Origin: Gemmatimonadota bacterium
GTDB taxonomy: Bacteria; JAAXHH01
Reading direction: 5' to 3'
NCBI GenBank assembly: GCA_026702745.1
Contig: JAPPBT010000050.1
Location: 1-64,000 of the forward strand
Length of the DNA: 64,000 nt
Position 1 is the first letter of the stretch. Each line of letters begins with the position of its first letter. The notes under the pieces were generated by a model, which worked only from the letters and a program-made list of their open reading frames with translations, had not been told where the DNA came from and made no database searches. Shown here piece after piece: positions 1 to 64,000 of the stretch. The position numbers and the translations under genes are program-made.

Positions 1-1523
1 GGCTGTTGTCCGGTATAGAAGGATACAGCGTAGTCCAGATCGATGCCCAGCGGCGGGCCTATACCTGGCTGGACGACTACCGGAAGTCGGCGGAGAACGG
101 CTCGGATGTTGTCCTGACGATCGATATAGCGGCCCAGGTCACCGCGGAACAGGTGCTTGAAGAGGCGATCGCATGGCACGAGGCGCTCGGCGGCATGGTC
201 ATCGTGATGGATCCGGGGAACGGCGACATACTGGCCATGGCCAGTTCGCCGGATTTCGATCCCAACACGCCGGGCCGGTTTTCCTTCGAAGCCCAGAAAA
301 TCAGGCCCGTGGTAGACACCTACGAGCCCGGTTCGACGTTCAAGATCGTCGCCGCGACCGCGGCCCTGGAAACCGGCGCGTTCTCGCTCGAGGACCGGAT
401 CGACACGAGCGAAGGACGGATCGAAATAGGTACCCAGACGATATCGGACCACGACGTCTTCGACGAACTGAGCGTGCGGGAAGTCATCGAGCATTCCAGT
501 AACGTGGGTACCGTGAAAATCGCCCTGGAACTCGGCGAGAAGTCATTTTATGAATACACCCGGTCATTCGGATTCGGCATGAAGACGGGCGTGGCGCTGC
601 CGGGCGAAGTCAACGGGATCCTGCACAAACCGGCCAGGTGGTCCAGGTCGACGCTGCCCACCATGTCCATCGGCTACGGGGTTTCCGTAACCGGAGTGCA
701 ACTCGCGTCCGCCTATTGCGCGGTGGCCAACGGAGGGCAGCTCCTGCAACCCCGGATCATCAAGTCCATCGTGCGAAACGACGGTACGGTGGTGTCCGTA
801 CCGAAATCCGTCGTTCGCAGAGTGATGAAACGGGAGACCGCCGAAACCTTGATGGACGTGTTTACCGGGGTGGTTGACCGGGGCACGGGGACGAAGGGCG
901 CGGTGTCCGGATTCAAGGTCGCCGGGAAGACCGGCACGGCCTGGAAAGCGCGAGAGGACGGCAGGGGATACACCCGGAACTACCGGTCTTCATTCGTCGG
1001 CATGTTCCCCGCGTCGGATCCGGAGATAGTCGTACTGGTCATGATCGACGAACCGAAGAAACGCGGTTTCTACGGTGGGTCGGTGGCCGCGCCCGTCTTC
1101 AACAAGATCGTCCGCCGGCTCGTCCATCTGCCGGATGGTCCTGTGGAGTCGATACCCGAATCCGACGACGGTTTGCCGCTGCACCTGGCCTCCATCGAGC
1201 CGAACGCCGCTTCGGACCGTGAATCCGAAGTATCCGACCGGCTCGACCCAGGCTTCAGAGGTCCGATGCCTCGGGACCTGCTGCCGCTCGACGGCCGCTG
1301 GGAAATCGAGCGTCCCGGTTCCCTTACCGGGCCGGGCCGGGCCCGGGTCGCACTTCCGTCCGTCATCGGCATGAGCGTAAGAGAAGCCGTCAAGACCCTG
1401 GCTGAAATGGGCATCGAAGCGACCATAGTCGGCACGGGTTACGTCCGGCGCCAGATTCCGGCACCGGGCCACGGGGTCTATTCAGGTGATCGATGCATCA
1501 TCGAATGCGGCCCATACAACTAG
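1..1523 (+). CDS. ftsI: FtsI-type penicillin-binding protein with C-terminal PASTA domain (5' truncated)
   Basis: Peptidoglycan D,D-transpeptidase of the divisome. The window edge cuts off the N-terminal anchor and most of the dimerisation domain; the visible reading frame is open from base 3. The three penicillin-binding motifs are present in order: SxxK as STFK (S codon at 333), SxN as SSN near 495, and KTG (K codon at 927) followed by TAWK. After a roughly 80-residue linker the C-terminus carries one PASTA domain (LPSVIGMSVREAVKTL). This pairs the transpeptidase with a muropeptide-binding module, as in SpoVD/PBP2x-type proteins rather than E. coli FtsI. It is the first gene seen of the dcw cluster; murE follows 49 bases downstream. 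Assignment as the division rather than elongation enzyme rests on synteny with murE-murF-ftsW and on a second class B PBP (17546-19366) sitting with rodA. Confidence 0.93.
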   Translation, partial: LLSGIEGYSVVQIDAQRRAYTWLDDYRKSAENGSDVVLTIDIAAQVTAEQVLEEAIAWHEALGGMVIVMDPGNGDILAMASSPDFDPNTPGRFSFEAQKIRPVVDTYEPGSTFKIVAATAALETGAFSLEDRIDTSEGRIEIGTQTISDHDVFDELSVREVIEHSSNVGTVKIALELGEKSFYEYTRSFGFGMKTGVALPGEVNGILHKPARWSRSTLPTMSIGYGVSVTGVQLASAYCAVANGGQLLQPRIIKSIVRNDGTVVSVPKSVVRRVMKRETAETLMDVFTGVVDRGTGTKGAVSGFKVAGKTGTAWKAREDGRGYTRNYRSSFVGMFPASDPEIVVLVMIDEPKKRGFYGGSVAAPVFNKIVRRLVHLPDGPVESIPESDDGLPLHLASIEPNAASDRESEVSDRLDPGFRGPMPRDLLPLDGRWEIERPGSLTGPGRARVALPSVIGMSVREAVKTLAEMGIEATIVGTGYVRRQIPAPGHGVYSGDRCIIECGPYN

Positions 1524-1572
1524 CCTTCCCACCGCTTGCCTCGAGCGGGGGACGGCACTGAGGGTCAAGGCC

Positions 1573-3099
1573 GTGATACAGCTTACCGAATTACTGGACG
1601 CGCTGCCTCGGAAAGAGGTGATTCGCTTGTCGGCTGGAGCGGCCCAGGCGGACCAGGCGACCCAGGCGACCCAGGCGGGCCAGGCGGACCAGGAGATCGG
1701 CGGGATCGTTCACGATTCGAGGTCCGTCAATCCCGGTGACGTCTTCGTCGCGCTGCGCGAACCGTCGGGCCGCGACGGCCACCGGTACGTCCGTGACGCA
1801 GTGGCGCGGGGCGCTTCGGTAGTGGTCCAGGAAAACGAAGAACGCCTCGCTGGCGCGACCACGGTAATCGTTCCGGACACCTCCAGAGCGTACGGTCTGA
1901 TGGCGGCCGCGTATTACGGCCGGCCGGCGGACGACCTTTGCATGGTCGGCGTCACGGGAACCAACGGCAAGACGACGGTGTCGACGCTGGTCGAGGCCAT
2001 CCTAAGGGAGTGCGGCCGGTCCGTGGGTGGCATCGGCACGCTGGGCAGCCGTTACATGGGCGAGATGCTCGACTGGAAGCTGAGTCACACCACGCCCTAT
2101 CCGATGGAACTGCACCGCACCTTGAGGAAGATCCGGGACCGGGGCGGTGAATCCGTCGTCATGGAAGTTTCCTCCCACAGCCTGGCCTGGCAGCGACTGT
2201 TCGGTCTGCGGTTCACCACGGGCGTCTTTACCAATCTGTCCCGGGAGCACCTGGACGACCACAAGACCTTTGACGCCTACAGGGAGGCCAAGACGCTGCT
2301 TTTCTCCGAGATGCTCGACGAGAAGGGCACCGCCGTTCTCAACATGGATGATCCGGCCTTCGTGCATTTCAGAAACGCCTCGCGCGCGCGCGTCCTTTCC
2401 TATGGGTTGGACAAGAGAGCGGACGTCCACCGGGCGGGTCCGATCGGTTACCACGCGGACCGGACCACCCTGGCGGTGCAGGTTCGTTCCGATCCGCCGT
2501 TTAACGTGACGCTGCCGCTCCTGGGTCGATTCAACGCATACAACGCCCTCGCGGCGATTTCCGTGGGGCTGCAGTTCGGCATCGACGGCGCGCTGATGAA
2601 CCGGGCCGTTTCCGGGATCAGGGTACCCGGCCGACTGGAGCGGGTCGACGCAGGACAGCCCTTCAACGTGCTCGTGGATTTCGCCCATACGCCCGATGCG
2701 CTCGGTGCCGTGCTGTCGGCCTGCCGGGACTGGACGCGTGGAAACCTGACCGTCGTGTTCGGCTGCGGAGGGGACCGGGACCCGGGAAAGCGGCCCCTCA
2801 TGGGCAGGGCGGCTTCGACGCACGCCGACGTCGTCATCGTGACGACCGACAACCCCAGAACGGAACCGCCCGACCGGATCATCAGGGATATCGAGCCGGG
2901 TCTACTGCCTGATGTCCGCTCCCATATCGTCCAGGACCGCGGCGAAGCGATCCGGAAGGCTCTCCGTGAAGCGGGCGAAGGCGACACCGTGTTGATTGCC
3001 GGAAGGGGAGACACCGTCTACCAGGTCGTGGGCGATACGCAGATCGAGTTCGACGACCGGATCAAGGCCCGGGAATGTCTCGAGGCGCATTATGGATAA
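1573..3099 (+). CDS. murE: UDP-MurNAc-tripeptide synthetase MurE, meso-diaminopimelate type
   Basis: Cytoplasmic ATP-dependent ligase that adds the third stem amino acid to UDP-MurNAc-L-Ala-D-Glu. The Mur ligase P-loop GTNGKTT is at about residues 129-135, and the motif HTPDAL and the GCGGDRDPGKR segment are intact. The substrate-selecting motif is DNPR (about residues 426-429), which in the family marks meso-diaminopimelate rather than lysine. The N-terminal domain carries an unusual Ala-Gln-rich linker encoded by a 9-bp tandem repeat (see 1639-1692). The GTG at 1573 was chosen because it begins a typical MurE N-terminus (VIQLTELLDAL). An in-frame GTG at 1486 would overlap ftsI by 38 bases and add 29 unlike residues. 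The ribosome site before 1573 is weak, so the start is uncertain. The stop overlaps the murF start by 8 bases. Confidence 0.93.
   Translation: MIQLTELLDALPRKEVIRLSAGAAQADQATQATQAGQADQEIGGIVHDSRSVNPGDVFVALREPSGRDGHRYVRDAVARGASVVVQENEERLAGATTVIVPDTSRAYGLMAAAYYGRPADDLCMVGVTGTNGKTTVSTLVEAILRECGRSVGGIGTLGSRYMGEMLDWKLSHTTPYPMELHRTLRKIRDRGGESVVMEVSSHSLAWQRLFGLRFTTGVFTNLSREHLDDHKTFDAYREAKTLLFSEMLDEKGTAVLNMDDPAFVHFRNASRARVLSYGLDKRADVHRAGPIGYHADRTTLAVQVRSDPPFNVTLPLLGRFNAYNALAAISVGLQFGIDGALMNRAVSGIRVPGRLERVDAGQPFNVLVDFAHTPDALGAVLSACRDWTRGNLTVVFGCGGDRDPGKRPLMGRAASTHADVVIVTTDNPRTEPPDRIIRDIEPGLLPDVRSHIVQDRGEAIRKALREAGEGDTVLIAGRGDTVYQVVGDTQIEFDDRIKARECLEAHYG
1639..1692 (+). repeat. 9-bp in-frame minisatellite in murE
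   Basis: Six consecutive 9-bp units of consensus GCGGMCCAG/GCGACCCAG encode the linker AAQADQATQATQAGQADQ. It sits between the first strand of the MurE N-terminal domain and the conserved DSR segment, so the length change falls in a surface loop. Read directly from the sequence. Confidence 0.85.
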
Positions 3100-4513
3100 T
3101 CACAACGGGAACGATGAGCCCACCCTGAAGGAAATCGCCGGAATCATGGGCGGCCGTCTGCACGTTCCGACCCCGGCGCATGGTCGCAGCCGGATCACGG
3201 GCGTCTGTTCGGATACCCGGCGCATCGAGGAAGGCAACCTGTTTGTCGCGATTGCCGGCGAGCGGTTCGATGGTCACGATTTCGTACCCGAGGCCGTGCG
3301 CGCGGGTGCGCGCGCCTCCCTCGTCACGGACGACTGGCATGCGCGCCGGCCGGACCGGGAAGCCCCGGACGCCGCGCGGATCGTCGTGCCCGAAGTACTT
3401 CCGGCGCTGCAGGCCTTCGCGGGCTGGCACCGGAGGCGTTTCGACCTGCCCGTCGTCGCGGTTACGGGCTCCAGCGGGAAGACCACCACGAAGAACATGA
3501 TTGCCTCCGTGCTGGCCGAGCGCTACCGGGTCTTCAAGACACCCGGGAACCTTAACAGCCAGCTGGGCGTCTCCGAAGCCCTGTTTTCCCTGCAGGAAGA
3601 CCACGGCGCCGCGGTACTCGAACTGGGCATGAACCACGCGGGCGAACTGGATCGGCTGTCCCGGATGACCCGTCCATCCATCGGCGTGATTACCAACGTG
3701 GGGCCCGCACATATCGAGTTCTTCGAGTCCATCGAAGGTATCGCCCGGGCCAAGGGCGAGATCCTCGACCACCTGCCGGAAGGCGGGAGCGCGGTGTTGA
3801 ACGCCGACGACCCCCTCGTCATGAAGCAGGCCGGACGCAGCCTGGCGCGGGTGGTTACCTTCGGCCGCAGCGCGGGGGCCGACGTCCGGCTGGCACGCGT
3901 CCGGACCGAACTGTCCGGCTCGTCCTTCACGGTGTCGGACGGGGCTTCCTTTCGAATCAACCTGATGGGAGAGCACCAGGTCATGAACGCCTCGGCCGCC
4001 GTGGCGGTGGGCAGGCTTTCGGGAATCGACGACCAGGATATCGCCCGTGCGCTGCGGAGCGTCGAGCACACGCCCATGCGCATGGAGTACAGGAAGGCGG
4101 GCGCCGTTCACCTGATCAACGACGCGTACAACGCCAATCCGGCGTCCATGATGGCGGCCCTGGACGCGCTGGCAGTGGCCGATGGCCGTAAACTGGTCGT
4201 CCTCGGAGACATGCTGGAACTGGGCGAGCTGGGCAGGGCGGCGCACCGGGAAATCGGAAAGCGCGCCGCGGAGGTGGCGGAGCGGATCATCACGGTGGGA
4301 GAACTGGCCCGTGAGATCGCCGCAGCCGCGGTGGACGGCGGCATCCCGGCGTCTCGCGTCGTGTCCTGCAGCTACAACGACGAGGCGGCCGCAGCGGTCA
4401 TGGCGGTAGTCGAAGACGGCGACGTGGTACTCGTCAAGGGATCGCGCGGCATGCGCATGGAAACCGTCATGGAATACCTGGAAAATTCGCTCGGCCAGGG
4501 CGAAACGGAGTAA
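3092..4513 (+). CDS. murF: UDP-MurNAc-tripeptide:D-Ala-D-Ala ligase MurF
   Basis: ATP-dependent ligase that completes the UDP-MurNAc-pentapeptide by adding D-Ala-D-Ala. The 473-residue length is normal. It shows the MurF N-terminal SDTR motif (GVCSDTRRIEEGNLFVAI), the P-loop GSSGKTT at about residues 126-132, ELGMNHAGE, NVGPAHIEFF, and the C-terminal domain motif INDAYNANPASM. The ATG at 3092 is the right start: it overlaps the murE stop by 8 bases, and anything further upstream is out-of-frame murE sequence. In most bacteria mraY follows murF; here ftsW begins only 4 bases after the stop, leaving no room for mraY or murD. Confidence 0.95.
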   Translation: MDNHNGNDEPTLKEIAGIMGGRLHVPTPAHGRSRITGVCSDTRRIEEGNLFVAIAGERFDGHDFVPEAVRAGARASLVTDDWHARRPDREAPDAARIVVPEVLPALQAFAGWHRRRFDLPVVAVTGSSGKTTTKNMIASVLAERYRVFKTPGNLNSQLGVSEALFSLQEDHGAAVLELGMNHAGELDRLSRMTRPSIGVITNVGPAHIEFFESIEGIARAKGEILDHLPEGGSAVLNADDPLVMKQAGRSLARVVTFGRSAGADVRLARVRTELSGSSFTVSDGASFRINLMGEHQVMNASAAVAVGRLSGIDDQDIARALRSVEHTPMRMEYRKAGAVHLINDAYNANPASMMAALDALAVADGRKLVVLGDMLELGELGRAAHREIGKRAAEVAERIITVGELAREIAAAAVDGGIPASRVVSCSYNDEAAAAVMAVVEDGDVVLVKGSRGMRMETVMEYLENSLGQGETE

Positions 4514-4517
4514 CCCC

Positions 4518-5660
4518 GTGTTGCATCAACGTATCGATCTTCCACTGCTGGTCTCGTCCCTGCTCCTGCTCTGCGTGGGGTCGGTCATGGTTTACAGCGC
4601 GAGTTCAGCCGTTGCCGCGGAGATGTTCTCCGGGGACAGTGGATTCTTCGTGAAACGTTACCTGGTGCGGTTGATCCTCGGCATCGTCATCCTGGTCCTC
4701 TTCGCCAGCCTGAATTACCAGAAGCTGCAGAAGTGGTCACCGATCCTGCTCGTCATCGGCATGGGGTTTCTGGCCCTCGTGTTCGTTCCCGGCATCGGGG
4801 TGACCATCCGCGGAGCGACGCGTACGATAACCCTGTTATCCATGACGATTCAGCCCGCGGAAGGGGTCAAGATCGCCCTGGTGATCTTCCTGGCCTACTG
4901 GCTGGCCAGGCGCCAGGACGTCATGGACCGGTTCTTCACCGGTTTTCTGCCCGTGTTGGCGGTGATCGCGACCACCTGCCTGCTGATCGGCCTGCAGCCG
5001 GATTACGGCACTTCGATCGTGCTGGCCGCGACCGCCTTCGCAGTGCTCTACGTCGGCCGAGCCCGGTTGCTGCACCTGGCAAGCTCAGTGGGGATCATGA
5101 TCCCGGTCCTCTTCTACAAGCTGTACTCGTCCGCCCACAGCCGGGGCCGGCTCATGACCTACTTCGAGCGGTTTTTCGGCAATCCCGCCGATCAGGCCCA
5201 CAATCTCCAGGGCGCGGATTACCAGCTGCAACAGGCACTGATCGGCCTGGGCACGGGAGGCATGTTCGGGAACGGACTGGGGCAGAGCCGGCAGAAGTTC
5301 CTGTTTCTTCCCGATCCCCATACGGATTTCGTGTTCGCGGTGATCGGCGAGGAGCTTGGGTTTCTGGGGTCGGTTGCGGTACTGGGCCTCTTTGTCGTCT
5401 TCGCGTGGAGAGGGGTCCGCATCGCCCGCATGGCGCCGGACGCCTTCGGGTTTTTCCTGGCATCGGGGCTGACCATGCTCATCACGCTGCACGTACTGGT
5501 GAACATCGGGGTGGTGACGGGCCTGCTGCCCACTACGGGCCTGCCGCTGCCCTTCCTGAGCTACGGGGGGTCCTGGCTGCTCGTCTGCATGATGAGTATC
5601 GGGATCCTCCTGAATATATCCCGCATGACCTATCGCCGTCAGAGGTTGCAGTATGACTGA
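4518..5660 (+). CDS. ftsW: Lipid II polymerase FtsW (SEDS family)
   Basis: Integral membrane SEDS glycosyltransferase that polymerises lipid II at the septum together with the FtsI-type PBP. About ten hydrophobic segments span 380 residues. Family signatures include VYSASS near the N-terminus, IQPAEGVKIALV, LQPDYGTSIV with the catalytic aspartate region, the extracytoplasmic loop with YQLQQALIGLGTGG, HTDFVFAVIGEELGF, and the C-terminal LPFLSYGGSWLL. The start is GTG at 4518 or the adjacent TTG at 4521. FtsW rather than RodA is assigned because of its dcw position and because a second SEDS gene (19401-20618) lies beside mrdA. It overlaps murC by 8 bases. Confidence 0.92.
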   Translation: MLHQRIDLPLLVSSLLLLCVGSVMVYSASSAVAAEMFSGDSGFFVKRYLVRLILGIVILVLFASLNYQKLQKWSPILLVIGMGFLALVFVPGIGVTIRGATRTITLLSMTIQPAEGVKIALVIFLAYWLARRQDVMDRFFTGFLPVLAVIATTCLLIGLQPDYGTSIVLAATAFAVLYVGRARLLHLASSVGIMIPVLFYKLYSSAHSRGRLMTYFERFFGNPADQAHNLQGADYQLQQALIGLGTGGMFGNGLGQSRQKFLFLPDPHTDFVFAVIGEELGFLGSVAVLGLFVVFAWRGVRIARMAPDAFGFFLASGLTMLITLHVLVNIGVVTGLLPTTGLPLPFLSYGGSWLLVCMMSIGILLNISRMTYRRQRLQYD

Positions 5661-7116
5661 ACGGACAGACTGTACCGGCCCGACCGGACTGACCGGAGGC
5701 TCCGGACGGCAAGTACCGGAAATGACTTGCCGACACGCGCATTTCATCGGCATAGGCGGAATCGGCATGAGCGCACTGGCTGAACTGATGCTCGGAGACG
5801 GATACAAGGTCAGCGGATCGGATCTGCGGGGAACGCTGTTGACCGAGCGTCTCCACGGTCTAGGAGCATCCGTCTTTCAGGGCCACGACCCGGCCAACGC
5901 GGAGGGCGCCGACCTGATCGTGTATTCCTCTGCCATTTCCGGGGACAATCCCGAACTCGCGGCGGCCCGTCGTCTGGGCCGGCGTACCATCAGCCGCGCC
6001 GAACTGCTCGGCATAGTGATGCGCGGGACGCAGGGTATCGCCGTGGCGGGCACCCACGGAAAGACCTCCACGTCGGCCATGATCGTCAAGGTACTGGCCG
6101 CCGCGGGTCTGGACCCGACGGCCGTCATCGGCGGGGTCATGACGGAAAACGGATCCACCGTCCGCCGTGGAAACGGTCCGTGGATGATCGCGGAAGCCGA
6201 TGAGTACGATCGTTCGTTCCATGCGCTGACCCCGGCCATGGCCGTAATCACTTCGGTAGATGCCGACCACATGGAATACTACGGTTCGCAGGAAGCCATC
6301 GATGAAGCCTTCACCTTCTTCGCCCATCTCGTGCCTGAGGACCGGCCGCTTATCGTGTGCGCGGACGACCCGGGCATTCGCAGGATCCAGTCCGGCCTGG
6401 CCCGCCGCCTGGTGACCTATGGGCTATCGGCGCACGCCTGCATCCGGGCGGACCGGGTGGAATCGAAAGGCTGGAGCGTTTCCGCCGAGGTGTACGTACG
6501 GGACGTGCCGGCCGGCCGGCTGGTGCTGCCGCAGCCGGGCGAGTGCAACCTGTCCAACGCCCTGGCCGCCATCGCCGTGGGCGACGATCTCGAGCTGCCC
6601 GTCGAGCGGACCATGGCGGCCCTGTCGGAATACCGGGGGCTGAAAAGGCGGTTCGAAGTGCTGGGCAGCATCGGCGGTGTCACGGTGGTGGACGACTACG
6701 CCCACCATCCCGTCGAAATCGAGGCCGCACTGCGCGCCGTGTCGAATGCGGGCGCCCGGCGCATGTTCGTGGTGTTCCAGCCACACCTTTACAGCCGGAC
6801 GCGGAATCTGCGCCGGGAATTCGGACGCGTGCTCGGACGGTTTCCCGCATACCGGACGATCGTTACGGACGTATACGCGTCCAGGGAAACGCCCCGGGAC
6901 GGGGTGACGGGTGAGATGATCGTCCACGACGCGAGCGCATTCGACGCAAACGTGGCGTATATCCCGGACAAGGACCGGGTAGCGGCCGCGCTGGTGGACG
7001 ATCTCGAGCCTGGAGACCTGGTGCTGACCCTCGGTGCCGGGGACATTGGCGAGGTGGGAAGCCAGGTTTGCGAACTGCTGCGGAAAAACGGGGTCCGGTC
7101 TCATGGAAACTGCTGA
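5653..7116 (+). CDS. murC: UDP-N-acetylmuramate:L-alanine ligase MurC
   Basis: Adds L-Ala to UDP-MurNAc, the first stem-peptide step. It has the MurC glycine-rich N-terminus (HFIGIGGIGMSALAEL), the SSAI segment, P-loop GTHGKTSTSAM, the EADEYDRSF loop, the adenine-binding DDYAHHP motif and a C-terminal LGAGDIGEV. Length 487 residues. The first 24 residues are a low-complexity Thr/Gly/Pro stretch not seen in typical MurC. An ATG at 5722 would start immediately before the conserved core, but the ATG at 5653 has a better Shine-Dalgarno (AGAGG around 5641-5645) and the tight overlap with ftsW. murG, which usually lies between ftsW and murC, is absent. Confidence 0.94.
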   Translation: MTERTDCTGPTGLTGGSGRQVPEMTCRHAHFIGIGGIGMSALAELMLGDGYKVSGSDLRGTLLTERLHGLGASVFQGHDPANAEGADLIVYSSAISGDNPELAAARRLGRRTISRAELLGIVMRGTQGIAVAGTHGKTSTSAMIVKVLAAAGLDPTAVIGGVMTENGSTVRRGNGPWMIAEADEYDRSFHALTPAMAVITSVDADHMEYYGSQEAIDEAFTFFAHLVPEDRPLIVCADDPGIRRIQSGLARRLVTYGLSAHACIRADRVESKGWSVSAEVYVRDVPAGRLVLPQPGECNLSNALAAIAVGDDLELPVERTMAALSEYRGLKRRFEVLGSIGGVTVVDDYAHHPVEIEAALRAVSNAGARRMFVVFQPHLYSRTRNLRREFGRVLGRFPAYRTIVTDVYASRETPRDGVTGEMIVHDASAFDANVAYIPDKDRVAAALVDDLEPGDLVLTLGAGDIGEVGSQVCELLRKNGVRSHGNC

Positions 7117-8029
7117 ACGCTTCAGCGGGCTGGTGCCCGCCGAACGGCTGCGCCGGAACGAGGGCCTCGACCGGCATACCACCTACCGGGTCGGGGGGCC
7201 GGCCGACGTGATGTGTCTGCCGGAAACCCGGGCGGAACTGCTCGAAATCGTCACCGCGGCCAGGGTGCACGAGGTCCCCTGGCTCGTGCTTGGGAACGGG
7301 AGCAACATCCTCTTCTCGGATGAAGGATTCAGGGGGCTGGTCATCAAGATACGCGGATCGACCCCGTCGGAGGGGACGTTGTGGGATCTGAAGCAGGAAG
7401 GCGAGTACCTCCGGGCGGGCGCCGGCGTCAGCCTGCCCCGGCTCGCATGGTCGGCCGCGGCCACCGGACTGGGTGGACTGGAGTTCTGCACCGGGATCCC
7501 CGGCGTGGTCGGCGGGTCCATCCGTGGTAACGCGGGCGCCCACGGGAGCGATCTGGGCGGCGTGCTGGAGTCCATAGAACTGATCCAGCCTTCCGGCGAC
7601 ATCGAGACGATCCCGGCCGGCGAAGCGGGGTTTTCCTACCGGGAGAGCGGTATTGATCCGGGCGGAATCGTGACCGGGGCCGTGTTCAGGCTGACGCCGG
7701 ACGAACCGGAGAACGTGTATGAACGCATACGGGACTTCACCGAATACCGGAAGCGCACGCAGCCATCCGCGGACCAGAGTGCCGGATGCATGTTCAAGAA
7801 CCCCGAGGGCGGCAAGGCGGGGAGGCTGATCGACGCGGCCGGTTGCAAGGGGCTGCAGGTCGGGGGAGCGAGGGTGTCCGACCTCCACGGGAATTTCGTA
7901 ATCAACCAGGGCGGCGCGACGGCTTCTGACGCATTGCGACTGATCGACATGGTTCGCGAGCAAGTCTTCGAACGGACCGGCGTAGCCCTGGAACTCGAAG
8001 TGCGCGTGATGAAATCGGAGGTCATATGA
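7103..8029 (+). CDS. murB: UDP-N-acetylenolpyruvoylglucosamine reductase MurB, Cys variant
   Basis: FAD-dependent reductase forming UDP-MurNAc from the enolpyruvyl intermediate. The FAD site is seen in TTYRVGGPAD, LGNGSNILFSDEGF and GLEFCTGIPGVVGGSIRGNAGAHG. The acid-catalyst position, Ser in E. coli (S229), is Cys229 here in SAGCMFKNP. Cys is a known alternative proton donor in other MurB lineages, so the enzyme should be active. The ATG at 7103 overlaps the murC stop by 14 bases. Starting further upstream would only translate murC sequence in another frame. It joins ftsQ through an ATGA overlap at 8026. A ddl gene often found here is absent. Confidence 0.93.
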   Translation: METAERFSGLVPAERLRRNEGLDRHTTYRVGGPADVMCLPETRAELLEIVTAARVHEVPWLVLGNGSNILFSDEGFRGLVIKIRGSTPSEGTLWDLKQEGEYLRAGAGVSLPRLAWSAAATGLGGLEFCTGIPGVVGGSIRGNAGAHGSDLGGVLESIELIQPSGDIETIPAGEAGFSYRESGIDPGGIVTGAVFRLTPDEPENVYERIRDFTEYRKRTQPSADQSAGCMFKNPEGGKAGRLIDAAGCKGLQVGGARVSDLHGNFVINQGGATASDALRLIDMVREQVFERTGVALELEVRVMKSEVI

Positions 8030-8868
8030 AGCTGAACCGAACGCATCCCGCAGTCAGGCTGATGCTTGGACTCACGACCGGCCTGCTCGTCTCGGGCGTG
8101 GCGGCCGGACTCGCCATGGGCGGCCTGGCCCTGTCCGAGTGGACGAAGACCTCGCAGGCGTTCAATCTGCACGCCATCGACGTCGCGGGGAACCGCCTCG
8201 TCGGCAAAGAAGATATCATCACGGTTTCCGGTCTCGAGCGGGGACGGAACATCTGGTCGGCCGACCTCGCGGAGACCGAAAGGCGCCTTATGCTGGCCCG
8301 GCGGTTCGAACAGGTCTCGGTCACCAGGAGATTGCCCGGAACTATCGTTGTCCGCGTGGAGGAACTGCATCCGATCGCTTTCGTGCAGCTGGACCGGCTC
8401 TACGGCGTCTCTGTACGGGGCGAACTGATCCCCCTGACGCCAGGGATCGGACTGCCGGACCTTCCCGTGATCACCGTCGACGCTTCCAGCTACCAGTGGG
8501 CGACGGGTGCCGCGGAGTCGCGGGACCGCAGTTTCGAAACACTGAGAGACGCCATGCGGGTCAATCCGGAGATGGCCCGCGCGCTCTACCTGATGAGGGT
8601 GCTCAGGACGATGTCACCGGGGATGTATGACGAGTTGTCCGAAATTCACGTGTCCAGTCCCGATGACCCGATCGCCTACATGGTCGAAGGCGGACTGGCC
8701 ATCCGGTTCGGGACGGGCCACTATCCCAGGAAGATCGAGATGTTGAGACGGACGGTGGAGAAGCTGGAAGCCGATGCCATCCGGACCCGCCTGATCGACC
8801 TGAGGTTCAAGGACCAGGTCATCGTCCGGCCGATCGTATCCAACCGGTCCGGAGGCGGGAGATCGTAG
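8026..8868 (+). CDS. ftsQ: Cell division protein FtsQ/DivIB
   Basis: Bitopic divisome scaffold. A short cytoplasmic N-terminus is followed by one membrane segment (about residues 11-37). Next come a POTRA domain (about 45-112, starting FNLHAIDVAGNRLVGKEDI and ending VRVEELHPIAFVQL) and the beta domain, which ends in a typical R-L-I-D-L-R-F-K-D-Q-V-I-V strand. Length 280 residues. The start codon overlaps the murB stop (ATGA), giving translational coupling. Sequence identity in this family is always low, so the call rests on topology, the POTRA pattern and the murB-ftsQ-ftsA order. Confidence 0.88.
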   Translation: MKLNRTHPAVRLMLGLTTGLLVSGVAAGLAMGGLALSEWTKTSQAFNLHAIDVAGNRLVGKEDIITVSGLERGRNIWSADLAETERRLMLARRFEQVSVTRRLPGTIVVRVEELHPIAFVQLDRLYGVSVRGELIPLTPGIGLPDLPVITVDASSYQWATGAAESRDRSFETLRDAMRVNPEMARALYLMRVLRTMSPGMYDELSEIHVSSPDDPIAYMVEGGLAIRFGTGHYPRKIEMLRRTVEKLEADAIRTRLIDLRFKDQVIVRPIVSNRSGGGRS

Positions 8869-8874
8869 TGTTAA

Positions 8875-8880
8875 AAGGAG
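8875..8880 (+). promoter_or_regulatory. Ribosome binding site fixing the ftsA start
   Basis: AAGGAG ends immediately before a TTG at 8881 and six bases before the ATG at 8887. The spacing rules out the TTG and supports the ATG as the ftsA start. Confidence 0.7.
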
Positions 8881-8886
8881 TTGAAT

Positions 8887-10107
8887 ATGGCTCGTGAACG
8901 TATCGCCGTGCTCGATCTGGGTACCACCAGAACGGTCGTGCTGATCGGCGAGATTGCAGACGACGGCCTGCGGATCCTGGGCAAAGGGGCAAGCGCGTCC
9001 CGGGGCCTCAGGCGAGGCGTCGTGGTCAATATGGACGAGGCCGCCCGTTCGATCGGTGAGGCGCTCCAGGCCGCGGAACGTGAGGCGGGCGCCAGGGTGA
9101 ACGAGGTATTCGTCGGGTTTTCCGGCGAGCACATCGAAAGCGTCAACAGCAGCGGCGCCGTGGCCATCGCGTCCGACGTCGGCCGGGGCGTGACACGGGA
9201 GGATGTTCTCCGTGCCCGCGAATCGGCGACGGCCCTGAAAATACCCTCGGACCGCCAGGTGATCCACGTGCTCGCCCAGGACCACATCGTGGACGACCAG
9301 GGCGGGATCCACGACCCGTGCGGCATGTCCGGCGTCCGGCTCGAAGTGCGCGTGCATATCGTAACAGGCGCGGTCACCCCGCTGCGCAACGTACGCAACT
9401 GTATCGTGCAGTCCGGCATGCAGGTCCGGGAACTCGTCCTGGATACGATCGCCGTGGGCGAGGCGGCACTGACGTCCGACGAGAAAGAACTGGGTGTCGT
9501 GCTGCTCGACCTGGGCGGAGGCACGACGAAGGTCGCGCTGATCCACCACGGGAGCATTCGGCATTCGGCGGTCATACCGGCCGGGGGCAACAACCTCACG
9601 AACGACATCGCCATCGGACTCCGCACACCCCATGAGGATGCCGAACGGATCAAGTGCGGATATGCGAGTGCGGTCTACGTCCGCCCGGACAGGGACAACA
9701 TGATCGAAGTGCCCGGGGTCGGCGGCCGCGAGCCGCGGCAGGTGACGCGGGAGGAACTGGCCTTCGTGGTCGGACCGCGGATCAAGGAGCTGCTGTTTCT
9801 CGCACGGGAGGAGATCCGAAGCAGCGGATTCGAACACAAGGTCGGCACCGGCATCGTCATAACCGGCGGCGGTGCGCTGATGCCGGGCATCGCGAAACTG
9901 GCGGAACAGGTCTTCGGCATGTCCGCGAAAATCGGCGGGCCGCGGGAGTTTCCCGAACTGGAAAGTGACGAGAACGCGCCTGCGTACGCCACAAGTGCCG
10001 GCTTGTTGCGCTACGCCATGAACAACCTATTGGAAAAGGAGTGGCACCATGGTACGGAAGGAGGATTGCTGGACCGTGTGATAAGCCGGATCGCGGCCCT
10101 GATGTAG
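8887..10107 (+). CDS. ftsA: Cell division protein FtsA
   Basis: Actin-like ATPase that tethers FtsZ filaments to the inner membrane. Phosphate-1 motif VLDLGTTRTVVLIGEI is at the N-terminus, phosphate-2 is LLDLGGGTTKVALI, and the adenosine motif is IVITGGGALMPGI. The SHS2/1C subdomain lies between. The C-terminus ends in an amphipathic helix (LLDRVISRIAALM) suited to membrane binding. Length 406 residues from the ATG at 8887. It is followed after 77 bases by ftsZ, the universal gene order. Confidence 0.95.
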   Translation: MARERIAVLDLGTTRTVVLIGEIADDGLRILGKGASASRGLRRGVVVNMDEAARSIGEALQAAEREAGARVNEVFVGFSGEHIESVNSSGAVAIASDVGRGVTREDVLRARESATALKIPSDRQVIHVLAQDHIVDDQGGIHDPCGMSGVRLEVRVHIVTGAVTPLRNVRNCIVQSGMQVRELVLDTIAVGEAALTSDEKELGVVLLDLGGGTTKVALIHHGSIRHSAVIPAGGNNLTNDIAIGLRTPHEDAERIKCGYASAVYVRPDRDNMIEVPGVGGREPRQVTREELAFVVGPRIKELLFLAREEIRSSGFEHKVGTGIVITGGGALMPGIAKLAEQVFGMSAKIGGPREFPELESDENAPAYATSAGLLRYAMNNLLEKEWHHGTEGGLLDRVISRIAALM

Positions 10108-10184
10108 CATCCAGTACACATAATCGTACAGATTCGAGCAAAACCGGCAGATTGCTGCCACAAACCCACAGAAGGAGGCTGTAA

Positions 10185-11357
10185 ATGTCTACTTTCGACT
10201 TCGATGCGGAACCGGGACTGTTCGCTCGCATGAAGATCATCGGCGTGGGCGGCGCCGGAAAGAACGCCGTCAACCACATGGTTGAAATCGGCGTCCCGGG
10301 CGTCGATTTTCTGGTCGCCAACACGGACGCGCAGGACCTGGCGAGTTCCAATGTAAAGTACAAGATACAGCTGGGACACGAGATCACCCGCGGACTCGGC
10401 GCCGGCGCGAATCCGGACGTAGGGCGCAAGGCCGCGGAGGAAAGCCGGGACGTCATCGCGGAACACCTGACCGATATCGATATGGTCTTCATCACCGCGG
10501 GCATGGGGGGCGGCACGGGAACCGGCGCCGCACCGGTGATCGCGCAGATCGCCAAGGAGTTGGGCGTCCTGGCCGTCGGCGTCGTGACCAAGCCCTTTGC
10601 CTTCGAGGGACCCAAGCGGGCGGCGAACGCCGAAACCGGCCTCGCCGCGTTGAAAGAGCATGTGGATACGGTCGTCATCATCCCCAACCAGAAGCTGAAG
10701 GAGGCCGTGAGCCACACCACGACTTTCAAAGACGCCCTCAAGGTGGCCGACGAGGTCCTGCTGCAGGCCACGCGCGGCATTTCGGACCTGGTCACCCTGC
10801 CCGGGCTGATCAATGTCGATTACGCCGATATCAGGACGACCATGGAGAACAAGGGCGAAGCCCTCATGGGCACCGGCGAGTCCGAGGGAGACAAGCGTGC
10901 GCTGGAAGCGGCGGAACGGGCCATGAATCACCCGCTGCTGGCGGACATGGACATCGACGGGGCCAAGGACATTCTGCTGAATATCTCGGGCGGGCAGGAT
11001 ATGACCCTTTTCGAAGTGGAAGAAGTGATGACCACGGTTCAGGCGGCCGCGGGACACACCAACATCATCATGGGTACGGTCCTCGATGAGAGCCTGGAAG
11101 GCAAAATCCGGGTGACGCTGATCGCCACGGGACTGGACCAGGCCATGTCTTCGCCGGACGAAATGCTGACCCGGAACATTCTGAAGTTCCAGCCGGACCG
11201 TCCTGAAGAGATCGAAACCCCGGCCTTTCAGCGGGTCAAGCGAAACGGGTTCGAGACTGAGGAAGTGGCCGTGGGCGACCCGTCCGACGACGCGGTCGAC
11301 AACAACGGTCTGGACGTTCCGACCTACATGCGCCGCCGCAGGGCTTTCGGTTCGTAG
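10185..11357 (+). CDS. ftsZ: Cell division GTPase FtsZ
   Basis: Tubulin homologue forming the Z-ring. The tubulin signature GMGGGTGTGAA lies at about residues 106-116. The N-terminal IIGVGGAGKNAVNHM, the NTDAQDL loop and the T7 synergy loop (LINVDYADIRT) are intact. The 390-residue protein ends in a basic conserved C-terminal peptide (LDVPTYMRRRR), the docking site for FtsA and other partners. A strong Shine-Dalgarno (AAGGAGG, 10172-10178) precedes the ATG. A short GGCAG/CTGCC inverted repeat at 10146-10159 lies in the ftsA-ftsZ spacer. Confidence 0.98.
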   Translation: MSTFDFDAEPGLFARMKIIGVGGAGKNAVNHMVEIGVPGVDFLVANTDAQDLASSNVKYKIQLGHEITRGLGAGANPDVGRKAAEESRDVIAEHLTDIDMVFITAGMGGGTGTGAAPVIAQIAKELGVLAVGVVTKPFAFEGPKRAANAETGLAALKEHVDTVVIIPNQKLKEAVSHTTTFKDALKVADEVLLQATRGISDLVTLPGLINVDYADIRTTMENKGEALMGTGESEGDKRALEAAERAMNHPLLADMDIDGAKDILLNISGGQDMTLFEVEEVMTTVQAAAGHTNIIMGTVLDESLEGKIRVTLIATGLDQAMSSPDEMLTRNILKFQPDRPEEIETPAFQRVKRNGFETEEVAVGDPSDDAVDNNGLDVPTYMRRRRAFGS

Positions 11358-11363
11358 CATCCC

Positions 11364-11392
11364 GAATCATCCCCCGCCCGAACGGGTGATTC
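11364..11392 (+). terminator. Possible terminator hairpin after ftsZ (no U-tract)
   Basis: GAATCATCCC and GGGTGATTC form a nine-pair stem with one bulged base and a 10-base loop, starting 7 bases after the ftsZ stop. No run of T follows, so it is not a canonical intrinsic terminator. It may stabilise the 3' end or act with Rho. Its position at the end of the dcw cluster and just before a new promoter supports a boundary. Confidence 0.35.
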
Positions 11393-11420
11393 AGGCACAG
11401 GCCGTACCGGTCAAATTCGA

Positions 11421-11449
11421 TTGACAGGCCAACGGCGGGACGATATTTT
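11421..11449 (+). promoter_or_regulatory. Sigma70-type promoter for valS
   Basis: TTGACA (11421-11426), a 17-base spacer and TATTTT (11444-11449). This predicts a leader of about 140 bases before the valS ATG at 11596. No T-box signature was seen in the leader. Confidence 0.5.
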
Positions 11450-11595
11450 GAGGCTGGCGTTTCTACGGTGCTGGTTTCAAGATACCATCCCGTCGGAGGG
11501 CGTAGTCTTTCCTGTCCGGTATCCGGTCTGATTACGGCCATTCCATATCCTGTTCTATTCTGCAACTTCCGGTTCGACAGGGAGATACATCCGAT

Positions 11596-14265
11596 ATGGC
11601 CGAGGGATTGCCCCCTCAGTACGACCCCGGAACCGTTGAACGGAAGTGGTACGCTTTCTGGGAAGAGCACAAGTTCTTCCACGCCGATACGGCTTCCGGC
11701 AAGCCCCCTTATTCAATCGTCATACCTCCACCCAACATCACCGGTATTCTGCACCTCGGACATGTGCTGAACAACACGATCCAGGACGTGCTCATCCGGT
11801 TCAAGCGCATGCAGGGTTTCGAAACCCTCTGGATGCCGGGAACGGATCACGCCGGTATCGCCACGCACGTGGTCGTGGAACGGATGCTCGCGGAACGGGG
11901 CATCGACCGCGAGGAGATCGGCCGCGAGCGGTTCGTGGAAGAAATCTGGAAATGGCGCGAGCAGTATGGCGGCACGATCATCCGCCAGTTGAAGGAACTG
12001 GGTTGTTCCTGCGACTGGGAGCGCGAGCGTTTCACCATGGACGAGGGGCTTTCCAGGGCGGTACTCACGGTATTCATCGCACTTTTCGAGAAGAAGATGA
12101 TCTACCGGGGAAATCGCATAATCAACTGGTGTCCCCGCTGCAACACCGCCCTGTCCAACGAAGAGTCCGTACCCCGGGACGACCAGGGGTCGCTGTGGCG
12201 GATCCGGTATCCCCTGGCGGACGGCTCGGGCGGGATCAGCATTGCCACGACCAGACCGGAGACCATGCTCGGCGACGTGGCGGTTGCCGTCCACCCGGAG
12301 GACGAACGGCACGCGCACCTGGTGGGCGAACAGGTCAGTCTGCCGCTGACGGACCGGACCATCCCGATCATCGCGGACACGGAACTGGTTGACCCGGCAT
12401 TCGGCACAGGCGCCGTCAAGGTGACGCCGGCCCACGATTTCAACGATTTCATCCTGGGCAACAAGCACGATTTGTCCCAGATCGTGATCATGGACGAAAA
12501 CGGCGTGATGAACGAAGCCGCCGGTCCCGCCTACCGGGGATTGGACCGGTTCGAGTGCCGGCGCAAGGTCGTGAAGGACCTGGAAGATCTCGGCCTCCTG
12601 GAAGGAATCGAAGGTCATGTCCATGCCGTTCGCCACTGCCAGCGTTGCGATACAGTCCTCGAACCCCGGCTTTCCCGCCAGTGGTTCCTGAAAACCCGGC
12701 CGCTCGCCCGCCGTCTCCTGCGCACTTTGGAAGAAGACCGGATACCGGGCATTACCCCGGAACACTGGGAGAAGACGTACCGCCACTGGCTGGAAAACAT
12801 CGAGGACTGGTGCATTTCCCGCCAGTTGTGGTGGGGGCACCGCATTCCGGTATGGTACTGTGCGTCGTGTGGAAGCACGCACGCGGGCATCGAAGCGCCC
12901 TTGCAATGCGGCCGTTGCGGCCACGGCGTGCTGCACCAGGACGAAGACGTGCTCGACACCTGGTTCTCATCGGCCCTGTGGCCCTTTTCGACCATGGGCT
13001 GGCCGGAACGCACGGCGGAGCTCCAGACCTTCTATCCCACCTCCACCCTGGTCACCGGTCACGACATCCTGTTCTTCTGGGTCGTGCGCATGATGATGAT
13101 GGGCTATGAATTCATGGACGACCGGCCCTTCGACGACGTCTATCTCACGAGCCTCGTCCGGGACATAAAGGGTCGCAAACTGAGCAAATCGCTGGGTAAC
13201 TCGCCCGATCCCCTTGAGGTCATGGAAACCTACGGTGCGGACGCGCTGAGGTATGCCATGATGCTGATCGCGCCGCACGGACAGGACTTGCTGTATTCCA
13301 ACGAACAGGTCGAGGTCGGTCGCAATTTCGCGAATAAAATGTGGAATGCCGCCCGGCTGGTGCTCATGCATCAGAAGCCGCCGGAATCCGGCCTCACGGT
13401 TTCCGAGAACCTCTGGGACCGCTGGATCCTGTCCCGGCTGGACCGCACCGTTGAACAGGCGACGCGGTCCCTGGAGCAATACGCCTTCCACGAGACGGCG
13501 CTGGTGCTTTACGACTTCTTCTGGCACGACTACTGCGACTGGTATCTCGAAGCGATCAAGCAACGGATCTACGACGAGACGGACGTCGCGTCCGCGGATC
13601 AAGCGCGGCGCACGGCCCTGCTCGTGCTCGAACAGACGCTCCGCCTGTTTCACCCGTTCATGCCCTTCATCACCGAGGAAATCTGGCAACATCTGAGACC
13701 CTACCTGGATGACCGCGACGCGGAACCGGCGGGCATCGTCGTCGCGTCCTGGCCGGAATCCCGTCCGGACCGGGTTCAGACGGATGCCGAAGGGGACATA
13801 CGTTATGTCCAGGAACTGATCGGGGCCATCCGGGGCGTCCGCGCCGATTTCAGAGTCCATCCTACCCAGGAGATGGCGGTGCACTGCCGGGTCGCGGACC
13901 CCCGCATGATCGAAGTGCTCTCCGGCCAGGCACAGGCCGTCCAGTCGCTTGCCCGATGCAAGCTGGCCTTCGTCGACGGCGATGAGGCCCGTCCCGCCGG
14001 TTCTGCGTCCGGTGTTCTGCGGGACATGGAATTCTACATCCCGCTCAGCGGATTGATCGACCTGGAAATCGAAACGGATCGCCTTTCCCGGGAGCGGTCC
14101 CGGGTCGAGCAGGAGTTGGAAAAAGTCCGCAAGCGCCTGGCGAACGGCCAGTTCGTGCAAAAAGCGCCGGCGGATGTCGTCGAGAAGGAAAAGGACAAGC
14201 AAATCAACTACGAGGACATGATCGGCCGGCTGAATCGGAATCTCGAAATGATTTGTGCAGGATGA
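11596..14265 (+). CDS. valS: Valyl-tRNA synthetase
   Basis: Class Ia synthetase that charges tRNA-Val and edits mischarged threonine. HIGH motif variant HLGH is in PPPNITGILHLGHVL near residue 50. The CP1 editing domain includes TTRPETMLGDVAVAVHP. The KMSKS motif is KLSKS in GRKLSKSLGNSPDPLEVM. The anticodon-binding domain follows. A C-terminal coiled coil (RLSRERSRVEQELEKVRKRL) is the ValS-specific tRNA-binding arm. The 889-residue length is typical. The stop overlaps the next start (ATGA at 14262). Confidence 0.97.
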   Translation: MAEGLPPQYDPGTVERKWYAFWEEHKFFHADTASGKPPYSIVIPPPNITGILHLGHVLNNTIQDVLIRFKRMQGFETLWMPGTDHAGIATHVVVERMLAERGIDREEIGRERFVEEIWKWREQYGGTIIRQLKELGCSCDWERERFTMDEGLSRAVLTVFIALFEKKMIYRGNRIINWCPRCNTALSNEESVPRDDQGSLWRIRYPLADGSGGISIATTRPETMLGDVAVAVHPEDERHAHLVGEQVSLPLTDRTIPIIADTELVDPAFGTGAVKVTPAHDFNDFILGNKHDLSQIVIMDENGVMNEAAGPAYRGLDRFECRRKVVKDLEDLGLLEGIEGHVHAVRHCQRCDTVLEPRLSRQWFLKTRPLARRLLRTLEEDRIPGITPEHWEKTYRHWLENIEDWCISRQLWWGHRIPVWYCASCGSTHAGIEAPLQCGRCGHGVLHQDEDVLDTWFSSALWPFSTMGWPERTAELQTFYPTSTLVTGHDILFFWVVRMMMMGYEFMDDRPFDDVYLTSLVRDIKGRKLSKSLGNSPDPLEVMETYGADALRYAMMLIAPHGQDLLYSNEQVEVGRNFANKMWNAARLVLMHQKPPESGLTVSENLWDRWILSRLDRTVEQATRSLEQYAFHETALVLYDFFWHDYCDWYLEAIKQRIYDETDVASADQARRTALLVLEQTLRLFHPFMPFITEEIWQHLRPYLDDRDAEPAGIVVASWPESRPDRVQTDAEGDIRYVQELIGAIRGVRADFRVHPTQEMAVHCRVADPRMIEVLSGQAQAVQSLARCKLAFVDGDEARPAGSASGVLRDMEFYIPLSGLIDLEIETDRLSRERSRVEQELEKVRKRLANGQFVQKAPADVVEKEKDKQINYEDMIGRLNRNLEMICAG

Positions 14266-15119
14266 GCGTCGAGTGCTATATTGATTTGCACGCCCACAGC
14301 GACTGTTCCGACGGCGTCGATTCCCCGGAAGAACTCGTGTCGAAGGCCCGCGCGGCGGGCCTGTGCGCACTGGCGATTACGGACCACGACGCGGTAGACG
14401 GTGTGGAACGGGCGCGGCGCGAATCGGCGCGGCGCGAACCAACCCGGCACGAATCGGACCGGGAACTGGAAATCGTACCCGGCGTGGAGCTCAGTGCGCG
14501 GGAAGGCGCATCCGACGTGCATATCCTGGGTTACTACTTCGACCCCGGCAACCGGTCGTTGCTTTCGTACCTGGAAACCTTCAGGTCGCAGCGGTTGCAC
14601 CGGGCGAAGGGCATTGTCCGGAAGTTGAACGACCTGGGCGTACCGCTTGAGCTGGAATCGGTCATCGCCCAGGCGAAGGACGGAAAGACCAGCGTCGGCA
14701 GACCACATATCGCCCGCGCGCTGGTGGAAAGCAACCAGGTCGATTCGATCCAGGACGCCTTTACGCGGTACCTGGGCAATCACGCCCCCGCGTACATGCC
14801 CAAGGTCTTCTTCGCCGTCGAAGATGCGATTCAGGTGATCCACGAAGCCGGCGGCGCGGCCGTTCTGGCCCATCCAGGGTCCCTCAGGCGGGACGAGTTG
14901 ATCCCCGGTTTCGTCAAGTCCGGCCTTGACGGCCTGGAGGTCATCCATCCGGACCACTCCGGGACGGCCCGCCGCTACTACGGGCAGCTGGCTGCGAAGC
15001 ACGGACTGGTTGCAACCGGTGGATCGGACTATCACGGACCCCGGGCGGACCGTTGCGGCCTTGGCGGCATGAAGGTACCTCTGCATCATCTGACGGATCT
15101 GAAACGGGTATTAGCTTGA
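14262..15119 (+). CDS. PHP-domain phosphoesterase (YciV/TrpH, RNase AM-like)
   Basis: Metal-dependent phosphoesterase of the PHP superfamily. Metal ligand motifs in order are DLHAHSDCSDG, ITDHDAVDG, GVELSA, GRPHIARALV, LAHPG and GGSDYHGP. This full set and the 285-residue length match the YciV/TrpH family (COG0613), whose characterised members remove 5' nucleotides from short RNAs or cleave 3',5'-nucleoside bisphosphates. The ATG at 14262 overlaps the valS stop, implying translational coupling; a TTG at 14253 is possible but unneeded. An insertion rich in R and E (RESARREPTRHESDR) between the second and third motifs is encoded by a 15-bp tandem repeat. Confidence 0.85.
   Translation: MSVECYIDLHAHSDCSDGVDSPEELVSKARAAGLCALAITDHDAVDGVERARRESARREPTRHESDRELEIVPGVELSAREGASDVHILGYYFDPGNRSLLSYLETFRSQRLHRAKGIVRKLNDLGVPLELESVIAQAKDGKTSVGRPHIARALVESNQVDSIQDAFTRYLGNHAPAYMPKVFFAVEDAIQVIHEAGGAAVLAHPGSLRRDELIPGFVKSGLDGLEVIHPDHSGTARRYYGQLAAKHGLVATGGSDYHGPRADRCGLGGMKVPLHHLTDLKRVLA
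14412..14456 (+). repeat. 15-bp tandem repeat inside the PHP gene
   Basis: Three units of about 15 bp (first copy GCGCGGCGCGAATCG, the others diverged) encode the repeated R-x-E-[SP] insertion. It keeps the reading frame and falls between conserved PHP motifs two and three. Confidence 0.7.
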
Positions 15120-15165
15120 TGTAAAGCCGGATGTCGCGCCTACGTTTGGTGTTTCTGCAGGAATC

Positions 15166-15171
15166 AAGGAG
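15166..15171 (+). promoter_or_regulatory. Ribosome binding site fixing the mreB start
   Basis: AAGGAG lies seven bases before the ATG at 15179. It favours that ATG over an in-frame start at 15131 that would add 16 residues unlike MreB. Confidence 0.7.
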
Positions 15172-15178
15172 ACGAAAA

Positions 15179-16213
15179 ATGCGTTTTACCCTGCCGGACT
15201 TCTTTTCCAATGATATCGGCATCGATCTCGGTACGGCAAACACGCTCGTTTACGTGCGCGGCAGAGGCATCGTCATCAACGAACCTTCCGTCGTGGCGGT
15301 CAATACCAAGACCGGTAAAGTTGTTGCCGTCGGCGCCGAGGCCAAGGTCATGCTCGGCAGGGAACCACCCGACCTCAAGGCGCACCGGCCGTTGCGCGAC
15401 GGCGTGATCGCCGACTTTGAATACACCGAAGCCATGATACGGTACTTCATCCGCAAGGTGCTCAAGAATTCGTTCTTCATTCGGCCGCGCGTCGTGGCTT
15501 GTATCCCCTCGGGGGTGACCGACGTCGAGATGAGGGCGGTCCGGGATTCGGCGGAGCGGGCCGGCGCCAAGGAAGTGATGCTGATCTCCGAACCCATGGC
15601 GGCCGCCATCGGCTGTTCCCTGCCCGTGGAAGAGCCGGTGGGGAGCATGATCATCGACATCGGCGGCGGGACCTCGGAGATCGCCGTGATTTCCCTGGGC
15701 GGCATCGTGACGGCGAAGTCGGTACGCATCGGCGGCGATGAAATGGACGAGGCCATCATCAACCACATGAAGAACGACTGCAACCTTCAAATCGGTTTCA
15801 ACATGGCCGAACAGATCAAGTGGAAACTCGGCTCGGCTTATCCCGTGTTCGACCGGGAACTGGAAATGACGGTAAAGGGGCTCGACCTGATCGACCGGAT
15901 TCCACGTTCGGTCGTGGTCGATTCCCTGGCGATCCGCAGGGTACTTTCTCAACCGCTCGACGGCGTGATCATGGCGGTGAGGCAAACCCTGGAATTGACG
16001 CCGGCGGAACTCGCGGCCGATATCATCGATCGCGGGATCATCATCAGCGGCGGCGGGTCCCGGCTGCCTGGCCTGGACAGGCAAATCACGAAGGAGACGA
16101 AGCTGCCGGTAAGGCTCGACGACGAGCCCATGACCTCGGTAGTCCGGGGAGCGGGAAAGATCATCGAGAATTTCGCCGCTTTCGAGACGATGCTGAGCGT
16201 CCTGAAAGATTAG
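15179..16213 (+). CDS. mreB: Rod shape-determining protein MreB
   Basis: Bacterial actin that positions lateral wall synthesis. The N-terminus MRFTLPDFFSNDIGIDLGTANTLVYV is typical, including a short amphipathic stretch before the phosphate-1 loop. IIDIGGGTSEIAVI is phosphate-2 and IIISGGGSRLPGL the adenosine motif. Length 344 residues. It heads the elongasome operon mreB-mreC-mreD-mrdA-rodA, with one base between its stop and mreC. Confidence 0.97.
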   Translation: MRFTLPDFFSNDIGIDLGTANTLVYVRGRGIVINEPSVVAVNTKTGKVVAVGAEAKVMLGREPPDLKAHRPLRDGVIADFEYTEAMIRYFIRKVLKNSFFIRPRVVACIPSGVTDVEMRAVRDSAERAGAKEVMLISEPMAAAIGCSLPVEEPVGSMIIDIGGGTSEIAVISLGGIVTAKSVRIGGDEMDEAIINHMKNDCNLQIGFNMAEQIKWKLGSAYPVFDRELEMTVKGLDLIDRIPRSVVVDSLAIRRVLSQPLDGVIMAVRQTLELTPAELAADIIDRGIIISGGGSRLPGLDRQITKETKLPVRLDDEPMTSVVRGAGKIIENFAAFETMLSVLKD

Positions 16214-16214
16214 C

Positions 16215-17030
16215 ATGTTCCGGTTCTTTTACATTCTCTACCACCATCGCCAGTACACCGCTTTCGTCCTTGCCATGATCATCTCGATCCTGCTGCTGAC
16301 GGCGGCCCCGCAGCGACAGGTCGGTATCACGCGTATTGTCTGGCTGACGGTACTGACGCCGTTCCAGGAAGCGTTCGCCTTCATCCCTGCCTATTTCAAT
16401 CTCAAATCCGAGAACCAGCTTCTGCGTCAGAAACTCGTCCAGATGCAGTTGCAGGCGGCCGACTTCGAGGAACGCAGATACGAGAACCAGCGGTTGCGCG
16501 GGTTGCTCAGCCTGAAGGAGAAAAACAGGTTCACCTACGTTCCCGCCGAAGTTATTGGCTGGAACACGGACCAGCGACTGAACACCATCGTCATCGACGT
16601 CGGCCGTTCCGAGCAGATCCGGAAGTACATGGCCGTAGTCATGGAAGACGGCGTCCTCGGTCGAATTATCGAAGTCGGCCTGACTTCGTCCTACGTCCAG
16701 CTGCTGACCAACAGGAACTCTCGGATCAGCGGTCTGGTCCAGCGAAGCAGGGAACAGGGGATCATCCGGTATGTAAATGATGCGTTGTACATGCAGTTGC
16801 CCCTCAGGGCCGATGTCCGCATAGGCGACCGCGTGGTGACGTCGGGCCTGGGGGAGACCTTCCCGTCCGGATTGCCTGTGGGCAGCATCGGCCAGATCGC
16901 GCTGGATAGCCGGAACCTGTTCAAGCAGGTTTCGATTACGCCCGCGGTGGAACTTAACCGCCTGGAGGAGGTGTTCGTAATCGCGGGTGAGGAAACGCCT
17001 GCCGCGGAAGATTCGCTCCTGGCCCAGTGA
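16215..17030 (+). CDS. mreC: Rod shape-determining protein MreC
   Basis: Bitopic periplasmic scaffold of the elongasome that links MreB to PBP2/RodA. There is one N-terminal membrane segment (about residues 14-32). A coiled coil follows (SENQLLRQKLVQMQLQAADF to NQRLRGLL). The paired beta-barrel domain then carries the family motif VIGWNTDQRLNTIVIDVG, VGLTSSYVQLLTNRNSRISG and GDRVVTSGLGETFPSGLPVG. Length 271 residues. Confidence 0.92.
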   Translation: MFRFFYILYHHRQYTAFVLAMIISILLLTAAPQRQVGITRIVWLTVLTPFQEAFAFIPAYFNLKSENQLLRQKLVQMQLQAADFEERRYENQRLRGLLSLKEKNRFTYVPAEVIGWNTDQRLNTIVIDVGRSEQIRKYMAVVMEDGVLGRIIEVGLTSSYVQLLTNRNSRISGLVQRSREQGIIRYVNDALYMQLPLRADVRIGDRVVTSGLGETFPSGLPVGSIGQIALDSRNLFKQVSITPAVELNRLEEVFVIAGEETPAAEDSLLAQ

Positions 17031-17070
17031 CTTCGGTGAATCCAGGCCGGTTAAATGACCCGGTTTTCCC

Positions 17071-17571
17071 ATGCGTCTAAAACACGTTATCCTGCTGTTC
17101 CTGGCGTTTGTGGTCGACAGCACCTGGGGACACGAGATCGCCATTCGGGGAATCCGGCCCGATTTCGTTCTGATGATGCTGATCTACGGCGCGATGGGAT
17201 CGGGGGCCTTCGCGGGGACCATCCTGGGCTTCAGCGTCGGGCTGCTGGAGGATTTCAACGGCTCGCCTGAGCAACTGGGACTCAACGCCTTGTGCAATAC
17301 GCTGGTCGCGTACGGTGTGGGCATTGCCGGAAACACGCTTTACCGGGACAGCCTCTCCACCCTGCTGCTCACGCTGCTGGCCGCCAGCTTCGTCCATTCC
17401 GCCATATACTGGCTGGTGTTTACCCGTTTCCAACTGGTCGAATCGGTTTACATGCTGGGAACGGTTTCGCTGCTCACGATGCTCTACACGATCTCCGTTG
17501 CGCTCCTGCTGATCATCGGATTGACCTATCGACAGGGACAGTTCAATGTCCGTTGGCTTTTCCCAGAATGA
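17071..17571 (+). CDS. mreD: Rod shape-determining protein MreD
   Basis: Small integral membrane protein of the elongasome, 166 residues with about five hydrophobic helices. The motif RPDFVLMMLIYGAMGSGAFAGTILGFSVGLLED fits the MreD pattern of a Pro-Asp turn followed by G-rich helices. No clear ribosome site is seen before 17071. Another reading frame opening at 17055 is a shadow. Its end overlaps the mrdA start by 26 bases. Confidence 0.85.
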   Translation: MRLKHVILLFLAFVVDSTWGHEIAIRGIRPDFVLMMLIYGAMGSGAFAGTILGFSVGLLEDFNGSPEQLGLNALCNTLVAYGVGIAGNTLYRDSLSTLLLTLLAASFVHSAIYWLVFTRFQLVESVYMLGTVSLLTMLYTISVALLLIIGLTYRQGQFNVRWLFPE

Positions 17572-19366
17572 CAGCCCCACCCACAGGGGCCAGTTATACC
17601 TGTTCATCGGCATCGTGACCGCGCTCTTTCTGCTGCTGGCCGTTCGCCTGTTTTATTTCCAGGTCATTTCCGGCGAGGAGTACCGGGCGCATTCGGAACG
17701 GAACCGTATCCGTCCCGTCGTGATCGAGGCGTTGCGTGGACTGATCATGGACCGCAACGGGGTCGTCCTGGCGGAGAACAGGCCATCCTATACCATCGCC
17801 GCCGCCCCTTTCGAGACCTCCGACGAGACCGTGGACTACCTGGGGGAACTCACCGGGCGGGAAGCCCGGGCCATCCGAATGCGTCTCCGCGATCCGGCGG
17901 TGAATCAGTTTAATCCCATACCGGTCCAGCGAAACGTTTCCTATGAAATCGCGTGCCGGGTCGAAGAACATCTTCCGGACCTGCCCGGCGTACTCGTTCA
18001 GATCACTCATGGCCGGATGTACGGCACGGGCACGCTGGCGAGCCACGTGCTCGGTTACGTTTCCGAGATCAGCCAACAGGAACTCGAGGGACGGAGCGAA
18101 GAAGGCTATCGTTCCGGGGATATCATCGGCAAAATGGGGGTGGAAAAGGCCTTCGAGCATCACCTTCGCGGACAGAACGGCCTGGAATTCATGGAAGTGA
18201 ACGCGCGCGGGCAGGAACTCGGTCCGTTGCCCGGCATGCCGGCCCTGCTGCCGGAATCGGGAAACAACATCTATCTGACGCTGGACACCCGGGTTCAGGC
18301 TGTCGCCGAAGAGGCGATTCCCGATAGCCTGGCCGGTGCGCTGGTGGCGGTGGATCCCATGACCGGCGCGGTCATCGCAATCGTCAGCAGGCCCGGATTC
18401 GACCCTAACCTGTTTACGGAGCGGATTCCCCAGGAGACGTGGGATTCGCTTGCCAACCATCCCATGAAGCCCCTGTTGGACCGGACCCTGGACGGGCAGT
18501 ATCCGCCGGCTTCCACGATGAAGATCGTAACGGCCTCCGCAGCGCTGGACGAGCACGTGGTCACGCCGTCAACGCTTCTCCGCCCCTGCAATCACGGCTA
18601 CCAGTTCGGAAACCGCTGGGCGGGGTGCTGGACCGCCGGTCACGGTTCCTTGCCGTTCAGGGACGCCATGGCCCGGTCCTGCGACGTCTATTTCTACCAG
18701 GTGGGACACCAGCTGGGACTGGAACGCTGGAGCCGGTACGCCCGGGGCTTTGGCCTGGGAACGCCTACCGGTTTCGACGTGGGCGACGAACAGGGCGGCC
18801 TGGTTCCGGACACAGACTACTACGATCCTGCGGAAAACCGCGTATGGACGCCCGGAAAGATTCTGAACCTGGCGATCGGTCAGGGCGAACTGCTCGTCAC
18901 GCCGCTGCAGATGGCGATGTTGACCGCCGCGGTGGCAAACGGAGGCACGCTTTACCGGCCCTACATACTCGACCGGGTGGAGTCCGCCGGCGGAGAAACT
19001 GTGGAATCCGGCGAATCGAGCATCAGGGACACGCTGTCCGTTTCCCCGGAGACGCTGCACCTGATCCGGGAATCCCTGATAAGCGTGGTCAATGAGGGGA
19101 CCGCGCGGTCGGCGCGACTGCCCTACGCGCAACTGGCGGGCAAGACGGGCACGGCCGAAAACCCGCACGGCGACAGTCATTCCTGGTTTGTCGCGTATGC
19201 TCCGGCTGAATCACCGCGTATCGCCGTCGCGGCGATCATGGAGAATGCGCCGTCGGGTGCTGCCGTGCCGGTCGTACGCCAGGTTGTCGACACCTGGCTT
19301 TCGCTCGAACCGGTACCTGTCGCCGGTGTGATCGACGCCGGATACACGGAAGAAGCCTCGCATTAG
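17546..19366 (+). CDS. mrdA: Penicillin-binding protein 2 (elongation transpeptidase)
   Basis: Class B PBP that crosslinks lateral-wall peptidoglycan with RodA. It has a short cytoplasmic tail, one membrane anchor (about residues 15-35) and a pedestal domain with RPVVIEALRGLIMDRNGVVLAENRPSY. The transpeptidase motifs are STMK (S323), SCD (S378-D380) and KTGTAE (K533). The 606-residue length fits PBP2. A cysteine pair in LRPCNHGYQFGNRWAGCW near the active site resembles the Zn/disulfide region of PBP2 homologues. Context with mreBCD and rodA settles the elongation role. Confidence 0.95.
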   Translation: MSVGFSQNDSPTHRGQLYLFIGIVTALFLLLAVRLFYFQVISGEEYRAHSERNRIRPVVIEALRGLIMDRNGVVLAENRPSYTIAAAPFETSDETVDYLGELTGREARAIRMRLRDPAVNQFNPIPVQRNVSYEIACRVEEHLPDLPGVLVQITHGRMYGTGTLASHVLGYVSEISQQELEGRSEEGYRSGDIIGKMGVEKAFEHHLRGQNGLEFMEVNARGQELGPLPGMPALLPESGNNIYLTLDTRVQAVAEEAIPDSLAGALVAVDPMTGAVIAIVSRPGFDPNLFTERIPQETWDSLANHPMKPLLDRTLDGQYPPASTMKIVTASAALDEHVVTPSTLLRPCNHGYQFGNRWAGCWTAGHGSLPFRDAMARSCDVYFYQVGHQLGLERWSRYARGFGLGTPTGFDVGDEQGGLVPDTDYYDPAENRVWTPGKILNLAIGQGELLVTPLQMAMLTAAVANGGTLYRPYILDRVESAGGETVESGESSIRDTLSVSPETLHLIRESLISVVNEGTARSARLPYAQLAGKTGTAENPHGDSHSWFVAYAPAESPRIAVAAIMENAPSGAAVPVVRQVVDTWLSLEPVPVAGVIDAGYTEEASH

Positions 19367-19400
19367 CGCCCTTGGGCCCCGGGAGTACGCCTTATAAAAC

Positions 19401-20618
19401 ATGGAAACCCATTTAAGCCGCACGCTTGTCATCATCTCCATACTGTTGTCCGTGATCGGCATCATCGTGATCTACAGCGCCACGCGGGACGAGACCGGCC
19501 TGGGTACGTCCCGTTACATGCTGCAGTCCATGTGGTTCGTGGCCGGCATCGGGGTGATGTACATCACGTCGGTGCTGCCCATTCGTTTCCTCCAGGCCAT
19601 GACTATTCCCGTTTTCGTCGTGGTGATGATCCTGCTGGTCGCCGTACTGGCCTCCGAAACCGTCAAGGGGTCCAGCCGTTGGATCAGACTCGGCTTCATC
19701 GGCATTCAACCTTCCGAACTGGCGAAGATCGCCGTTATCATGGCGCTCGCGCAGTATCTTTCCCAGTTGCGGACCAACATACACCGGCCCTCGGTCATGG
19801 CTACCTGCGGCGTGATCGTGGCGTTGCCCGTTTTTCTCATCCTGTCCCAGCCCGACCTGGGCACCTCCATCGTCTTCGGGGCGATCTTCTGCGGCGTGCT
19901 GCTCTGGGCGGGATTGAGCGTCCTCCAGCTGCTGCTCATGGTATCCCCCCTGATCGGCGTCGTGATCGGCGTCGTGAGCGGGTTCGACTGGGTCATCTGG
20001 TCCGTATTCATACTGATCGTGGCGGGCATCATGTACCTGAAGTGGCCGCCTCGGTTCGTCATCATATTCCTCACCGTCACGCATCTGGCCGTGGGCCTGG
20101 GTGCGGAGCCCCTGTGGGATTCGCTGCACGACTATCAGCAACAACGCGTCGAGACCTTTCTGAATCCCCAGGTAGATCCGAAGGGCGCGGGGTACCAGAT
20201 CATCCAGTCCAAGATCGCCATCGGATCGGGCGGACTGCTCGGGCGCGGGTTTCTGCAGGGGTCCCAGACCAGCCTTGCGTTCCTGCCCGAACAGCACACG
20301 GACTTCATCTTCTCGGTCATCGCCGAGGAATTCGGGTTCGCCGGCTCTATGGCCGTCCTCGTCCTGTACTACGTCTTCATACTCATCGGGATCTACATCG
20401 CGATGAACGTTAAAAGCCGGTACCAGAGCCTGCTCGCGGCCGGCTGCGTATCCGTCTTCGTTTTTCACGTGATCATGAACGTGGGGATGGCCGTCGGTGT
20501 GCTGCCGATCGCCGGCGTACCCCTGCCCTTTCTCAGCTACGGCGGCTCCTTTCTGATGACCAGCCTGATCCTGTGCGGCCTGCTGCTGAACGTATGGCGC
20601 CATCGATTTGACTACTGA
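19401..20618 (+). CDS. rodA: Lipid II polymerase RodA (SEDS family)
   Basis: Integral membrane glycosyltransferase that partners PBP2 in elongation. About ten to twelve membrane helices in 405 residues. Signatures are VIYSATRD, the segment SSRWIRLGFIGIQPSELAK, LSQPDLGTSIVF, the loop with GYQIIQSKIAIGSGGLLGRG, EQHTDFIFSVIAEEFGF and the C-terminal LPFLSYGGSFLM. Compared with the ftsW product at 4518, the W-I-R-L-G-F motif and position behind mrdA mark it as RodA. Confidence 0.95.
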   Translation: METHLSRTLVIISILLSVIGIIVIYSATRDETGLGTSRYMLQSMWFVAGIGVMYITSVLPIRFLQAMTIPVFVVVMILLVAVLASETVKGSSRWIRLGFIGIQPSELAKIAVIMALAQYLSQLRTNIHRPSVMATCGVIVALPVFLILSQPDLGTSIVFGAIFCGVLLWAGLSVLQLLLMVSPLIGVVIGVVSGFDWVIWSVFILIVAGIMYLKWPPRFVIIFLTVTHLAVGLGAEPLWDSLHDYQQQRVETFLNPQVDPKGAGYQIIQSKIAIGSGGLLGRGFLQGSQTSLAFLPEQHTDFIFSVIAEEFGFAGSMAVLVLYYVFILIGIYIAMNVKSRYQSLLAAGCVSVFVFHVIMNVGMAVGVLPIAGVPLPFLSYGGSFLMTSLILCGLLLNVWRHRFDY

Positions 20619-20668
20619 ATGCGGTTTCACGCCTGAATGCCGGCTGCCGCCGCGAACGAGGAAAGTCC

Positions 20669-21502
20669 ATGCATCCCATCCTTTTTGAGATCGGTCCGTT
20701 CACCGTACGCACCTATGGCCTGTTGCTGGCCGTTTCATTCATCGCGGGGATTCTTCTGGCGCTGAGGCGGTCCAGGGCGCGCGGCCTGAACCAGAACCAG
20801 ATGATCAACATGAGCCTGCTCATCATGCTCGCGGGCATCGTCGGCGCCAGGATCATGTACGTCATACCCCACTGGAACGAGTTCAGCGCGAACCCCCTCG
20901 ACATCATCAGTCCCTTTCAAAGCTCCGGTTCGATCGGCCTGACCGGCCTGACCATGTACGGCGGGTTCATCGCGGCAGTCCTGGTATCCATCCTCTACCT
21001 TCGCGTGAACCGGCTGTCCATATGGAAGGCCTGCGACGCCTTCGCGCCGAGTATCGCGCTCGGCATCGGCGTGAGCCGCGTCGGCTGTTACATGAACGGC
21101 TGCTGCTTCGGACTGCCCACCGAGTCCGCCCTGGGGGTGGTCTTCCCGGCGTTCAGCGCGGCAGGCTCGTTCTACCCGGACGTACCCCTGCATCCGGCCC
21201 AGCTTTACAACGCGGCGCTGGGCTTCGGTCTTTTCGGCCTGTTGATGTGGCTGGACCGCAGGCCGAGATACGACGGATTCCTCTTCGCCGTGCTGCTGAT
21301 CGCCGAACCCATCACCCGGTTCTTCGTCGATCTCTTCAGATACTATGAATCGAGCATGACCCTGGGCAGCCTGGGCGGGGTGGCCCTGTCCGTAAACCAG
21401 GGGATCAGCCTCGTACTGATCGGCCTGGGACTCCTCCTACTTGGATGGACCAGGACCCGTGCGCGGCAACGCTCGCCGCGAAACCGGTCCCGTCGCGGGT
21501 AA
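20669..21502 (+). CDS. lgt: Prolipoprotein diacylglyceryl transferase
   Basis: Inner-membrane enzyme that transfers diacylglycerol from phosphatidylglycerol to the lipobox cysteine of prelipoproteins. Seven membrane segments are visible. Signature motifs are RTYGLLLAVSFIAG, the catalytic-region HG/Y substitute LTMYGGFIAA, GIGVSRVGCYMNGCCFG.PT and HPAQLYNA. Length 277 residues with a basic tail (RARQRSPRNRSRRG). A GAGGAAAG ribosome site precedes the ATG. The stop lies at the edge of a 28-bp tandem repeat. Confidence 0.93.
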   Translation: MHPILFEIGPFTVRTYGLLLAVSFIAGILLALRRSRARGLNQNQMINMSLLIMLAGIVGARIMYVIPHWNEFSANPLDIISPFQSSGSIGLTGLTMYGGFIAAVLVSILYLRVNRLSIWKACDAFAPSIALGIGVSRVGCYMNGCCFGLPTESALGVVFPAFSAAGSFYPDVPLHPAQLYNAALGFGLFGLLMWLDRRPRYDGFLFAVLLIAEPITRFFVDLFRYYESSMTLGSLGGVALSVNQGISLVLIGLGLLLLGWTRTRARQRSPRNRSRRG

Positions 21503-21514
21503 TGGTTCCGTGCG

Positions 21515-21582
21515 CGGCGGCCGTGCGTAATGGTACTGAGCACGGCGGCCGTGCGTAATGGTACTGAGCACGGCGGCCGTGC
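21515..21582. repeat. 28-bp palindrome-bearing tandem repeat after lgt
   Basis: Two full and one partial copy of a 28-bp unit begin at 21515, 21543 and 21571. A diverged copy includes the lgt stop codon just upstream (GTAATGG). Each junction holds a perfect 7+1+7 inverted repeat, GCACGGC-G-GCCGTGC (21540-21554 and 21568-21582). The lgt-comF spacer (21503-21799) holds no gene; besides this it has an AT-richer stretch at 21605-21660 and a 9-bp repeat at 21689. Confidence 0.8.
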
Positions 21583-21688
21583 CAGTGCCTGACGTACGCT
21601 TCCTACCTTTTACACTTAAAATTCGAACAATACCCCGTCTTTTTTCGACGATTAGGAAGAAGGGGACTGCCGGACTCCGGGGCATGGT

Positions 21689-21733
21689 CCTGTCCGGCCT
21701 GTCCGGCCTGTCCAGCCAGTCCGGCCTTTCCGG
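21689..21733. repeat. 9-bp tandem repeat upstream of comF
   Basis: Five 9-bp units of consensus CCTGTCCGG, the last three with single changes. It lies 66 bases before the comF ATG in non-coding sequence. Confidence 0.75.
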
Positions 21734-21799
21734 TGGTTTCAGTGCGTGCCCGCTCGTGAGTGCCGATCGTTCCTGTCAAGGTTCGAGCCGATCTGATTG

Positions 21800-22534
21800 A
21801 TGTCTATGGTTCTGTTTACCCAAACGTTACGCACGGCAGGCCGCACGGCCCTCGACATGGTATATCCCCCGTGCTGCGTCCTCTGCAAGGCCCGGATCTT
21901 CGACGAACGCAGCGCCCTCTGTGTCGATTGTGGATTGGGCCTGCTTTCGATCGATGCGCCGTACTGCGAACGATGCGGCCATCCGCTGGCCACCCCGGTA
22001 GCCTCGTGTCCGGCCTGCACGGGCCGCACATTCTATTTCGACGGCGCGTTTTCCGCGTTCCTGTTCAACCGGCCGCTTCAGGATCTCATCCACCTGCTCA
22101 AGTACCGGAACCGACCCGGGATCGGCCGGTTCCTGGGGTCCCTGCTGGCAAAAAGGGTTGAACAGGCCCCCGGGATACCGCATATTACGGGCGTTTTGCC
22201 CGTCCCCCTGCATCCGCTCAGAAGGCGGGAAAGGGGCTACAACCAGAGTACGTGCATCGCCCGGGGCCTATCCGACGTAACGGGCATTCCGGTGCTGGAA
22301 AACGTGCTTGGGCGAAACCGGAACACACCGACGCAGACTTCGCTGAGTCCCGAAGCGCGGATGGCAAATGTCGAGGGGGTGTTCGAAGTGGTCCGGCCCG
22401 ATGCGGTGCGCGGCGCCACGGTATCGCTGCTCGACGACATATTCACAACGGGGGCAACGATTAACAGCTGTGCCCGGGCCCTGCTCCAGGCGGGCGCCGG
22501 CAGGGTGTTTGCCCTGACCGTCGCGCGCACCTGA
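21800..22534 (+). CDS. comF: ComF family phosphoribosyltransferase-like protein
   Basis: Member of the ComF/GntX family, linked to DNA uptake in naturally competent bacteria. The N-terminal zinc-ribbon part has C-x2-C pairs (CVLCK, CVDCG, CERCGHP, CPAC). A PRTase fold follows, with VLPVPLHPLRRRERGYNQS and the PRPP-binding loop VSLLDDIFTTGATINSCA. Length 244 residues from the ATG at 21800; a TTG at 21797 and a later ATG at 21806 are alternatives. No other competence genes are in the window, so a role in uptake is inferred from the family only. Confidence 0.85.
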   Translation: MSMVLFTQTLRTAGRTALDMVYPPCCVLCKARIFDERSALCVDCGLGLLSIDAPYCERCGHPLATPVASCPACTGRTFYFDGAFSAFLFNRPLQDLIHLLKYRNRPGIGRFLGSLLAKRVEQAPGIPHITGVLPVPLHPLRRRERGYNQSTCIARGLSDVTGIPVLENVLGRNRNTPTQTSLSPEARMANVEGVFEVVRPDAVRGATVSLLDDIFTTGATINSCARALLQAGAGRVFALTVART

Positions 22535-22628
22535 GGCTTTTCGACTCATCGCTGGCGCCCTGGGTGACCTGACACGGCGGGCAGCCCGGCCCCTTTGTAT
22601 CACCTGTACGCGGGAGAGAAGACATCTG

Positions 22629-23660
22629 ATGCATATCGGTATCCTGACGGGCGGCGGTGATTGCCCGGGTTTGAACGCCGCGATCCGGGCGGTAACCAGG
22701 CGCTCGATCAAGTCTTATGGCTCGACGGTTCTCGGAATACGCAATGGATGGGCCGGATTGATCAACAACGATACCAGTCCACTCAGCCTGGTCTCCGTAT
22801 CCGGCATACTGCACCGGGGCGGAACCATCCTGGGCACTTCCAGGACCAACCCGATGAAGGACGAAGGCAACATTGAACGGATCAAGGACAACGTACGGGA
22901 TCTAAACCTGGATGCGGTCGTCGCCATCGGCGGCGAGGACACCCTGGGCGCCGCGGCCGCGTTGAACGAAGCCGGCATTCCAATGGTGGGCCTGCCAAAG
23001 ACGATCGACAATGATATCGTCGGGACGGACATGACTTTCGGCTTCGATACGGCGGTCACAATCGCCACCGACGCCATCGACCGCCTGCACACCACCGCGG
23101 AGTCCCATCACCGGGTGATGGTCATCGAGGTGATGGGCCGGCATACGGGGTGGATCGCCATCAAGTCGGGGATCGCCGGCGGGGCGGACTGCATCCTGAT
23201 CCCGGAGGTGCCCATGGACCTGGACGTGGTTTGCGCGCTCGTCAAACAGCGCATCGACCGGGGCAAGACGTTCAGCCTCGTCGTGGTCGCCGAAGGATTC
23301 ACCATGAAGGACACCCCGGGCCAGGTGACCCAGGATGACCAGGTCGATGAATTCGGTCACGTTCGATTGGGCGGCATCGGTGAAATAGTCGGCGCCGAGA
23401 TCGAACGACGGGCGGGCATAGAAACCAGGGTGACCATCCTGGGGTACATTCAGCGTGGAGGATCGCCTACGCCCTACGACCGCGTCCTGGCGACGAGGTA
23501 CGGCGTGACCGCGGCGGACCTGGTGCACGACGGGGATTTCGGCAAGATGGTGGCGTTGAAGGGCTCGAGGATCGAGAGCGTGCCGTTGTCCGAAGTGACC
23601 GGCCGGATCCGCACGGTCGACATGGAGTTGTATGACATTGCCCAGGTATTCTTCGGTTAG
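22629..23660 (+). CDS. 6-phosphofructokinase, pyrophosphate-type signature
   Basis: Group III phosphofructokinase that phosphorylates fructose 6-phosphate at C1. The N-terminal TGGGDCPGLNAAIR, the catalytic PKTIDNDI, the F6P-binding MGRHTGWIA and VVAEGF, and GYIQRGGSPTPYDR are present. Two donor-selecting positions are Asp104 (in GGEDT, residues 101-105) and Lys124 (in PKTIDND). In characterised enzymes Asp104 plus Lys124 marks use of pyrophosphate, while ATP enzymes have Gly at 104. The numbering matches E. coli PfkA. The predicted enzyme is therefore a reversible PPi-PFK, although the donor must be tested. tpiA follows directly. Confidence 0.9.
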   Translation: MHIGILTGGGDCPGLNAAIRAVTRRSIKSYGSTVLGIRNGWAGLINNDTSPLSLVSVSGILHRGGTILGTSRTNPMKDEGNIERIKDNVRDLNLDAVVAIGGEDTLGAAAALNEAGIPMVGLPKTIDNDIVGTDMTFGFDTAVTIATDAIDRLHTTAESHHRVMVIEVMGRHTGWIAIKSGIAGGADCILIPEVPMDLDVVCALVKQRIDRGKTFSLVVVAEGFTMKDTPGQVTQDDQVDEFGHVRLGGIGEIVGAEIERRAGIETRVTILGYIQRGGSPTPYDRVLATRYGVTAADLVHDGDFGKMVALKGSRIESVPLSEVTGRIRTVDMELYDIAQVFFG

Positions 23661-23668
23661 TCTGCCAA

Positions 23669-23672
23669 CGGA
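23669..23672 (+). promoter_or_regulatory. Ribosome binding site deciding the tpiA start
   Basis: GGAG sits six bases before GTG at 23679 and touches an earlier in-frame GTG at 23673. The later GTG is the plausible start. Confidence 0.55.
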
Positions 23673-23678
23673 GTGGTT

Positions 23679-24464
23679 GTGAAAACGACGGCGCGCCGGT
23701 TGATCATCGCCGGCAATTGGAAAATGCATACCGACCTGGTCGAAGGCGCTTCGCTCGTCGCCGAGGTGATCGAACGCACGGAATCGCTCGCCCTGGACGC
23801 GGACCTGGTATTGTGCCCGCCTTTCACCCATCTGACCGTGGCGGCCACGCAGCTGTCCGGCAGTTCCATCTCGCTGGGCGCCCAGCACATGCACGATGCC
23901 CCTGAAGGCGCGTACACGGGGGAAGTGTCGGCCAGAATGGTGTTGACTTCGGGGTGCAGGTACGTTATATTGGGGCACTCCGAAAGACGGACGTATTTTG
24001 GTGAAACGAACGCGTCTGTCAACGGCAAAGTGAGATCTGCGATTTCAGCGGGTCTCACCCCGATCGTCTGCGTCGGCGAGACGCTTGAGGACCGGGAAGC
24101 CGGCCGTACCGAGGAGGTTGTCTCCGAACAGGTTCGAGCGGGTCTGTCAGGAACGGATCCCGGGTCGGCCGATGGTCTTGTCCTGGCTTACGAACCGGTC
24201 TGGGCGATCGGGACCGGCAGGGTAGCTACTCCCGAGCAGGCGGACCACGTGCACGGTCACCTGAGGAAGGAGATCGCGGATCTGTTTGACGACGACTTCG
24301 CCGACCGGATCCGAATCCAGTACGGGGGCAGCGTCAAACCTGAAAACGCGGGCGAGTTGATGAACCGGCCGAACATCGACGGAGCGCTCGTGGGTGGTGC
24401 CAGCCTGGACGCCGCCTCGTTCGAGGCCATTGTCCGGGCCGGACTGGAAATCAATGGCGGCTAG
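23679..24464 (+). CDS. tpiA: Triosephosphate isomerase
   Basis: Glycolytic and gluconeogenic isomerase of DHAP and glyceraldehyde 3-phosphate. Active-site pieces are NWKMH (Lys), the catalytic His in ILGHSERR, the catalytic Glu in AYEPVWAIGTG with its flexible loop, and the phosphate-gripping YGGSV and GALVGGASL. About 261 residues. It follows pfk by 18 bases and precedes secG, a common tpiA-secG arrangement. Confidence 0.96.
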   Translation: MKTTARRLIIAGNWKMHTDLVEGASLVAEVIERTESLALDADLVLCPPFTHLTVAATQLSGSSISLGAQHMHDAPEGAYTGEVSARMVLTSGCRYVILGHSERRTYFGETNASVNGKVRSAISAGLTPIVCVGETLEDREAGRTEEVVSEQVRAGLSGTDPGSADGLVLAYEPVWAIGTGRVATPEQADHVHGHLRKEIADLFDDDFADRIRIQYGGSVKPENAGELMNRPNIDGALVGGASLDAASFEAIVRAGLEINGG

Positions 24465-24508
24465 CGGAACCTGACCGGCCGCCGGTCGTCAATCGAAGGA
24501 TACATACC

Positions 24509-24883
24509 GTGTTTACCACCGTGGTTGCAGTACATGTGCTGGTCTGTCTCGTTCTGATCCTGTCCGTCCTGTTGCAGTCGGGAAAGGGCGGCGGCCTGTC
24601 CAGCGCTTTCGGCGCGGGCGGACCTTCCGGTGGCGGCATGGCCGGCCAGATGTTCGGCGGCCGGGGCGCCGCGACTTTCCTGGGCAAGGTGACCACCGTG
24701 CTGGCGACGCTTTACATGCTGATCGTCATCGGTCTGAACCTGATCCCCGACGACGTGCAGGGCACGCGAAGCATCATCCAGGAAGAAGCCCTGAGAAACC
24801 AGCAGACGTCCCCCGCCCAGGGATTGCCCGACGCTGGATCGGGCCTGCCCCCCGCGCCCGGGGATCCAGGGTCCACGCCTTAG
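24509..24883 (+). CDS. secG: Preprotein translocase subunit SecG
   Basis: Small SecYEG accessory subunit with two membrane helices (about residues 3-22 and 56-78) flanking the conserved QSGKGGGLSSAFG...FGGRGAATFLGK loop. The C-terminal 45 residues are a Pro/Gly/Gln-rich tail. Start GTG at 24509. Length 124 residues. Confidence 0.92.
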   Translation: MFTTVVAVHVLVCLVLILSVLLQSGKGGGLSSAFGAGGPSGGGMAGQMFGGRGAATFLGKVTTVLATLYMLIVIGLNLIPDDVQGTRSIIQEEALRNQQTSPAQGLPDAGSGLPPAPGDPGSTP

Positions 24884-24931
24884 TCCATCGACTATAGTAA
24901 GGCGATCCAGCCGCCGGCCGGTCGTCATGAC

Positions 24932-25015
24932 GCCGAAGTGGTGGAATTGGTAGACACGCTGTCTTGAGGGGGCAGTGGGAGAAATCCCGTCGCGGTTCGA
25001 ATCCGCGCTTCGGCA
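24932..25015 (+). tRNA. tRNA-Leu (anticodon GAG)
   Basis: An 84-base class II tRNA. Acceptor GCCGAAG pairs with CTTCGGC and is followed by discriminator A. The D region is GTGGAATTGGTAGACACG. The anticodon stem CTGTC/GGCAG closes the loop TTGAGGG, giving anticodon GAG, which reads CUC and CUU. The long variable arm pairs GGGA with TCCC, and the T arm is CGCGGTTCGAATCCGCG. CCA is not encoded. A TATAGT hexamer at 24893-24898 could be its -10 box, but no good -35 is seen. Confidence 0.97.
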
Positions 25016-25070
25016 TCCTTTCCTTCATTTCTGTCGTACATCCCTGCCCTCGTGAATCCGGAGGCGTCCC

Positions 25071-26774
25071 ATGCGTCCGGCACGTATACTGTTCTCCCTG
25101 TTCGCCGGCCTGGCGACCCTGGCCGTCGTCTCCGTATCTTCCGGCCAGCCTGGCCAGCCCGGCCAGCCTGGCCAGCCCGGCCAGCCTGGCCAGCAACCGC
25201 GCACGAATTCGGTGGGCAAGGTCATGCCTCCCGATGCCGCTTCCCTGTCGCAGCAGGTCATTCGCGTGATGAACATGGAGCCGCGCAGCATCGACTCCGG
25301 CATCCATCCTTACGACGACGAGGGGTTGGTCATGAGACCCTTCGAAACGCTGATGTGGCGCGATGAATTCATGCGGCCCGTTCCGGGGGCGGCCGAGCGG
25401 TACGAGCGATCCGAGGACGGCCTGACCTGGACCTTCTACCTGCGGCCCGGAGCCCGGTGGAGCGACGGACGACCGGTCACCGCCCACGATTTCGTGTACA
25501 CGTTCCGGCGGAACATCGATCCCGCATCGGCGAACATCTACGCGAATTTCTACTACGACTTCAAGAACGCCCGCGCGATCAACCAGGGGCTGATAGACGA
25601 TGTCACAACACTGGGCGTCCGCGCGCTGGACGACCTGACCCTGGTCATCGAAACCGAACAGCCAACGCCCTACCTCCTGCACATCATATCGTTCCCGGAC
25701 ACCTTCCCTGCGCCTCGATGGGCGATTGAAAAGTACGGCCGCAAATGGACCGAGCAGGGCAAAATCGTCACCAACAGCGGCTTTAAACTGTCCGAGTGGG
25801 TCTCCGGGAGCCATATCAAGTACGTGCCGGATCCCATGTACAACGGTCCGCACAAGCCCTTCCTGGAACAGGTTGTCCAGTTGTTCCGGGAGCCCGCGGC
25901 AGCCAACATCCTGCCCTACGAAAACGACGAAGTAGACATGGAAGCGGTCGACCTGGCGGAACTGCGCCGCATCCAGGACGATCCCCGGCTCAGCAAGGAG
26001 ATCGTCCGTTCGCCGAGTTACCAGACCTGGTACTTTATTTTCAGGACCCGGGAACCCCCCTTTGACGATGTCCGCGTCCGTGAAGCCTTTGCCCGGGTCA
26101 TCGACCGCGAGTCGATCTGCCGCGTGATTCTCCAGGGCGCCGGCATCCCGGCCTATTCCATGATTCCGCCGGGATTCGACGCCTACGCGGGACCCGAGTA
26201 CGAGCCGATACAGGGATATGACCCGGAACGGGCCAGGGCGCTCATGGCGGAGGCCGGCTATCCGAGCGGACGGGGCTTCCCGACCGTAGAGACGTGGTTG
26301 AGGGCGCCCAACCCCATTACCCGCCGTATTGCCGAGGCGGTCCAGGGCATGGTGAGGAACCATCTCGGGGTGGACATCACCTTTCGCAGCGCCGATATGG
26401 GTTCCTACATGAGCGCTTTGTTCGACTGGCAGATTCCTCTCGGATTCATCGCCTGGGGGGCAGACTACCTGGATCCGAGGAACATGCTGGACATGACCTG
26501 GCATTCCAGGCCGCGGGGGGCGCAGCGACAGGACTGGACCCATCCCGACTTCGACAATCTCGTGGACCGGGCGGTCGGGGAATCCGACCCCGCACGGCGC
26601 ACGGGGATATATAAGGACGCCGAACGTATCCTGGTGTCCGACTTCGGCGGGGCATTCGTCTATCATCCCATCGGTTACGGCCTGCGCAAGCCCTGGTTGA
26701 AGGGGTACTCCAGGCAGCCCGACGGGACGGTGGGAAGCCTACTGTGGACCGAAGTCTACATCAGTGAACGTTGA
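25071..26774 (+). CDS. OppA-like peptide/oligosaccharide ABC substrate-binding protein 1 (orphan)
   Basis: Periplasmic solute-binding protein of SBP family 5. A signal peptide (about residues 1-25, no lipobox Cys) is followed by a GQP repeat linker. The mature domain shows the family motifs LTWTFYLRPGARWSDGRPVTAHDFVYTFRR, PFDDVRVREAFARVIDR and a C-terminal YHPIGYGLRKPWLKG. The 567-residue length is normal. GGAGG at 25060-25064 precedes the ATG. No permease or ATPase gene lies nearby, so the transporter it serves is unknown. It resembles the product of 45853-47517 more than that of 28045-29799 (shared PMYNGPHKP and DPRNMLDMTWHS). It may be cotranscribed with the aminotransferase gene 21 bases downstream. 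Confidence 0.9.
   Translation: MRPARILFSLFAGLATLAVVSVSSGQPGQPGQPGQPGQPGQQPRTNSVGKVMPPDAASLSQQVIRVMNMEPRSIDSGIHPYDDEGLVMRPFETLMWRDEFMRPVPGAAERYERSEDGLTWTFYLRPGARWSDGRPVTAHDFVYTFRRNIDPASANIYANFYYDFKNARAINQGLIDDVTTLGVRALDDLTLVIETEQPTPYLLHIISFPDTFPAPRWAIEKYGRKWTEQGKIVTNSGFKLSEWVSGSHIKYVPDPMYNGPHKPFLEQVVQLFREPAAANILPYENDEVDMEAVDLAELRRIQDDPRLSKEIVRSPSYQTWYFIFRTREPPFDDVRVREAFARVIDRESICRVILQGAGIPAYSMIPPGFDAYAGPEYEPIQGYDPERARALMAEAGYPSGRGFPTVETWLRAPNPITRRIAEAVQGMVRNHLGVDITFRSADMGSYMSALFDWQIPLGFIAWGADYLDPRNMLDMTWHSRPRGAQRQDWTHPDFDNLVDRAVGESDPARRTGIYKDAERILVSDFGGAFVYHPIGYGLRKPWLKGYSRQPDGTVGSLLWTEVYISER
25143..25196 (+). repeat. 9/18-bp minisatellite encoding a GQP linker
   Basis: Six 9-bp units alternate GGCCAGCCT and GGCCAGCCC, making an 18-bp higher-order repeat. 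They encode GQP five times plus GQQ just after the signal peptide of the binding protein. The unit preserves the frame, so copy-number change would alter only linker length. Confidence 0.9.
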
Positions 26775-26795
26775 AGACGGACAGGGAGGCGCGTC

Positions 26796-28115
26796 ATGAC
26801 TGGTGAAAAACCTGCCATTCCCGCGGAACAGCGCATCAACATGAGTTGCGGGCAGACGCCCCTCTCGCCTGCCTGTCTCGCGGCCATCGGGAAGCAGCTC
26901 GTGGAGCCAGTCTATTATGCCCATTATCCCAAGGTCGAAAAAGAAACGTGCCTCATGCTCAAGCAGCTGATGCATACCGAAAACGGCCCCATGCTCATAC
27001 CGGGATCCGCCGTGTACGGTCTGGAAGCGGCCATGCTCGGTACCGTGGAGCCCGGAGACCGCGTGCTGACCGTCCAGACCGGCGTCTTCGGCCGGCTGCT
27101 GACGGAACTGTCCAGGTTCGCGGGCGGGGATACGGCCGAGGTCGCACTCGAGGAAGGGCAGTCAGTCGACCCGGAAACGATCCGCGCCCGACTGCTTGAC
27201 GACCCGGAAATCAGACAGGTCGCACTGGTCCACTGTGAGACCACGACCGGTACTTTGAATCCTATCGAGTCCATTGGACGAATGCTGAAGGACGAGTTTC
27301 CCCACGTGATCTATATGGTGGACTGCGTGTCGTCCTTCGGTGGGGTCGAGGTGCGCGTCGACGACTGGGGCATCGATCTGCTCGTCACCACGCCCCAGAA
27401 GTGCCTGAACGCACCCCAGGGCCTGGCGATCGTGGTGGCCAGCGAAAAGGCGTGGGACAAGATCGAAAACCTGAGGAACGCGCCGCGGGCCATGTGTCTC
27501 GATCTCCATTCCTGGCGGCGCTACGGCATGGAGGGAGGTGCCGCGATGGGGTACAATTCGCTTGAAGAGGGGAGCGTTCCCCGGGCAAAAAAACCTCATC
27601 CGCGGGACTGGCCCGTCCACGGCCCCCACGCGTCATACACCCTGGTCGCGGGGCTGCACGCCTCGCTGAAGGCCATCATGGACGAGGGGCCGGACCAGGT
27701 CTACCGCCGCCAGTACGTCGCGTCGAGGGCGGTCCACGCAGCACTGCGGGCCATGGGTCTCGGCATCTTGGCCGAAACCGAAGCGTCGGCCGCGCCCGTG
27801 GCGACCCGCATCGTGTTACCGGACCATCTGGATGCGGCCGAGTTGAACCGGATCCTCTTTGAAGAGCACGGTATCGCGATCAGCAGCCTCGCCCGGATCG
27901 GGACCATGGGCTTCATGGCCGTTCCGGAGCACGTGCTGCGGACGATATCGGCGCTGGAGCAGACCCTTGACAAGATGGGATGGGAAGTGGAGAAAGGCGC
28001 GGGCGTAGCCGCCGCACAGGATGTTCTCGAACGTTCGGAGGTCTTCAACGCCTGGATCCGAAGAGCCAGTCCCAGAAACCCTCGTCTCGATCCTCGTATG
28101 ACCCGTCCCTCGTGA
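26796..28115 (+). CDS. Class V PLP aminotransferase (alanine-glyoxylate / serine-pyruvate type)
   Basis: PLP-dependent enzyme of the AGXT/serine-glyoxylate aminotransferase family. It has GSAVYGLEAAMLG in the cofactor-phosphate region, VALVHCETTTGTLNPI, VDCVSSFGGVE with the PLP-pyridine Asp176, and TTPQKCLNAPQGLAI with the Schiff-base Lys202. Length 439 residues. The Ser or Thr usually three positions before the lysine is Thr/Pro here, and the C-terminus carries an extra basic tail (RRASPRNPRLDPRMTRPS) that overlaps the opposite gene by 71 bases. RBS GGGAGG at 26784-26789. The amino donor cannot be told from sequence; 2-aminoethylphosphonate transaminases are related. Confidence 0.82.
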   Translation: MTGEKPAIPAEQRINMSCGQTPLSPACLAAIGKQLVEPVYYAHYPKVEKETCLMLKQLMHTENGPMLIPGSAVYGLEAAMLGTVEPGDRVLTVQTGVFGRLLTELSRFAGGDTAEVALEEGQSVDPETIRARLLDDPEIRQVALVHCETTTGTLNPIESIGRMLKDEFPHVIYMVDCVSSFGGVEVRVDDWGIDLLVTTPQKCLNAPQGLAIVVASEKAWDKIENLRNAPRAMCLDLHSWRRYGMEGGAAMGYNSLEEGSVPRAKKPHPRDWPVHGPHASYTLVAGLHASLKAIMDEGPDQVYRRQYVASRAVHAALRAMGLGILAETEASAAPVATRIVLPDHLDAAELNRILFEEHGIAISSLARIGTMGFMAVPEHVLRTISALEQTLDKMGWEVEKGAGVAAAQDVLERSEVFNAWIRRASPRNPRLDPRMTRPS

Positions 28116-29799
28116 CCTCCTCCGTGACGTAAAGCGTCGTCGACAGGTTGAGATGCTTGTCGCGGCGTATCGCGTAACCACCCCGCTCGTTCTGCTCGAG
28201 AGCCTCAGTGCGAAGATAAGGCTTCCACAGTTCGTTGTGCTGACTGTGCCACAGGAACACGCCGGCCACGTCCTCGACCACGATGCGTTCGGCCTCCTCG
28301 TATAGCGCAATACGTCTTTCCGGGTCGCCGATCAGATGATTGGCCTCCGACATAACGGATTCGAATCGCTGGCTGTACCAGGCATGGCGGCCCGTGGAAA
28401 GCCAGATGCCGAGCAGGTTGCTTGGATCCATGTAGTCGTAACCGTAGGGGATCATGGCGAAGGCAATGTTTCCCTGGTACATGGTTTCCATGAACAGTTT
28501 GGCCTCCGTGTTCTGCACGCCGATATCCAGGTTCAGATTGCGCTTGAGCATGGCCTGTACCGCCTGGGGCGCCTGGCCCCCCTGTAGATTGGTCCCCCTC
28601 ATCCACATTACGGTTTGGGGGAACCCTCTGCCGTCCGGATAGCCGGCTTCCGCGAGCAGCCGGCGTGCCAGGTCGGGATCGTATCGCTGAACGGGCGCGA
28701 GTTCCCGGGTGTTTGCCGCGGGAAACCCGTCGGGCAACATGGACACCGCGGGAACGGCGACGCCCTGGAGGGCGGACTCGACCAGCGCTTCGGTATCGAT
28801 GGCGTGGCTGAACGCCTGCCGCACCCGGAGATCGTCGAAAGGGGGCTTGAAAGTGTCCATCATCAGGTAGGTGGTCCCGAAGGCCGAATAGGTGACGAGC
28901 TGGTCCCTGAGCCGGGCATCTTGCTTTACACGGTTGATTTCCGCCTGGTTCGTCAGGATAGCCAGGTCCACCGCACCCGCCTCATAGGACGACAGCATCG
29001 GCGGGAGAACCGCGGCGTTGAAGAGCTTTGAGACCACTTTTTCGAGGTAGGGCTTGTGGGGTCCCCGGTAGTGGGGATTCGGCGTCAGCACGATCCGGTC
29101 CAGTTTCGACCATTCCTCCAGCCTGAAGGGGCCGCTGCCCAGCAGCGTTTCCGGTCTCGTCGACCAGCCCGGACCGTACTTCTCGAACAGGTGGGTGGGC
29201 GTTACCCAGCTGAAGGTCAGGATCAGGGGCAGGTAGGGCGTGGGTTCGTCGGTTGCAAAAGCGATCGTGTGATCGTCCATCGCCGTGACGCCCAGGGAGT
29301 CGAGGGGCATTCTGGCGGCGACGACTTCGCCCCAGTTCCTGATCGACCGGTAGAACCATTCGAAATCGAATCCCGTGGCCGGATCCGCCCACCGTTTGAA
29401 GGTGTCCTCGAAGTCGTGGGCCGTAAGGGGATGACCGTCGGCGAAGATCAGGTCGGGTTGCAGGTGAAACGTCCAGGTGAGCCCGTCCCCGGACACCTCC
29501 CAGCGCGTCGCGGCGGCCGGCAGCAGGTTGTAGTTCCGGTCCATGCGCACCAGCGGTTCGTTGACCAGGGCGTAATCATGGCCGATCACCTGGTAGTGGG
29601 AGACGGCCAGGTCCAGGTAGCGGTCCTCGGCCTTGAAACTGGTGAAGACCTGGTACTCGGGCGGGGCCGCGTCGGGCGGCAGCGGAATGCCGATGGAGTT
29701 GGTGTAGGTCGCGGGTGGATCCGCGTCCGGCCAGGCCAATGCGGCCGTGCCGGCGATCATCACCGCGGAGAGGAACGCAATGGCGAACCGGACACTCAT
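28045..29799 (-). CDS. OppA-like ABC substrate-binding protein 2, last gene of an amidohydrolase-Rieske operon
   Basis: Family 5 solute-binding protein, 584 residues. Signal peptide MSVRFAIAFLSAVMIAGTAALAWP has no lipobox. Core motifs are LTWTFHLQPDLIFADGHPLTAHDFEDTF and PFDDLRVRQAFSHAIDTEALVESAL. GGGGAGATTT lies just before the ATG, which fixes the start; the upstream in-frame extension is antisense-type sequence without a signal. It overlaps the Rieske gene stop by 4 bases, so it is translationally coupled to a catabolic pair rather than to transporter genes. The C-terminus is longer than in the other two paralogues and ends in acidic and aromatic residues (DEGFWDWLFGSRR). Confidence 0.88.
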   Translation of the reverse strand: MSVRFAIAFLSAVMIAGTAALAWPDADPPATYTNSIGIPLPPDAAPPEYQVFTSFKAEDRYLDLAVSHYQVIGHDYALVNEPLVRMDRNYNLLPAAATRWEVSGDGLTWTFHLQPDLIFADGHPLTAHDFEDTFKRWADPATGFDFEWFYRSIRNWGEVVAARMPLDSLGVTAMDDHTIAFATDEPTPYLPLILTFSWVTPTHLFEKYGPGWSTRPETLLGSGPFRLEEWSKLDRIVLTPNPHYRGPHKPYLEKVVSKLFNAAVLPPMLSSYEAGAVDLAILTNQAEINRVKQDARLRDQLVTYSAFGTTYLMMDTFKPPFDDLRVRQAFSHAIDTEALVESALQGVAVPAVSMLPDGFPAANTRELAPVQRYDPDLARRLLAEAGYPDGRGFPQTVMWMRGTNLQGGQAPQAVQAMLKRNLNLDIGVQNTEAKLFMETMYQGNIAFAMIPYGYDYMDPSNLLGIWLSTGRHAWYSQRFESVMSEANHLIGDPERRIALYEEAERIVVEDVAGVFLWHSQHNELWKPYLRTEALEQNERGGYAIRRDKHLNLSTTLYVTEEVTRDGSYEDRDEGFWDWLFGSRR

Positions 29800-30191
29800 G
29801 AAATCTCCCCTTCTTCCTTCGCTATGGATACCGGTCCATCCAGGTACAGGACCACTTGATCCGCTTCGATCTCCACCCGGTAGGTCTTGACCCGCAGCGC
29901 AGGATCGTAGAGCGCCTGGCCGGTGGCGAGGTCGAATTCCCACTGGTGCCAGGCGCACTTCAGGACCTGCTTCTCGCAATGTTCGACCGAGTAAACCTCA
30001 TCCGCTGTCACATGGGGCCGCAGTCGGCCGAGACAGAGCGGACCGCCCTTGTGCGGACAACGGTTCCGCAGGGCGTAGAATCGGCCGCCGACATTGAACA
30101 CGCCGATCCCGCCGCGCCCGTCCGCGGGCACGATACGCCGCTCACCCGGCAGAAGGTCTTCCACGGCAGATACCACGTATCGGCGGCTCAT
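29796..30191 (-). CDS. Rieske [2Fe-2S] ferredoxin-like protein
   Basis: Small soluble Rieske protein of 131 residues. Cluster ligands are C45 and H47 (RCPHKGGPLC) and C79 and H82 (LKCAWHQWEF), with a 31-residue spacing between pairs. The fold resembles the ferredoxin components of Rieske oxygenases or NirD-like proteins; no oxygenase catalytic domain is attached. The ATG at 30189-30191 shares a base with the stop of the amidohydrolase gene. It probably carries electrons for a partner in the same pathway, but no oxygenase or reductase is adjacent, so the partner is not known. Confidence 0.87.
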   Translation of the reverse strand: MSRRYVVSAVEDLLPGERRIVPADGRGGIGVFNVGGRFYALRNRCPHKGGPLCLGRLRPHVTADEVYSVEHCEKQVLKCAWHQWEFDLATGQALYDPALRVKTYRVEIEADQVVLYLDGPVSIAKEEGEIS

Positions 30192-31297
30192 TAGCAGGGA
30201 TTCCCGTGTTCGTCCAGGCCGTACAACTCCCGCGCCGTCTCCACGAACACACGCCGCTTCAGTCCGGCATCCACGCCGGGCAGTACCGCATCCGGCGATT
30301 CCCAGTCCCAGTGGGGATAGTCGCTCGCGTACACGAGGATTTCGTCCGCGTGCAGCCAGTCGAGGAAGGTCCTGAGGTCCTTGCGGGTCGGCGGCTGCTC
30401 CATGGGCTGGCATCCGAACCGGACGTGGTCCCGGATATACTCGCTCGGAGGCTTCCTGACCCAGGGCGTGTAGTCGCGGACCGCCTTCCAGTCGGCATCC
30501 ATGTGCCACATCAGTCCCGGTACCCAGAAGGTATCGTGTTCGATGAAGAGGAATCTCAGGCCGGGGAATTTCTCGAAGGTACCTTCGCAGATCAGGCTCG
30601 AGACGTGCGCCATGGCGATCTGGGGCCGGGCCATGCGCATTTCCAGGTAATAGGAGGGATAACCGGCGGCCGTAGGCGCATTGGCAAAACCGGCGCCCTC
30701 CACGCCGAAGTGCACGCACATGGGAAGCCGGCATTCCTCCGCCGCTTCGTAAATCGGGTCGTAGAACCGGTTCCCGAAAGGCATGCGGCCCCCGGCGGGC
30801 ATGATGACCTGGAGCACCTCGGGCCTGTCGCCGATCCGCCGGATCTCCGCGGCCGCCTGCTTCGGGTCGGACGGCGCTATGGCCACCGATGCGCGGAATC
30901 GGCCGTCCGCCTTGATCCAGGTCTCCAGGGTCCAGTCATTGAAGGCCCGGCACATGGCGGCGCCGAAGTCGGCGTCCGGGTGCACCGCCGCTCCGTACAC
31001 CGTTACCCCCGTCAACAGGGCGACGTCGATGTTGTATTCGTCGAGATGGTGCTTGCGGGCCAGTTCGATGTTGCTGCTGGGATGGGTTTCGGTGTGCTCC
31101 CAGAGTTCGGCCCGGCAGCCGCCCTTCGGGAGATTGGTATAGACAAGGCCGGGCATCATGGACCCAAAGTCCTTCACGTACTCCACGTAATGACCAGGGA
31201 GGTAGGGAAATAGATCTTCGATTTCCACGACACCGTGGTGCAGGTCGCAGTCGATGAGACCGATGGGAGATGGGGTTTTCGATTCGGTTTCAGTCAT
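30191..31297 (-). CDS. Amidohydrolase family 2 (ACMSD-like) metal-dependent hydrolase or decarboxylase
   Basis: TIM-barrel enzyme of the amidohydrolase-2 (PF04909) family, 368 residues. Metal-site motifs include IDCDLHH near residue 16 and VHFG. The region around HVSSLICEGTFEKFPGLRFLFIEHD contains the conserved E/H-type ligands, and the C-terminal YASDYPHWD supplies the catalytic Asp. Members act as decarboxylases or hydrolases on aromatic or cyclic acids. It is the first gene of a three-gene - strand operon (amidohydrolase, Rieske, SBP), each overlapping by 1-4 bases. A good promoter lies about 90 bases upstream. Confidence 0.85.
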   Translation of the reverse strand: MTETESKTPSPIGLIDCDLHHGVVEIEDLFPYLPGHYVEYVKDFGSMMPGLVYTNLPKGGCRAELWEHTETHPSSNIELARKHHLDEYNIDVALLTGVTVYGAAVHPDADFGAAMCRAFNDWTLETWIKADGRFRASVAIAPSDPKQAAAEIRRIGDRPEVLQVIMPAGGRMPFGNRFYDPIYEAAEECRLPMCVHFGVEGAGFANAPTAAGYPSYYLEMRMARPQIAMAHVSSLICEGTFEKFPGLRFLFIEHDTFWVPGLMWHMDADWKAVRDYTPWVRKPPSEYIRDHVRFGCQPMEQPPTRKDLRTFLDWLHADEILVYASDYPHWDWESPDAVLPGVDAGLKRRVFVETARELYGLDEHGNPC

Positions 31298-31385
31298 GAT
31301 CTGGTGGCAGCTCGCCAGGAAACCGGCGGAAATCGAACCCGGTGGAGATTCGTCCGGGCGGAAATCCGAAAACGTATCACTGCCA

Positions 31386-31413
31386 TAGATACGCCGTCCC
31401 GGGTTCCTGTCAA
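31386..31413 (-). promoter_or_regulatory. Promoter for the amidohydrolase-Rieske-SBP operon
   Basis: On the - strand, TTGACA (31408-31413) preceded by CC, a 16-base spacer and TATCTA (31386-31391). The rest of the 31298-31569 spacer shows no gene. Confidence 0.45.
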
Positions 31414-31569
31414 GGTGATCATGCGACGTGCGACAGAATGTGCTTTGTAATTACCGGCGAGATGCTACATTGCCATACCGTTTCATTCCAGCGACATATA
31501 CGACCGCGGTGCGACCGGGTCGGTTCCGGCCTTCAGCCTTTAGCCGCGTCCGCAATCTGAGAGGATCAC

Positions 31570-32550
31570 ATGGAATACCGGCAACTTGGTCGCTACGGCG
31601 TGCGTGTGTCCCCTATCTGTCTCGGTACGGCGTTCCGGGGCTTCTGGGCCGGCCGGACGGACGAGAAAACCTGCATACGCACGATCGAAACGGCGGTGGA
31701 TCTCGGGATCAATTTCATCGACTGCGCGAACTTCTACTTCGGCGGCCGGTGTGAGGAAGTGCTGGGCAAGGCCCTGGCCGCCATGAAGGACAAGCGGGAC
31801 AACCTGGTAATCACCAGCAAGGTCTGGAGCGAGATCGGCCCGGGGCCGAACGACAAGGGCACCTCCCGCTATCATATCATGCGGGAGATCGACCGTTCGC
31901 TGATCCGCCTGGGACTGGATCATATAGATCTCTATCTCCTGCACCACTTCGATCACGATACGCCCCTGGAAGAGACCCTGGACGCCATGAACGACGTGGT
32001 AAGGCAGGGCAAGGCCCGGTATGTCGGCATGTGCAACTACACGGCCGCCCAGGTCGTCGAAGCGCTGTGGGTGGCCGACAGGCGCGGATTCGCGACGCCG
32101 GCATGCCTGCAAAACCAGTACAACCTGATCCATCGGTCCGGCGTGGAGACCGAACTGCTCGACCGGTGCCGTCGGCATGGACTGGGGATGATGACCTACA
32201 GCCCCATCGCCGTCGGCCTGCTTACGGGCCGGTGCAGGCGGGGCGAGGATCCGCCCGTGGGCTCGGTCTGGGCGAAGGATATCGATCGGTACAAGAAGAT
32301 CATGACCCCGGCCGTCGATCATCTCGTCGCCACGTTGATCGACGTGGCCGAGGAACTCGACAGGACCCCCGCGCAGGTAGCCTTCGCATGGATCCTGGAC
32401 CATCCCGAAGTGACGGCCGCCATGACGGGACCGGATCTACCGGAGCACGTGGAAGAGGTTTGCGGCGGGGCGGGTTGGAAGCTGCCCCACGACATGCGAA
32501 TCAGACTGGACGAGGCTTCCGCCCCAAACCGGCTCGGTCAGGATGCGTAG
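31570..32550 (+). CDS. Aldo/keto reductase
   Basis: NADPH-dependent oxidoreductase of the AKR superfamily, 326 residues, beta/alpha barrel. The catalytic tetrad is seen as D51 (NFIDCANFYFGG), Y56, K84 (VITSKVW) and H125 (DLYLLHHFD). The cofactor-binding end has LGLGMMTYSPIAVGLLTG-like sequence and VTAAMTGPDLPEHVEE. It resembles the YghZ/KCNAB-like group that acts on aldehydes. GAGAGGAT precedes the ATG. It ends 3 bases from the convergent CNNM gene. Confidence 0.88.
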   Translation: MEYRQLGRYGVRVSPICLGTAFRGFWAGRTDEKTCIRTIETAVDLGINFIDCANFYFGGRCEEVLGKALAAMKDKRDNLVITSKVWSEIGPGPNDKGTSRYHIMREIDRSLIRLGLDHIDLYLLHHFDHDTPLEETLDAMNDVVRQGKARYVGMCNYTAAQVVEALWVADRRGFATPACLQNQYNLIHRSGVETELLDRCRRHGLGMMTYSPIAVGLLTGRCRRGEDPPVGSVWAKDIDRYKKIMTPAVDHLVATLIDVAEELDRTPAQVAFAWILDHPEVTAAMTGPDLPEHVEEVCGGAGWKLPHDMRIRLDEASAPNRLGQDA

Positions 32551-32553
32551 CGA

Positions 32554-33885
32554 CTACCCTTGACCGTTTCCCGCATCCGCTTCCGCCACATCGGGCATAT
32601 CGGCCATGCGATCGATCCTGAGCCGCTGGATGCGGGTCGGCTCCACGCGCAGCGCCGTCATCAGGTGGGTGCCGGCACGGACCTGTTCCCCCTGCCTGGG
32701 GATGTGCCCGAGCAGTTCGGTCATCACCCCGCCCGTGGTATCCGAAGTCAGTTCGTCGGGAAGTTCCAGGCCGCAGGCGCGGACGACCTGGTCGACGGGG
32801 CAACTGGCATCGACCTCGAACCGGTGGGGTCCCGTCCGCACGATGAGCGGCGCCTCGCTGTCGAATTCATCCTGAATCGGGCCTACCAGTTCTTCCAGTA
32901 CGTTCTCCAGCGTGATCATCCCGGAAACCGTTCCAAACTCGTCCACCAGGACGGCCAGTACGGAATTGCGCCGCTGGAACTCCAGGAGCAGTGCGTCGAG
33001 GCGGATGGTCTCGGGCAGGAACAGCGGCTCGCGGGCGATACTTTCCAGGGAGGCGAACTGGTCTTCGTCGTAAAGGCCCTTCATGAGGTCCTTGACGTGA
33101 ATGATCCCGATGATCTGGTCCAGGTCCTCGTCACACAGCGGGAAGCGCGTGTGTCCTGATTCGGCGACGACGCGCAGTTTCTCTTCGGTGGGGTCGTTCT
33201 GGTTCACGAACACGATCTGATTGCGGGGAAGCATGTAGCGCCGGGCCACCTTTTCCTCGAGGTCGAGCACGTTTTCCATGATCCGGCGTTCCCGCCGGGA
33301 AACGTGCCCCCCGGCCACCATGCTGACCAGGGCGATACGCAGTTCCGATTCGGTGAACGATTCGCCGTGCGCGTCTATCACCCGGATACCCAGGCACCTG
33401 AGCATGAGATTCGCACTTACGTTCAGCAGCCAGATGAAGGGCCTGAACACCCTGTAGAAAACGACGAGGGGAATACCGATGACCAGCGCCACCTGCCGGT
33501 ACTTCTGCAGGGCGACGAACTTGGGAACGAGCTCGCCGGCCGTGATGAGCAGGAAGGTCATCACGACGAGGGCGAGCGGGATCGCGATGAGATGGGCGGT
33601 CGCCGCGGAAAAACCCAGGGACAGCACGAGCGGTTCGAGCAGCGCGGCTACTGTCCGTTCGCTGAACCATCCCAGGCCCAGGCTACCAAGCGTTACCCCC
33701 AGCTGGCACGAGGAAAGATAGGTGTCCAGATTCTGCAGTATATTCCGTACGGTCTGCGCAATTCTGCTTCCATCCTGGACCATGACCTCGATTTCGGCCA
33801 TCCGGATCTTGACCAGGGCGAATTCAGCGGCAACGAAGAAGCCGTTGAACGCGACCAGCAGAAGTACGATTATGAGGTCGTTCAT
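32554..33885 (-). CDS. CNNM/CorC-family membrane protein (hemolysin C-like, DUF21-CBS-CorC)
   Basis: Probable divalent-cation (Mg2+/Co2+) efflux or regulatory protein. The N-terminal DUF21/CNNM domain (about residues 1-190) has three to four membrane helices with NGFFVAAEFALV and the LGSLGLGWFSE and ITAGELVPK motifs. A CBS-domain pair (about 205-325) follows with IIGIIHVKDLMKGL and VLVDEFGTVSGMITLENVLEELVG. A C-terminal CorC_HlyC domain contains TSDTTGGVMTELLGHIPRQGE. Length 443 residues, complete. Confidence 0.9.
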   Translation of the reverse strand: MNDLIIVLLLVAFNGFFVAAEFALVKIRMAEIEVMVQDGSRIAQTVRNILQNLDTYLSSCQLGVTLGSLGLGWFSERTVAALLEPLVLSLGFSAATAHLIAIPLALVVMTFLLITAGELVPKFVALQKYRQVALVIGIPLVVFYRVFRPFIWLLNVSANLMLRCLGIRVIDAHGESFTESELRIALVSMVAGGHVSRRERRIMENVLDLEEKVARRYMLPRNQIVFVNQNDPTEEKLRVVAESGHTRFPLCDEDLDQIIGIIHVKDLMKGLYDEDQFASLESIAREPLFLPETIRLDALLLEFQRRNSVLAVLVDEFGTVSGMITLENVLEELVGPIQDEFDSEAPLIVRTGPHRFEVDASCPVDQVVRACGLELPDELTSDTTGGVMTELLGHIPRQGEQVRAGTHLMTALRVEPTRIQRLRIDRMADMPDVAEADAGNGQG

Positions 33886-33944
33886 GGTGCCGGGGATTTG
33901 CGGAGAGAATCAGTCTTTGTTGGTGGTCGGGTGCGAATGAACCC

Positions 33945-34412
33945 TCAGCGAACGGGACGACCGAATCTATCGGCGAGGGCTTCGCGCCGGTAGTCGAAAA
34001 TGGCGTTGAGCTGGTTCTTCACGATCGCCGCATGTACCATACGGCCCAGCACACCAAATGGCAAGGCATAATGGATCAGGTCATTCATTTCCACGCCGCC
34101 TTCCACGGAACGCAGCCGGTGTTCGTGGTGCCAGAACCTGTACGGACCCGATCGCTGCTCATCGATAAAGTAGCTAAGTGGTTCTGCCTGAGTAATTTCC
34201 GTGACCCAGTTAAAGTATAACATTGAGTAGAGTCCGAGCCGGTACGTGATGATGAGACCCGGGTACATCCGGGCCGGGAGATCCGAAGTCACGGTCAGCC
34301 CGACCCCAGGCGGGGTCAGGTCGCGCAGGTGCTCGGGCCGGCACAGGAAATCCCAGGCGACATCCAGGGATACGGGCAGCATCTGTGTGCGCTTCAACCG
34401 GTAGACGTGCAT
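33945..34412 (-). CDS. SRPBCC (START-like) ligand-binding protein
   Basis: A 155-residue helix-grip fold protein of the polyketide cyclase/COG4276 type. It has the N-terminal pattern LPVSLDVAWDFLCRPEHLRDLTPP, the central beta strands with WVTEIT and YRFWHHEHRLRSVEGGVEMNDLIHY, and the C-terminal helix IVKNQLNAIFDYRREAL. No catalytic residues are conserved in this group, and the ligand is unknown. It is divergent from a TIGR01777 epimerase gene at 34782; in other bacteria these two domains occur fused or adjacent, so a shared role is likely. Confidence 0.8.
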   Translation of the reverse strand: MHVYRLKRTQMLPVSLDVAWDFLCRPEHLRDLTPPGVGLTVTSDLPARMYPGLIITYRLGLYSMLYFNWVTEITQAEPLSYFIDEQRSGPYRFWHHEHRLRSVEGGVEMNDLIHYALPFGVLGRMVHAAIVKNQLNAIFDYRREALADRFGRPVR

Positions 34413-34464
34413 GGGAATTCGGCGCTCCAGTCCAGGTTTCCCTTCCCGTCAAGGCGCGGCTGGT

Positions 34465-34512
34465 CCATGGCGCCGACGGGTGGCCGGCCCATGGCGCCGA
34501 CGGGCGGCGGGC
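34465..34512. repeat. 24-bp direct repeat, two copies
   Basis: CCATGGCGCCGACGGGTGGC begins copy one at 34465 and a near-identical copy starts at 34489. Read directly from the sequence. Confidence 0.75.
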
Positions 34513-34579
34513 ACGGAACGCAACGCAACCGCACTAACTGGATACTACGGTAATCGTCGTAGCGAGTCAAACCACATTA

Positions 34580-34627
34580 GCCGGGCGAGGAGGCCGGACG
34601 AGGAGGCCGGGCGAGGAGGCCGGACAA
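34580..34627. repeat. 13-bp tandem repeat
   Basis: Three full copies of GCCGGGCGAGGAG (middle copy with one change), starting at 34580, 34593 and 34606, then a decayed fourth. Confidence 0.75.
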
Positions 34628-34742
34628 AGGAGACCTGGCAGTCAGCCCGGGCGCGGAGGACGTACGGCAGGCCGGGTCGCCAGGCCGTGCGAACAGCCCT
34701 TGTGCACCGACTGGGCGTACATGTCGTGTGGTCGTCCCGGCC

Positions 34743-34771
34743 TTGACACCGTCCGGCCCCGGTTTTAACTT
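34743..34771 (+). promoter_or_regulatory. Promoter-like pair immediately before the TIGR01777 gene
   Basis: TTGACA (34743-34748), 17-base spacer, TAACTT (34766-34771), ten bases from the ATG at 34782. No Shine-Dalgarno is seen, so the mRNA may be nearly leaderless. The -10 box is weak. Confidence 0.35.
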
Positions 34772-34781
34772 TCGCCACACT

Positions 34782-35699
34782 ATGACCATACTCGTTAGCG
34801 GTGGATCCGGGTTGATCGGCCGCCGGCTGATCCCCTGCCTCGAGCAGTGGGGCCATCGCGTCCTTCGCCTGGTCCGGTCCAGGGACCTGGCCGGCGACAG
34901 GGCGGTCTACTGGTCCACCTCGGAAGGCGGCTTTGACTGGGACGAATCGGGTTCCATCGACGCCGTCGTCCATCTGGCAGGCGAGTCGATCCTGGGACGT
35001 TGGACCGGGGCCAAGAAAGCCCGGATCCGGGAAAGCCGTGTCGACCCCACGCACAACCTGAGCGTGTTTCTCTCCGGGATGGCGTCGCCGCCATCGGTCC
35101 TGGTGTGCGCTTCGGCCACCGGTTATTACGGCGACCGCGGCGACGAACCACTCGGGGAAGCGTCGCCGCCGGGAAACGGGTTTCTGCCGGCGGTCAGCAG
35201 GCAGTGGGAAGCAGCGACCGAACCGGTCCGGGACGCCGGGATCCGGGTCGTGAACCTGCGCATCGGCATGGTGCTGACCCCGGAGGGAGGCGCGCTGGCC
35301 GCCATGCGTACACCCTTCCGCCTGGCCTTGGGTGGAAAGGTCGGAGACGGGCGCCAGTACATGAGCTGGATCACCCGGGACGACCTGGTTGCCGTAATAC
35401 GTTGCGCCCTGGAATCGGATAGGCTGGCCGGTCCCGTCAACGCGGTTTCTCCCCAACCCGTTACCAATGCAGAGTTTACCCGGACACTGGGCCGGGTGCT
35501 GCGCCGTCCGACCCCTTTTACGGTACCCGCCTTCGCCGTCCGCCTGTTGTTCGGCCAGATGGGAAGCGACCTGCTGCTCGCGAGCGCACGCGTTGAACCC
35601 GAAAGGCTTCGGGAAGTGGGATTCCAGTACGAGCACGCGGACCTGGAGACTGCGCTGAACGACCTGTTGAGGGCGAAGCCTTCGAGCGCCGCGCACTGA
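34782..35699 (+). CDS. TIGR01777 family NAD(P)-dependent epimerase (YfcH-like)
   Basis: Atypical short-chain dehydrogenase/epimerase, 305 residues. The N-terminal Rossmann motif ILVSGGSGLIGRRL, the conserved VVHLAGESILG.RWT, SATGYYGDRGDE, NLRIGMVLTPEGGAL, MSWITRDDLV and the C-terminal DUF1731-like GSDLLLASARVEPERLREVGFQY are all present. E. coli YfcH and plant homologues share this layout; the substrate is not established. The ATG at 34782 begins right at the Rossmann strand. An earlier in-frame start at 34728 would add an unlikely leader. Confidence 0.9.
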   Translation: MTILVSGGSGLIGRRLIPCLEQWGHRVLRLVRSRDLAGDRAVYWSTSEGGFDWDESGSIDAVVHLAGESILGRWTGAKKARIRESRVDPTHNLSVFLSGMASPPSVLVCASATGYYGDRGDEPLGEASPPGNGFLPAVSRQWEAATEPVRDAGIRVVNLRIGMVLTPEGGALAAMRTPFRLALGGKVGDGRQYMSWITRDDLVAVIRCALESDRLAGPVNAVSPQPVTNAEFTRTLGRVLRRPTPFTVPAFAVRLLFGQMGSDLLLASARVEPERLREVGFQYEHADLETALNDLLRAKPSSAAH

Positions 35700-35724
35700 G
35701 CAGACCGGACCGAACCTCCACGAT

Positions 35725-35814
35725 GGCGGTGCCTCCCTCGACGGCGGTGCCTCCCTCGACGGCGGTGCCTCCCGCGATGGCGGTGCCTCCCGCGATGGCG
35801 GTGCCTCTTGCGAC
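35725..35814. repeat. 18-bp tandem repeat between TIGR01777 and AbgT genes
   Basis: Five copies of an 18-bp unit (GGCGGTGCCTCCCTCGAC, later copies with CGCGAT or TTGCGAC ends), plus partial units on both sides. It fills most of the 154-base spacer. Confidence 0.9.
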
Positions 35815-35853
35815 GAAGGTGCCGCACGCCACAAGACACGCCACGGAAGGGCC

Positions 35854-37512
35854 ATGAATAAAGACAGCCGGCAACAACCCGCCCAACATCAACCGGCACC
35901 CGCGAGTGCATCACCCGAAAGCGCGGTACCCGCGGGCACAGCGGCTTCCGGCGGGTTCCTGGACGCTATCGAACGGGTTGGAAACCGCCTGCCCGATCCG
36001 GCAACGCTCTTCCTGATCGGCGGGCTGTTCATCATCGTCCTCTCCGACATCGCGGCCCGTGGCCAGTGGACCGTGGTCCAGCGCCTGCCGGAACAGGTGG
36101 TCCTGCAGGATGGTTCGGCCGGCGTGGAATGGCGCGAAACCGAGAAGACCTTCACGTCCACCAGCCTGCTTACCCGGGACGGCCTCTTCTGGGTCGTGGG
36201 CAACATGGTGGAGAACTTCATGCGATTCCCGCCGCTCGGTGTCGTACTGGTCGGGATGCTGGGTATCGGCGTGGCGGAGCGGACCGGCATGATCGGCGCC
36301 CTCCTCAAGGCGTTCATGCTGGCGGTTCCGGTCCGGTTGCTGACTCCGGCCATGGTCTTCATCGGCATCATGTCTTCCATGACGCTCGACGCCGGATACG
36401 TCATACTTCCACCCCTTGCGGCCGCACTGTACAAGGCGGTCGGCCGGTCGCCGCTGGCCGGCCTTGCCGCCGTATTCGCAGGAGTGTCCGCGGGATTCAA
36501 CGCCAACCTCTTCGTGACGGGCCTGGATCCGTTGCTGGCCGGCCTTTCCACGGCCGGGGCGCAGACGATCGACGCGGCTTACCAGGTCGCCGCCACGTGC
36601 AACTGGTATTTCATGATCGTGTCGACGGTGATCATGACCCTGGCGGGCTGGCTCGTCACGGCCTGGTTCGTCGAGCGGCGACTTTCGAACAAGCCGCCCG
36701 AGGAAGGCGGACCGGCACCCGCGTCGTCCACCGGTCCGGAAGAACACGCCCTGACCGCGGTGGAGAAGCGGGGCATGGCCCGTGCATCCCTGGTGTTCCT
36801 GGCAGTACTCTCGGCCATCGTGTTCATGATTTTGTGGCCCGGCGCTCCGCTGCACGGCACCGGCAATCTGTTCGACCGGTGGGTGGAAGCCATCGTGCCC
36901 CTGTTGCTGTTCTGTTTCATCCTGCCCGGTATCGTTTACGGGATATCGGTAGGCGCCATCAAGAACGACAAGGACGCGGCCCGGATGCTCATCGAAACGA
37001 TCGCCACCATGGCCCCGATCATCGTCCTGGCCTTCTTCGCCGCCCAGTTCATCGCCTACTTCCAGTATTCGGGACTCGGCCAGATGCTGGCGATGGCAGG
37101 CGGCCAGGCCCTCGGCCAGGCCCAGATGCCGGCGTGGATGCTGATGATCGCCTTCATTCTCATCACGATGATGTTCAACCTGCTTATCGGCTCCATGTCC
37201 GCCAAGTACGCCCTCTTTGCGCCGATCTTCATTCCCATGTTCATGATGGTGGGCATCAGTCCCGAGTTGACCCAGGCGGCCTACCGGATCGGCGACTCTG
37301 TCAGCAACACCATCACGCCCCTGAACCCCTACCTCGTGATCATCCTGGTATTCATGCGCCAGTTCGTGCCCAAGGGGGGCATGGGCACGCTGATCTCCAC
37401 GATGCTTCCCTATACCGTCGTTTTCGCGGTGATCTGGACGCTGCTTCTCGTGGCCTGGATGGCGATGGGCATTCCCCTCGGCCCGGCGGGCGGACTGGTC
37501 TACGTACCCTGA
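35854..37512 (+). CDS. AbgT family transporter
   Basis: Twelve-helix membrane transporter related to AbgT (p-aminobenzoyl-glutamate uptake) and MtrF (antimetabolite efflux), 552 residues. After a Gln/Pro/Ala-rich cytoplasmic start come GFLDAIERVGNRLPDPATLFLI, MVENFMRFPPLGVVLVGMLGIGVAE and LDAGYVILPPLAAALYKAVGR. The hairpin FAGVSAGFNANLFVTGLDPLLAGLST and the C-terminal DSVSNTITPLNPYLVIIL follow. RBS GGAAGG lies directly before the ATG. Direction of transport and substrate cannot be read from sequence. Confidence 0.9.
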   Translation: MNKDSRQQPAQHQPAPASASPESAVPAGTAASGGFLDAIERVGNRLPDPATLFLIGGLFIIVLSDIAARGQWTVVQRLPEQVVLQDGSAGVEWRETEKTFTSTSLLTRDGLFWVVGNMVENFMRFPPLGVVLVGMLGIGVAERTGMIGALLKAFMLAVPVRLLTPAMVFIGIMSSMTLDAGYVILPPLAAALYKAVGRSPLAGLAAVFAGVSAGFNANLFVTGLDPLLAGLSTAGAQTIDAAYQVAATCNWYFMIVSTVIMTLAGWLVTAWFVERRLSNKPPEEGGPAPASSTGPEEHALTAVEKRGMARASLVFLAVLSAIVFMILWPGAPLHGTGNLFDRWVEAIVPLLLFCFILPGIVYGISVGAIKNDKDAARMLIETIATMAPIIVLAFFAAQFIAYFQYSGLGQMLAMAGGQALGQAQMPAWMLMIAFILITMMFNLLIGSMSAKYALFAPIFIPMFMMVGISPELTQAAYRIGDSVSNTITPLNPYLVIILVFMRQFVPKGGMGTLISTMLPYTVVFAVIWTLLLVAWMAMGIPLGPAGGLVYVP

Positions 37513-37525
37513 TCGGCGGATCGGT

Positions 37526-38947
37526 CTAGCTGTCTGTTGCTGAAGGCGCGGTCGTGCGACGGCGCAGGAACAGGTAGGCGGGGATGCCCAGGGCGGTCAG
37601 CGCGAGGCCCGCGATGGATTCGACGGGCGTCTCGAAGAGCATGTTGGCAAGAATCCCGGCGGAACCGGCGATGAACAGCAGGGGGACGACCGGGTAGCCC
37701 CAGGCACGGTAGGGCCTGGGCAGGTCGGGACGTTTCCTTCGAAGTGTGAATACAGCGGCGGCGCCGGCGATCCACAGCATGAGATTGGCGAAGGTGACGA
37801 ATGTGATCAGGTCTTCGAAGGTGCCGCTGAGGGTGAGCACGCACGCCCAGGCCGCCTGAAACACCACGGCCTGCCCCGGTGTGCGGAACCTGGGATGCAC
37901 CGATCCAGCACGCCTGAAAAACAAACCGTCTCTCGCCATGGCGAAATAGACGCGGGGTCCTACCAGGACGGTGGCGTTCAGCGCGCCGACGATGGACACG
38001 ATGACGGCAGCCGACAGCAGTACGGCGCCGGTTTCGCCGAAGAGCACGTTGGCGGCCGCTTCCCCGACCCGGACGACTCCGGCCATTTCCCCCACGGGCA
38101 ACGCTTTGAGGTAGATGTAGTTCACCAGCAGGTAGACGATGGTGACGGTCGCGGTGCCCATGACGAGAGCCCGCGGCAGGTTCCGTCCGGGCTGCCTGAC
38201 TTCCCCGGCGACGAAGGTGACCTCCTCCCAGCCCGCAAAGGCCCAGGACACGGCGATCAGGGCGACGCCGAAGGCGACCACCAGCTGACCGAAGTCGATC
38301 CCCTGAGCGTTGAAGCTGAAGTCGATCGGCTGGTCGGATCCGGCCCAGAGCCCGAACAGGATGAACAATCCGAGCGCGGCGATCTTGATCACCGAGGAAA
38401 CGTTGGTGATATACTTGCTGAATGTTACGCCGCGGTAGTTTACCACCGTGAGCAGAAGGACCAGGACGAGTGCGGTGAGGTGCCCGGCGGAAAGCGCATA
38501 CGGGAACGTCCAGCCGGGCAGGGAGATTTCGGTTTCGAAAAACACGTTGGTCATCCCGAGCGCGGGGATGAAGTAGCCCGCGTACTCGGCAAATCCCACG
38601 CCGAGGGCGGCGATGATGCCGGTCAGGTACATGGTGAAGGAGACCCAGCCGAACAGGAATCCGCAGAACGGACCGTAGGCTTCCCGGAGATAGACGTACT
38701 GGCCGCCTGCCCGGGGCATGGCGCCACCGAGCTCACCGTAGGCCAGTGCGCCTGCGAGGGCGTGAAGCCCGCCGAACAGCCAGGCCAGGAGAATGAGGGA
38801 CGCGGAAGGAATGCCCCGGGCCATCAGGCCGGTCGTGAGGAAGATCCCCGAACCGATCACGATGCCGATGATGATCATCGTCGTGTCGAAAAGGCCAAGC
38901 TGGCGGACCAGGCCAGACTTTTCTTTTTGATCGCTTGGAATTGCCAT
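37526..38947 (-). CDS. APC superfamily amino acid permease
   Basis: Amino acid/polyamine/organocation transporter, 473 residues with about twelve helices. The first helix has the APC signature MIIIGIVIGSGIF, followed by GGLHALAGALAYGELGGAMPRAGGQYVYLREAYGP and SWAFAGWEEVTFVAGEVRQPGRNLPRAL. The layout resembles LAT-type or YjeH-like exchangers. The ATG at 38947 was chosen over an in-frame upstream start at 39010 because a strong promoter lies at 39065-39093 and MAIPSDQ begins a typical cytoplasmic tail. It ends 13 bases from the convergent AbgT gene. Confidence 0.88.
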   Translation of the reverse strand: MAIPSDQKEKSGLVRQLGLFDTTMIIIGIVIGSGIFLTTGLMARGIPSASLILLAWLFGGLHALAGALAYGELGGAMPRAGGQYVYLREAYGPFCGFLFGWVSFTMYLTGIIAALGVGFAEYAGYFIPALGMTNVFFETEISLPGWTFPYALSAGHLTALVLVLLLTVVNYRGVTFSKYITNVSSVIKIAALGLFILFGLWAGSDQPIDFSFNAQGIDFGQLVVAFGVALIAVSWAFAGWEEVTFVAGEVRQPGRNLPRALVMGTATVTIVYLLVNYIYLKALPVGEMAGVVRVGEAAANVLFGETGAVLLSAAVIVSIVGALNATVLVGPRVYFAMARDGLFFRRAGSVHPRFRTPGQAVVFQAAWACVLTLSGTFEDLITFVTFANLMLWIAGAAAVFTLRRKRPDLPRPYRAWGYPVVPLLFIAGSAGILANMLFETPVESIAGLALTALGIPAYLFLRRRTTAPSATDS

Positions 38948-38992
38948 ATATTGAGGGTAGATGTCGCTCCACCGGACTGGCGTATTCAACAG

Positions 38993-39040
38993 GTGCGGTG
39001 GCAGCCGCATCCGACAGTGCGGTGGCAGCCGGCGCGGTCA
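38993..39040. repeat. 24-bp direct repeat in the APC leader
   Basis: GTGCGGTGGCAGCC begins copies at 38993 and 39017; the tail of the second copy is diverged. It would lie in the 5' leader of the APC mRNA. Confidence 0.6.
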
Positions 39041-39064
39041 AAGGGAAGTTGAAAACGAACGTCC

Positions 39065-39093
39065 ATTTTACCGGGACGGTCCGCCAAAGTCAA
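39065..39093 (-). promoter_or_regulatory. Sigma70-type promoter for the APC permease
   Basis: On the - strand TTGACT (39088-39093), 17-base spacer, TAAAAT (39065-39070). Both boxes are close to consensus. The leader would be about 110 bases. Confidence 0.55.
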
Positions 39094-39103
39094 GGCGGTA
39101 CTC

Positions 39104-39163
39104 GGCGGAAACAGGCGGGACCAGACAGAACCAGGCGGGACCAGACAGGACCAGACAGGAGCA
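39104..39163. repeat. 10-bp tandem repeat upstream of the 2OG-oxygenase gene
   Basis: Six 10-bp units alternating GGCGGGACCA-like and GACAGGACCA-like forms, ending 33 bases before the GTG start at 39197. Confidence 0.8.
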
Positions 39164-39196
39164 GACAGGTCCGTAATTCCGAAAGGATATCACGCG

Positions 39197-39997
39197 GTGA
39201 ACGATTCGGCGCTGGACCTCATCGACTCGATGACCTACCCCATTCACCAGTCCGAATCGGCTGCATACCGTGCGCTGGTCGCCAGGTGCAGGGACGACCT
39301 GTCGGCCCGGAGCGCCTGCCTGCTGCCCGGTTTCGTCACGGAGGAGGCGCGGGTTCGCATGGTGGAGGAGGTGGACCGCGCCGCCCCGGACGCGTTTACA
39401 TGCCGGAAACCTCACAACGTCTACCTGGAAGAACACGACGACGCCTTTCCGTCCGACCACCCGAGGCGGAGGCCCCAAGCCACGGAACTGGATTCGGTTG
39501 CCTTCGACCAGTTCCGCCCCACCGACGGCCTGCACCGGCTGTACGTCTGGGATCCGCTCCTTTCCTTTGTCGCCGATGTCCTCGACAAGGAACACTACTA
39601 CCGGATGGCGGACCCGCTGGCCGCGCTGACCGTAAATGTCATGCATGAGGGACAGAACCATGGCTGGCATTTCGACGAATCCGAGGCAACGACGACCCTG
39701 ATGCTTCAAGCGCCCGAAGCGGGCGGTGTTTTCGAGTACGCCCCGGACGTACGTCCAGCAGACGGAGACGGCTACGAGACCGTGGACCAGGTGCTTCGCG
39801 GCTTTTACCCCGATATTCGCACGCTCGCGGTGGAACCCGGCACGCTCATCCTCTTCGTCGGCTTCCGGTCCATGCACCGGGTGACTTCCGTCGAGGGACC
39901 GTTGACCCGGTATGTCGCCGTGTTCTGCTACAAGGACCGGCCCAACGTCCGCAACAGCCGGGAGGTACAGGAGCTATTCTACGGACGTACGGCCTGA
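39197..39997 (+). CDS. Fe(II)/2-oxoglutarate-dependent oxygenase
   Basis: Non-haem iron oxygenase with the double-stranded beta-helix fold, 266 residues. The iron triad is H158-x-D160 (HGWHFDESE) and H227 (RSMHRVT), and R238 in LTRYVAV is the 2-oxoglutarate anchor. The metal triad is complete, so hydroxylase activity is expected; an Asp rather than Gly/Ala at position 160 argues against a halogenase. The start is GTG at 39197 with AAGGAT upstream. It is 40 bases before the FAD-oxidoreductase gene on the same strand and may share its transcript. The substrate is unknown. Confidence 0.85.
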   Translation: MNDSALDLIDSMTYPIHQSESAAYRALVARCRDDLSARSACLLPGFVTEEARVRMVEEVDRAAPDAFTCRKPHNVYLEEHDDAFPSDHPRRRPQATELDSVAFDQFRPTDGLHRLYVWDPLLSFVADVLDKEHYYRMADPLAALTVNVMHEGQNHGWHFDESEATTTLMLQAPEAGGVFEYAPDVRPADGDGYETVDQVLRGFYPDIRTLAVEPGTLILFVGFRSMHRVTSVEGPLTRYVAVFCYKDRPNVRNSREVQELFYGRTA

Positions 39998-40020
39998 GAG
40001 AGGCACGATAGAGACCGCTA

Positions 40021-40027
40021 GAGGAGG
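40021..40027 (+). promoter_or_regulatory. Ribosome binding site pointing to a TTG start
   Basis: GAGGAGG lies ten bases before TTG at 40038, the codon preceding the Rossmann strand of the FAD oxidoreductase. A GTG at 40047 is the next option but is poorly spaced. Confidence 0.55.
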
Positions 40028-40037
40028 TGGACCACCT

Positions 40038-41312
40038 TTGCACACCGTGATCGTTGGGAACGGCGTAACCGGCGTAACGGCCGCCACGCGGCTCAGGCAG
40101 ATGCAGCCGGACTGGAAGATCACGCTGGTATCCGGTGAATCGGCCTACCATTACTCCCGCCCCGCCCTCATGTACATCTTCATGGGGCACATGACCTACG
40201 AGGCGACGAAACCCTTCGAGGACCGTTTCTGGAGCGACCAGCGCCTGGACCTGGTCAGGGACTGGGTCACCGGCATCGATATCGAGGACAAGCAGCTCGT
40301 GCTGCATAAGACGGGACGGCTGCCCTATGACCGGTTGCTGATCGCCACAGGCGCCAAGTCGAACAGGTTCGGCTGGCCGGGGCAGGATCTCGATGGCGTG
40401 CAGGGCCTGTACAACCTGAAAGACCTGCGCCAGCTGTACAAGAACGCGGAGCGGACCCGTCAAGCGGTCATCGTCGGCGGCGGGCTGATCGGCATCGAAC
40501 TGGCCGAGATGCTCCATTCGAGGCACATCCACGTCACCTTTCTCATCCGCGAAGCGTCCTACTGGTGCAACATCCTGCCCATTGAGGAGTCGGGCATGAT
40601 CAACCGGCTGATCGAGGAGCAGGGCATCGGCCTGATCCGGGAGACCAACCTGAAGGAGATCGTGGACGACGGCTCGGGCAGAGTCGAAGCGGTCGTCACC
40701 GAGTTCGACGAACGGATCGACTGCCAGCTCGTCGGCCTGACGCCGGGTGTTTCGCCAAATACGGACCTGGCAAAGTCGACGCCCATCGAAACCGGCCGGG
40801 GCGTCCTGGTCGACCATTCCTTCCGGACGAACATCCCCGACATATACGCCGCCGGAGACTGCGCGGAAATCGTCAGCAGGAACGGGGGACGCAACCTGAT
40901 CCAGCAGGTCTGGTACACGGGCAAGAAGCAGGGTAAGGCCGCCGGTGAAGTGCTGGCCGGGGAGGATATCGCGTACGATCCGGGGATCTGGTTCAATTCA
41001 GCCAAGTTCTTCGACCTGGAGTACCAGACCTACGGCATGATCCTTAGCACCCCCCAGCCTGGCGAGCAGCACCTGTACTGGGAACATCCCTCCCACCGCC
41101 ATGCCGTCCGCGTCGTCGGCGTCGACGGCTGCATCAAGGCCTTCAATTTCATGGGAATACGCGCCCGTCACGAGGTGTGCGAACGCTGGATCGCCGAGCG
41201 GCGCACCGTAAAGTACGTCCTGGATCACCTGGAAGAAGCCAACTTCGATCCGGAGTTCTTCGTCCGCCACGAGACGGAAATCGTTCGCTCGTTAAAGGAG
41301 CAACTCGTATGA
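40038..41312 (+). CDS. FAD/NAD(P)-dependent pyridine nucleotide-disulfide-type oxidoreductase
   Basis: Two-dinucleotide-binding flavoprotein, 424 residues. The FAD motif VIVGNGVTGVTAATRL opens the protein. LLIATGAKSNRF, the NAD(P) motif AVIVGGGLIGIELAEML and the second FAD motif IYAAGDCAEI follow. It lacks a redox-active C-x4-C, so it is more like ferredoxin/rubredoxin or nitrite reductases than disulfide reductases. Its stop overlaps the start of a membrane polyferredoxin gene (ATGA-type, 41309), which suggests the two form one electron-transfer complex. Confidence 0.87.
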   Translation: MHTVIVGNGVTGVTAATRLRQMQPDWKITLVSGESAYHYSRPALMYIFMGHMTYEATKPFEDRFWSDQRLDLVRDWVTGIDIEDKQLVLHKTGRLPYDRLLIATGAKSNRFGWPGQDLDGVQGLYNLKDLRQLYKNAERTRQAVIVGGGLIGIELAEMLHSRHIHVTFLIREASYWCNILPIEESGMINRLIEEQGIGLIRETNLKEIVDDGSGRVEAVVTEFDERIDCQLVGLTPGVSPNTDLAKSTPIETGRGVLVDHSFRTNIPDIYAAGDCAEIVSRNGGRNLIQQVWYTGKKQGKAAGEVLAGEDIAYDPGIWFNSAKFFDLEYQTYGMILSTPQPGEQHLYWEHPSHRHAVRVVGVDGCIKAFNFMGIRARHEVCERWIAERRTVKYVLDHLEEANFDPEFFVRHETEIVRSLKEQLV

Positions 41313-42763
41313 GCACACCGCCCGCTGGAACGACGTTGATCGATCCGGAAACCATCGCGTACTTCTATGACGAAGAGGCCGACGGTTTCGGTGAGCCCGC
41401 CACCGCGGCCGAAGCGCCCAGGAACCCGGGCATGATGGTCTCCGCCGGCGTGATCGGGCTCGGTTTCCTCGCACTCGCCGTCATCCTGCTCGGCATGCCC
41501 CTCACCGGCGACTGGACGCCCTTCCTGCTCTCCTTCGGCCTGTTGTCGGCCGGCACGATCGGTTATGCCTGGTTCGCCTACAAGGATACTGTGCCCGGCA
41601 TCAAGCACGACGGCATCATGTTCGGAAACACCACGCACCGTGGCGCGATCGCCTGGGCGCTGGGCATCGCGCTCACCGGGTTCTACGTCGTGCTGTACTG
41701 GTGGCCCGAATACCTGGCGCGTGCCATCGCGCTTGTCGAGCCGCTGTCGCAGGCCCTGGCGGGACAACCGGCGAACCAGTGGTTTCTCTACGGGTTTCTC
41801 TACACCATGGCCGTGGTGCTATTCGGTTTCCGCATGTTCATGCGGTACCGCCACAACCGCTACCACATCGTCCGGACCATCTCGGTCATGTTCTTTCAAC
41901 TGGTGCTGGCCTTCGTCCTGCCCCATTTACTCCGCGCCCTGAACGAACCGGAGTTCTATTTCAGTTATTTCTGGCCGCTGAAGTACGACTACCTGTTCCC
42001 CGGCACCGTGGATTACCTCGTCAACAGTCCAGGCGCCCTGGGTTCTTTCATGGTGTTCTGGGGCGCAGTCTGCTCCTTCATCGCCACGCCCGTGCTGACC
42101 TATTTCTACGGCAAGCGGTGGTACTGCTCCTGGGTATGCGGCTGCGGCGGACTCGCCGAGACCCTCGGCGATCCCTGGCGGCACCTGACGCCCAAGTCGA
42201 CGGTGTCGTGGAAGATCGAGCGGGCGATCATCTATGCCGTGCTCCTGCTGATCATCCTGACGACGGCCGTGCTCTGGGTGAGCAGCACGTCCGATGGCGC
42301 GCTAAGCAGCATTTCCGCCCCACTGCAACGATGGTACGGTTTCTACATCGGTGCCGTCTTCGCGGGCGTCATCGGCGTGGGGTTCTATCCCGTCCTCGGC
42401 AACAGGGTCTGGTGCCGCTTCGGGTGTCCGATGGCCGCGGTGCTGGGAATCATCCAGCGCTTTTTCTCCCGGTTCCGCATCACGACCAACGGCGGCCAGT
42501 GCATGTCCTGCGGCAACTGCACAACCTATTGCGAAATGGGGATAGACGTGCGGGCCTACGCCGAACGCGGCGAGAACATCGTCCGGTCTTCCTGCGTGGG
42601 ATGCGGGGTCTGTTCGGCCGTGTGTCCCCGCGGTGTGCTCAAGCTCGAGAACGGCACGTCCCACGGCGACAGGTACCCGGGGTCCGACAATCCGCTGGGT
42701 GCTTTTTCCACGGCGATCAGCAAGGGCGCCCGGGTGTACGGCGACCGCGACGGGTACGTCTGA
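41309..42763 (+). CDS. Membrane polyferredoxin (NapH/CcoG/NosR-like, two 4Fe-4S clusters)
   Basis: Integral membrane iron-sulfur protein, 484 residues. About eight hydrophobic helices are present. Between helices are two Cys-rich loops, YCSWVCGCGGLAETLGDPW and WCRFGCPMAAVLG, as in NapH/NosR/RdxA proteins. The C-terminal cytoplasmic part has a 4Fe-4S pair, CMSCGNCTTYCEMGI and CVGCGVCSAVCPRG. AAAGGAG (41294-41300) precedes the ATG. Translational coupling to the flavoprotein gene suggests NAD(P)H to flavin to FeS to membrane electron flow, perhaps to quinone. The nitrous oxide, nitrate or oxidase genes that usually accompany such proteins are not here. Confidence 0.87.
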   Translation: MSTPPAGTTLIDPETIAYFYDEEADGFGEPATAAEAPRNPGMMVSAGVIGLGFLALAVILLGMPLTGDWTPFLLSFGLLSAGTIGYAWFAYKDTVPGIKHDGIMFGNTTHRGAIAWALGIALTGFYVVLYWWPEYLARAIALVEPLSQALAGQPANQWFLYGFLYTMAVVLFGFRMFMRYRHNRYHIVRTISVMFFQLVLAFVLPHLLRALNEPEFYFSYFWPLKYDYLFPGTVDYLVNSPGALGSFMVFWGAVCSFIATPVLTYFYGKRWYCSWVCGCGGLAETLGDPWRHLTPKSTVSWKIERAIIYAVLLLIILTTAVLWVSSTSDGALSSISAPLQRWYGFYIGAVFAGVIGVGFYPVLGNRVWCRFGCPMAAVLGIIQRFFSRFRITTNGGQCMSCGNCTTYCEMGIDVRAYAERGENIVRSSCVGCGVCSAVCPRGVLKLENGTSHGDRYPGSDNPLGAFSTAISKGARVYGDRDGYV

Positions 42764-42898
42764 GCCGGAGCCCCTTGCCTCCGTTCGCGTGCCCGGGTCG
42801 GACTTCTCACCTGTTTCGGCCGGCGGTTGCCCCCATGCCTCGGCCAACCGGCCCTCACCGGACTATCCCGCAATCCTCGGTCGGAGTCCGCCCGGCCC

Positions 42899-43804
42899 TC
42901 ACCTGACCAGGAAGATCACCACCGCGACCGTGACGATGCTGCAGACGGTGGACAGGAACACGGCGTTGGCCGCAAAATCCTCCCTGCTGCCGAATTCCAT
43001 GGCGATCAGCACGGTGTTGATCGCGGTGGGATAGCTGGTGGACACCACCAGGATCGGGGCGATCCGGGGATCGATGTCCAACAGAAGCACGAGTCCGTAG
43101 CCTATCAAGGGGGAAATCACCAGGCGGCATACCAGGGAGGCCAGGCTGGCCTGCCACGCGTGCGTGATGCGGGTCCGGGCCAGCTGCATGCCCAGGGTAA
43201 CCAGGGCCATGGGAACGAGCGCTTCGGCCAGGTACTCGATGGGAAGCCAGACGAAACCGGGGAGTTGCAGGCCGAAGTTCCGGATGGCAAAGGCCAGGAT
43301 CAGCGCGTATACGAAGGGCATTTTGAAGGACTGCAGGAACGCCCTCCTGGCCGAAATGCGGCCGACCGAGACGAAGAACAGTCCAAGGGTGAACACGAGA
43401 AAGTTCTGGACGGCCAGGACGATGGACTGCACGGCCAGGCCCAGGGTGGGGAAGGCCAGTTCGCTGGCCGGAAAGCCGTAGTTTCCGCTGTTGTAGTACA
43501 TGACCGAAAGACTGAAGGCCTGCTTCATTTCCTTCCGGTACCGCATGATCAGGGAACCGGCCAGGCTCAGGATATAGAGGGCGACCAGCATGAGCAGGCA
43601 GAACACGCTGGTGTCCCAGACGAAATCGGCGGAGAGTTCGGACTGGGTCAGGGATACGACGAGGGTCGCGGGCATGACCAGGTACAGCAGGACCCGCGTC
43701 AGGGCCTGCATATCGAAATGCCATTTCTTCTGAAACAGGTAGCCGAGGGAGATGAGGACGAAAATCGGGGCGATGATGTCGAACAGGATGTTCAGGAAGG
43801 GCAT
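42899..43804 (-). CDS. AEC family transporter (auxin efflux carrier-like permease)
   Basis: Ten-helix membrane protein of the AEC family, 301 residues. It shows the bilobal repeat with FVLISLGYLFQKK, VMPATLVVSL, the NSGNYGFPASELAF crossover motif, and LVPMALVTLGMQLA with TSYPTAINTVLIA in the second half. Bacterial members export or import malonate, malate or other weak organic acids. The ATG at 43804 is the start; the upstream extension is not membrane-like. The downstream 135 bases to the convergent polyferredoxin gene show no clear terminator. Confidence 0.88.
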   Translation of the reverse strand: MPFLNILFDIIAPIFVLISLGYLFQKKWHFDMQALTRVLLYLVMPATLVVSLTQSELSADFVWDTSVFCLLMLVALYILSLAGSLIMRYRKEMKQAFSLSVMYYNSGNYGFPASELAFPTLGLAVQSIVLAVQNFLVFTLGLFFVSVGRISARRAFLQSFKMPFVYALILAFAIRNFGLQLPGFVWLPIEYLAEALVPMALVTLGMQLARTRITHAWQASLASLVCRLVISPLIGYGLVLLLDIDPRIAPILVVSTSYPTAINTVLIAMEFGSREDFAANAVFLSTVCSIVTVAVVIFLVR

Positions 43805-43857
43805 CGCATCGCCGGGATTGGAATCGGTTGGACTCGCGTGGGTGCGTTGTTCGGCGG

Positions 43858-44643
43858 TCAGCCGCCGAAGGGATCGAAGCGGCCGTCCACCGCCGTCCAC
43901 CCGCCGTCGACGAACATGACGGAACCGGTGGTATAGGAACTGGCGTCCGAAGCCAGGTAGAGGACGGCCCCGGCGATTTCATCCGGCCTGGCCCATCGCC
44001 GGAGCATCGTCTTGTCGGCATACGCGCCGTACCAATCCGGGTGCTGCTTGATCTGGGCGGTCAGCGGCGTGTCCACCACACCCGGGGCTATGGCGTTGGC
44101 CCGCACGCCCCGGTCGGCGAGTTCGGCCGCCAGCGCACGGATCATGAGCACCACGCCGGACTTCGTCGCGGCGTAGACGCCCTGGCCGGGCTCTACGACC
44201 TGTGACCGGATACTCGAGAAGACGATGATACTGCCCCCGCTGTTGTCGGCCATGGACCGGGCGACTTCGCGCACCAGGCGGAAGGTGCCTTTCAGGTTGA
44301 GATCGACGACCTGGTCGTACTCCTCGTCGGTGTACTCGAGGAGCGGTTTGCGAATGTTTACGCCGGGTGTGCTGACGAGGACGTCCGGGGGAGGAATCCG
44401 GTCTAGCACACGCTGTATTTGGCTGGTATCGCGCATGTCCAGCACTGCCGCATCGGCCGAGCCGCCGTCCTTGCGTATCTCTCCCTGGACGGATTCCGCG
44501 GCCTCCTGCCGTACATCCGCGCAGACTACGTGCGCGCCGAACTGGGCCAGGCACCGGGCCGAACTCCGGCCGATGCCGCTTCCGCCGCCGACGACCAGCG
44601 CGCTGCGGCCGGTCAAATCGAAGAGGCTTCTGTAGTCGGTCAT
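43858..44643 (-). CDS. Short-chain dehydrogenase/reductase
   Basis: Classical SDR, 261 residues. The cofactor motif is GGGSGIGRSSA (from ALVVGGGSGIGR), the adenine-binding CADVRQ suggests NAD preference through Asp, and the catalytic part is S-S-I then Y-A-A-T-K in VYAATKSGVVLMIRALA. The NAG motif is replaced by TPGVN (VLVSTPGVNIRKPL), an unusual substitution. The C-terminus IAGAVLYLASDASSYTTGSVMFVDGGWTAVDG is standard. A - strand promoter lies at 44759-44787. It may be cotranscribed with the AEC gene 53 bases downstream. Confidence 0.9.
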   Translation of the reverse strand: MTDYRSLFDLTGRSALVVGGGSGIGRSSARCLAQFGAHVVCADVRQEAAESVQGEIRKDGGSADAAVLDMRDTSQIQRVLDRIPPPDVLVSTPGVNIRKPLLEYTDEEYDQVVDLNLKGTFRLVREVARSMADNSGGSIIVFSSIRSQVVEPGQGVYAATKSGVVLMIRALAAELADRGVRANAIAPGVVDTPLTAQIKQHPDWYGAYADKTMLRRWARPDEIAGAVLYLASDASSYTTGSVMFVDGGWTAVDGRFDPFGG

Positions 44644-44758
44644 ACCGTGGTCCGGGATGTCGGTGTTTACGTCCTTGTGCGGGTAATACCATGCCCGATT
44701 TTCGTCCACGCGCCCGTCAATCCAGTTGGTTGCATTGGCTTTATCCGGCCGGCCCACT

Positions 44759-44787
44759 ATCTTAGGACGAGGGCTTGCCCCTGTCAA
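44759..44787 (-). promoter_or_regulatory. Sigma70-type promoter for the SDR-AEC pair
   Basis: On the - strand TTGACA (44782-44787) preceded by CC, 17-base spacer, TAAGAT (44759-44764). The predicted leader to 44643 is about 110 bases. The other half of the 44644-44938 spacer shows only imperfect GC-rich repeats. Confidence 0.45.
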
Positions 44788-44938
44788 GGTGTTCGGCCCC
44801 GGACCGGACGGGCGTATTCGAGCAAGGACGGACATATCCGGGTTCTGGGCAGACCAGGCCCGGACAGGCGAATCCGGCGCCCGGGATGGGTTGCGTCGTG
44901 CGGGTGGCAGCGCGGTGGATTACGCCGGGAGGGTGTAA

Positions 44939-45829
44939 ATGACGGGTAAAACGCTTATCGTCGCGAATCCCACATCGGGCAATGGACGCGGCATGAGGTA
45001 CGCGGAGCGGGTGCGGGACCTTTTAAATGAGAACCATGGGGCCGTCGAGATCCGTCCTACCTCGGCCCGGGGCGAGGCGGAATCATTCGCGGCGGAAGCG
45101 GTGCACGCGGGATATGCCTGCGTCGCCGCCTGCGGGGGCGACGGAACTGTTCACGAGGTGGTGAACGCTTTGGCCGGGACGGACGTCGCCCTCGGCATCC
45201 TGCCCTGCGGACGCGGCAACGATTTCGCCCGGGCGATGGGGATACCGTCCGCGCCCGAGAAGGCCGCAGCCCTCCTGCTGCAGGGTCATGTCCGTCCCTT
45301 CGACCTGGGCAAGGTGAACGACCGGTACTTCGGGACGGTGGTGACGCTGGGATTCGATTCGGAGGTGGCAAGGCTGGTATACGAAGGGCAGGTCCCGTTC
45401 AAGGGCACGGCGGCCTACCTGTGGGGCCTGGCGCGCATGCTGCGGGTCTATCGGGGCGTGGCGCTGCGCATGACCGGGGACTTCGGCACCATCGACCAGA
45501 CAGTCCTGCTCGCGGCCACCGGGAACACCAGCACCTACGGCGGCGGGATCAGGATCGCGCCGAACGCCAACCCGGCGGACGGGGCCCTCGACATCTGCCT
45601 CGTGCGCATGATGAGCGCGAGCCGTATCCTGCGCGTGTTTCCCCGGGTCTACTGGGGCGGGCACCTGACCCACCCCGGCATCTTCTCCTATAGGACGGCC
45701 AGGCTGAGCATGGAAACGGAGCGGCCGGTCGTAATGTTCGCCGACGGCGAGCCCGTGGGCGAGACGCCGGCGGAGATCATCGCGGTGCCCGGCGCGTTGC
45801 GGGTCGCCTGTCCGGATCCCGCGGCCTGA
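44939..45829 (+). CDS. Diacylglycerol/lipid kinase family protein (YegS/DgkB-like)
   Basis: Soluble lipid kinase of the DAGK catalytic family, 296 residues. The nucleotide-binding motif is GGDGT at residues 66-70, with the N-terminal IVANPTSGNGRG, LGILPCGRGNDFARAM and the substrate-side GGGIRIAPNANPADGALDICLV. Characterised relatives phosphorylate diacylglycerol, phosphatidylglycerol or sphingosine-type lipids. GGGAGGG (44929-44935) precedes the ATG. Confidence 0.9.
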   Translation: MTGKTLIVANPTSGNGRGMRYAERVRDLLNENHGAVEIRPTSARGEAESFAAEAVHAGYACVAACGGDGTVHEVVNALAGTDVALGILPCGRGNDFARAMGIPSAPEKAAALLLQGHVRPFDLGKVNDRYFGTVVTLGFDSEVARLVYEGQVPFKGTAAYLWGLARMLRVYRGVALRMTGDFGTIDQTVLLAATGNTSTYGGGIRIAPNANPADGALDICLVRMMSASRILRVFPRVYWGGHLTHPGIFSYRTARLSMETERPVVMFADGEPVGETPAEIIAVPGALRVACPDPAA

Positions 45830-45852
45830 ACCGTATTCGGAATCCCTCTTCG

Positions 45853-47517
45853 CTACTCCCTGGACTTGTATAGCCGGGAATACATGAGGGCGCCCACGAT
45901 ACCGTCGTAATCCCTGGAATAGCCCTTGAGGTTGGACTTGCGGAGCTGAAGCGTCAGGGGATGGAAGACGAAGGCGGCGGCATAGTCCCTCACGAGTATC
46001 TCCTCCGCCTGCCTGTAGAGGTCCGTTCGCATGACCGGGTCCAGTTCGGCCCCGGCGCTCTCGACCAGCGCGTCGAATTCGGGCTGCGCCCAGTCGTGCC
46101 GTCCCGCGCCTTTCGGCTGAGAGTGCCACGTCATGTCGAGCATGTTGCGCGGATCCATGTAGTCGGCGACGAACCGCAGAAAGCCGAAGTCCATTTCCCA
46201 GTTGTACAGCTTGCTCATGTAGGCCGTCCTGTCGAGCGTGCGAACGGTGACATCCACCCCCAGGTGTTCCAGCAGCATGCTCTGAATGGCCTCGCCGGCC
46301 ATCTTCATGGATGGCGTCGGCGCGCGCAGCCACATTTCCTGTCTCGGAAACCCCCTGCCGTTCGGATAGCCTGCCTCCCTCATCAGCGTCTTCGCGCGAG
46401 CCGGATCGAAGTCCTGATAGGGTCTCATCGCGTCGCCGTTGTATTCCTTGAAATCGGGCGGCATCATGGAATAGGCCGGCGCCGCCGCGCCCCTGAGGAC
46501 GACCCTGCAAATCGCGTCCCGGTCCAGCGCCCTGGCGAAGGCTTCTCTCACGCGGATGTCGTTGAACGGCGGTCCCGCCACCTTGAAGAACAGGTACCAG
46601 GTCGTTCTTCCCGGGGTCTTCACGAGTTCCCGGCTGAGTACGGGATGCCGTTCGATCCGGTCCATGTCGTTGATATCGACGGTCTCCACGTCCACCTCGT
46701 TGTTCTCATAGGCCAGGACGGTCTGTGCCGCCGCATAGCGGAATGGATGGATGACCTTTTCCAGCAGGGGCTTGTGGGGGCCGTTGTACATGGGATCGGG
46801 GACGAAGGTCATGTGGCTCCCTGTTGCCCATTCGGCCATCCTGAAACCGGAGTTCGACACGATGCGGTCGACCTCGGTCCATTTTCGGCCGTGTTTTTCC
46901 ACGGCCCAGCGCGGCGCGGGGTAGGCCAGTCCGAAGGACACCACGTGGGGGAAGTGGGGTGCGCTGTGCTCCATGTCCACCTGGAGCGTGAGATCGTCGA
47001 CGGCGCGGACCCCGAGCCGGGTCAGGTCGGTGATCTCACCGAGACTGATGGCCTTCGCGTTCCTGATATCGTAGTAGAAGAAAGCGTAGGGATTGGCGTT
47101 GGCCGGATCGAGCATGCGCCTGAAAGCGAAAACGAAGTCGTGGGCCGTTACGGGCCTGCCGTCGCTCCACCGGGCGCCGGGCCGGAGGTGGAACGTCCAT
47201 TCCATGGCGTCGTCGGAGACGTCGTAGTGGGTGGCGGCGCCTGGTATGGGTTGCCACAACTCGTCCCTGATAAGCAGGGTTTCGAAGGGCAGGAGCGTGG
47301 ATTCACCGTCGTACAGATTGATCTGGATGTCGAGGCTGCGCGGTTCCGGGCTCATTACCCGGAAAACCTGCTGGTCGGGCGCCGCCGCGTCAGCTGGCAG
47401 CGCGACACCGACGGAATTCGTGTACTGGCCATGGGAGATTCCGGCTGGCAGCAGGACGGCCGCGGCCGGCAGCAGGAAGGCCGCGGTCGGCAGCAGGACG
47501 GAAAGTACCTTGTGCAT
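45853..47517 (-). CDS. OppA-like ABC substrate-binding protein 3 (orphan)
   Basis: Family 5 solute-binding protein, 554 residues. The signal peptide is an expanded hydrophobic core made of a seven-residue repeat (LLPTAAF, LLPAAAV, LLPAGIS) with no lipobox Cys. Mature motifs are MEWTFHLRPGARWSDGRPVTAHDFVFAFRR and PFNDIRVREAFARALDR. It is a close paralogue of the protein at 25071-26774. The gene stands alone: the lipid kinase is convergent and the AI-2E transporter divergent. A good promoter precedes it. Confidence 0.9.
   Translation of the reverse strand: MHKVLSVLLPTAAFLLPAAAVLLPAGISHGQYTNSVGVALPADAAAPDQQVFRVMSPEPRSLDIQINLYDGESTLLPFETLLIRDELWQPIPGAATHYDVSDDAMEWTFHLRPGARWSDGRPVTAHDFVFAFRRMLDPANANPYAFFYYDIRNAKAISLGEITDLTRLGVRAVDDLTLQVDMEHSAPHFPHVVSFGLAYPAPRWAVEKHGRKWTEVDRIVSNSGFRMAEWATGSHMTFVPDPMYNGPHKPLLEKVIHPFRYAAAQTVLAYENNEVDVETVDINDMDRIERHPVLSRELVKTPGRTTWYLFFKVAGPPFNDIRVREAFARALDRDAICRVVLRGAAAPAYSMMPPDFKEYNGDAMRPYQDFDPARAKTLMREAGYPNGRGFPRQEMWLRAPTPSMKMAGEAIQSMLLEHLGVDVTVRTLDRTAYMSKLYNWEMDFGFLRFVADYMDPRNMLDMTWHSQPKGAGRHDWAQPEFDALVESAGAELDPVMRTDLYRQAEEILVRDYAAAFVFHPLTLQLRKSNLKGYSRDYDGIVGALMYSRLYKSRE
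47447..47501 (-). repeat. 21-bp repeat encoding the signal-peptide core
   Basis: Two full copies and a partial third of a 21-bp unit start at 47447, 47468 and 47489 on the + strand (GGCAGCAGGACGGCCGCGGC plus one base). In the gene they encode the repeated LLPxAAx heptad. Confidence 0.85.
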
Positions 47518-47570
47518 GGAGGTTCCGGGGTAAGGTGTATTTGAATCGTCTCTACTGTCAATGCGTGGTC

Positions 47571-47600
47571 AATATAGACCCGCCGTCGAAGGCTGGTCAA
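47571..47600 (-). promoter_or_regulatory. Promoter for the third binding-protein gene
   Basis: On the - strand TTGACC (47595-47600), 18-base spacer, TATATT (47571-47576). The leader to 47517 is about 47 bases. Confidence 0.5.
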
Positions 47601-47626
47601 GAGATTGTCCGTCGTCCTGTATTTGC

Positions 47627-47655
47627 TTGACATCCTCCATCCCTGCGCCTACTTG
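47627..47655 (+). promoter_or_regulatory. Possible promoter for the AI-2E/dCMP deaminase pair
   Basis: TTGACA (47627-47632), 17-base spacer and a poor -10 TACTTG (47650-47655). The divergent promoter for the binding protein lies 27 bases away. Confidence 0.35.
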
Positions 47656-47698
47656 ATTACACGGCGTTTCCGTCAAGATCGGTGTTCAGTCCCGGGTC

Positions 47699-48808
47699 AT
47701 GCTCATGCTGTCCGAAAGTACCTTTACCTTCGACCGCGTAGTCCGCATCGCCATCGCCGTGGGCGTGATCTGGCTGTTGATCACCCTGATCGCCTACCTG
47801 AGCGATGTGCTCATCCCCTTCGCCGTCGCACTGCTGCTCGCCTATCTGATCAATCCCCTGACTTCCTGGCTGCAACGGAAACTGCCCTTCAAGCACCGAA
47901 TCATCTCTGTACTGCTGAGCCTGACGATCATTCTCGCGGCCGTGATCCTGTTCCTTTCCGTTCTGATCCCGATGGTCGTGTCCGAAGTCGCACAGATGCA
48001 GCGGCTGCTCTCCGGGCTGGTGGACGCGGACCAGTGGCAGGCGAGACTTCAGGACTATGTGCCCGAGGAAATCAGGATGTACATCGCGGACCTGGTCCGC
48101 TTCGAAGAACTGGTCCAACTGCTGAACTTCGAGAACATCCGGCTGTTCTTTCAACAGGTCCTGCCCGGCATATGGGGCGTATTCTCAGGCACCATCAGCT
48201 TCGTCATCGGTCTTGCGGTCATCATCGTCATCCTGCTCTACCTGGTGTTCATCCTGCTGGACTTCGACGAGATCTCCGAAGGCTGGAAGGACCTGATCCC
48301 CGATCAGTACCGGAAGGTCGTCCTCGACGTCGTATCGGACTTTACCAGGGCCATGCGGGTGTATTTCCGCGCCCAGGCCCTCATCGCCTTCATCGTCGGC
48401 CTGCTCTTCGCGCTGGGCTTCTGGCTGATCGGCCTGCCCATGGGCATATTGCTGGGCCTTTTCATCGGGCTGCTCAACATGGTGCCCTACCTGCAGGTCG
48501 TGGGCCTCATCCCGGCGGTGCTGTTCGCGATTGTCGGGGCCCTGGGCGCCGGCGAAAGCATCTGGGTCATGCTCATCCTCGTCCTGACCGTGTTCGCCGT
48601 CGTACAGGTCATCCAGGACGCCATCCTGGTGCCCAGGATCATGGGCAGGGCGACCGGGTTCAATCCGGCCGTGATCCTCCTTTCCCTGTCCATCTGGGGA
48701 AAACTGCTGGGTATCCTCGGGTTGCTGATCGCGCTGCCGGTGACTTTCCTGGCCCACTCGTACTACAAGCGGTTCCTGAAAGGATCTCAACCGGTGGAGG
48801 AGCAGTAA
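47699..48808 (+). CDS. AI-2E family transporter (YdiK/PerM-like)
   Basis: Membrane protein of 369 residues with about eight helices in the AI-2E (UPF0118) pattern. It has the paired N-terminal helices with AVALLLAYLINPLTSWLQRK, a soluble periplasm-facing segment (QMQRLLSGLVD to NIRLFFQQVLPG), and the conserved PYLQVVGLIPAVLFAIVGALG and IQDAILVPRIMGRATGFNPAVILLSL. Family members have been linked to AI-2 export or Na+/H+ antiport. The stop abuts the next ATG (TAAATG), with that gene's ribosome site inside this one. Confidence 0.9.
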   Translation: MLMLSESTFTFDRVVRIAIAVGVIWLLITLIAYLSDVLIPFAVALLLAYLINPLTSWLQRKLPFKHRIISVLLSLTIILAAVILFLSVLIPMVVSEVAQMQRLLSGLVDADQWQARLQDYVPEEIRMYIADLVRFEELVQLLNFENIRLFFQQVLPGIWGVFSGTISFVIGLAVIIVILLYLVFILLDFDEISEGWKDLIPDQYRKVVLDVVSDFTRAMRVYFRAQALIAFIVGLLFALGFWLIGLPMGILLGLFIGLLNMVPYLQVVGLIPAVLFAIVGALGAGESIWVMLILVLTVFAVVQVIQDAILVPRIMGRATGFNPAVILLSLSIWGKLLGILGLLIALPVTFLAHSYYKRFLKGSQPVEEQ

Positions 48809-49303
48809 ATGGACAGGATCTCCTGGGACGAGTATTTCCTGCGCATCGCCTATGCCGTTTCGGCGCGATCGAACTGCATACGCCGGCACATCGGCGCTGT
48901 GATCGTGAACGACAAGATCATCACCAGCACGGGCTACAACGGCACTCCCATGGGCATTCCCAACTGCTTCGACGGCGGATGCAGGCGGTGCAACTCGGAC
49001 GGACCGTCCGGGGCGAACCTCGACGAATGCATCTGTATACACGCCGAAGAAAACGCCATCGTCTTCGCCGCGCGCCACGGGTCATCCACGAGCGGCGCCA
49101 CGCTCTACACGACCAACAAGCCCTGCCTGGGCTGCCTGAAAAAGTCCATCCAGGCGGGGATCCGCCGGGTGGTCTATGCGGAGGAGTACGCCTACACGAA
49201 GTCCGTCGCAGAGGTGTATGAGTGGCTGGTGGGAGAATCCGGTATCAAAATGGTCGAATTGAAGTTGGACCAGCATCCGGAGACCGTCGTGCATACGGTC
49301 TGA
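48809..49303 (+). CDS. Deoxycytidylate (dCMP) deaminase
   Basis: Zinc deaminase converting dCMP to dUMP for thymidylate synthesis, 164 residues. The zinc/catalytic motif is H78-A-E80 (HAEENAI) with C106 and C109 (PCLGCLK). N-terminal RSNCIRRHIGAVIVNDKIITSTGYNGTPMG and CxRCNSDGPSGANLDECICIH match the ComEB/dCMP deaminase family. GGTGGAGGAG just before the ATG lies in the preceding gene, so the two are translationally linked. Confidence 0.92.
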   Translation: MDRISWDEYFLRIAYAVSARSNCIRRHIGAVIVNDKIITSTGYNGTPMGIPNCFDGGCRRCNSDGPSGANLDECICIHAEENAIVFAARHGSSTSGATLYTTNKPCLGCLKKSIQAGIRRVVYAEEYAYTKSVAEVYEWLVGESGIKMVELKLDQHPETVVHTV

Positions 49304-49408
49304 CAACCCCGTGAGCCGAGGGATATTCTGCTTGACGCGCAGCCGGCCATTCCGGAAATTACGCGGCGAATCAACAAGGACCATTGAACGTGCGAACCGG
49401 GTGACGTT

Positions 49409-50146
49409 TTGCATACCACCGAACGCATTACGCAGTCGGACTTCGTCTATCGCCGGAGGAAGGACACGGAAACGAAGGTCCTGTCCTTTTCCGAAGCGTA
49501 TCCCGATTACCATCCTCAGGATCGCGTGGGACTGGTCTCACCCCGGTTGGAAGACGGCGTGTTCGGGTTGGCCGGCGCCGTCCTCGGCCTGGCGACCGGG
49601 TTCTACGACTGCCTCCGCTCGAAAGGGGGCGAGTTCTTTAATTATCCCCAGCATCACGCGTTTATCGGGGGACGGAATGGGCGCGTGCACACGCGAAGCG
49701 GTGACCAGGACCTTACCATCCCGGAGTTGGGAAGTGCCTGGGGATGGCTCGACGTCTGGCCGGAGACCAACTGGCATCTCTGTCCGGCGACGCCGGCCGG
49801 CATGCTCGAGGCGGCCTTCCGCCTCCAGGTCAACCGTCTTTTCTGGCCGTCTACATTCATGCCCGGAACCGTGGATAAACCGCTTTCGCATTATGCGTAC
49901 AGACTGCTGCGCGGAAGGCTTAAATCCGTCTGGTATTACGACTGCGAGGCTGGGAACCTGGAAGTCCGGGCATCGGGGGCCGCCGCGGACGTCATCCGGG
50001 AAAGCCTGGAACGTCTGCCCGGTCGAACCCAGGAGCCGGATCACGAACTAAACGCAACCTCCCGGCCGGGGTTTGATAGCCGGTTCAATCCCGTGGAACC
50101 TGAAGCGTTTCTTGAAGATATGTCGGTCTGCTTTACTGATGGATGA
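49409..50146 (+). CDS. Uncharacterised protein, 245 residues
   Basis: I do not recognise this family. The protein has no signal peptide and no membrane helix. A hydrophobic stretch FGLAGAVLGLATGFYDCL is followed by HHAFIGGRNGRVH. An aromatic-rich core (WGWLDVWPETNWHLCP, FWPSTFMPGT) and an alpha-helical segment (ADVIRESLERL) come next. The start is a TTG at 49409 with a weak GGTGA site, so the N-terminus is uncertain. Codon use resembles its neighbours and the frame is intact, supporting a real gene. It lies 52 bases upstream of the PhyH-HEAT gene on the same strand and could be cotranscribed. Confidence 0.65.
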   Translation: MHTTERITQSDFVYRRRKDTETKVLSFSEAYPDYHPQDRVGLVSPRLEDGVFGLAGAVLGLATGFYDCLRSKGGEFFNYPQHHAFIGGRNGRVHTRSGDQDLTIPELGSAWGWLDVWPETNWHLCPATPAGMLEAAFRLQVNRLFWPSTFMPGTVDKPLSHYAYRLLRGRLKSVWYYDCEAGNLEVRASGAAADVIRESLERLPGRTQEPDHELNATSRPGFDSRFNPVEPEAFLEDMSVCFTDG

Positions 50147-50198
50147 ACTGAAAGAATCCATGCCATAATGGAGCCATGCCAAAAAGGAGCAGTGAATC

Positions 50199-51599
50199 AT
50201 GGTGGACAGATCCTACCTTTTCGACGATGACGCCATGCGCGACTTCATCGTGAACGGCTATCACGTAATCAATGTGGACAAGCCGGTCGCGTTGCACGAT
50301 GACATCTACGAGAAAACGAAGGCAATCATCGACGAAGACGGGAATCCGGGGAACAACCTGCTGCCTCGCGTGCCCGAGATCCAGCAGGTCTACGACGATC
50401 CCAAGGTGCAGGGCGCGCTGACGAGCCTGCTCGGACCGGACTACGTGATGCACGCCCACCGCCACCCGCACGTGAACCCGCCGAACAGCCGGGGAGGCGC
50501 CTGGCACAAGGACAGCTACTGGGGTTACACCAAGGTGCGGGACCACCATCCGCGCTGGATCATGGCCATGTACTATCCCCAGGACACCCCGGTGGAAATC
50601 GGTCCGACGGGGGTGATCCCGGGAAGCCACTATATCGAGTCCCGCGAGGAGACCGTCGGCGGGAATGGGTCCGTTCCCGACGGGTTCCCCGCGAGCGGCA
50701 AGGCAGGCACCGTTACCATCATTCACTTCGACCTCTGGCACCGGGCGTATCCGAACCAGACGGACAAGGTCCGGTACATGATGAAGTTCCAGTTTACGCG
50801 GATGTCGGAGCCCGATCGCCCCGGGTGGGACCGGCAGCGCGAAGATATCGACCTCGGCGATCTGTCGGAAGATCCCCGGAGCGCCATGTGGCGGAACATG
50901 TGGCACTGGCTCGCCGGAAACGGGTCGGCCGGGACCCGGCAGGAAGGCGGGGAGGACGTCGAGTCGCTCGCCGGCGACCTGACCCACGAACTCGAGCAGA
51001 AGCGCCTGCACGCGGCCTATACCCTGGCGGAGTGCGGGGAGGCTGCCTTGCCCCACCTGATGGAAGCGCTCCAGCATGAACGGGACGAGGTCCGACGGGA
51101 AGCGTGCTATGGGCTCGGCGCGCTGGGTGCCGCGGCCGTCGAACCGCTGGTCTCCCTGCTCGGGCATGGGAACGAGCGGATCCGGGGCTATGCGGTCTAC
51201 GCCCTTGGAGACATCCGGCACGGCAACCCGTCGGTAGCGGCGCGCCTGGCGGGTCTGTCTGACGACCCGTCACCCTTTGTCCGCCAGAACCTGGCCGATG
51301 CCCTCGGCCAGATGAAGCTGGCCGCGGATTCGGCCGTTCCCGCGCTGATTGGCATGATGAAGGACGAGGATGAGCAGGTGCGCTCCAGGAGCGCCTACGC
51401 GCTGGCCCGGTTCGGGGACGATGCCCAGGTGGCCATTCCACAACTCGCGGACGCGTGTTACGATGAAAACAGGTACGTGCAGGGCCAGGCCGCCATCGCC
51501 CTCGAACAGATCGGTACGCCGGAAGCCCTGCGCACGCTGCTGCACTGGTTGCAGGCCTCGCGGTGGTGTCCCCTGACGACGGCGAAGAGTACGTACTAG
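50199..51599 (+). CDS. PhyH-type Fe(II)/2OG dioxygenase fused to HEAT repeats
   Basis: Two-domain protein of 466 residues. Residues 1-215 are a phytanoyl-CoA dioxygenase-like domain: H103-x-D105 (AWHKDSYWGY), H181 (FDLWHRAYPN) and R192 (KVRYMMKF) form the iron and 2-oxoglutarate sites, with IGPTGVIPGSHY between. Residues 265-455 are five or six HEAT/PBS-lyase-type repeats with A-A-x-A-L-x-x-[IL]-G periodicity (AACYGLGALG-like, YAVYALGDIR, ALGQMKLAADSAVPAL, ALARFGDDAQVAIPQL, IALEQIGTPEAL). HEAT repeats normally bind proteins, so the fusion suggests a protein-linked or scaffolded substrate. AAAAAGGAG is well placed before the ATG. Confidence 0.88.
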   Translation: MVDRSYLFDDDAMRDFIVNGYHVINVDKPVALHDDIYEKTKAIIDEDGNPGNNLLPRVPEIQQVYDDPKVQGALTSLLGPDYVMHAHRHPHVNPPNSRGGAWHKDSYWGYTKVRDHHPRWIMAMYYPQDTPVEIGPTGVIPGSHYIESREETVGGNGSVPDGFPASGKAGTVTIIHFDLWHRAYPNQTDKVRYMMKFQFTRMSEPDRPGWDRQREDIDLGDLSEDPRSAMWRNMWHWLAGNGSAGTRQEGGEDVESLAGDLTHELEQKRLHAAYTLAECGEAALPHLMEALQHERDEVRREACYGLGALGAAAVEPLVSLLGHGNERIRGYAVYALGDIRHGNPSVAARLAGLSDDPSPFVRQNLADALGQMKLAADSAVPALIGMMKDEDEQVRSRSAYALARFGDDAQVAIPQLADACYDENRYVQGQAAIALEQIGTPEALRTLLHWLQASRWCPLTTAKSTY

Positions 51600-51616
51600 C
51601 AGCCGGTTCCCGACCG

Positions 51617-53557
51617 CTACCAGTCGTGTATCATATGACCCTGTCCGGGATAGAACAGGGCGTCCGCGATGAAGGACAGGACGATGCCCAGGGTGTAGCC
51701 TAGCAGCACGCCCAGGAAGAACCGCTGGCCCGTGCGGTAGGCGCCGGTCCCGACCTTCAGCAGGATGAACTTGACGAGCCAGGCGAGGAAAACGGACAGG
51801 ATCGAGTCCCGTATATTGCTGGCGAAGCAGATGGCGAATCCTACCGGGGCGAGGGGCCACCAGACCAGCCAGTGCCTCAATTTCAGCAGGACCAGGAAGA
51901 TCACCGCGCCCCCCGCCATGAACCAGGGCTCGTTCTGTCCCAGCGACAGCGGGTTCTTCATCCAGGTCACGATCTCGTCGTAGTAGTGCGTGTTGAGATT
52001 GGTGAACGCCCCTCCGCCGAAGTTGTACGCACCGATAGTGTATCCCGCCTGAATCGTATAGGAAACAGCCGTTACCATGCTGACCAGGAAGGTGGCGGAG
52101 AGCACAAGCAGCAGCCCCTTCTTCCGCGGCCAGAAACCGTCGGTTAGGCGGTCGGCCAGCACGACCGATCCCATCCCCAGTCCCCGCCAGTTCCGCGCGT
52201 AGGCGCTCGCCAGGCCCAATGACGTCAGGCTGGGTCCCGACACGTTCCCCGATCCCAGGGACAGCACCGTGATCTGGTGCGCGTTCACGGGCAGGTCGAG
52301 AAACACCACCCCTGTTTCGGCGATGACTTTCGTGGTACCGAAGTATAGCACGAACAAGAAAGCCAGGAAAACCGCCATTACCGGCAGGGACAGTCCGGAC
52401 TGGTACAGCCAGGCGCAGATGAAGGCGGATCCCAGCAGCAACCCGATGACGGCCGTCCGGTAGGATACGAGTTCTTTCGAATCATCCAGTCCGGCGTTTC
52501 GTCCGATCGCTTTCCTGAAAACCCCCGCCAGGTGGCTGCGTGCGGACCACAGGGCGTAGCCCACGTAGACGAGGAACCCGCCGAAGAACTGGGCGTTGAC
52601 GCCGCCGTCGCCGCCCGGTCCTCCGCCTTCGGTGTTAAGGCCGATGTAGTTCAGCGCGCCGATCTCGAAAAGCCCCAGCATGAAGAAGACCCAGATGCTC
52701 AGGAGGATGTCGACGTTGATGAAGTATCCGAAGCTGAGCATGTAGGGGCTGATGCGCAGGGGGATGGCAGGAAACATGGGGCTCAACTGGAGCGGCGTCT
52801 CGAAGAAGGTGCCCACGGGCAATTGCGGAACGACCAGGGCGAAGGAGAAGATGTTCCAGATGGCGATGGCCAGCGCGAGGCCGAATCCGATCTGGAAGAG
52901 GCGGTCGTAGACCAGCTTCGGCCAGCGGCCGACCGTCTGGTCCCCGGCGATGAGCTCCAGGGGGACCTGCACGAGGGGAAAGGTGAGCCGCTCGTAATCC
53001 ACCCACTGTTTCCGGAATATGGTCGCCACGCAGGCGCCGACCACAAAAATGGCTACGAAAAAACTCATCCACCAGGCGACGGGTATGATCCAGGGCGACC
53101 ACGGAATGGTTCCGCCCGGGGGCAGTCCCTCGTAGAACCACCCCATGGCGTTGTTCTGGTTGCTCGCCACGAGCCATCCCGGCAGATAGGGGTGGAACAG
53201 TTCCGCCCACTGGTTCTCGGGCTGGGCGAAATAAAAGGGCGTCGAAATGATGGTCAGGAAATACGAAACGAAGGCCTTGCCCGGTATGAGGCTCGAAATG
53301 AGCAGGATGCAGAAGATCAGCGCCAGCTCGCGGCCGGTGAAGGCGGCCTGCTGGGCAATACCCCGGACGACGGGATTGTATACGAAGACGACGAGCAGGA
53401 ACAGGGCCAGGGCGGAGATGGGCAGGTGGGCCACCGACATGCGGGACGAGTGCAGGATATAAGTCCCGTAGGTCACCCAGATGTTGAGGACGATGGCCAG
53501 GACCAGCCCCGTGGCGAGGGACCGGGACGTGATTACGGAGTTTGGCGTTCCTGCCAC
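51617..53557 (-). CDS. DUF6785-type multi-spanning membrane protein (OPT-like)
   Basis: Integral membrane protein of about 646 residues with roughly fourteen hydrophobic segments. It resembles the uncharacterised DUF6785/DUF6784 proteins common in Poribacteria and Planctomycetes, which show distant similarity to oligopeptide transporter (OPT) permeases. Visible landmarks are NQNNAMGWFYEGLPPGGTIPWSPW, WVDYERLTFPLVQVPLELI and FGTTKVIAETGVVFLDLP. The GTG at 53557, with GGAGG at 53562-53566, is a better start than an in-frame GTG at 53614. Either overlaps the sulfatase gene end, so the two are coupled. A transport role is inferred. Confidence 0.75.
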   Translation of the reverse strand: MAGTPNSVITSRSLATGLVLAIVLNIWVTYGTYILHSSRMSVAHLPISALALFLLVVFVYNPVVRGIAQQAAFTGRELALIFCILLISSLIPGKAFVSYFLTIISTPFYFAQPENQWAELFHPYLPGWLVASNQNNAMGWFYEGLPPGGTIPWSPWIIPVAWWMSFFVAIFVVGACVATIFRKQWVDYERLTFPLVQVPLELIAGDQTVGRWPKLVYDRLFQIGFGLALAIAIWNIFSFALVVPQLPVGTFFETPLQLSPMFPAIPLRISPYMLSFGYFINVDILLSIWVFFMLGLFEIGALNYIGLNTEGGGPGGDGGVNAQFFGGFLVYVGYALWSARSHLAGVFRKAIGRNAGLDDSKELVSYRTAVIGLLLGSAFICAWLYQSGLSLPVMAVFLAFLFVLYFGTTKVIAETGVVFLDLPVNAHQITVLSLGSGNVSGPSLTSLGLASAYARNWRGLGMGSVVLADRLTDGFWPRKKGLLLVLSATFLVSMVTAVSYTIQAGYTIGAYNFGGGAFTNLNTHYYDEIVTWMKNPLSLGQNEPWFMAGGAVIFLVLLKLRHWLVWWPLAPVGFAICFASNIRDSILSVFLAWLVKFILLKVGTGAYRTGQRFFLGVLLGYTLGIVLSFIADALFYPGQGHMIHDW

Positions 53558-54891
53558 ACGACCTCCAGGGGATCGGGGATGGCGTAGGGCTTGACCCGCT
53601 GTTCGTGAAGCCACTCCGACAGACAGTGATCCATTCTGTGCAGGATCTCCGGCTCATCGCCGGCCAGGTTCCGCGTCTGGTACGGGTCGCTTACCATATC
53701 GTACAGGGCCACCGGGGCGAACTGGTATCCGAAGTCGTCGTAGGTCCTGATCATGAGGTGATCGGGTGTCCGCACCGCCCGCTGCAGCGTGTACAGGCCG
53801 TGACCCCAGACCAGGTAGTCGTGCAGGCGGCACTGTCCGGTGGCGAGTCCTTCCGCGAAGGACCGCCCGTCAAAGTATTCCGGTACTTCGCCGCCGACCA
53901 GGTCGATGAGCGTGGCGCTCAGGTCCACGTTATACAGCAGATCGTCGCAGGTGGATCCGGGCGGCGTAACCCCCGGCCATTTCAGGATCAGCGGGATGCG
54001 GTGTATGCATTCGTCGGCGCATACGTGGTCGCCGTAGATGCCGTGCTCCCCCATGGCCTCGCCGTGATCCGCCGAGATGATGACCGCCGTGTCGTCCAGG
54101 TCGCCCAGGTCACCCAGGGCGTCCAGCACTTGCTGAACGTGATGGTCGGTGTAGCGGATCTCCGCGTCGTACCCGGTCACCATGTGATTCAGGTCGTCCG
54201 TGTTCCGGATGGCGTCCGGCATGTTCGGCGTGGGACTCGGCCGATCCTCGGGAAAGAGGTGGGACGCGGTAAACCAGCCGTCGACATCCTGGTGGCCGCG
54301 TATCGCTTCCTCATCGGGCCAGTCCACCGCCGACGGATGTGCCGCCATGCGGTCGAACCCGTCGCGAGGTGCTTCGTAGACCCGGTGCGGGTCCCAGTAG
54401 TTGATGTACAGCAGGAAATCGTCCCGCTCGCCATTCGCGGCGATCCAGCGGAGCACGGCCTCGTTGACTTCGTCCGCCGTCTCCGATCCCGTCTTCAGGT
54501 TGGGCGAATGGAACTCCGACCAGCCCAGCCCGAACCAGGTCGCGCAGTGCCGCGTGGGGAAGTTGGAGAAACAGACGGTGTCATATCCGTGCTGGCGCAG
54601 TCTTCTCTGCACCAGCTGGTTCCGCTCGTCGGGTCCGCCGTACTGCTGCTCGATTATTTGAAGCTTCGATGCGGGTCCGCCGTGGGTCACCACGCCGTTG
54701 TTGATCCCGAAACGGCCGGTGATCCATCCGTGCCTCGACGGCATGCAGGGAGAGTCCGCGCAGTAGTACCGGTCGAAACGCATCCCCTGCGCGGCGATCT
54801 CGTCGATGGCGGGCGAGGTCGGCCGGCCATAGCCGTAGCAACCCAGGTGGTCGGGTCTCAGGCTGTCGATGTCGAAGAAGACGATGCGCAA
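53533..54891 (-). CDS. Type I sulfatase (formylglycine-dependent), no signal peptide
   Basis: Arylsulfatase-superfamily hydrolase, 452 residues. Metal ligands open the protein in FFDIDSLRPDHLGCYGY. The formylglycine site is C49-M-P-S-R53 followed by H-G-W-I-T-G-R, the Cys form that needs FGE or anSME activation. ISADHGEAMGEHG supplies the second half of the metal site. It starts straight at the first beta strand, without signal peptide or membrane helix, so it should act in the cytoplasm, unlike most sulfatases for extracellular polysaccharides. The start codon is TTG at 54891 with a weak ribosome site. The gene is translationally coupled to the DUF6785 gene. Confidence 0.9.
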   Translation of the reverse strand: MRIVFFDIDSLRPDHLGCYGYGRPTSPAIDEIAAQGMRFDRYYCADSPCMPSRHGWITGRFGINNGVVTHGGPASKLQIIEQQYGGPDERNQLVQRRLRQHGYDTVCFSNFPTRHCATWFGLGWSEFHSPNLKTGSETADEVNEAVLRWIAANGERDDFLLYINYWDPHRVYEAPRDGFDRMAAHPSAVDWPDEEAIRGHQDVDGWFTASHLFPEDRPSPTPNMPDAIRNTDDLNHMVTGYDAEIRYTDHHVQQVLDALGDLGDLDDTAVIISADHGEAMGEHGIYGDHVCADECIHRIPLILKWPGVTPPGSTCDDLLYNVDLSATLIDLVGGEVPEYFDGRSFAEGLATGQCRLHDYLVWGHGLYTLQRAVRTPDHLMIRTYDDFGYQFAPVALYDMVSDPYQTRNLAGDEPEILHRMDHCLSEWLHEQRVKPYAIPDPLEVVWQERQTP

Positions 54892-54926
54892 GGAGGATTA
54901 CCGGTATCCTGGGTAAGTGAGAACCG

Positions 54927-56225
54927 CTAGGCCGCGATGGCCTGGTCGATGATGACCTTCATCTTGTCTCCGTGCTTGTGGCGGCTGGCGGCTTCGATGA
55001 GGGCTTCGATGGGCAGAAACCCATTGTCCTGGAGCCAGTGGGCGATGGCGGCCAGGGCGGCGCCTTTCGATCCACCCGCCTTCCGGAAGTCCCGGGTCAC
55101 CAGGTTGATTGGACCGTTCGGCCCGGACGCACCGATCGACCCGATGGTACCGTTCGGACCGGTCAGCTCCGCAAGCTCGGGACCCAGTTTCGAGTCCGCG
55201 ATCACCAGGGTATGTTCGCCGATGCGGGACCGGACCTTGTCCAGTCCGTCCTGCGATATGACGATCATGATGTCGGGACAGTCGATCCCGGTGTAGTGAA
55301 CCGGCTGCCGGGAGAGGATCACCTCCGCCACGGAGAACCCGGTGCCGATGGTGATGGGGTAGTCGCCCTTCTTGGTGGCGGAAAGGCCCGCGGTGATGCC
55401 CGCCGTGGAGAGCAGGTCCCCCGCGGACTGGATGGCCTCGCCGGCCGAACCCGCGACGATGATTTCCAGGCGGCCGTCGAGCGGCGCCTCGCAGGTGTGT
55501 TCGATCGGTTTCAACGCGTCCAGCAGGGACCGTCCCATCGCCTTGTGCGGCAGGCCGGCCGCGCGCGGGTTCCTCGTCACCACGCTTTCGTAGTCCGCCG
55601 TATCGTGGAGTTCCTGGACCTTCCGCATGCCGTACGCCGGGCACATTTCCACGATCTCGATAAGCGAGAATCCCGGCGTGGACAGGGCCTCCTTCCAGAG
55701 TTCGGCCGTATCCTTGCCGATAAACGTCCGTGCGGTATAGGCCGCGCCGGCGTTGTGGGCCAGCGCGCAGATGTCGTACCCCGGCACGGCAGTCTCGGGC
55801 CGGCCAGGCTCCTTGAACTCGGTGGAAGACAGCCCGCTGATCTGGCCGCCCGTCATGCCGTAGACCATGTTGTTCTGCACGACGAGGGTGAGGTCCAGGT
55901 TGTGCCGGGCCGCCTCGAGCAGGTGCTGCAGTCCGATCGTGGCGCCGCCGTCGCCCTGCAAGGCGATGATCTTCTTGTCCGGATGCTCGAGTCCCATGCG
56001 GATGCCCATGGCCAGGGCGACCGCCCGGCCGTGGAGTCCGTGAATCGTGTGGCAGGTAAGCAGCGGGTCTACGAGCCCCGTGCAGCCGATGTCGCTCACC
56101 ACGATGACGTCGAGGGGGTGCACGCCCATGTCCGCCAGGGCCTTGCTCATGGACTTGTTGGCGACCGTATGACCACAGCCCGGACAGTAGGGCATTTTCA
56201 GGTCGTTCAGGATGGTTTCCTGCAT
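54927..56225 (-). CDS. 2-oxoacid:acceptor oxidoreductase, fused beta (TPP) and gamma subunits
   Basis: Residues 1-240 are the TPP-binding beta subunit. CPGCGH at the N-terminus, GCTG around residue 48 and MCPAYGMRK around residue 195 supply the cysteines of a proximal 4Fe-4S cluster. GDGGATIGLQHLLEAARHN to QNNMVYGMTGGQ is the TPP/Mg motif. Residues 245-432 are a gamma-type domain (IIVAGSAGEAIQSAGDLLSTAGITAG, YPITIGTGFSVAEVILS). A beta-gamma fusion is unusual; two-subunit enzymes more often fuse gamma to alpha. No delta ferredoxin gene is nearby. Substrate could be 2-oxoglutarate, pyruvate, a branched 2-oxoacid or indolepyruvate. It overlaps the alpha gene by 19 bases. Confidence 0.88.
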   Translation of the reverse strand: MQETILNDLKMPYCPGCGHTVANKSMSKALADMGVHPLDVIVVSDIGCTGLVDPLLTCHTIHGLHGRAVALAMGIRMGLEHPDKKIIALQGDGGATIGLQHLLEAARHNLDLTLVVQNNMVYGMTGGQISGLSSTEFKEPGRPETAVPGYDICALAHNAGAAYTARTFIGKDTAELWKEALSTPGFSLIEIVEMCPAYGMRKVQELHDTADYESVVTRNPRAAGLPHKAMGRSLLDALKPIEHTCEAPLDGRLEIIVAGSAGEAIQSAGDLLSTAGITAGLSATKKGDYPITIGTGFSVAEVILSRQPVHYTGIDCPDIMIVISQDGLDKVRSRIGEHTLVIADSKLGPELAELTGPNGTIGSIGASGPNGPINLVTRDFRKAGGSKGAALAAIAHWLQDNGFLPIEALIEAASRHKHGDKMKVIIDQAIAA

Positions 56226-57340
56226 TGCCTTACTCCTTCCGCGATCTCCTGCGGGGTGATCATGTGGCCGATTTTGTTCACGCCGTGTATCCGGTCGTGC
56301 TGCCGGTTTCCGTAGAGCAGTTCCCGCAACAGGCCGACGATGTTCTCCTCGACGACGACGACGTGCCGGTATGCCGAAAGCAGTTCGTATATGCGAGGAG
56401 GTACCGGCAGCAGCGTCTTCATGACCAGGAGCGATACGGATGCATCACCCGCACGTAGCAGGCCGACGGCCTCCCGGGCAGCCTCCGCCGAGATGCCGTA
56501 GGTCAGGATGACGGTATCGGCGTCTTTGTCCTGATCGTGTTCGAAGTAGGTGTATTCATCGACGCTCTGTTCGATCTTGTTCTTGAGCCGCTCGGTATTG
56601 CCCAGGGCCTCGGGACTGTTCTTCTGGGTGATGCCTTCCATGTCGTGCGTCGATGAGTTCAGCCGGACCTGGTGCAGGTCGTTGCCCAGGGGCAGAAAGG
56701 GCGGCGCCATGTTTCCATTAACCCCGTAGGTATTGTATTGCCCGTTCCCTTCGTGCATGTGGCGTTCCGCGCGCTCAACTTCCTTCAGGACGGAAATGTC
56801 CATGTTCTGGTTGGTCATGACCATTTCCTTCGAGGTCAGCAATACGACCGGGGTGCGGAGGTTCACTGCCGTGTGCACGCTGGCCGCGGCCATGTCCCAG
56901 CAGTCCTGCAGGTTCGAAGGGCAGAATACCGGTAATGAATACCCTCCGGAGATGCATCCCCGGAGCAGGAGCAGGTCTCCCTGGCCGCCCGTCGTGGCCG
57001 ATCCGGTGCTCGGGCCCAGCCGCTGGGCGAGGATGATGACCATGGGCAGTTCCATCATGAAGGACATGTTGATCGATTCGATCATGAGGGCGAAGCCGGG
57101 AAAAGCGGAGGCCGTGACCGGGAACACGCCCGACGAGGAGAATCCGGCGGCCCATTGCAGCGCCGTGATCTCGTCCGGCGCTTCGAGGGCGATGGGGATT
57201 CGCTGCTTGGCGCCCGCGAAGAGCCAGTTGACGGGCGTGATGGGATACCCGATGTAGGCGCCTGCGCCGGCCCGGGCCATCGCCTCGATGATCAGCCTGG
57301 ACCCGTCCAGGAAGACCATGCGTTCGTTAACGGTCGTCAT
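56207..57340 (-). CDS. 2-oxoacid:acceptor oxidoreductase alpha subunit
   Basis: Alpha subunit of a KorA/PorA-like TPP oxidoreductase, 377 residues. Pyrimidine-binding domain I begins with MARAGAGAYIGYPITPVNWLF. EAPDEITALQWAAGFSSSGVFPVTASAFPGFALMIE carries the catalytic glutamate, and LAQRLGPSTGSATTGGQGDLLL is the family signature. Domain II (VILTYGISAEAAREAVGLLR to VVVVEENIVGLLRELL) follows. The ATG at 57340 with GGGAG upstream is preferred over 57361. It overlaps the upstream FeS oxidoreductase stop by 14 bases. Confidence 0.88.
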   Translation of the reverse strand: MTTVNERMVFLDGSRLIIEAMARAGAGAYIGYPITPVNWLFAGAKQRIPIALEAPDEITALQWAAGFSSSGVFPVTASAFPGFALMIESINMSFMMELPMVIILAQRLGPSTGSATTGGQGDLLLLRGCISGGYSLPVFCPSNLQDCWDMAAASVHTAVNLRTPVVLLTSKEMVMTNQNMDISVLKEVERAERHMHEGNGQYNTYGVNGNMAPPFLPLGNDLHQVRLNSSTHDMEGITQKNSPEALGNTERLKNKIEQSVDEYTYFEHDQDKDADTVILTYGISAEAAREAVGLLRAGDASVSLLVMKTLLPVPPRIYELLSAYRHVVVVEENIVGLLRELLYGNRQHDRIHGVNKIGHMITPQEIAEGVRQCRKPS

Positions 57341-59381
57341 GATGCGTGCGCTCCCGCTCATCTTGAATGGATTCCGCCACGATTTCGGCGATATCCCGGA
57401 CCCGCATGGGTTCGCCGGCCCGCTTGTTGGCGTCGTTCATCATCCTGGCGCAGAAGGGACAGCCCACGGCCAGGGTGTCGGCCCCGGTTTCCCGGGCTTC
57501 CCGGAAGCGATGGTCGCTGACCGCTTCCCTGCCTTCCTCTTCTTCTTTCCAGACCTGTGCGCCGCCCGCGCCGCAGCAGAAAGACCGGTTCCTGCTCCGG
57601 GCCATTTCCACCAGGGAAGGCCGGGCTGCCGCCAGCGCCTGTCGGGGCGCTTCGTATTCACCGCCGTGGCGGCCCAGGTAACACGGATCGTGATAGGTGG
57701 TGCGCGTCTCCGCCTCGCCCTGAACCTTGAGCCTGCCGGTCTTCGCCAGTTCGCCGATGAGTTGCGTGTGGTGCATGACCTCGAAACGGCCGCCCAGTGC
57801 GCCGTACTCGTTTCCGAGGGTATGCAGGCAGTGGGGGCAACCCGTGACGATTTTCCTCCGGCCGGCCTGGTCGGCACCCGCGGCGTTCAAAGTCTCGATG
57901 TTCCCTTCGGCGGCTATACTGAAAAGATACTCGTTTCCGGCCCTTCGCGCCAGATCTCCCGTACAGGATTCGTCGTTTCCCAGCACGGCGAAGTTTACCC
58001 CCGCCCGATGCAGGACCTTAGCGATGGCTCGCGCCGTGTCCCGGGCGCCGGGATCGAAGGCGCCGGCGCAGCCGACCCAGAACAGGACGTCGTAGTCCCG
58101 ATGTTCCGCGACGGTCGGCACCTTGAAGTCCAGGGATTCGGTCCATTCCATCCGGTCGCCCGCCATCTGCCAGGGATTGCCGTTCCGTTCGATCCCGGTG
58201 AAGGCGCCTTTCAGTTCGTTCGGAAACGCGCTCTCCATCAGCACCTGGTTCCGGCGCATGGCGAGGATGTCGAACATGGGTTCGTTGCCGACGGGACAGG
58301 CCTCCGTGCAGGCGCCGCAGGCCGTGCAGGCCCAGAGCGCGCTTTCGCTCATGGCGTAACCCAGCATCGGTTCGGTGTCATCCCCGCCCGCCGCCAGGGA
58401 TTTCATGTGGTCTCGAAGGTGATACCGCTTGTTCACCTCCAGGGCCGCGGGAGACAGTTCCTTGCCCGTGGCATAGGCCGGGCAGGCGTCCTGGCACCGG
58501 TTGCACATGATGCAGGCGAAGGCGTCCGTGATATGGGTCCGGTCCAGGTCGGTGATCCGGCCCGCGCCGAACTGCTCGATAGTCTCGTCTTCGAAATCCA
58601 GGGCATCCAGCGCGCCCGGACTGGTCCGTTCAGGGGCGGTCATCAAGTTGAAGGGGCCCATGAACAGGTGGGCGTGTTTCGAAAAGGGAAACCAGGGCAG
58701 GAAGGCCAGCACCAGCCCGATGGCGATCCACCAACTGGCGTGCAGGCCGAAAGTCAGCACGGAAGGTTCCAGGCCCGTCCAGAAACCTGCTGCCAGCGCC
58801 GCGACCGGCTGCCAGGGGTCCGGTCCGTGTATGGCGATGTCGAAGGATGCGCCCACGAGCCGGAAGCCGACGTGGCCGAGGATGAAAAACCCAACGATCA
58901 GGGAATCCCGCCGGATGCCGCCGGCGGCCCGGTGGTGCAGCTTGACGTTGGGTGCCACGGCGAGATCCGCGGATTTCACGACGAACCGGCGGATGAGCAA
59001 GGCAGCCATGCCAACCACCGCCGCCAGGGTCATGAGATCGACGATCAGTCGATAGACTTGACCGGCGGTACCTTCCTCCAGAAAAACGAAGCCGGTTACC
59101 AGGCCTTCCAGCACGTCCACCAGGTTGACCGCCATGTAGAGGATGAAGCCCCACGCAATTCCGGTGTGCGCGAGGGAAACCAGCGGCCGGTTGCGGATCA
59201 TGTTGTTCTGGCCGGCCAGGGCCTTGACTCCGGTCCACAGCCGGCCTGGAAGACCATCCCAGGCCAGGCGGCCCCGGCCCCGCATAATCGTCCCGGTCAT
59301 GCGCCTGAAGGTGACGGACGCGAGGTACAGCGAGACGGCCGCAAGGAGGGCGAAGAGGATCTTTTCGTACGGAGAAAGCAT
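57327..59381 (-). CDS. Membrane ETF:quinone oxidoreductase-type FeS protein (EMO/EtfD, NarI-like + CCG domains)
   Basis: Probable electron acceptor for ETF that reduces menaquinone, 684 residues. The N-terminal third has about five membrane helices of NarI/cytochrome b type with His candidates for haem (LAHTGIAWGF, LGHVGFRL). A ferredoxin domain carries CIMCNRCQDACP and CTACGACTEACPVG. Two CCG domains follow (CPHCLHTLGNEYGAL and FCCGAGGAQVW), with DPCYLGRHGGEY. This layout matches Mycobacterium EtfD (Rv0338c) and the Syntrophomonas EMO complex. Its place next to etfB-etfA supports the assignment. It is followed directly by the 2-oxoacid oxidoreductase genes. Confidence 0.88.
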   Translation of the reverse strand: MLSPYEKILFALLAAVSLYLASVTFRRMTGTIMRGRGRLAWDGLPGRLWTGVKALAGQNNMIRNRPLVSLAHTGIAWGFILYMAVNLVDVLEGLVTGFVFLEEGTAGQVYRLIVDLMTLAAVVGMAALLIRRFVVKSADLAVAPNVKLHHRAAGGIRRDSLIVGFFILGHVGFRLVGASFDIAIHGPDPWQPVAALAAGFWTGLEPSVLTFGLHASWWIAIGLVLAFLPWFPFSKHAHLFMGPFNLMTAPERTSPGALDALDFEDETIEQFGAGRITDLDRTHITDAFACIMCNRCQDACPAYATGKELSPAALEVNKRYHLRDHMKSLAAGGDDTEPMLGYAMSESALWACTACGACTEACPVGNEPMFDILAMRRNQVLMESAFPNELKGAFTGIERNGNPWQMAGDRMEWTESLDFKVPTVAEHRDYDVLFWVGCAGAFDPGARDTARAIAKVLHRAGVNFAVLGNDESCTGDLARRAGNEYLFSIAAEGNIETLNAAGADQAGRRKIVTGCPHCLHTLGNEYGALGGRFEVMHHTQLIGELAKTGRLKVQGEAETRTTYHDPCYLGRHGGEYEAPRQALAAARPSLVEMARSRNRSFCCGAGGAQVWKEEEEGREAVSDHRFREARETGADTLAVGCPFCARMMNDANKRAGEPMRVRDIAEIVAESIQDERERTHHDDR

Positions 59382-59438
59382 CGGCGTCCCGCAATCCCGA
59401 TGTGCCGCCGAAGGAAGACGCGATGCACGGTGTCCGGG

Positions 59439-60425
59439 CTATCGGCCCAGCCGTTTCTTCACTTCTTCCGCGATGGCGGGCAGGTAACTGAAGAGGTCGC
59501 CGGCGATGCCGTAGTGGGCGTACTTGTACAGCGGCACGTCGGCGTCTTTGTTGATGGCCACGATCACGCGGGCGTTCTTCATGCCCGCCAGGTGCTGTAT
59601 CGCGCCGGAAATCCCGCAGGCGATGTACAGGTCGGGCTGTACCGTCTTTCCGGTCTGTCCGACCTGGTGGGCATAGGGTATCCACCCGGCATCCACCGCG
59701 GCCCGGCTGGCGCCGAGGGCGCCGCCCAGGGCGTCCGCCAGTTCGCGAACGGGCTGGAAACCCTCCGGTCCGCCCACGCCGCGGCCGCCCGATACGATGA
59801 TGCTTGCTTCGGTCAGGCTGACGGTGCCGTCCGCGGTCTCCACGGACGCCACGCGGGTGGGGATCTTGTCCTCGGACAGCACGGCAGGCACCTCGATGAT
59901 CTCCCCGGTCCGGGACGGATCGGGATCCGCCGGCTGGAAGATATTGCGCCGCACCGTGACGAAACGATGCCCGGTGCCCCTGAACGTCACGGTGGATACC
60001 AGGTTGCCGACCAGCGCGGGGCGTACGGCGACCAACCGGTCGCCTTCCACATGCAGGTCGGTGCAGTCCGGCGCCAGGCCCGCATCGGCGAGGGCGGCGA
60101 CGTAGGCCGAAAGCTCCAGGCCGGCCGTACTCGCCCCCATCAGGACCTCGGACGGCGGTTCGTTCTCCAGGATCCGAGCCAGGAGCTTCGCGTAGGGCTC
60201 CACGCGGTAGCGGCCCAGTGAAGGATCATCGGCGGTGTACACGCGGTCCGCGCCGGCCTCGACAGCCTGTCGGGCGATCTCGCCGACACCGTCACCGAAC
60301 ACGGCGGCGGTCAGGGAACCGCCGAGTTCGCCGGCGACTTTGCCCGCGGCGGCCATCGCCTGCCATGCGATCGGGTCCGCCTGTCCGTCCACCTGTTCAA
60401 TCCATACGAGTAAGCTGCTTGCCAT
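59439..60425 (-). CDS. etfA: Electron transfer flavoprotein alpha subunit
   Basis: FAD-binding subunit of ETF, 328 residues. The C-terminal FAD domain has [68 protein letters not shown] and [26 protein letters not shown]. The ATG at 60425 begins a clean EtfA N-terminus (SSLLVWIEQ); the frame is open far upstream only because of GC bias. 17 bases separate it from etfB. It accepts electrons from the acyl-CoA dehydrogenase and passes them to EtfD. Confidence 0.95.
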
Positions 60426-60442
60426 CCGTTCGATTTTCCCGC

Positions 60443-61234
60443 CTAAATGACCTTTTCTTCCATCAACCGGTCTACCAGGGTCCTGGCCGCGTCTTCGGGG
60501 CCGCCATCGATCATTTCGATGTGCGCTTCCCGCACCGGAGGAAGGGCCGTCCGCCATTCGACCCCCGAGGCGCCGGAGCCCACGCCCGACGCATCGAGAC
60601 CGAGGTCTTCGCAGCCCCATACGGGAATGCTGGCCCGTGCCGCCTTGCGTATGCCGATGAGGCTCGGATACCGGGGTTCGTTGATCTCCTTGACGACCGT
60701 GATCAGGGCCGGAAGCCGGCTGGTGACCGTCTCCCGCGCTTTCTCGAGCAACCTGACCGCCGAGATGGTTCCGTCCGACGGGTCCAGGCTCTTCAGTTCC
60801 GCCACGTAGGAGACGAGCGGTACGCCGAGCAGGGCCGCGACCTGTACGGCGGTCGCTGCCGTATTGCCGTCGATCGCCGCCCGGCCCCCGACGATGAGGT
60901 CGAAGGCACCGATTTTGCGGATGGCCGCGACCAGGATGCGCGCCGAAGCAAGGCTGTCGCTGTCCGCCATGGCCGGGTCCGATACCAGGACGGCTTCGTC
61001 CACGCCCATGGCCAGGGCGGTCTTCAACGCGTCGGAGGCTTCGGGAGGCCCCAGGCACAGCGCGGTCACTTTTCCGCCGTGCTCCTCCCGGGCCTGAATG
61101 GCCGTTTCCAGCGTGTACTCGTCCCATGGGTTGACGATACGGGGTCCGCCGTCGGCGGACAGCTTGAGGCCGTCCACGGAGCCGGACAACTGCGCCGTAT
61201 CTGGCGTCTGCTTCACCAGGGCGATAATGTTCAA
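60443..61234 (-). CDS. etfB: Electron transfer flavoprotein beta subunit
   Basis: AMP-binding subunit of ETF, 263 residues. N-terminal NIIALVKQTPDTAQ, the signature IVNPWDEYTLETAIQ, DLIVGGRAAIDGNTAATAVQVAALLG and PALITVVKEINEPRYPSLIGIRKA are standard. The DGNTAA segment matches the nucleotide-binding loop. Without a structural alignment I cannot say whether it belongs to the bifurcating type; the neighbouring EtfD argues for the quinone-linked type. Confidence 0.95.
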   Translation of the reverse strand: MNIIALVKQTPDTAQLSGSVDGLKLSADGGPRIVNPWDEYTLETAIQAREEHGGKVTALCLGPPEASDALKTALAMGVDEAVLVSDPAMADSDSLASARILVAAIRKIGAFDLIVGGRAAIDGNTAATAVQVAALLGVPLVSYVAELKSLDPSDGTISAVRLLEKARETVTSRLPALITVVKEINEPRYPSLIGIRKAARASIPVWGCEDLGLDASGVGSGASGVEWRTALPPVREAHIEMIDGGPEDAARTLVDRLMEEKVI

Positions 61235-61271
61235 GTGATCGTTACCTCGCTATGTACCTTTTCTTGCCGGT

Positions 61272-61348
61272 GTGGCCGCACGCGGTCAGTGGTCGCCGTG
61301 ACCGTGCGCGGTCAGTGGTCGACGTGGCCGCATATGGTCAGTTTTGCC
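61272..61348. repeat. 26-bp tandem repeat spanning the acyl-CoA dehydrogenase 3' end
   Basis: Copies start at 61272, 61298 and 61324 (GTGGCCGCACGCGGTCAGTG is the start of the unit). The third, partial copy includes the TGA stop of the - strand acyl-CoA dehydrogenase gene (61338-61340), so the array appears to have grown outward from the gene end into the etfB spacer. Confidence 0.8.
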
Positions 61349-62540
61349 AGTAATCCGGATCGTAGGCGGGCATCTCGCACCGGAGCGGTCGGTCCGTCCG
61401 GTTGCCGAACTCGTAGTCCGCCTGCATGAGCTGGTGGATCTGCGACGTGCCTTCGTAGATGACCGCACTCTTGCTGTTGCGCAGGTGACGTTCCACGTCG
61501 TACTCGTCGGAGTATCCATAGGCACCGTGGACCTGTACCGCGTCGCTGGCCGTGGAGAAGGCCGATTCCGTGCAGTACCACTTGGCCATGCTCGTCTCCC
61601 GGGTGTTCCGCATGCCACGGTTCTTGAGCCATCCGACCTTGCGCACCGCCAGTTCACCCAGGTCGATGCGCTGCTTCATCTGGGCGATGAGCTGCTTTAC
61701 GAGTTGATGGTCGCCGATCGGCTGGCCGAAGGTCCGGCGCTGCCGGGCGTACGACACGGACGCTTCCAGGCAGTATTTCATCAGGCCGACGGCGCCCGAC
61801 GCGACGGTATAGCGGGCGTTGTCGAGACAGGACATGGCGATCTTGAATCCTTCGCCCTCTTCGCCCAGCCGGTGGGACGCGGGCACGGGGACCTCGTCCA
61901 TGTTGATCCAGCCCGTGTTGCTGGCCCGCACCCCCATCTTGCCCTTGATCGTGCCGGTGGTCAGTCCTTCCCACCCCCGTTCGAGCAGGAAGGCGGTGAT
62001 GCCTCGCGTGCCTTCCTCCTGGTTCGTCTTGGCGAAAACGAGAAAGCGGTCCGCCACGTCGGACAGCGTGATCCACATCTTCTCGCCGCTGACCAGGTAG
62101 GTGTCGCCTTCCTTCCGGGCCCGGCTGCCCATGGCGGCCACGTCCGAGCCCGCGCCCGGTTCGGTCAGTCCGAAACATGCGATATGCTCGCCGGTGGCCA
62201 GGGGCGGCAGGAACCGTTCCTTCTGTTCTTCCGTGCCCCATTGGAAGATGGGCAGGGCGTGCAGGCCCAGGTGGACCGCGATCGTCTCCCGTACGGAAGA
62301 GTCGGCCCACTCCAGACCTTCCGACAGCAGGCCGAGGGATATGAAGTCCATGCCGGCTCCATCGTAGCGAACCGGGAGGCAGATGCCCATGAATCCCTGG
62401 GCTGCCATCTTCGGCAGCAGGTCGTGAGGGAATGTGCCGTTGCGGTCGTGTTCCCTGATGGACGGCAGGATCTCGTTGCGGGCGAAGTCGTACACCATCC
62501 GCTCGACCATCCTGTGTTCTTCGCTCAGCTCGAATTCCAT
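61338..62540 (-). CDS. Acyl-CoA dehydrogenase
   Basis: FAD-dependent alpha,beta-dehydrogenation of an acyl-CoA, 400 residues. [16 protein letters not shown] and [17 protein letters not shown] are the FAD/substrate signatures. [22 protein letters not shown] is the second PROSITE-type region, and the catalytic base glutamate is in [15 protein letters not shown] near residue 368. The C-terminus is slightly extended ([21 protein letters not shown]). Two bases separate it from the upstream class V gene. The chain length of the substrate cannot be told. Confidence 0.94.
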
Positions 62541-62541
62541 A

Positions 62542-63735
62542 TTAACCCTGGTTTTCGGCCGCCACCCCGGCCGCTTTGCTGAAGTCTCTGCCGGGTGTCG
62601 ACGCCGGGCAAGTCACCGGGATCTCCCGCATGACTTCGAGGAACCGGTCCACGTCACGGTCCGTATTGTAGAAATGGGTGGACACGCGGGCCCTTCCCAC
62701 GCCGCCGTAAGCCCCGAAAATCAACACGTTCTGCGCTTCGAGGGCGTGAGTCACCGCATTGACGTCCGCCGCGGTGAAGCAGACGTTGCCTGCCCTTTCC
62801 GCTTCCGCCCGGGGCGTGATGACCTCCCAGCCCAGGTCCGACAGGCCGTCCCACACGCGGGTGCTCAGGTGAAGCACGTGCTCCTCGATGCGGTCGATCC
62901 CGATGCCGAGCAGGCAGTCCAGGGCGTTGTCCAGGATGTACACCCCGATCCAGGTTTCATTGCCCGGGGTGAACCGGCTGGCATCCTTCCGGGGGATGTA
63001 TGCGGATGGATCCTTCCAGTCGGGGAGATAGGCCGGTGTATGCCACCCCACGAAAGGCGGGTTCAGCTCGGGTACGCGCTGGCGGTTCCAGTAAAATATG
63101 CCGACCCCGTGTACGGCCATGAGCCACTTGTAGCAGCTGGACACGACGAAGTCCGCGTACTGCGCTTCCACCGGAACGGCACCCGCGGAATGAGTGACGT
63201 CGAGACAAAGCAGGGCGTTCTTGCGGTGCACGATTTCGGCAAGTTCGGGCAGCGGCAGGCGTTGGCCGGTGAAATAGCTGACATGGCTGACATTGACCAC
63301 CCTGGTGTTTTCATCTATCGCTTTATCAAGGTTTTCCAACTCCGTGCGCCAGTTAGCGTTTTCTACGATCCGAAGCTCAACGCCGCGGTCCTTCAACAGG
63401 GTCCACGGCAATACGTCCGAAGGGAACTCCACGTCGGCGACCACCACGTTGTCGCCGGGCTTCCAGTCGAGTGCGTAGACCAGCAGGTTGATGGCCTCGG
63501 AGGTCGAGGTCAGGAAGGCAATGTCATCGGCCGGGACGCCGAACAGCCGCCCGACTTTTTCTTTGCATCCGGTGGACACCACTTCGAGGCGCCTGCGTCC
63601 TTCCTCTCCCAGGAGCTTGTCTTCAAAGAACCGGTTGACGGCGTCGCCATGGGTCTTCAGCATGGGCGATTCGCCGCCGGTGCACAGATGGGTTATGCCC
63701 TGGGTTCCAATGAACTCGGAAGGATCAATCAGCAT
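62542..63735 (-). CDS. Class V PLP enzyme (cysteine desulfurase/selenocysteine lyase-like)
   Basis: Fold-type I PLP enzyme, 397 residues. [16 protein letters not shown] is the phosphate-binding region, D179 and H182 ([13 protein letters not shown]) stack on the cofactor and K203 ([18 protein letters not shown]) forms the Schiff base. No SufS/IscS active-site Cys loop is visible in the usual C-terminal position, so it may be an isopenicillin-epimerase-like or other lyase/aminotransferase rather than a desulfurase. It is the first gene of the nine-gene - strand operon. Confidence 0.85.
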
Positions 63736-63789
63736 GGGTGTCTCCCGTTGAAATTACTGTGGCTTCAGTCGGTCGCGAACTCGACTGCC

Positions 63790-63818
63790 AAGATATCCGC
63801 CGGCACTGTTTTTGTACA
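63790..63818 (-). promoter_or_regulatory. Candidate promoter for the ETF/2-oxoacid operon
   Basis: On the - strand TGTACA (63813-63818), 17-base spacer, TATCTT (63790-63795). Both boxes match four of six consensus bases. GGGAG precedes the ATG at 63735. Confidence 0.35.
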
Positions 63819-63826
63819 GGGAATTC

Positions 63827-63854
63827 GGGAGGTCGTTACCGTGCGTTACCTCCG
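63827..63854. promoter_or_regulatory. Operator-like dyad between divergent promoters
   Basis: GGAGGT (63828-63833) and ACCTCC (63848-63853) form an inverted repeat enclosing a direct repeat of CGTTACC. It lies between the candidate promoters of the two divergent units. Confidence 0.3.
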
Positions 63855-63857
63855 GCG

Positions 63858-63885
63858 TTGAAATTGATGTAAAACGATCTATATT
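63858..63885 (+). promoter_or_regulatory. Promoter for the right-edge amidohydrolase gene
   Basis: TTGAAA (63858-63863), 16-base spacer, TATATT (63880-63885). An 8-bp inverted repeat CCGGGCGT/ACGCCCGG (63896-63903 and 63922-63929) falls at the start of the predicted leader. Confidence 0.5.
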
Positions 63886-63951
63886 GTCTAAAACCCCGGG
63901 CGTCGGCCGCACACTGGCAGAACGCCCGGTACAACTGCTGGAGGGCCCGTT

Positions 63952-64000
63952 TTGGTATACGATTTCCACACCCATTTCTACACCTCCGCCTACCTCGACG
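63952..64000 (+). CDS. Amidohydrolase family protein (3' truncated by the window)
   Basis: Only 16 codons are visible: TTG start followed by VYDFHTHFYTSAYLD. GGAGGG (63940-63945) sits six bases before the TTG and a good promoter lies upstream. The D-F-H-T-H motif is the N-terminal metal-binding DxHxH of the amidohydrolase-2 family. The rest of the gene lies outside the window, so function cannot be refined. Confidence 0.6.
   Translation, partial: MVYDFHTHFYTSAYLD

Follow-up and report, generated by a model that had tools for sequence, protein, structure and literature searches.

A PhyH-type oxygenase fused to HEAT repeats in a Gemmatimonadota bacterium, with a conserved C-terminal tail that may dock on its own catalytic domain

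The closest described relatives of the protein presented here fall into two groups, one for each of its halves. Among solved members of the PhyH family (PF05721), the nearest by sequence profile are SptF (7eyr), EctD (3emr) and ThoJ (6zyk), and the nearest by fold are FtmOx1, TlxI, OkaE, AsqJ and PrhA, which have the fold and the HxD...H...R site in common with it. The family includes 2'-O-methyl nucleoside demethylases according to one paper (PMC12709175), and another describes PhyH-type oxygenases as exceptionally numerous in Poribacteria, most of them without a reliable function (PMC3909097). The profile matched 26 solved PhyH sequences with lengths of 266-326 residues; in addition to such a domain, the present protein has six HEAT repeats and a conserved tail. 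These repeats resemble the alphaRep-type HEAT solenoids (PF13646; 7p0h, 6gwc) in fold and in the sequence of the repeats (Z 20.3-23.5 with 30-34% identity in the first 15 rows), but unlike alphaReps they are natural, follow an oxygenase in the same chain, end in a tail and conserve groove residues particular to this family. Weak HEAT-only sequence matches were also obtained to deoxyhypusine hydroxylase and to CpcE, CpcF and NblB. Neither identity was retained. Deoxyhypusine hydroxylase has four conserved His-Glu motifs in its HEAT repeats, of which the present protein has only H263-E264 and H293-E294, both unconserved (in each, the histidine occurs in 5 of 50 homologues), and the phycobilin lyase matches lie far below the NCBIfam cut-offs (NblB 40.3 bits against 300, CpcE 32.3 against 330, CpcF 31.9 against 220).

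The window, which is the whole stretch of 64,000 nucleotides analysed here, carries the fusion gene on its forward strand as 466 codons without a stop, with the sequence AGGAG nine bases upstream of the ATG. Near relatives with 89-95% identity over the full fusion length indicate that the gene is real. Pfam recognised PhyH with an E value of 4.3e-16 (60.3 bits, cut-off 22; best stretch 57-192) and HEAT_2 PF13646 with one of 3.7e-41 (139.7 bits, cut-off 27.7). AlphaFold2 gave a pLDDT of 89.6 and a pTM of 0.90 from 32 sequences, and 92.1 and 0.92 from an alignment of 76 sequences restricted by choice to members with a WC-type tail. The VIA fold lists for the model held only 2OG oxygenases and HEAT/ARM families, an absence of other folds that is not proof, and a viral structure library returned mainly ordinary PhyH and other 2OG oxygenases. 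The architecture proposed in the sequence-only reading, PhyH and HEAT in one chain of 466 residues, is thus borne out by Pfam, AlphaFold2 and VIA. The features of the gene and its protein are as follows.

50185..50189, + strand: AGGAG, likely ribosome-binding site of the fusion gene (read directly)
50199..51599, + strand: PhyH-HEAT fusion gene, 466 aa (ORF, Pfam matches, full-length homologues)
50199..50918, + strand: PhyH-type Fe(II)/2OG oxygenase domain, residues 1-240 (Pfam 57-192; fold match 5-204)
50334..50375, + strand: residues 46-59, the end of helix 30-47 with the GNPGNN loop, where the tail is proposed to dock (co-variation, conservation)
50505..50513, + strand: H103-K104-D105, HxD iron ligands (conservation among 91 homologues)
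50739..50741, + strand: H181, presumed third iron ligand (91/91 homologues)
50772..50774, + strand: R192, expected 2-oxoglutarate carboxylate binder (91/91 homologues)
50919..50951, + strand: linker, residues 241-251 (AlphaFold2; block pLDDT 63 for 241-250)
50952..51518, + strand: six HEAT repeats, residues 252-440 (Pfam, AlphaFold2, VIA)
51519..51560, + strand: capping helix, residues about 441-454 (AlphaFold2)
51561..51596, + strand: conserved C-terminal tail RWCPLTTAKSTY, residues 455-466 (homologue alignment)

By family, residues and predicted fold, the protein is a PhyH-type Fe(II)/2-oxoglutarate oxygenase. Homologues were thinned to three sets: 91 non-redundant complete sequences for residue conservation, 68 clusters for charges and 145 tips for the dependence tree. 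H103, D105, H181 and R192, the site that had been read as intact from the sequence, are each kept in 91 of 91 homologues, and K104 in 78 (Q in 12, M in 1). We take the roles of H181 and R192, as iron ligand and 2-oxoglutarate carboxylate binder, from the PhyH family pattern. All 32 aligned fusion members matched PF05721 at E <= 0.01, and VIA superposed 192 residues of the PhyH part on FtmOx1 (7etl_A) with a Z of 19.2 and an rmsd of 2.7. In the alignment with SptF, the stretch matching construct residues 61-68 (numbering inferred), at which entry u122697 and the N65T entry u122698 differ, directly precedes residues 46-59; because they adjoin it, these residues are plausibly a lid region of the oxygenase.

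Six helix pairs make up the HEAT part of the AlphaFold2 model (254-278, 280-309, 311-339, 344-372, 376-403 and 406-438), followed by a capping helix at 441-453, so that of the five to six repeats estimated earlier the upper figure was right. The predicted fold supports them as HEAT units, with a VIA match of Z 23.5 over 198 residues (rmsd 3.5) to the alphaRep 7p0h_A. Positions variable among the designed alphaReps, which were picked out by eye in the alignment and presumably line the concave face of the solenoid, show higher conservation in this family than the remaining non-core HEAT positions (mean 1.81 versus 1.42 bits, permutation p 0.009). A groove conserved in this way would fit gripping of the enzyme's own chain, of a second copy or of a partner.

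Matches to the fusion at E <= 1e-30 were found in all 16 searched genomes of the window's phylum, the best match being near full-length in each. In a wide sample with at most four candidates scored per genome, 19 of 384 genomes matched at 1e-60, and outside the window's phylum 3 of 368 did so, all from one phylum. In that second phylum, probably Poribacteria to judge from its richness in PhyH proteins, the fusion was matched in 78 of 84 genomes, with at least 1-12 matches per genome at 1e-60; these counts are lower bounds, with up to 19 candidates scored per genome. The possibility that the architecture is both widespread and already characterised, raised in the sequence-only reading, held in its first part, for at least two phyla; for the second part no paper on a PhyH-HEAT fusion was found in a literature search that covered subscription journals poorly, so that this absence is not proof. 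Full or near-full-length relatives with 40-95% identity occur at 31 named loci, whose record labels conflict with one another (Latescibacterota, Gemmatimonadetes/Gemmatimonadota, Handelsmanbacteria, Zixiibacteriota, Gemmatimonas, uncultured bacterium). The window's own genome has a second full-length fusion, at 41% identity, as well as PhyH proteins without HEAT repeats. Adjacent fusion paralogues on the same strand were seen at G471:C1:3930985-3933876, G470:C1:5087061-5089908 and G464:C52:161180-164013, and such neighbours in the second phylum are possibly heteromeric pairs.

A midpoint-rooted tree of the PhyH domain with 64 rows places the HEAT-bearing sequences in a single supported group (98/93). 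The group nearest to them, joined at 99/95 under the midpoint root, consists of HEAT-less PhyH proteins (own-genome L003, L120, L121, L122 and L110:8133), which differ from the fusions in having no HEAT repeats, no tail, and A, E or G at position 53. Two changes of the HEAT trait were counted, as L129, a HEAT-less sequence cut by a contig end, sits inside the fusions; most simply, the fusion would have arisen once, with no reversal seen on the tree as sampled. L129 was kept in the tree and in the count of tail-less members with N53 given below, HEAT-bearing ORFs that run off their contig (e.g. L054 and L130) were excluded from the conservation and tail counts, and L134 and L111 appear frame-shifted. 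Because the similarity searches for relatives started from the window's protein or from two paralogues, divergent forms are under-sampled.

The sequence-only reading had not mentioned the 12-residue tail at the C-terminus. In 194 complete fusions (near-copies counted) the tail is of WC type in 175 and WD type in 6, and it is absent from 13, so some fusion lineages manage without it; the tail-less fusions occur in several clades. The stretch from the tryptophan to the last residue is 11 residues long in 179 of the 181 tail-bearing fusions (13 and 8 in the other two), and 168 of the 181 end in F or Y, 8 in H, 4 in S and 1 in P. Among 50 complete fusions thinned at 85% identity, position 456 is W in all 42 filled rows, position 457 carries C (36 rows) or D (6 rows), and the chain ends in F or Y in 43 of 44 filled rows. 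R425, in the last repeat, accompanies the WC tail: it is present in 171 of 175 WC-tailed, none of 6 WD-tailed and 1 of 13 tail-less fusions. The pattern RWCPxT, a search that fixes R, W, C, P and T and so leaves looser signals outside it, has four matches in the window's genome, of which only those in the two fusions are protein tails, the others lying in stop-to-stop frames of 25 and 54 aa. Blocks of the tail rose in pLDDT from 62 and 50 with 32 sequences to 71 and 71, a moderate value, with the 76 tail-bearing sequences. The asparagine at position 53 seemed at first near-exclusive to tailed forms; as a tail contact it was weakened by tail-less members that keep it (4 of 11, or 3 of 10 once L134 was dropped for length). 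The WD-tailed sequences L117, L101 (second copy), L116, L118 and L133 are a divergent subfamily with Q104 in place of K104 and G or D at 425, and they may act on a different substrate.

A regularised inverse-covariance analysis of 195 rows (effectively 76 sequences) connected the tail with the oxygenase. The two strongest oxygenase-HEAT couplings, ranked among all pairs at least 6 positions apart, were T130-S464 (rank 9) and E46-K463 (rank 14), and further couplings to the tail were R425-T460 (67), H89-T465 (87), A123-Y466 (90) and R425-C457 (116); couplings within the oxygenase (F177-Q198, H85-M122 and M122-T200) join plausible strand neighbours. In an earlier run of 130 rows, I61-G305 was first among oxygenase-HEAT pairs, T130-S464 second and E46-K463 30th (rank 92 overall). 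In 68 clusters at 80% identity, residue 463 is basic (K, R or H) in 7 of 9 clusters with an acidic residue 46 and in 6 of the 59 others. Counting H as basic, the 46/463 charges are basic/acidic in 32 clusters, acidic/basic in 7, alike in 5 and with a neutral partner in 24; the 32 basic/acidic clusters barely exceed the approximately 27 expected from single-site frequencies, and the signal is therefore confined to few clades. A 145-tip tree, inferred with positions 46 and 463 removed, favoured dependent over independent evolution of the pair (LRT 20.0, 4 d.f., p 0.0005), a p value that is optimistic because the pair was picked from a scan (0.0005 x 144 is about 0.07), and the acidic-46/basic-463 state needs four changes. 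Among the 144 positions with enough acidic variation, 46 ranked first for dependence on 463, followed by 35 in the same helix. Additionally, 18 of 31 VIA alignments to oxygenases extend to model residue 449-459, near the oxygenases' own C-terminus, while 13 stop short of the tail base, 8 of these at 204. These ranges, which give first and last aligned residues only and alone are not proof, suggest that the end of the modelled arm returns to the oxygenase where the C-terminal part of solved oxygenases lies.

We consider it about an even chance (roughly 0.5) that the HEAT arm is a built-in clasp that docks the C-terminal tail on the oxygenase, rather than mainly a recruiter of partners. The six repeats would carry the length-fixed tail back to the oxygenase, where, from the co-variation, residue 463 would pair with residue 46, where helix 30-47 ends immediately ahead of the GNPGNN loop, with E46-K463 as a proposed salt bridge. 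Residues 464-466 would lie near residues 130, 89 and 123, and R425 of the last repeat would hold the tail base. Docking, in cis or in a swapped dimer, may close or shape the active-site entrance. The broader form of this idea is more tentative, and we would give it somewhat less than even odds: that the arm is the enzyme's own gate, with the tail folding on the lid loop and the opening and closing of the arm controlling access to the iron site, in an ancient family that occurs in the majority of genomes in at least two phyla, its multiple copies keeping a common clasp while diversifying towards different substrates. The substrate is probably, on weak grounds, a small molecule, because some copies adjoin genes that by eye resemble those of sugar or acid catabolism. 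The family, ancient and conserved in its fused form across many genomes, offers a handle on the PhyH proteins of Poribacteria through a specific proposed contact that can be mutated. If the clasp is real, gating of a 2OG oxygenase would be directly testable with a charge-reversal mutant pair.

The function originally suggested for the HEAT groove was to recruit a carrier protein or a protein substrate to the oxygenase, and a candidate partner lies directly upstream of the fusion.

49409..50146, + strand: upstream gene of unknown family, 245 aa (ORF; conserved beside the fusion)

Its product has the invariant pattern AWG-x-LDVWP-x-TNW, and searches found neither a Pfam hit over the threshold nor any NCBIfam hit, nor a relative in the PDB, where the best E of 0.41 was at chance level. 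Within the window's phylum the gene turned up in 14 of the 15 genomes searched and adjoins this fusion copy in 13 of those 14; in G013 it is on a different contig from the fusions found, and G015 shows none. This association and the conserved groove agree with recruitment. However, the gene had no match at loci L033 or L036-L055, some of which have short flanks, so the partnership proposed for it, kept within the window's phylum, is unlikely for the fusion family, and no other gene was a constant partner across the loci compared. Groove conservation, which leaves room for such binding, is equally expected from a grip on the enzyme's own oxygenase or tail, and the pTM of 0.92 and the couplings, in which the tail co-varies with the oxygenase, favour such a grip; we regard recruitment as unlikely.

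An oligomer, in which arm and tail serve to dock the tail on the oxygenase of a neighbour in a homo- or heteromer, perhaps between tandem paralogues, would account equally well for the co-variation, which does not distinguish docking in cis from docking in trans. Several second-phylum genomes do hold two diverged fusions side by side on one strand, and the VIA fold matches include the 2OG oxygenase heterodimer TlxIJ, but the window's fusion is a single copy at its locus and confidence in the tail rose in a monomer prediction, and we judge this reading unlikely, a shade more so than recruitment. Targeting and encapsulation signals can be short conserved C-terminal peptides of fixed length, a description that suits this tail, and the HEAT part could then be a scaffold and the tail be without a catalytic role. 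Genomic evidence for microcompartments in Poribacteria is reported in PMC3909097. Against such a signal, RWCPxT tails are restricted to the two fusions in the window's genome and co-variation of a signal with the oxygenase domain would be unexpected; we regard this reading as very improbable.

Elsewhere, the fusion's neighbours were by eye oxidoreductase-like or enolase-type enzymes or other PhyH genes. Genes named by eye as Gfo/Idh-like made up 4 of 78 adjacent genes versus 3 of 216 genes three or more away, with neighbour ORFs called mechanically and L055 and L105 being the same place, a weak hint of a catabolic context. Downstream of the fusion in the window, two genes lie on the opposite strand.

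51617-53614, - strand: DUF6785/DUF6784 gene, convergent with the fusion (Pfam)
53533-54891, - strand: sulfatase with a C-M-P-S-R motif (translation)

G001, G014 and G019 have FGE-sulfatase matches adjacent or close to the fusion, and a related cluster is present in 6 of 16 loci. A link between the fusion and this family was rejected, as the window's genome keeps the tail with no match to PF03781 and the tail has no CxPxR. The same genome, which is 96% complete, thus has the sulfatase motif and no match to FGE-sulfatase PF03781, which another maturation route or an assembly gap would explain. The DUF6785/DUF6784 gene as called starts about 80 bases inside the end of the sulfatase gene, and its true start may be further in.
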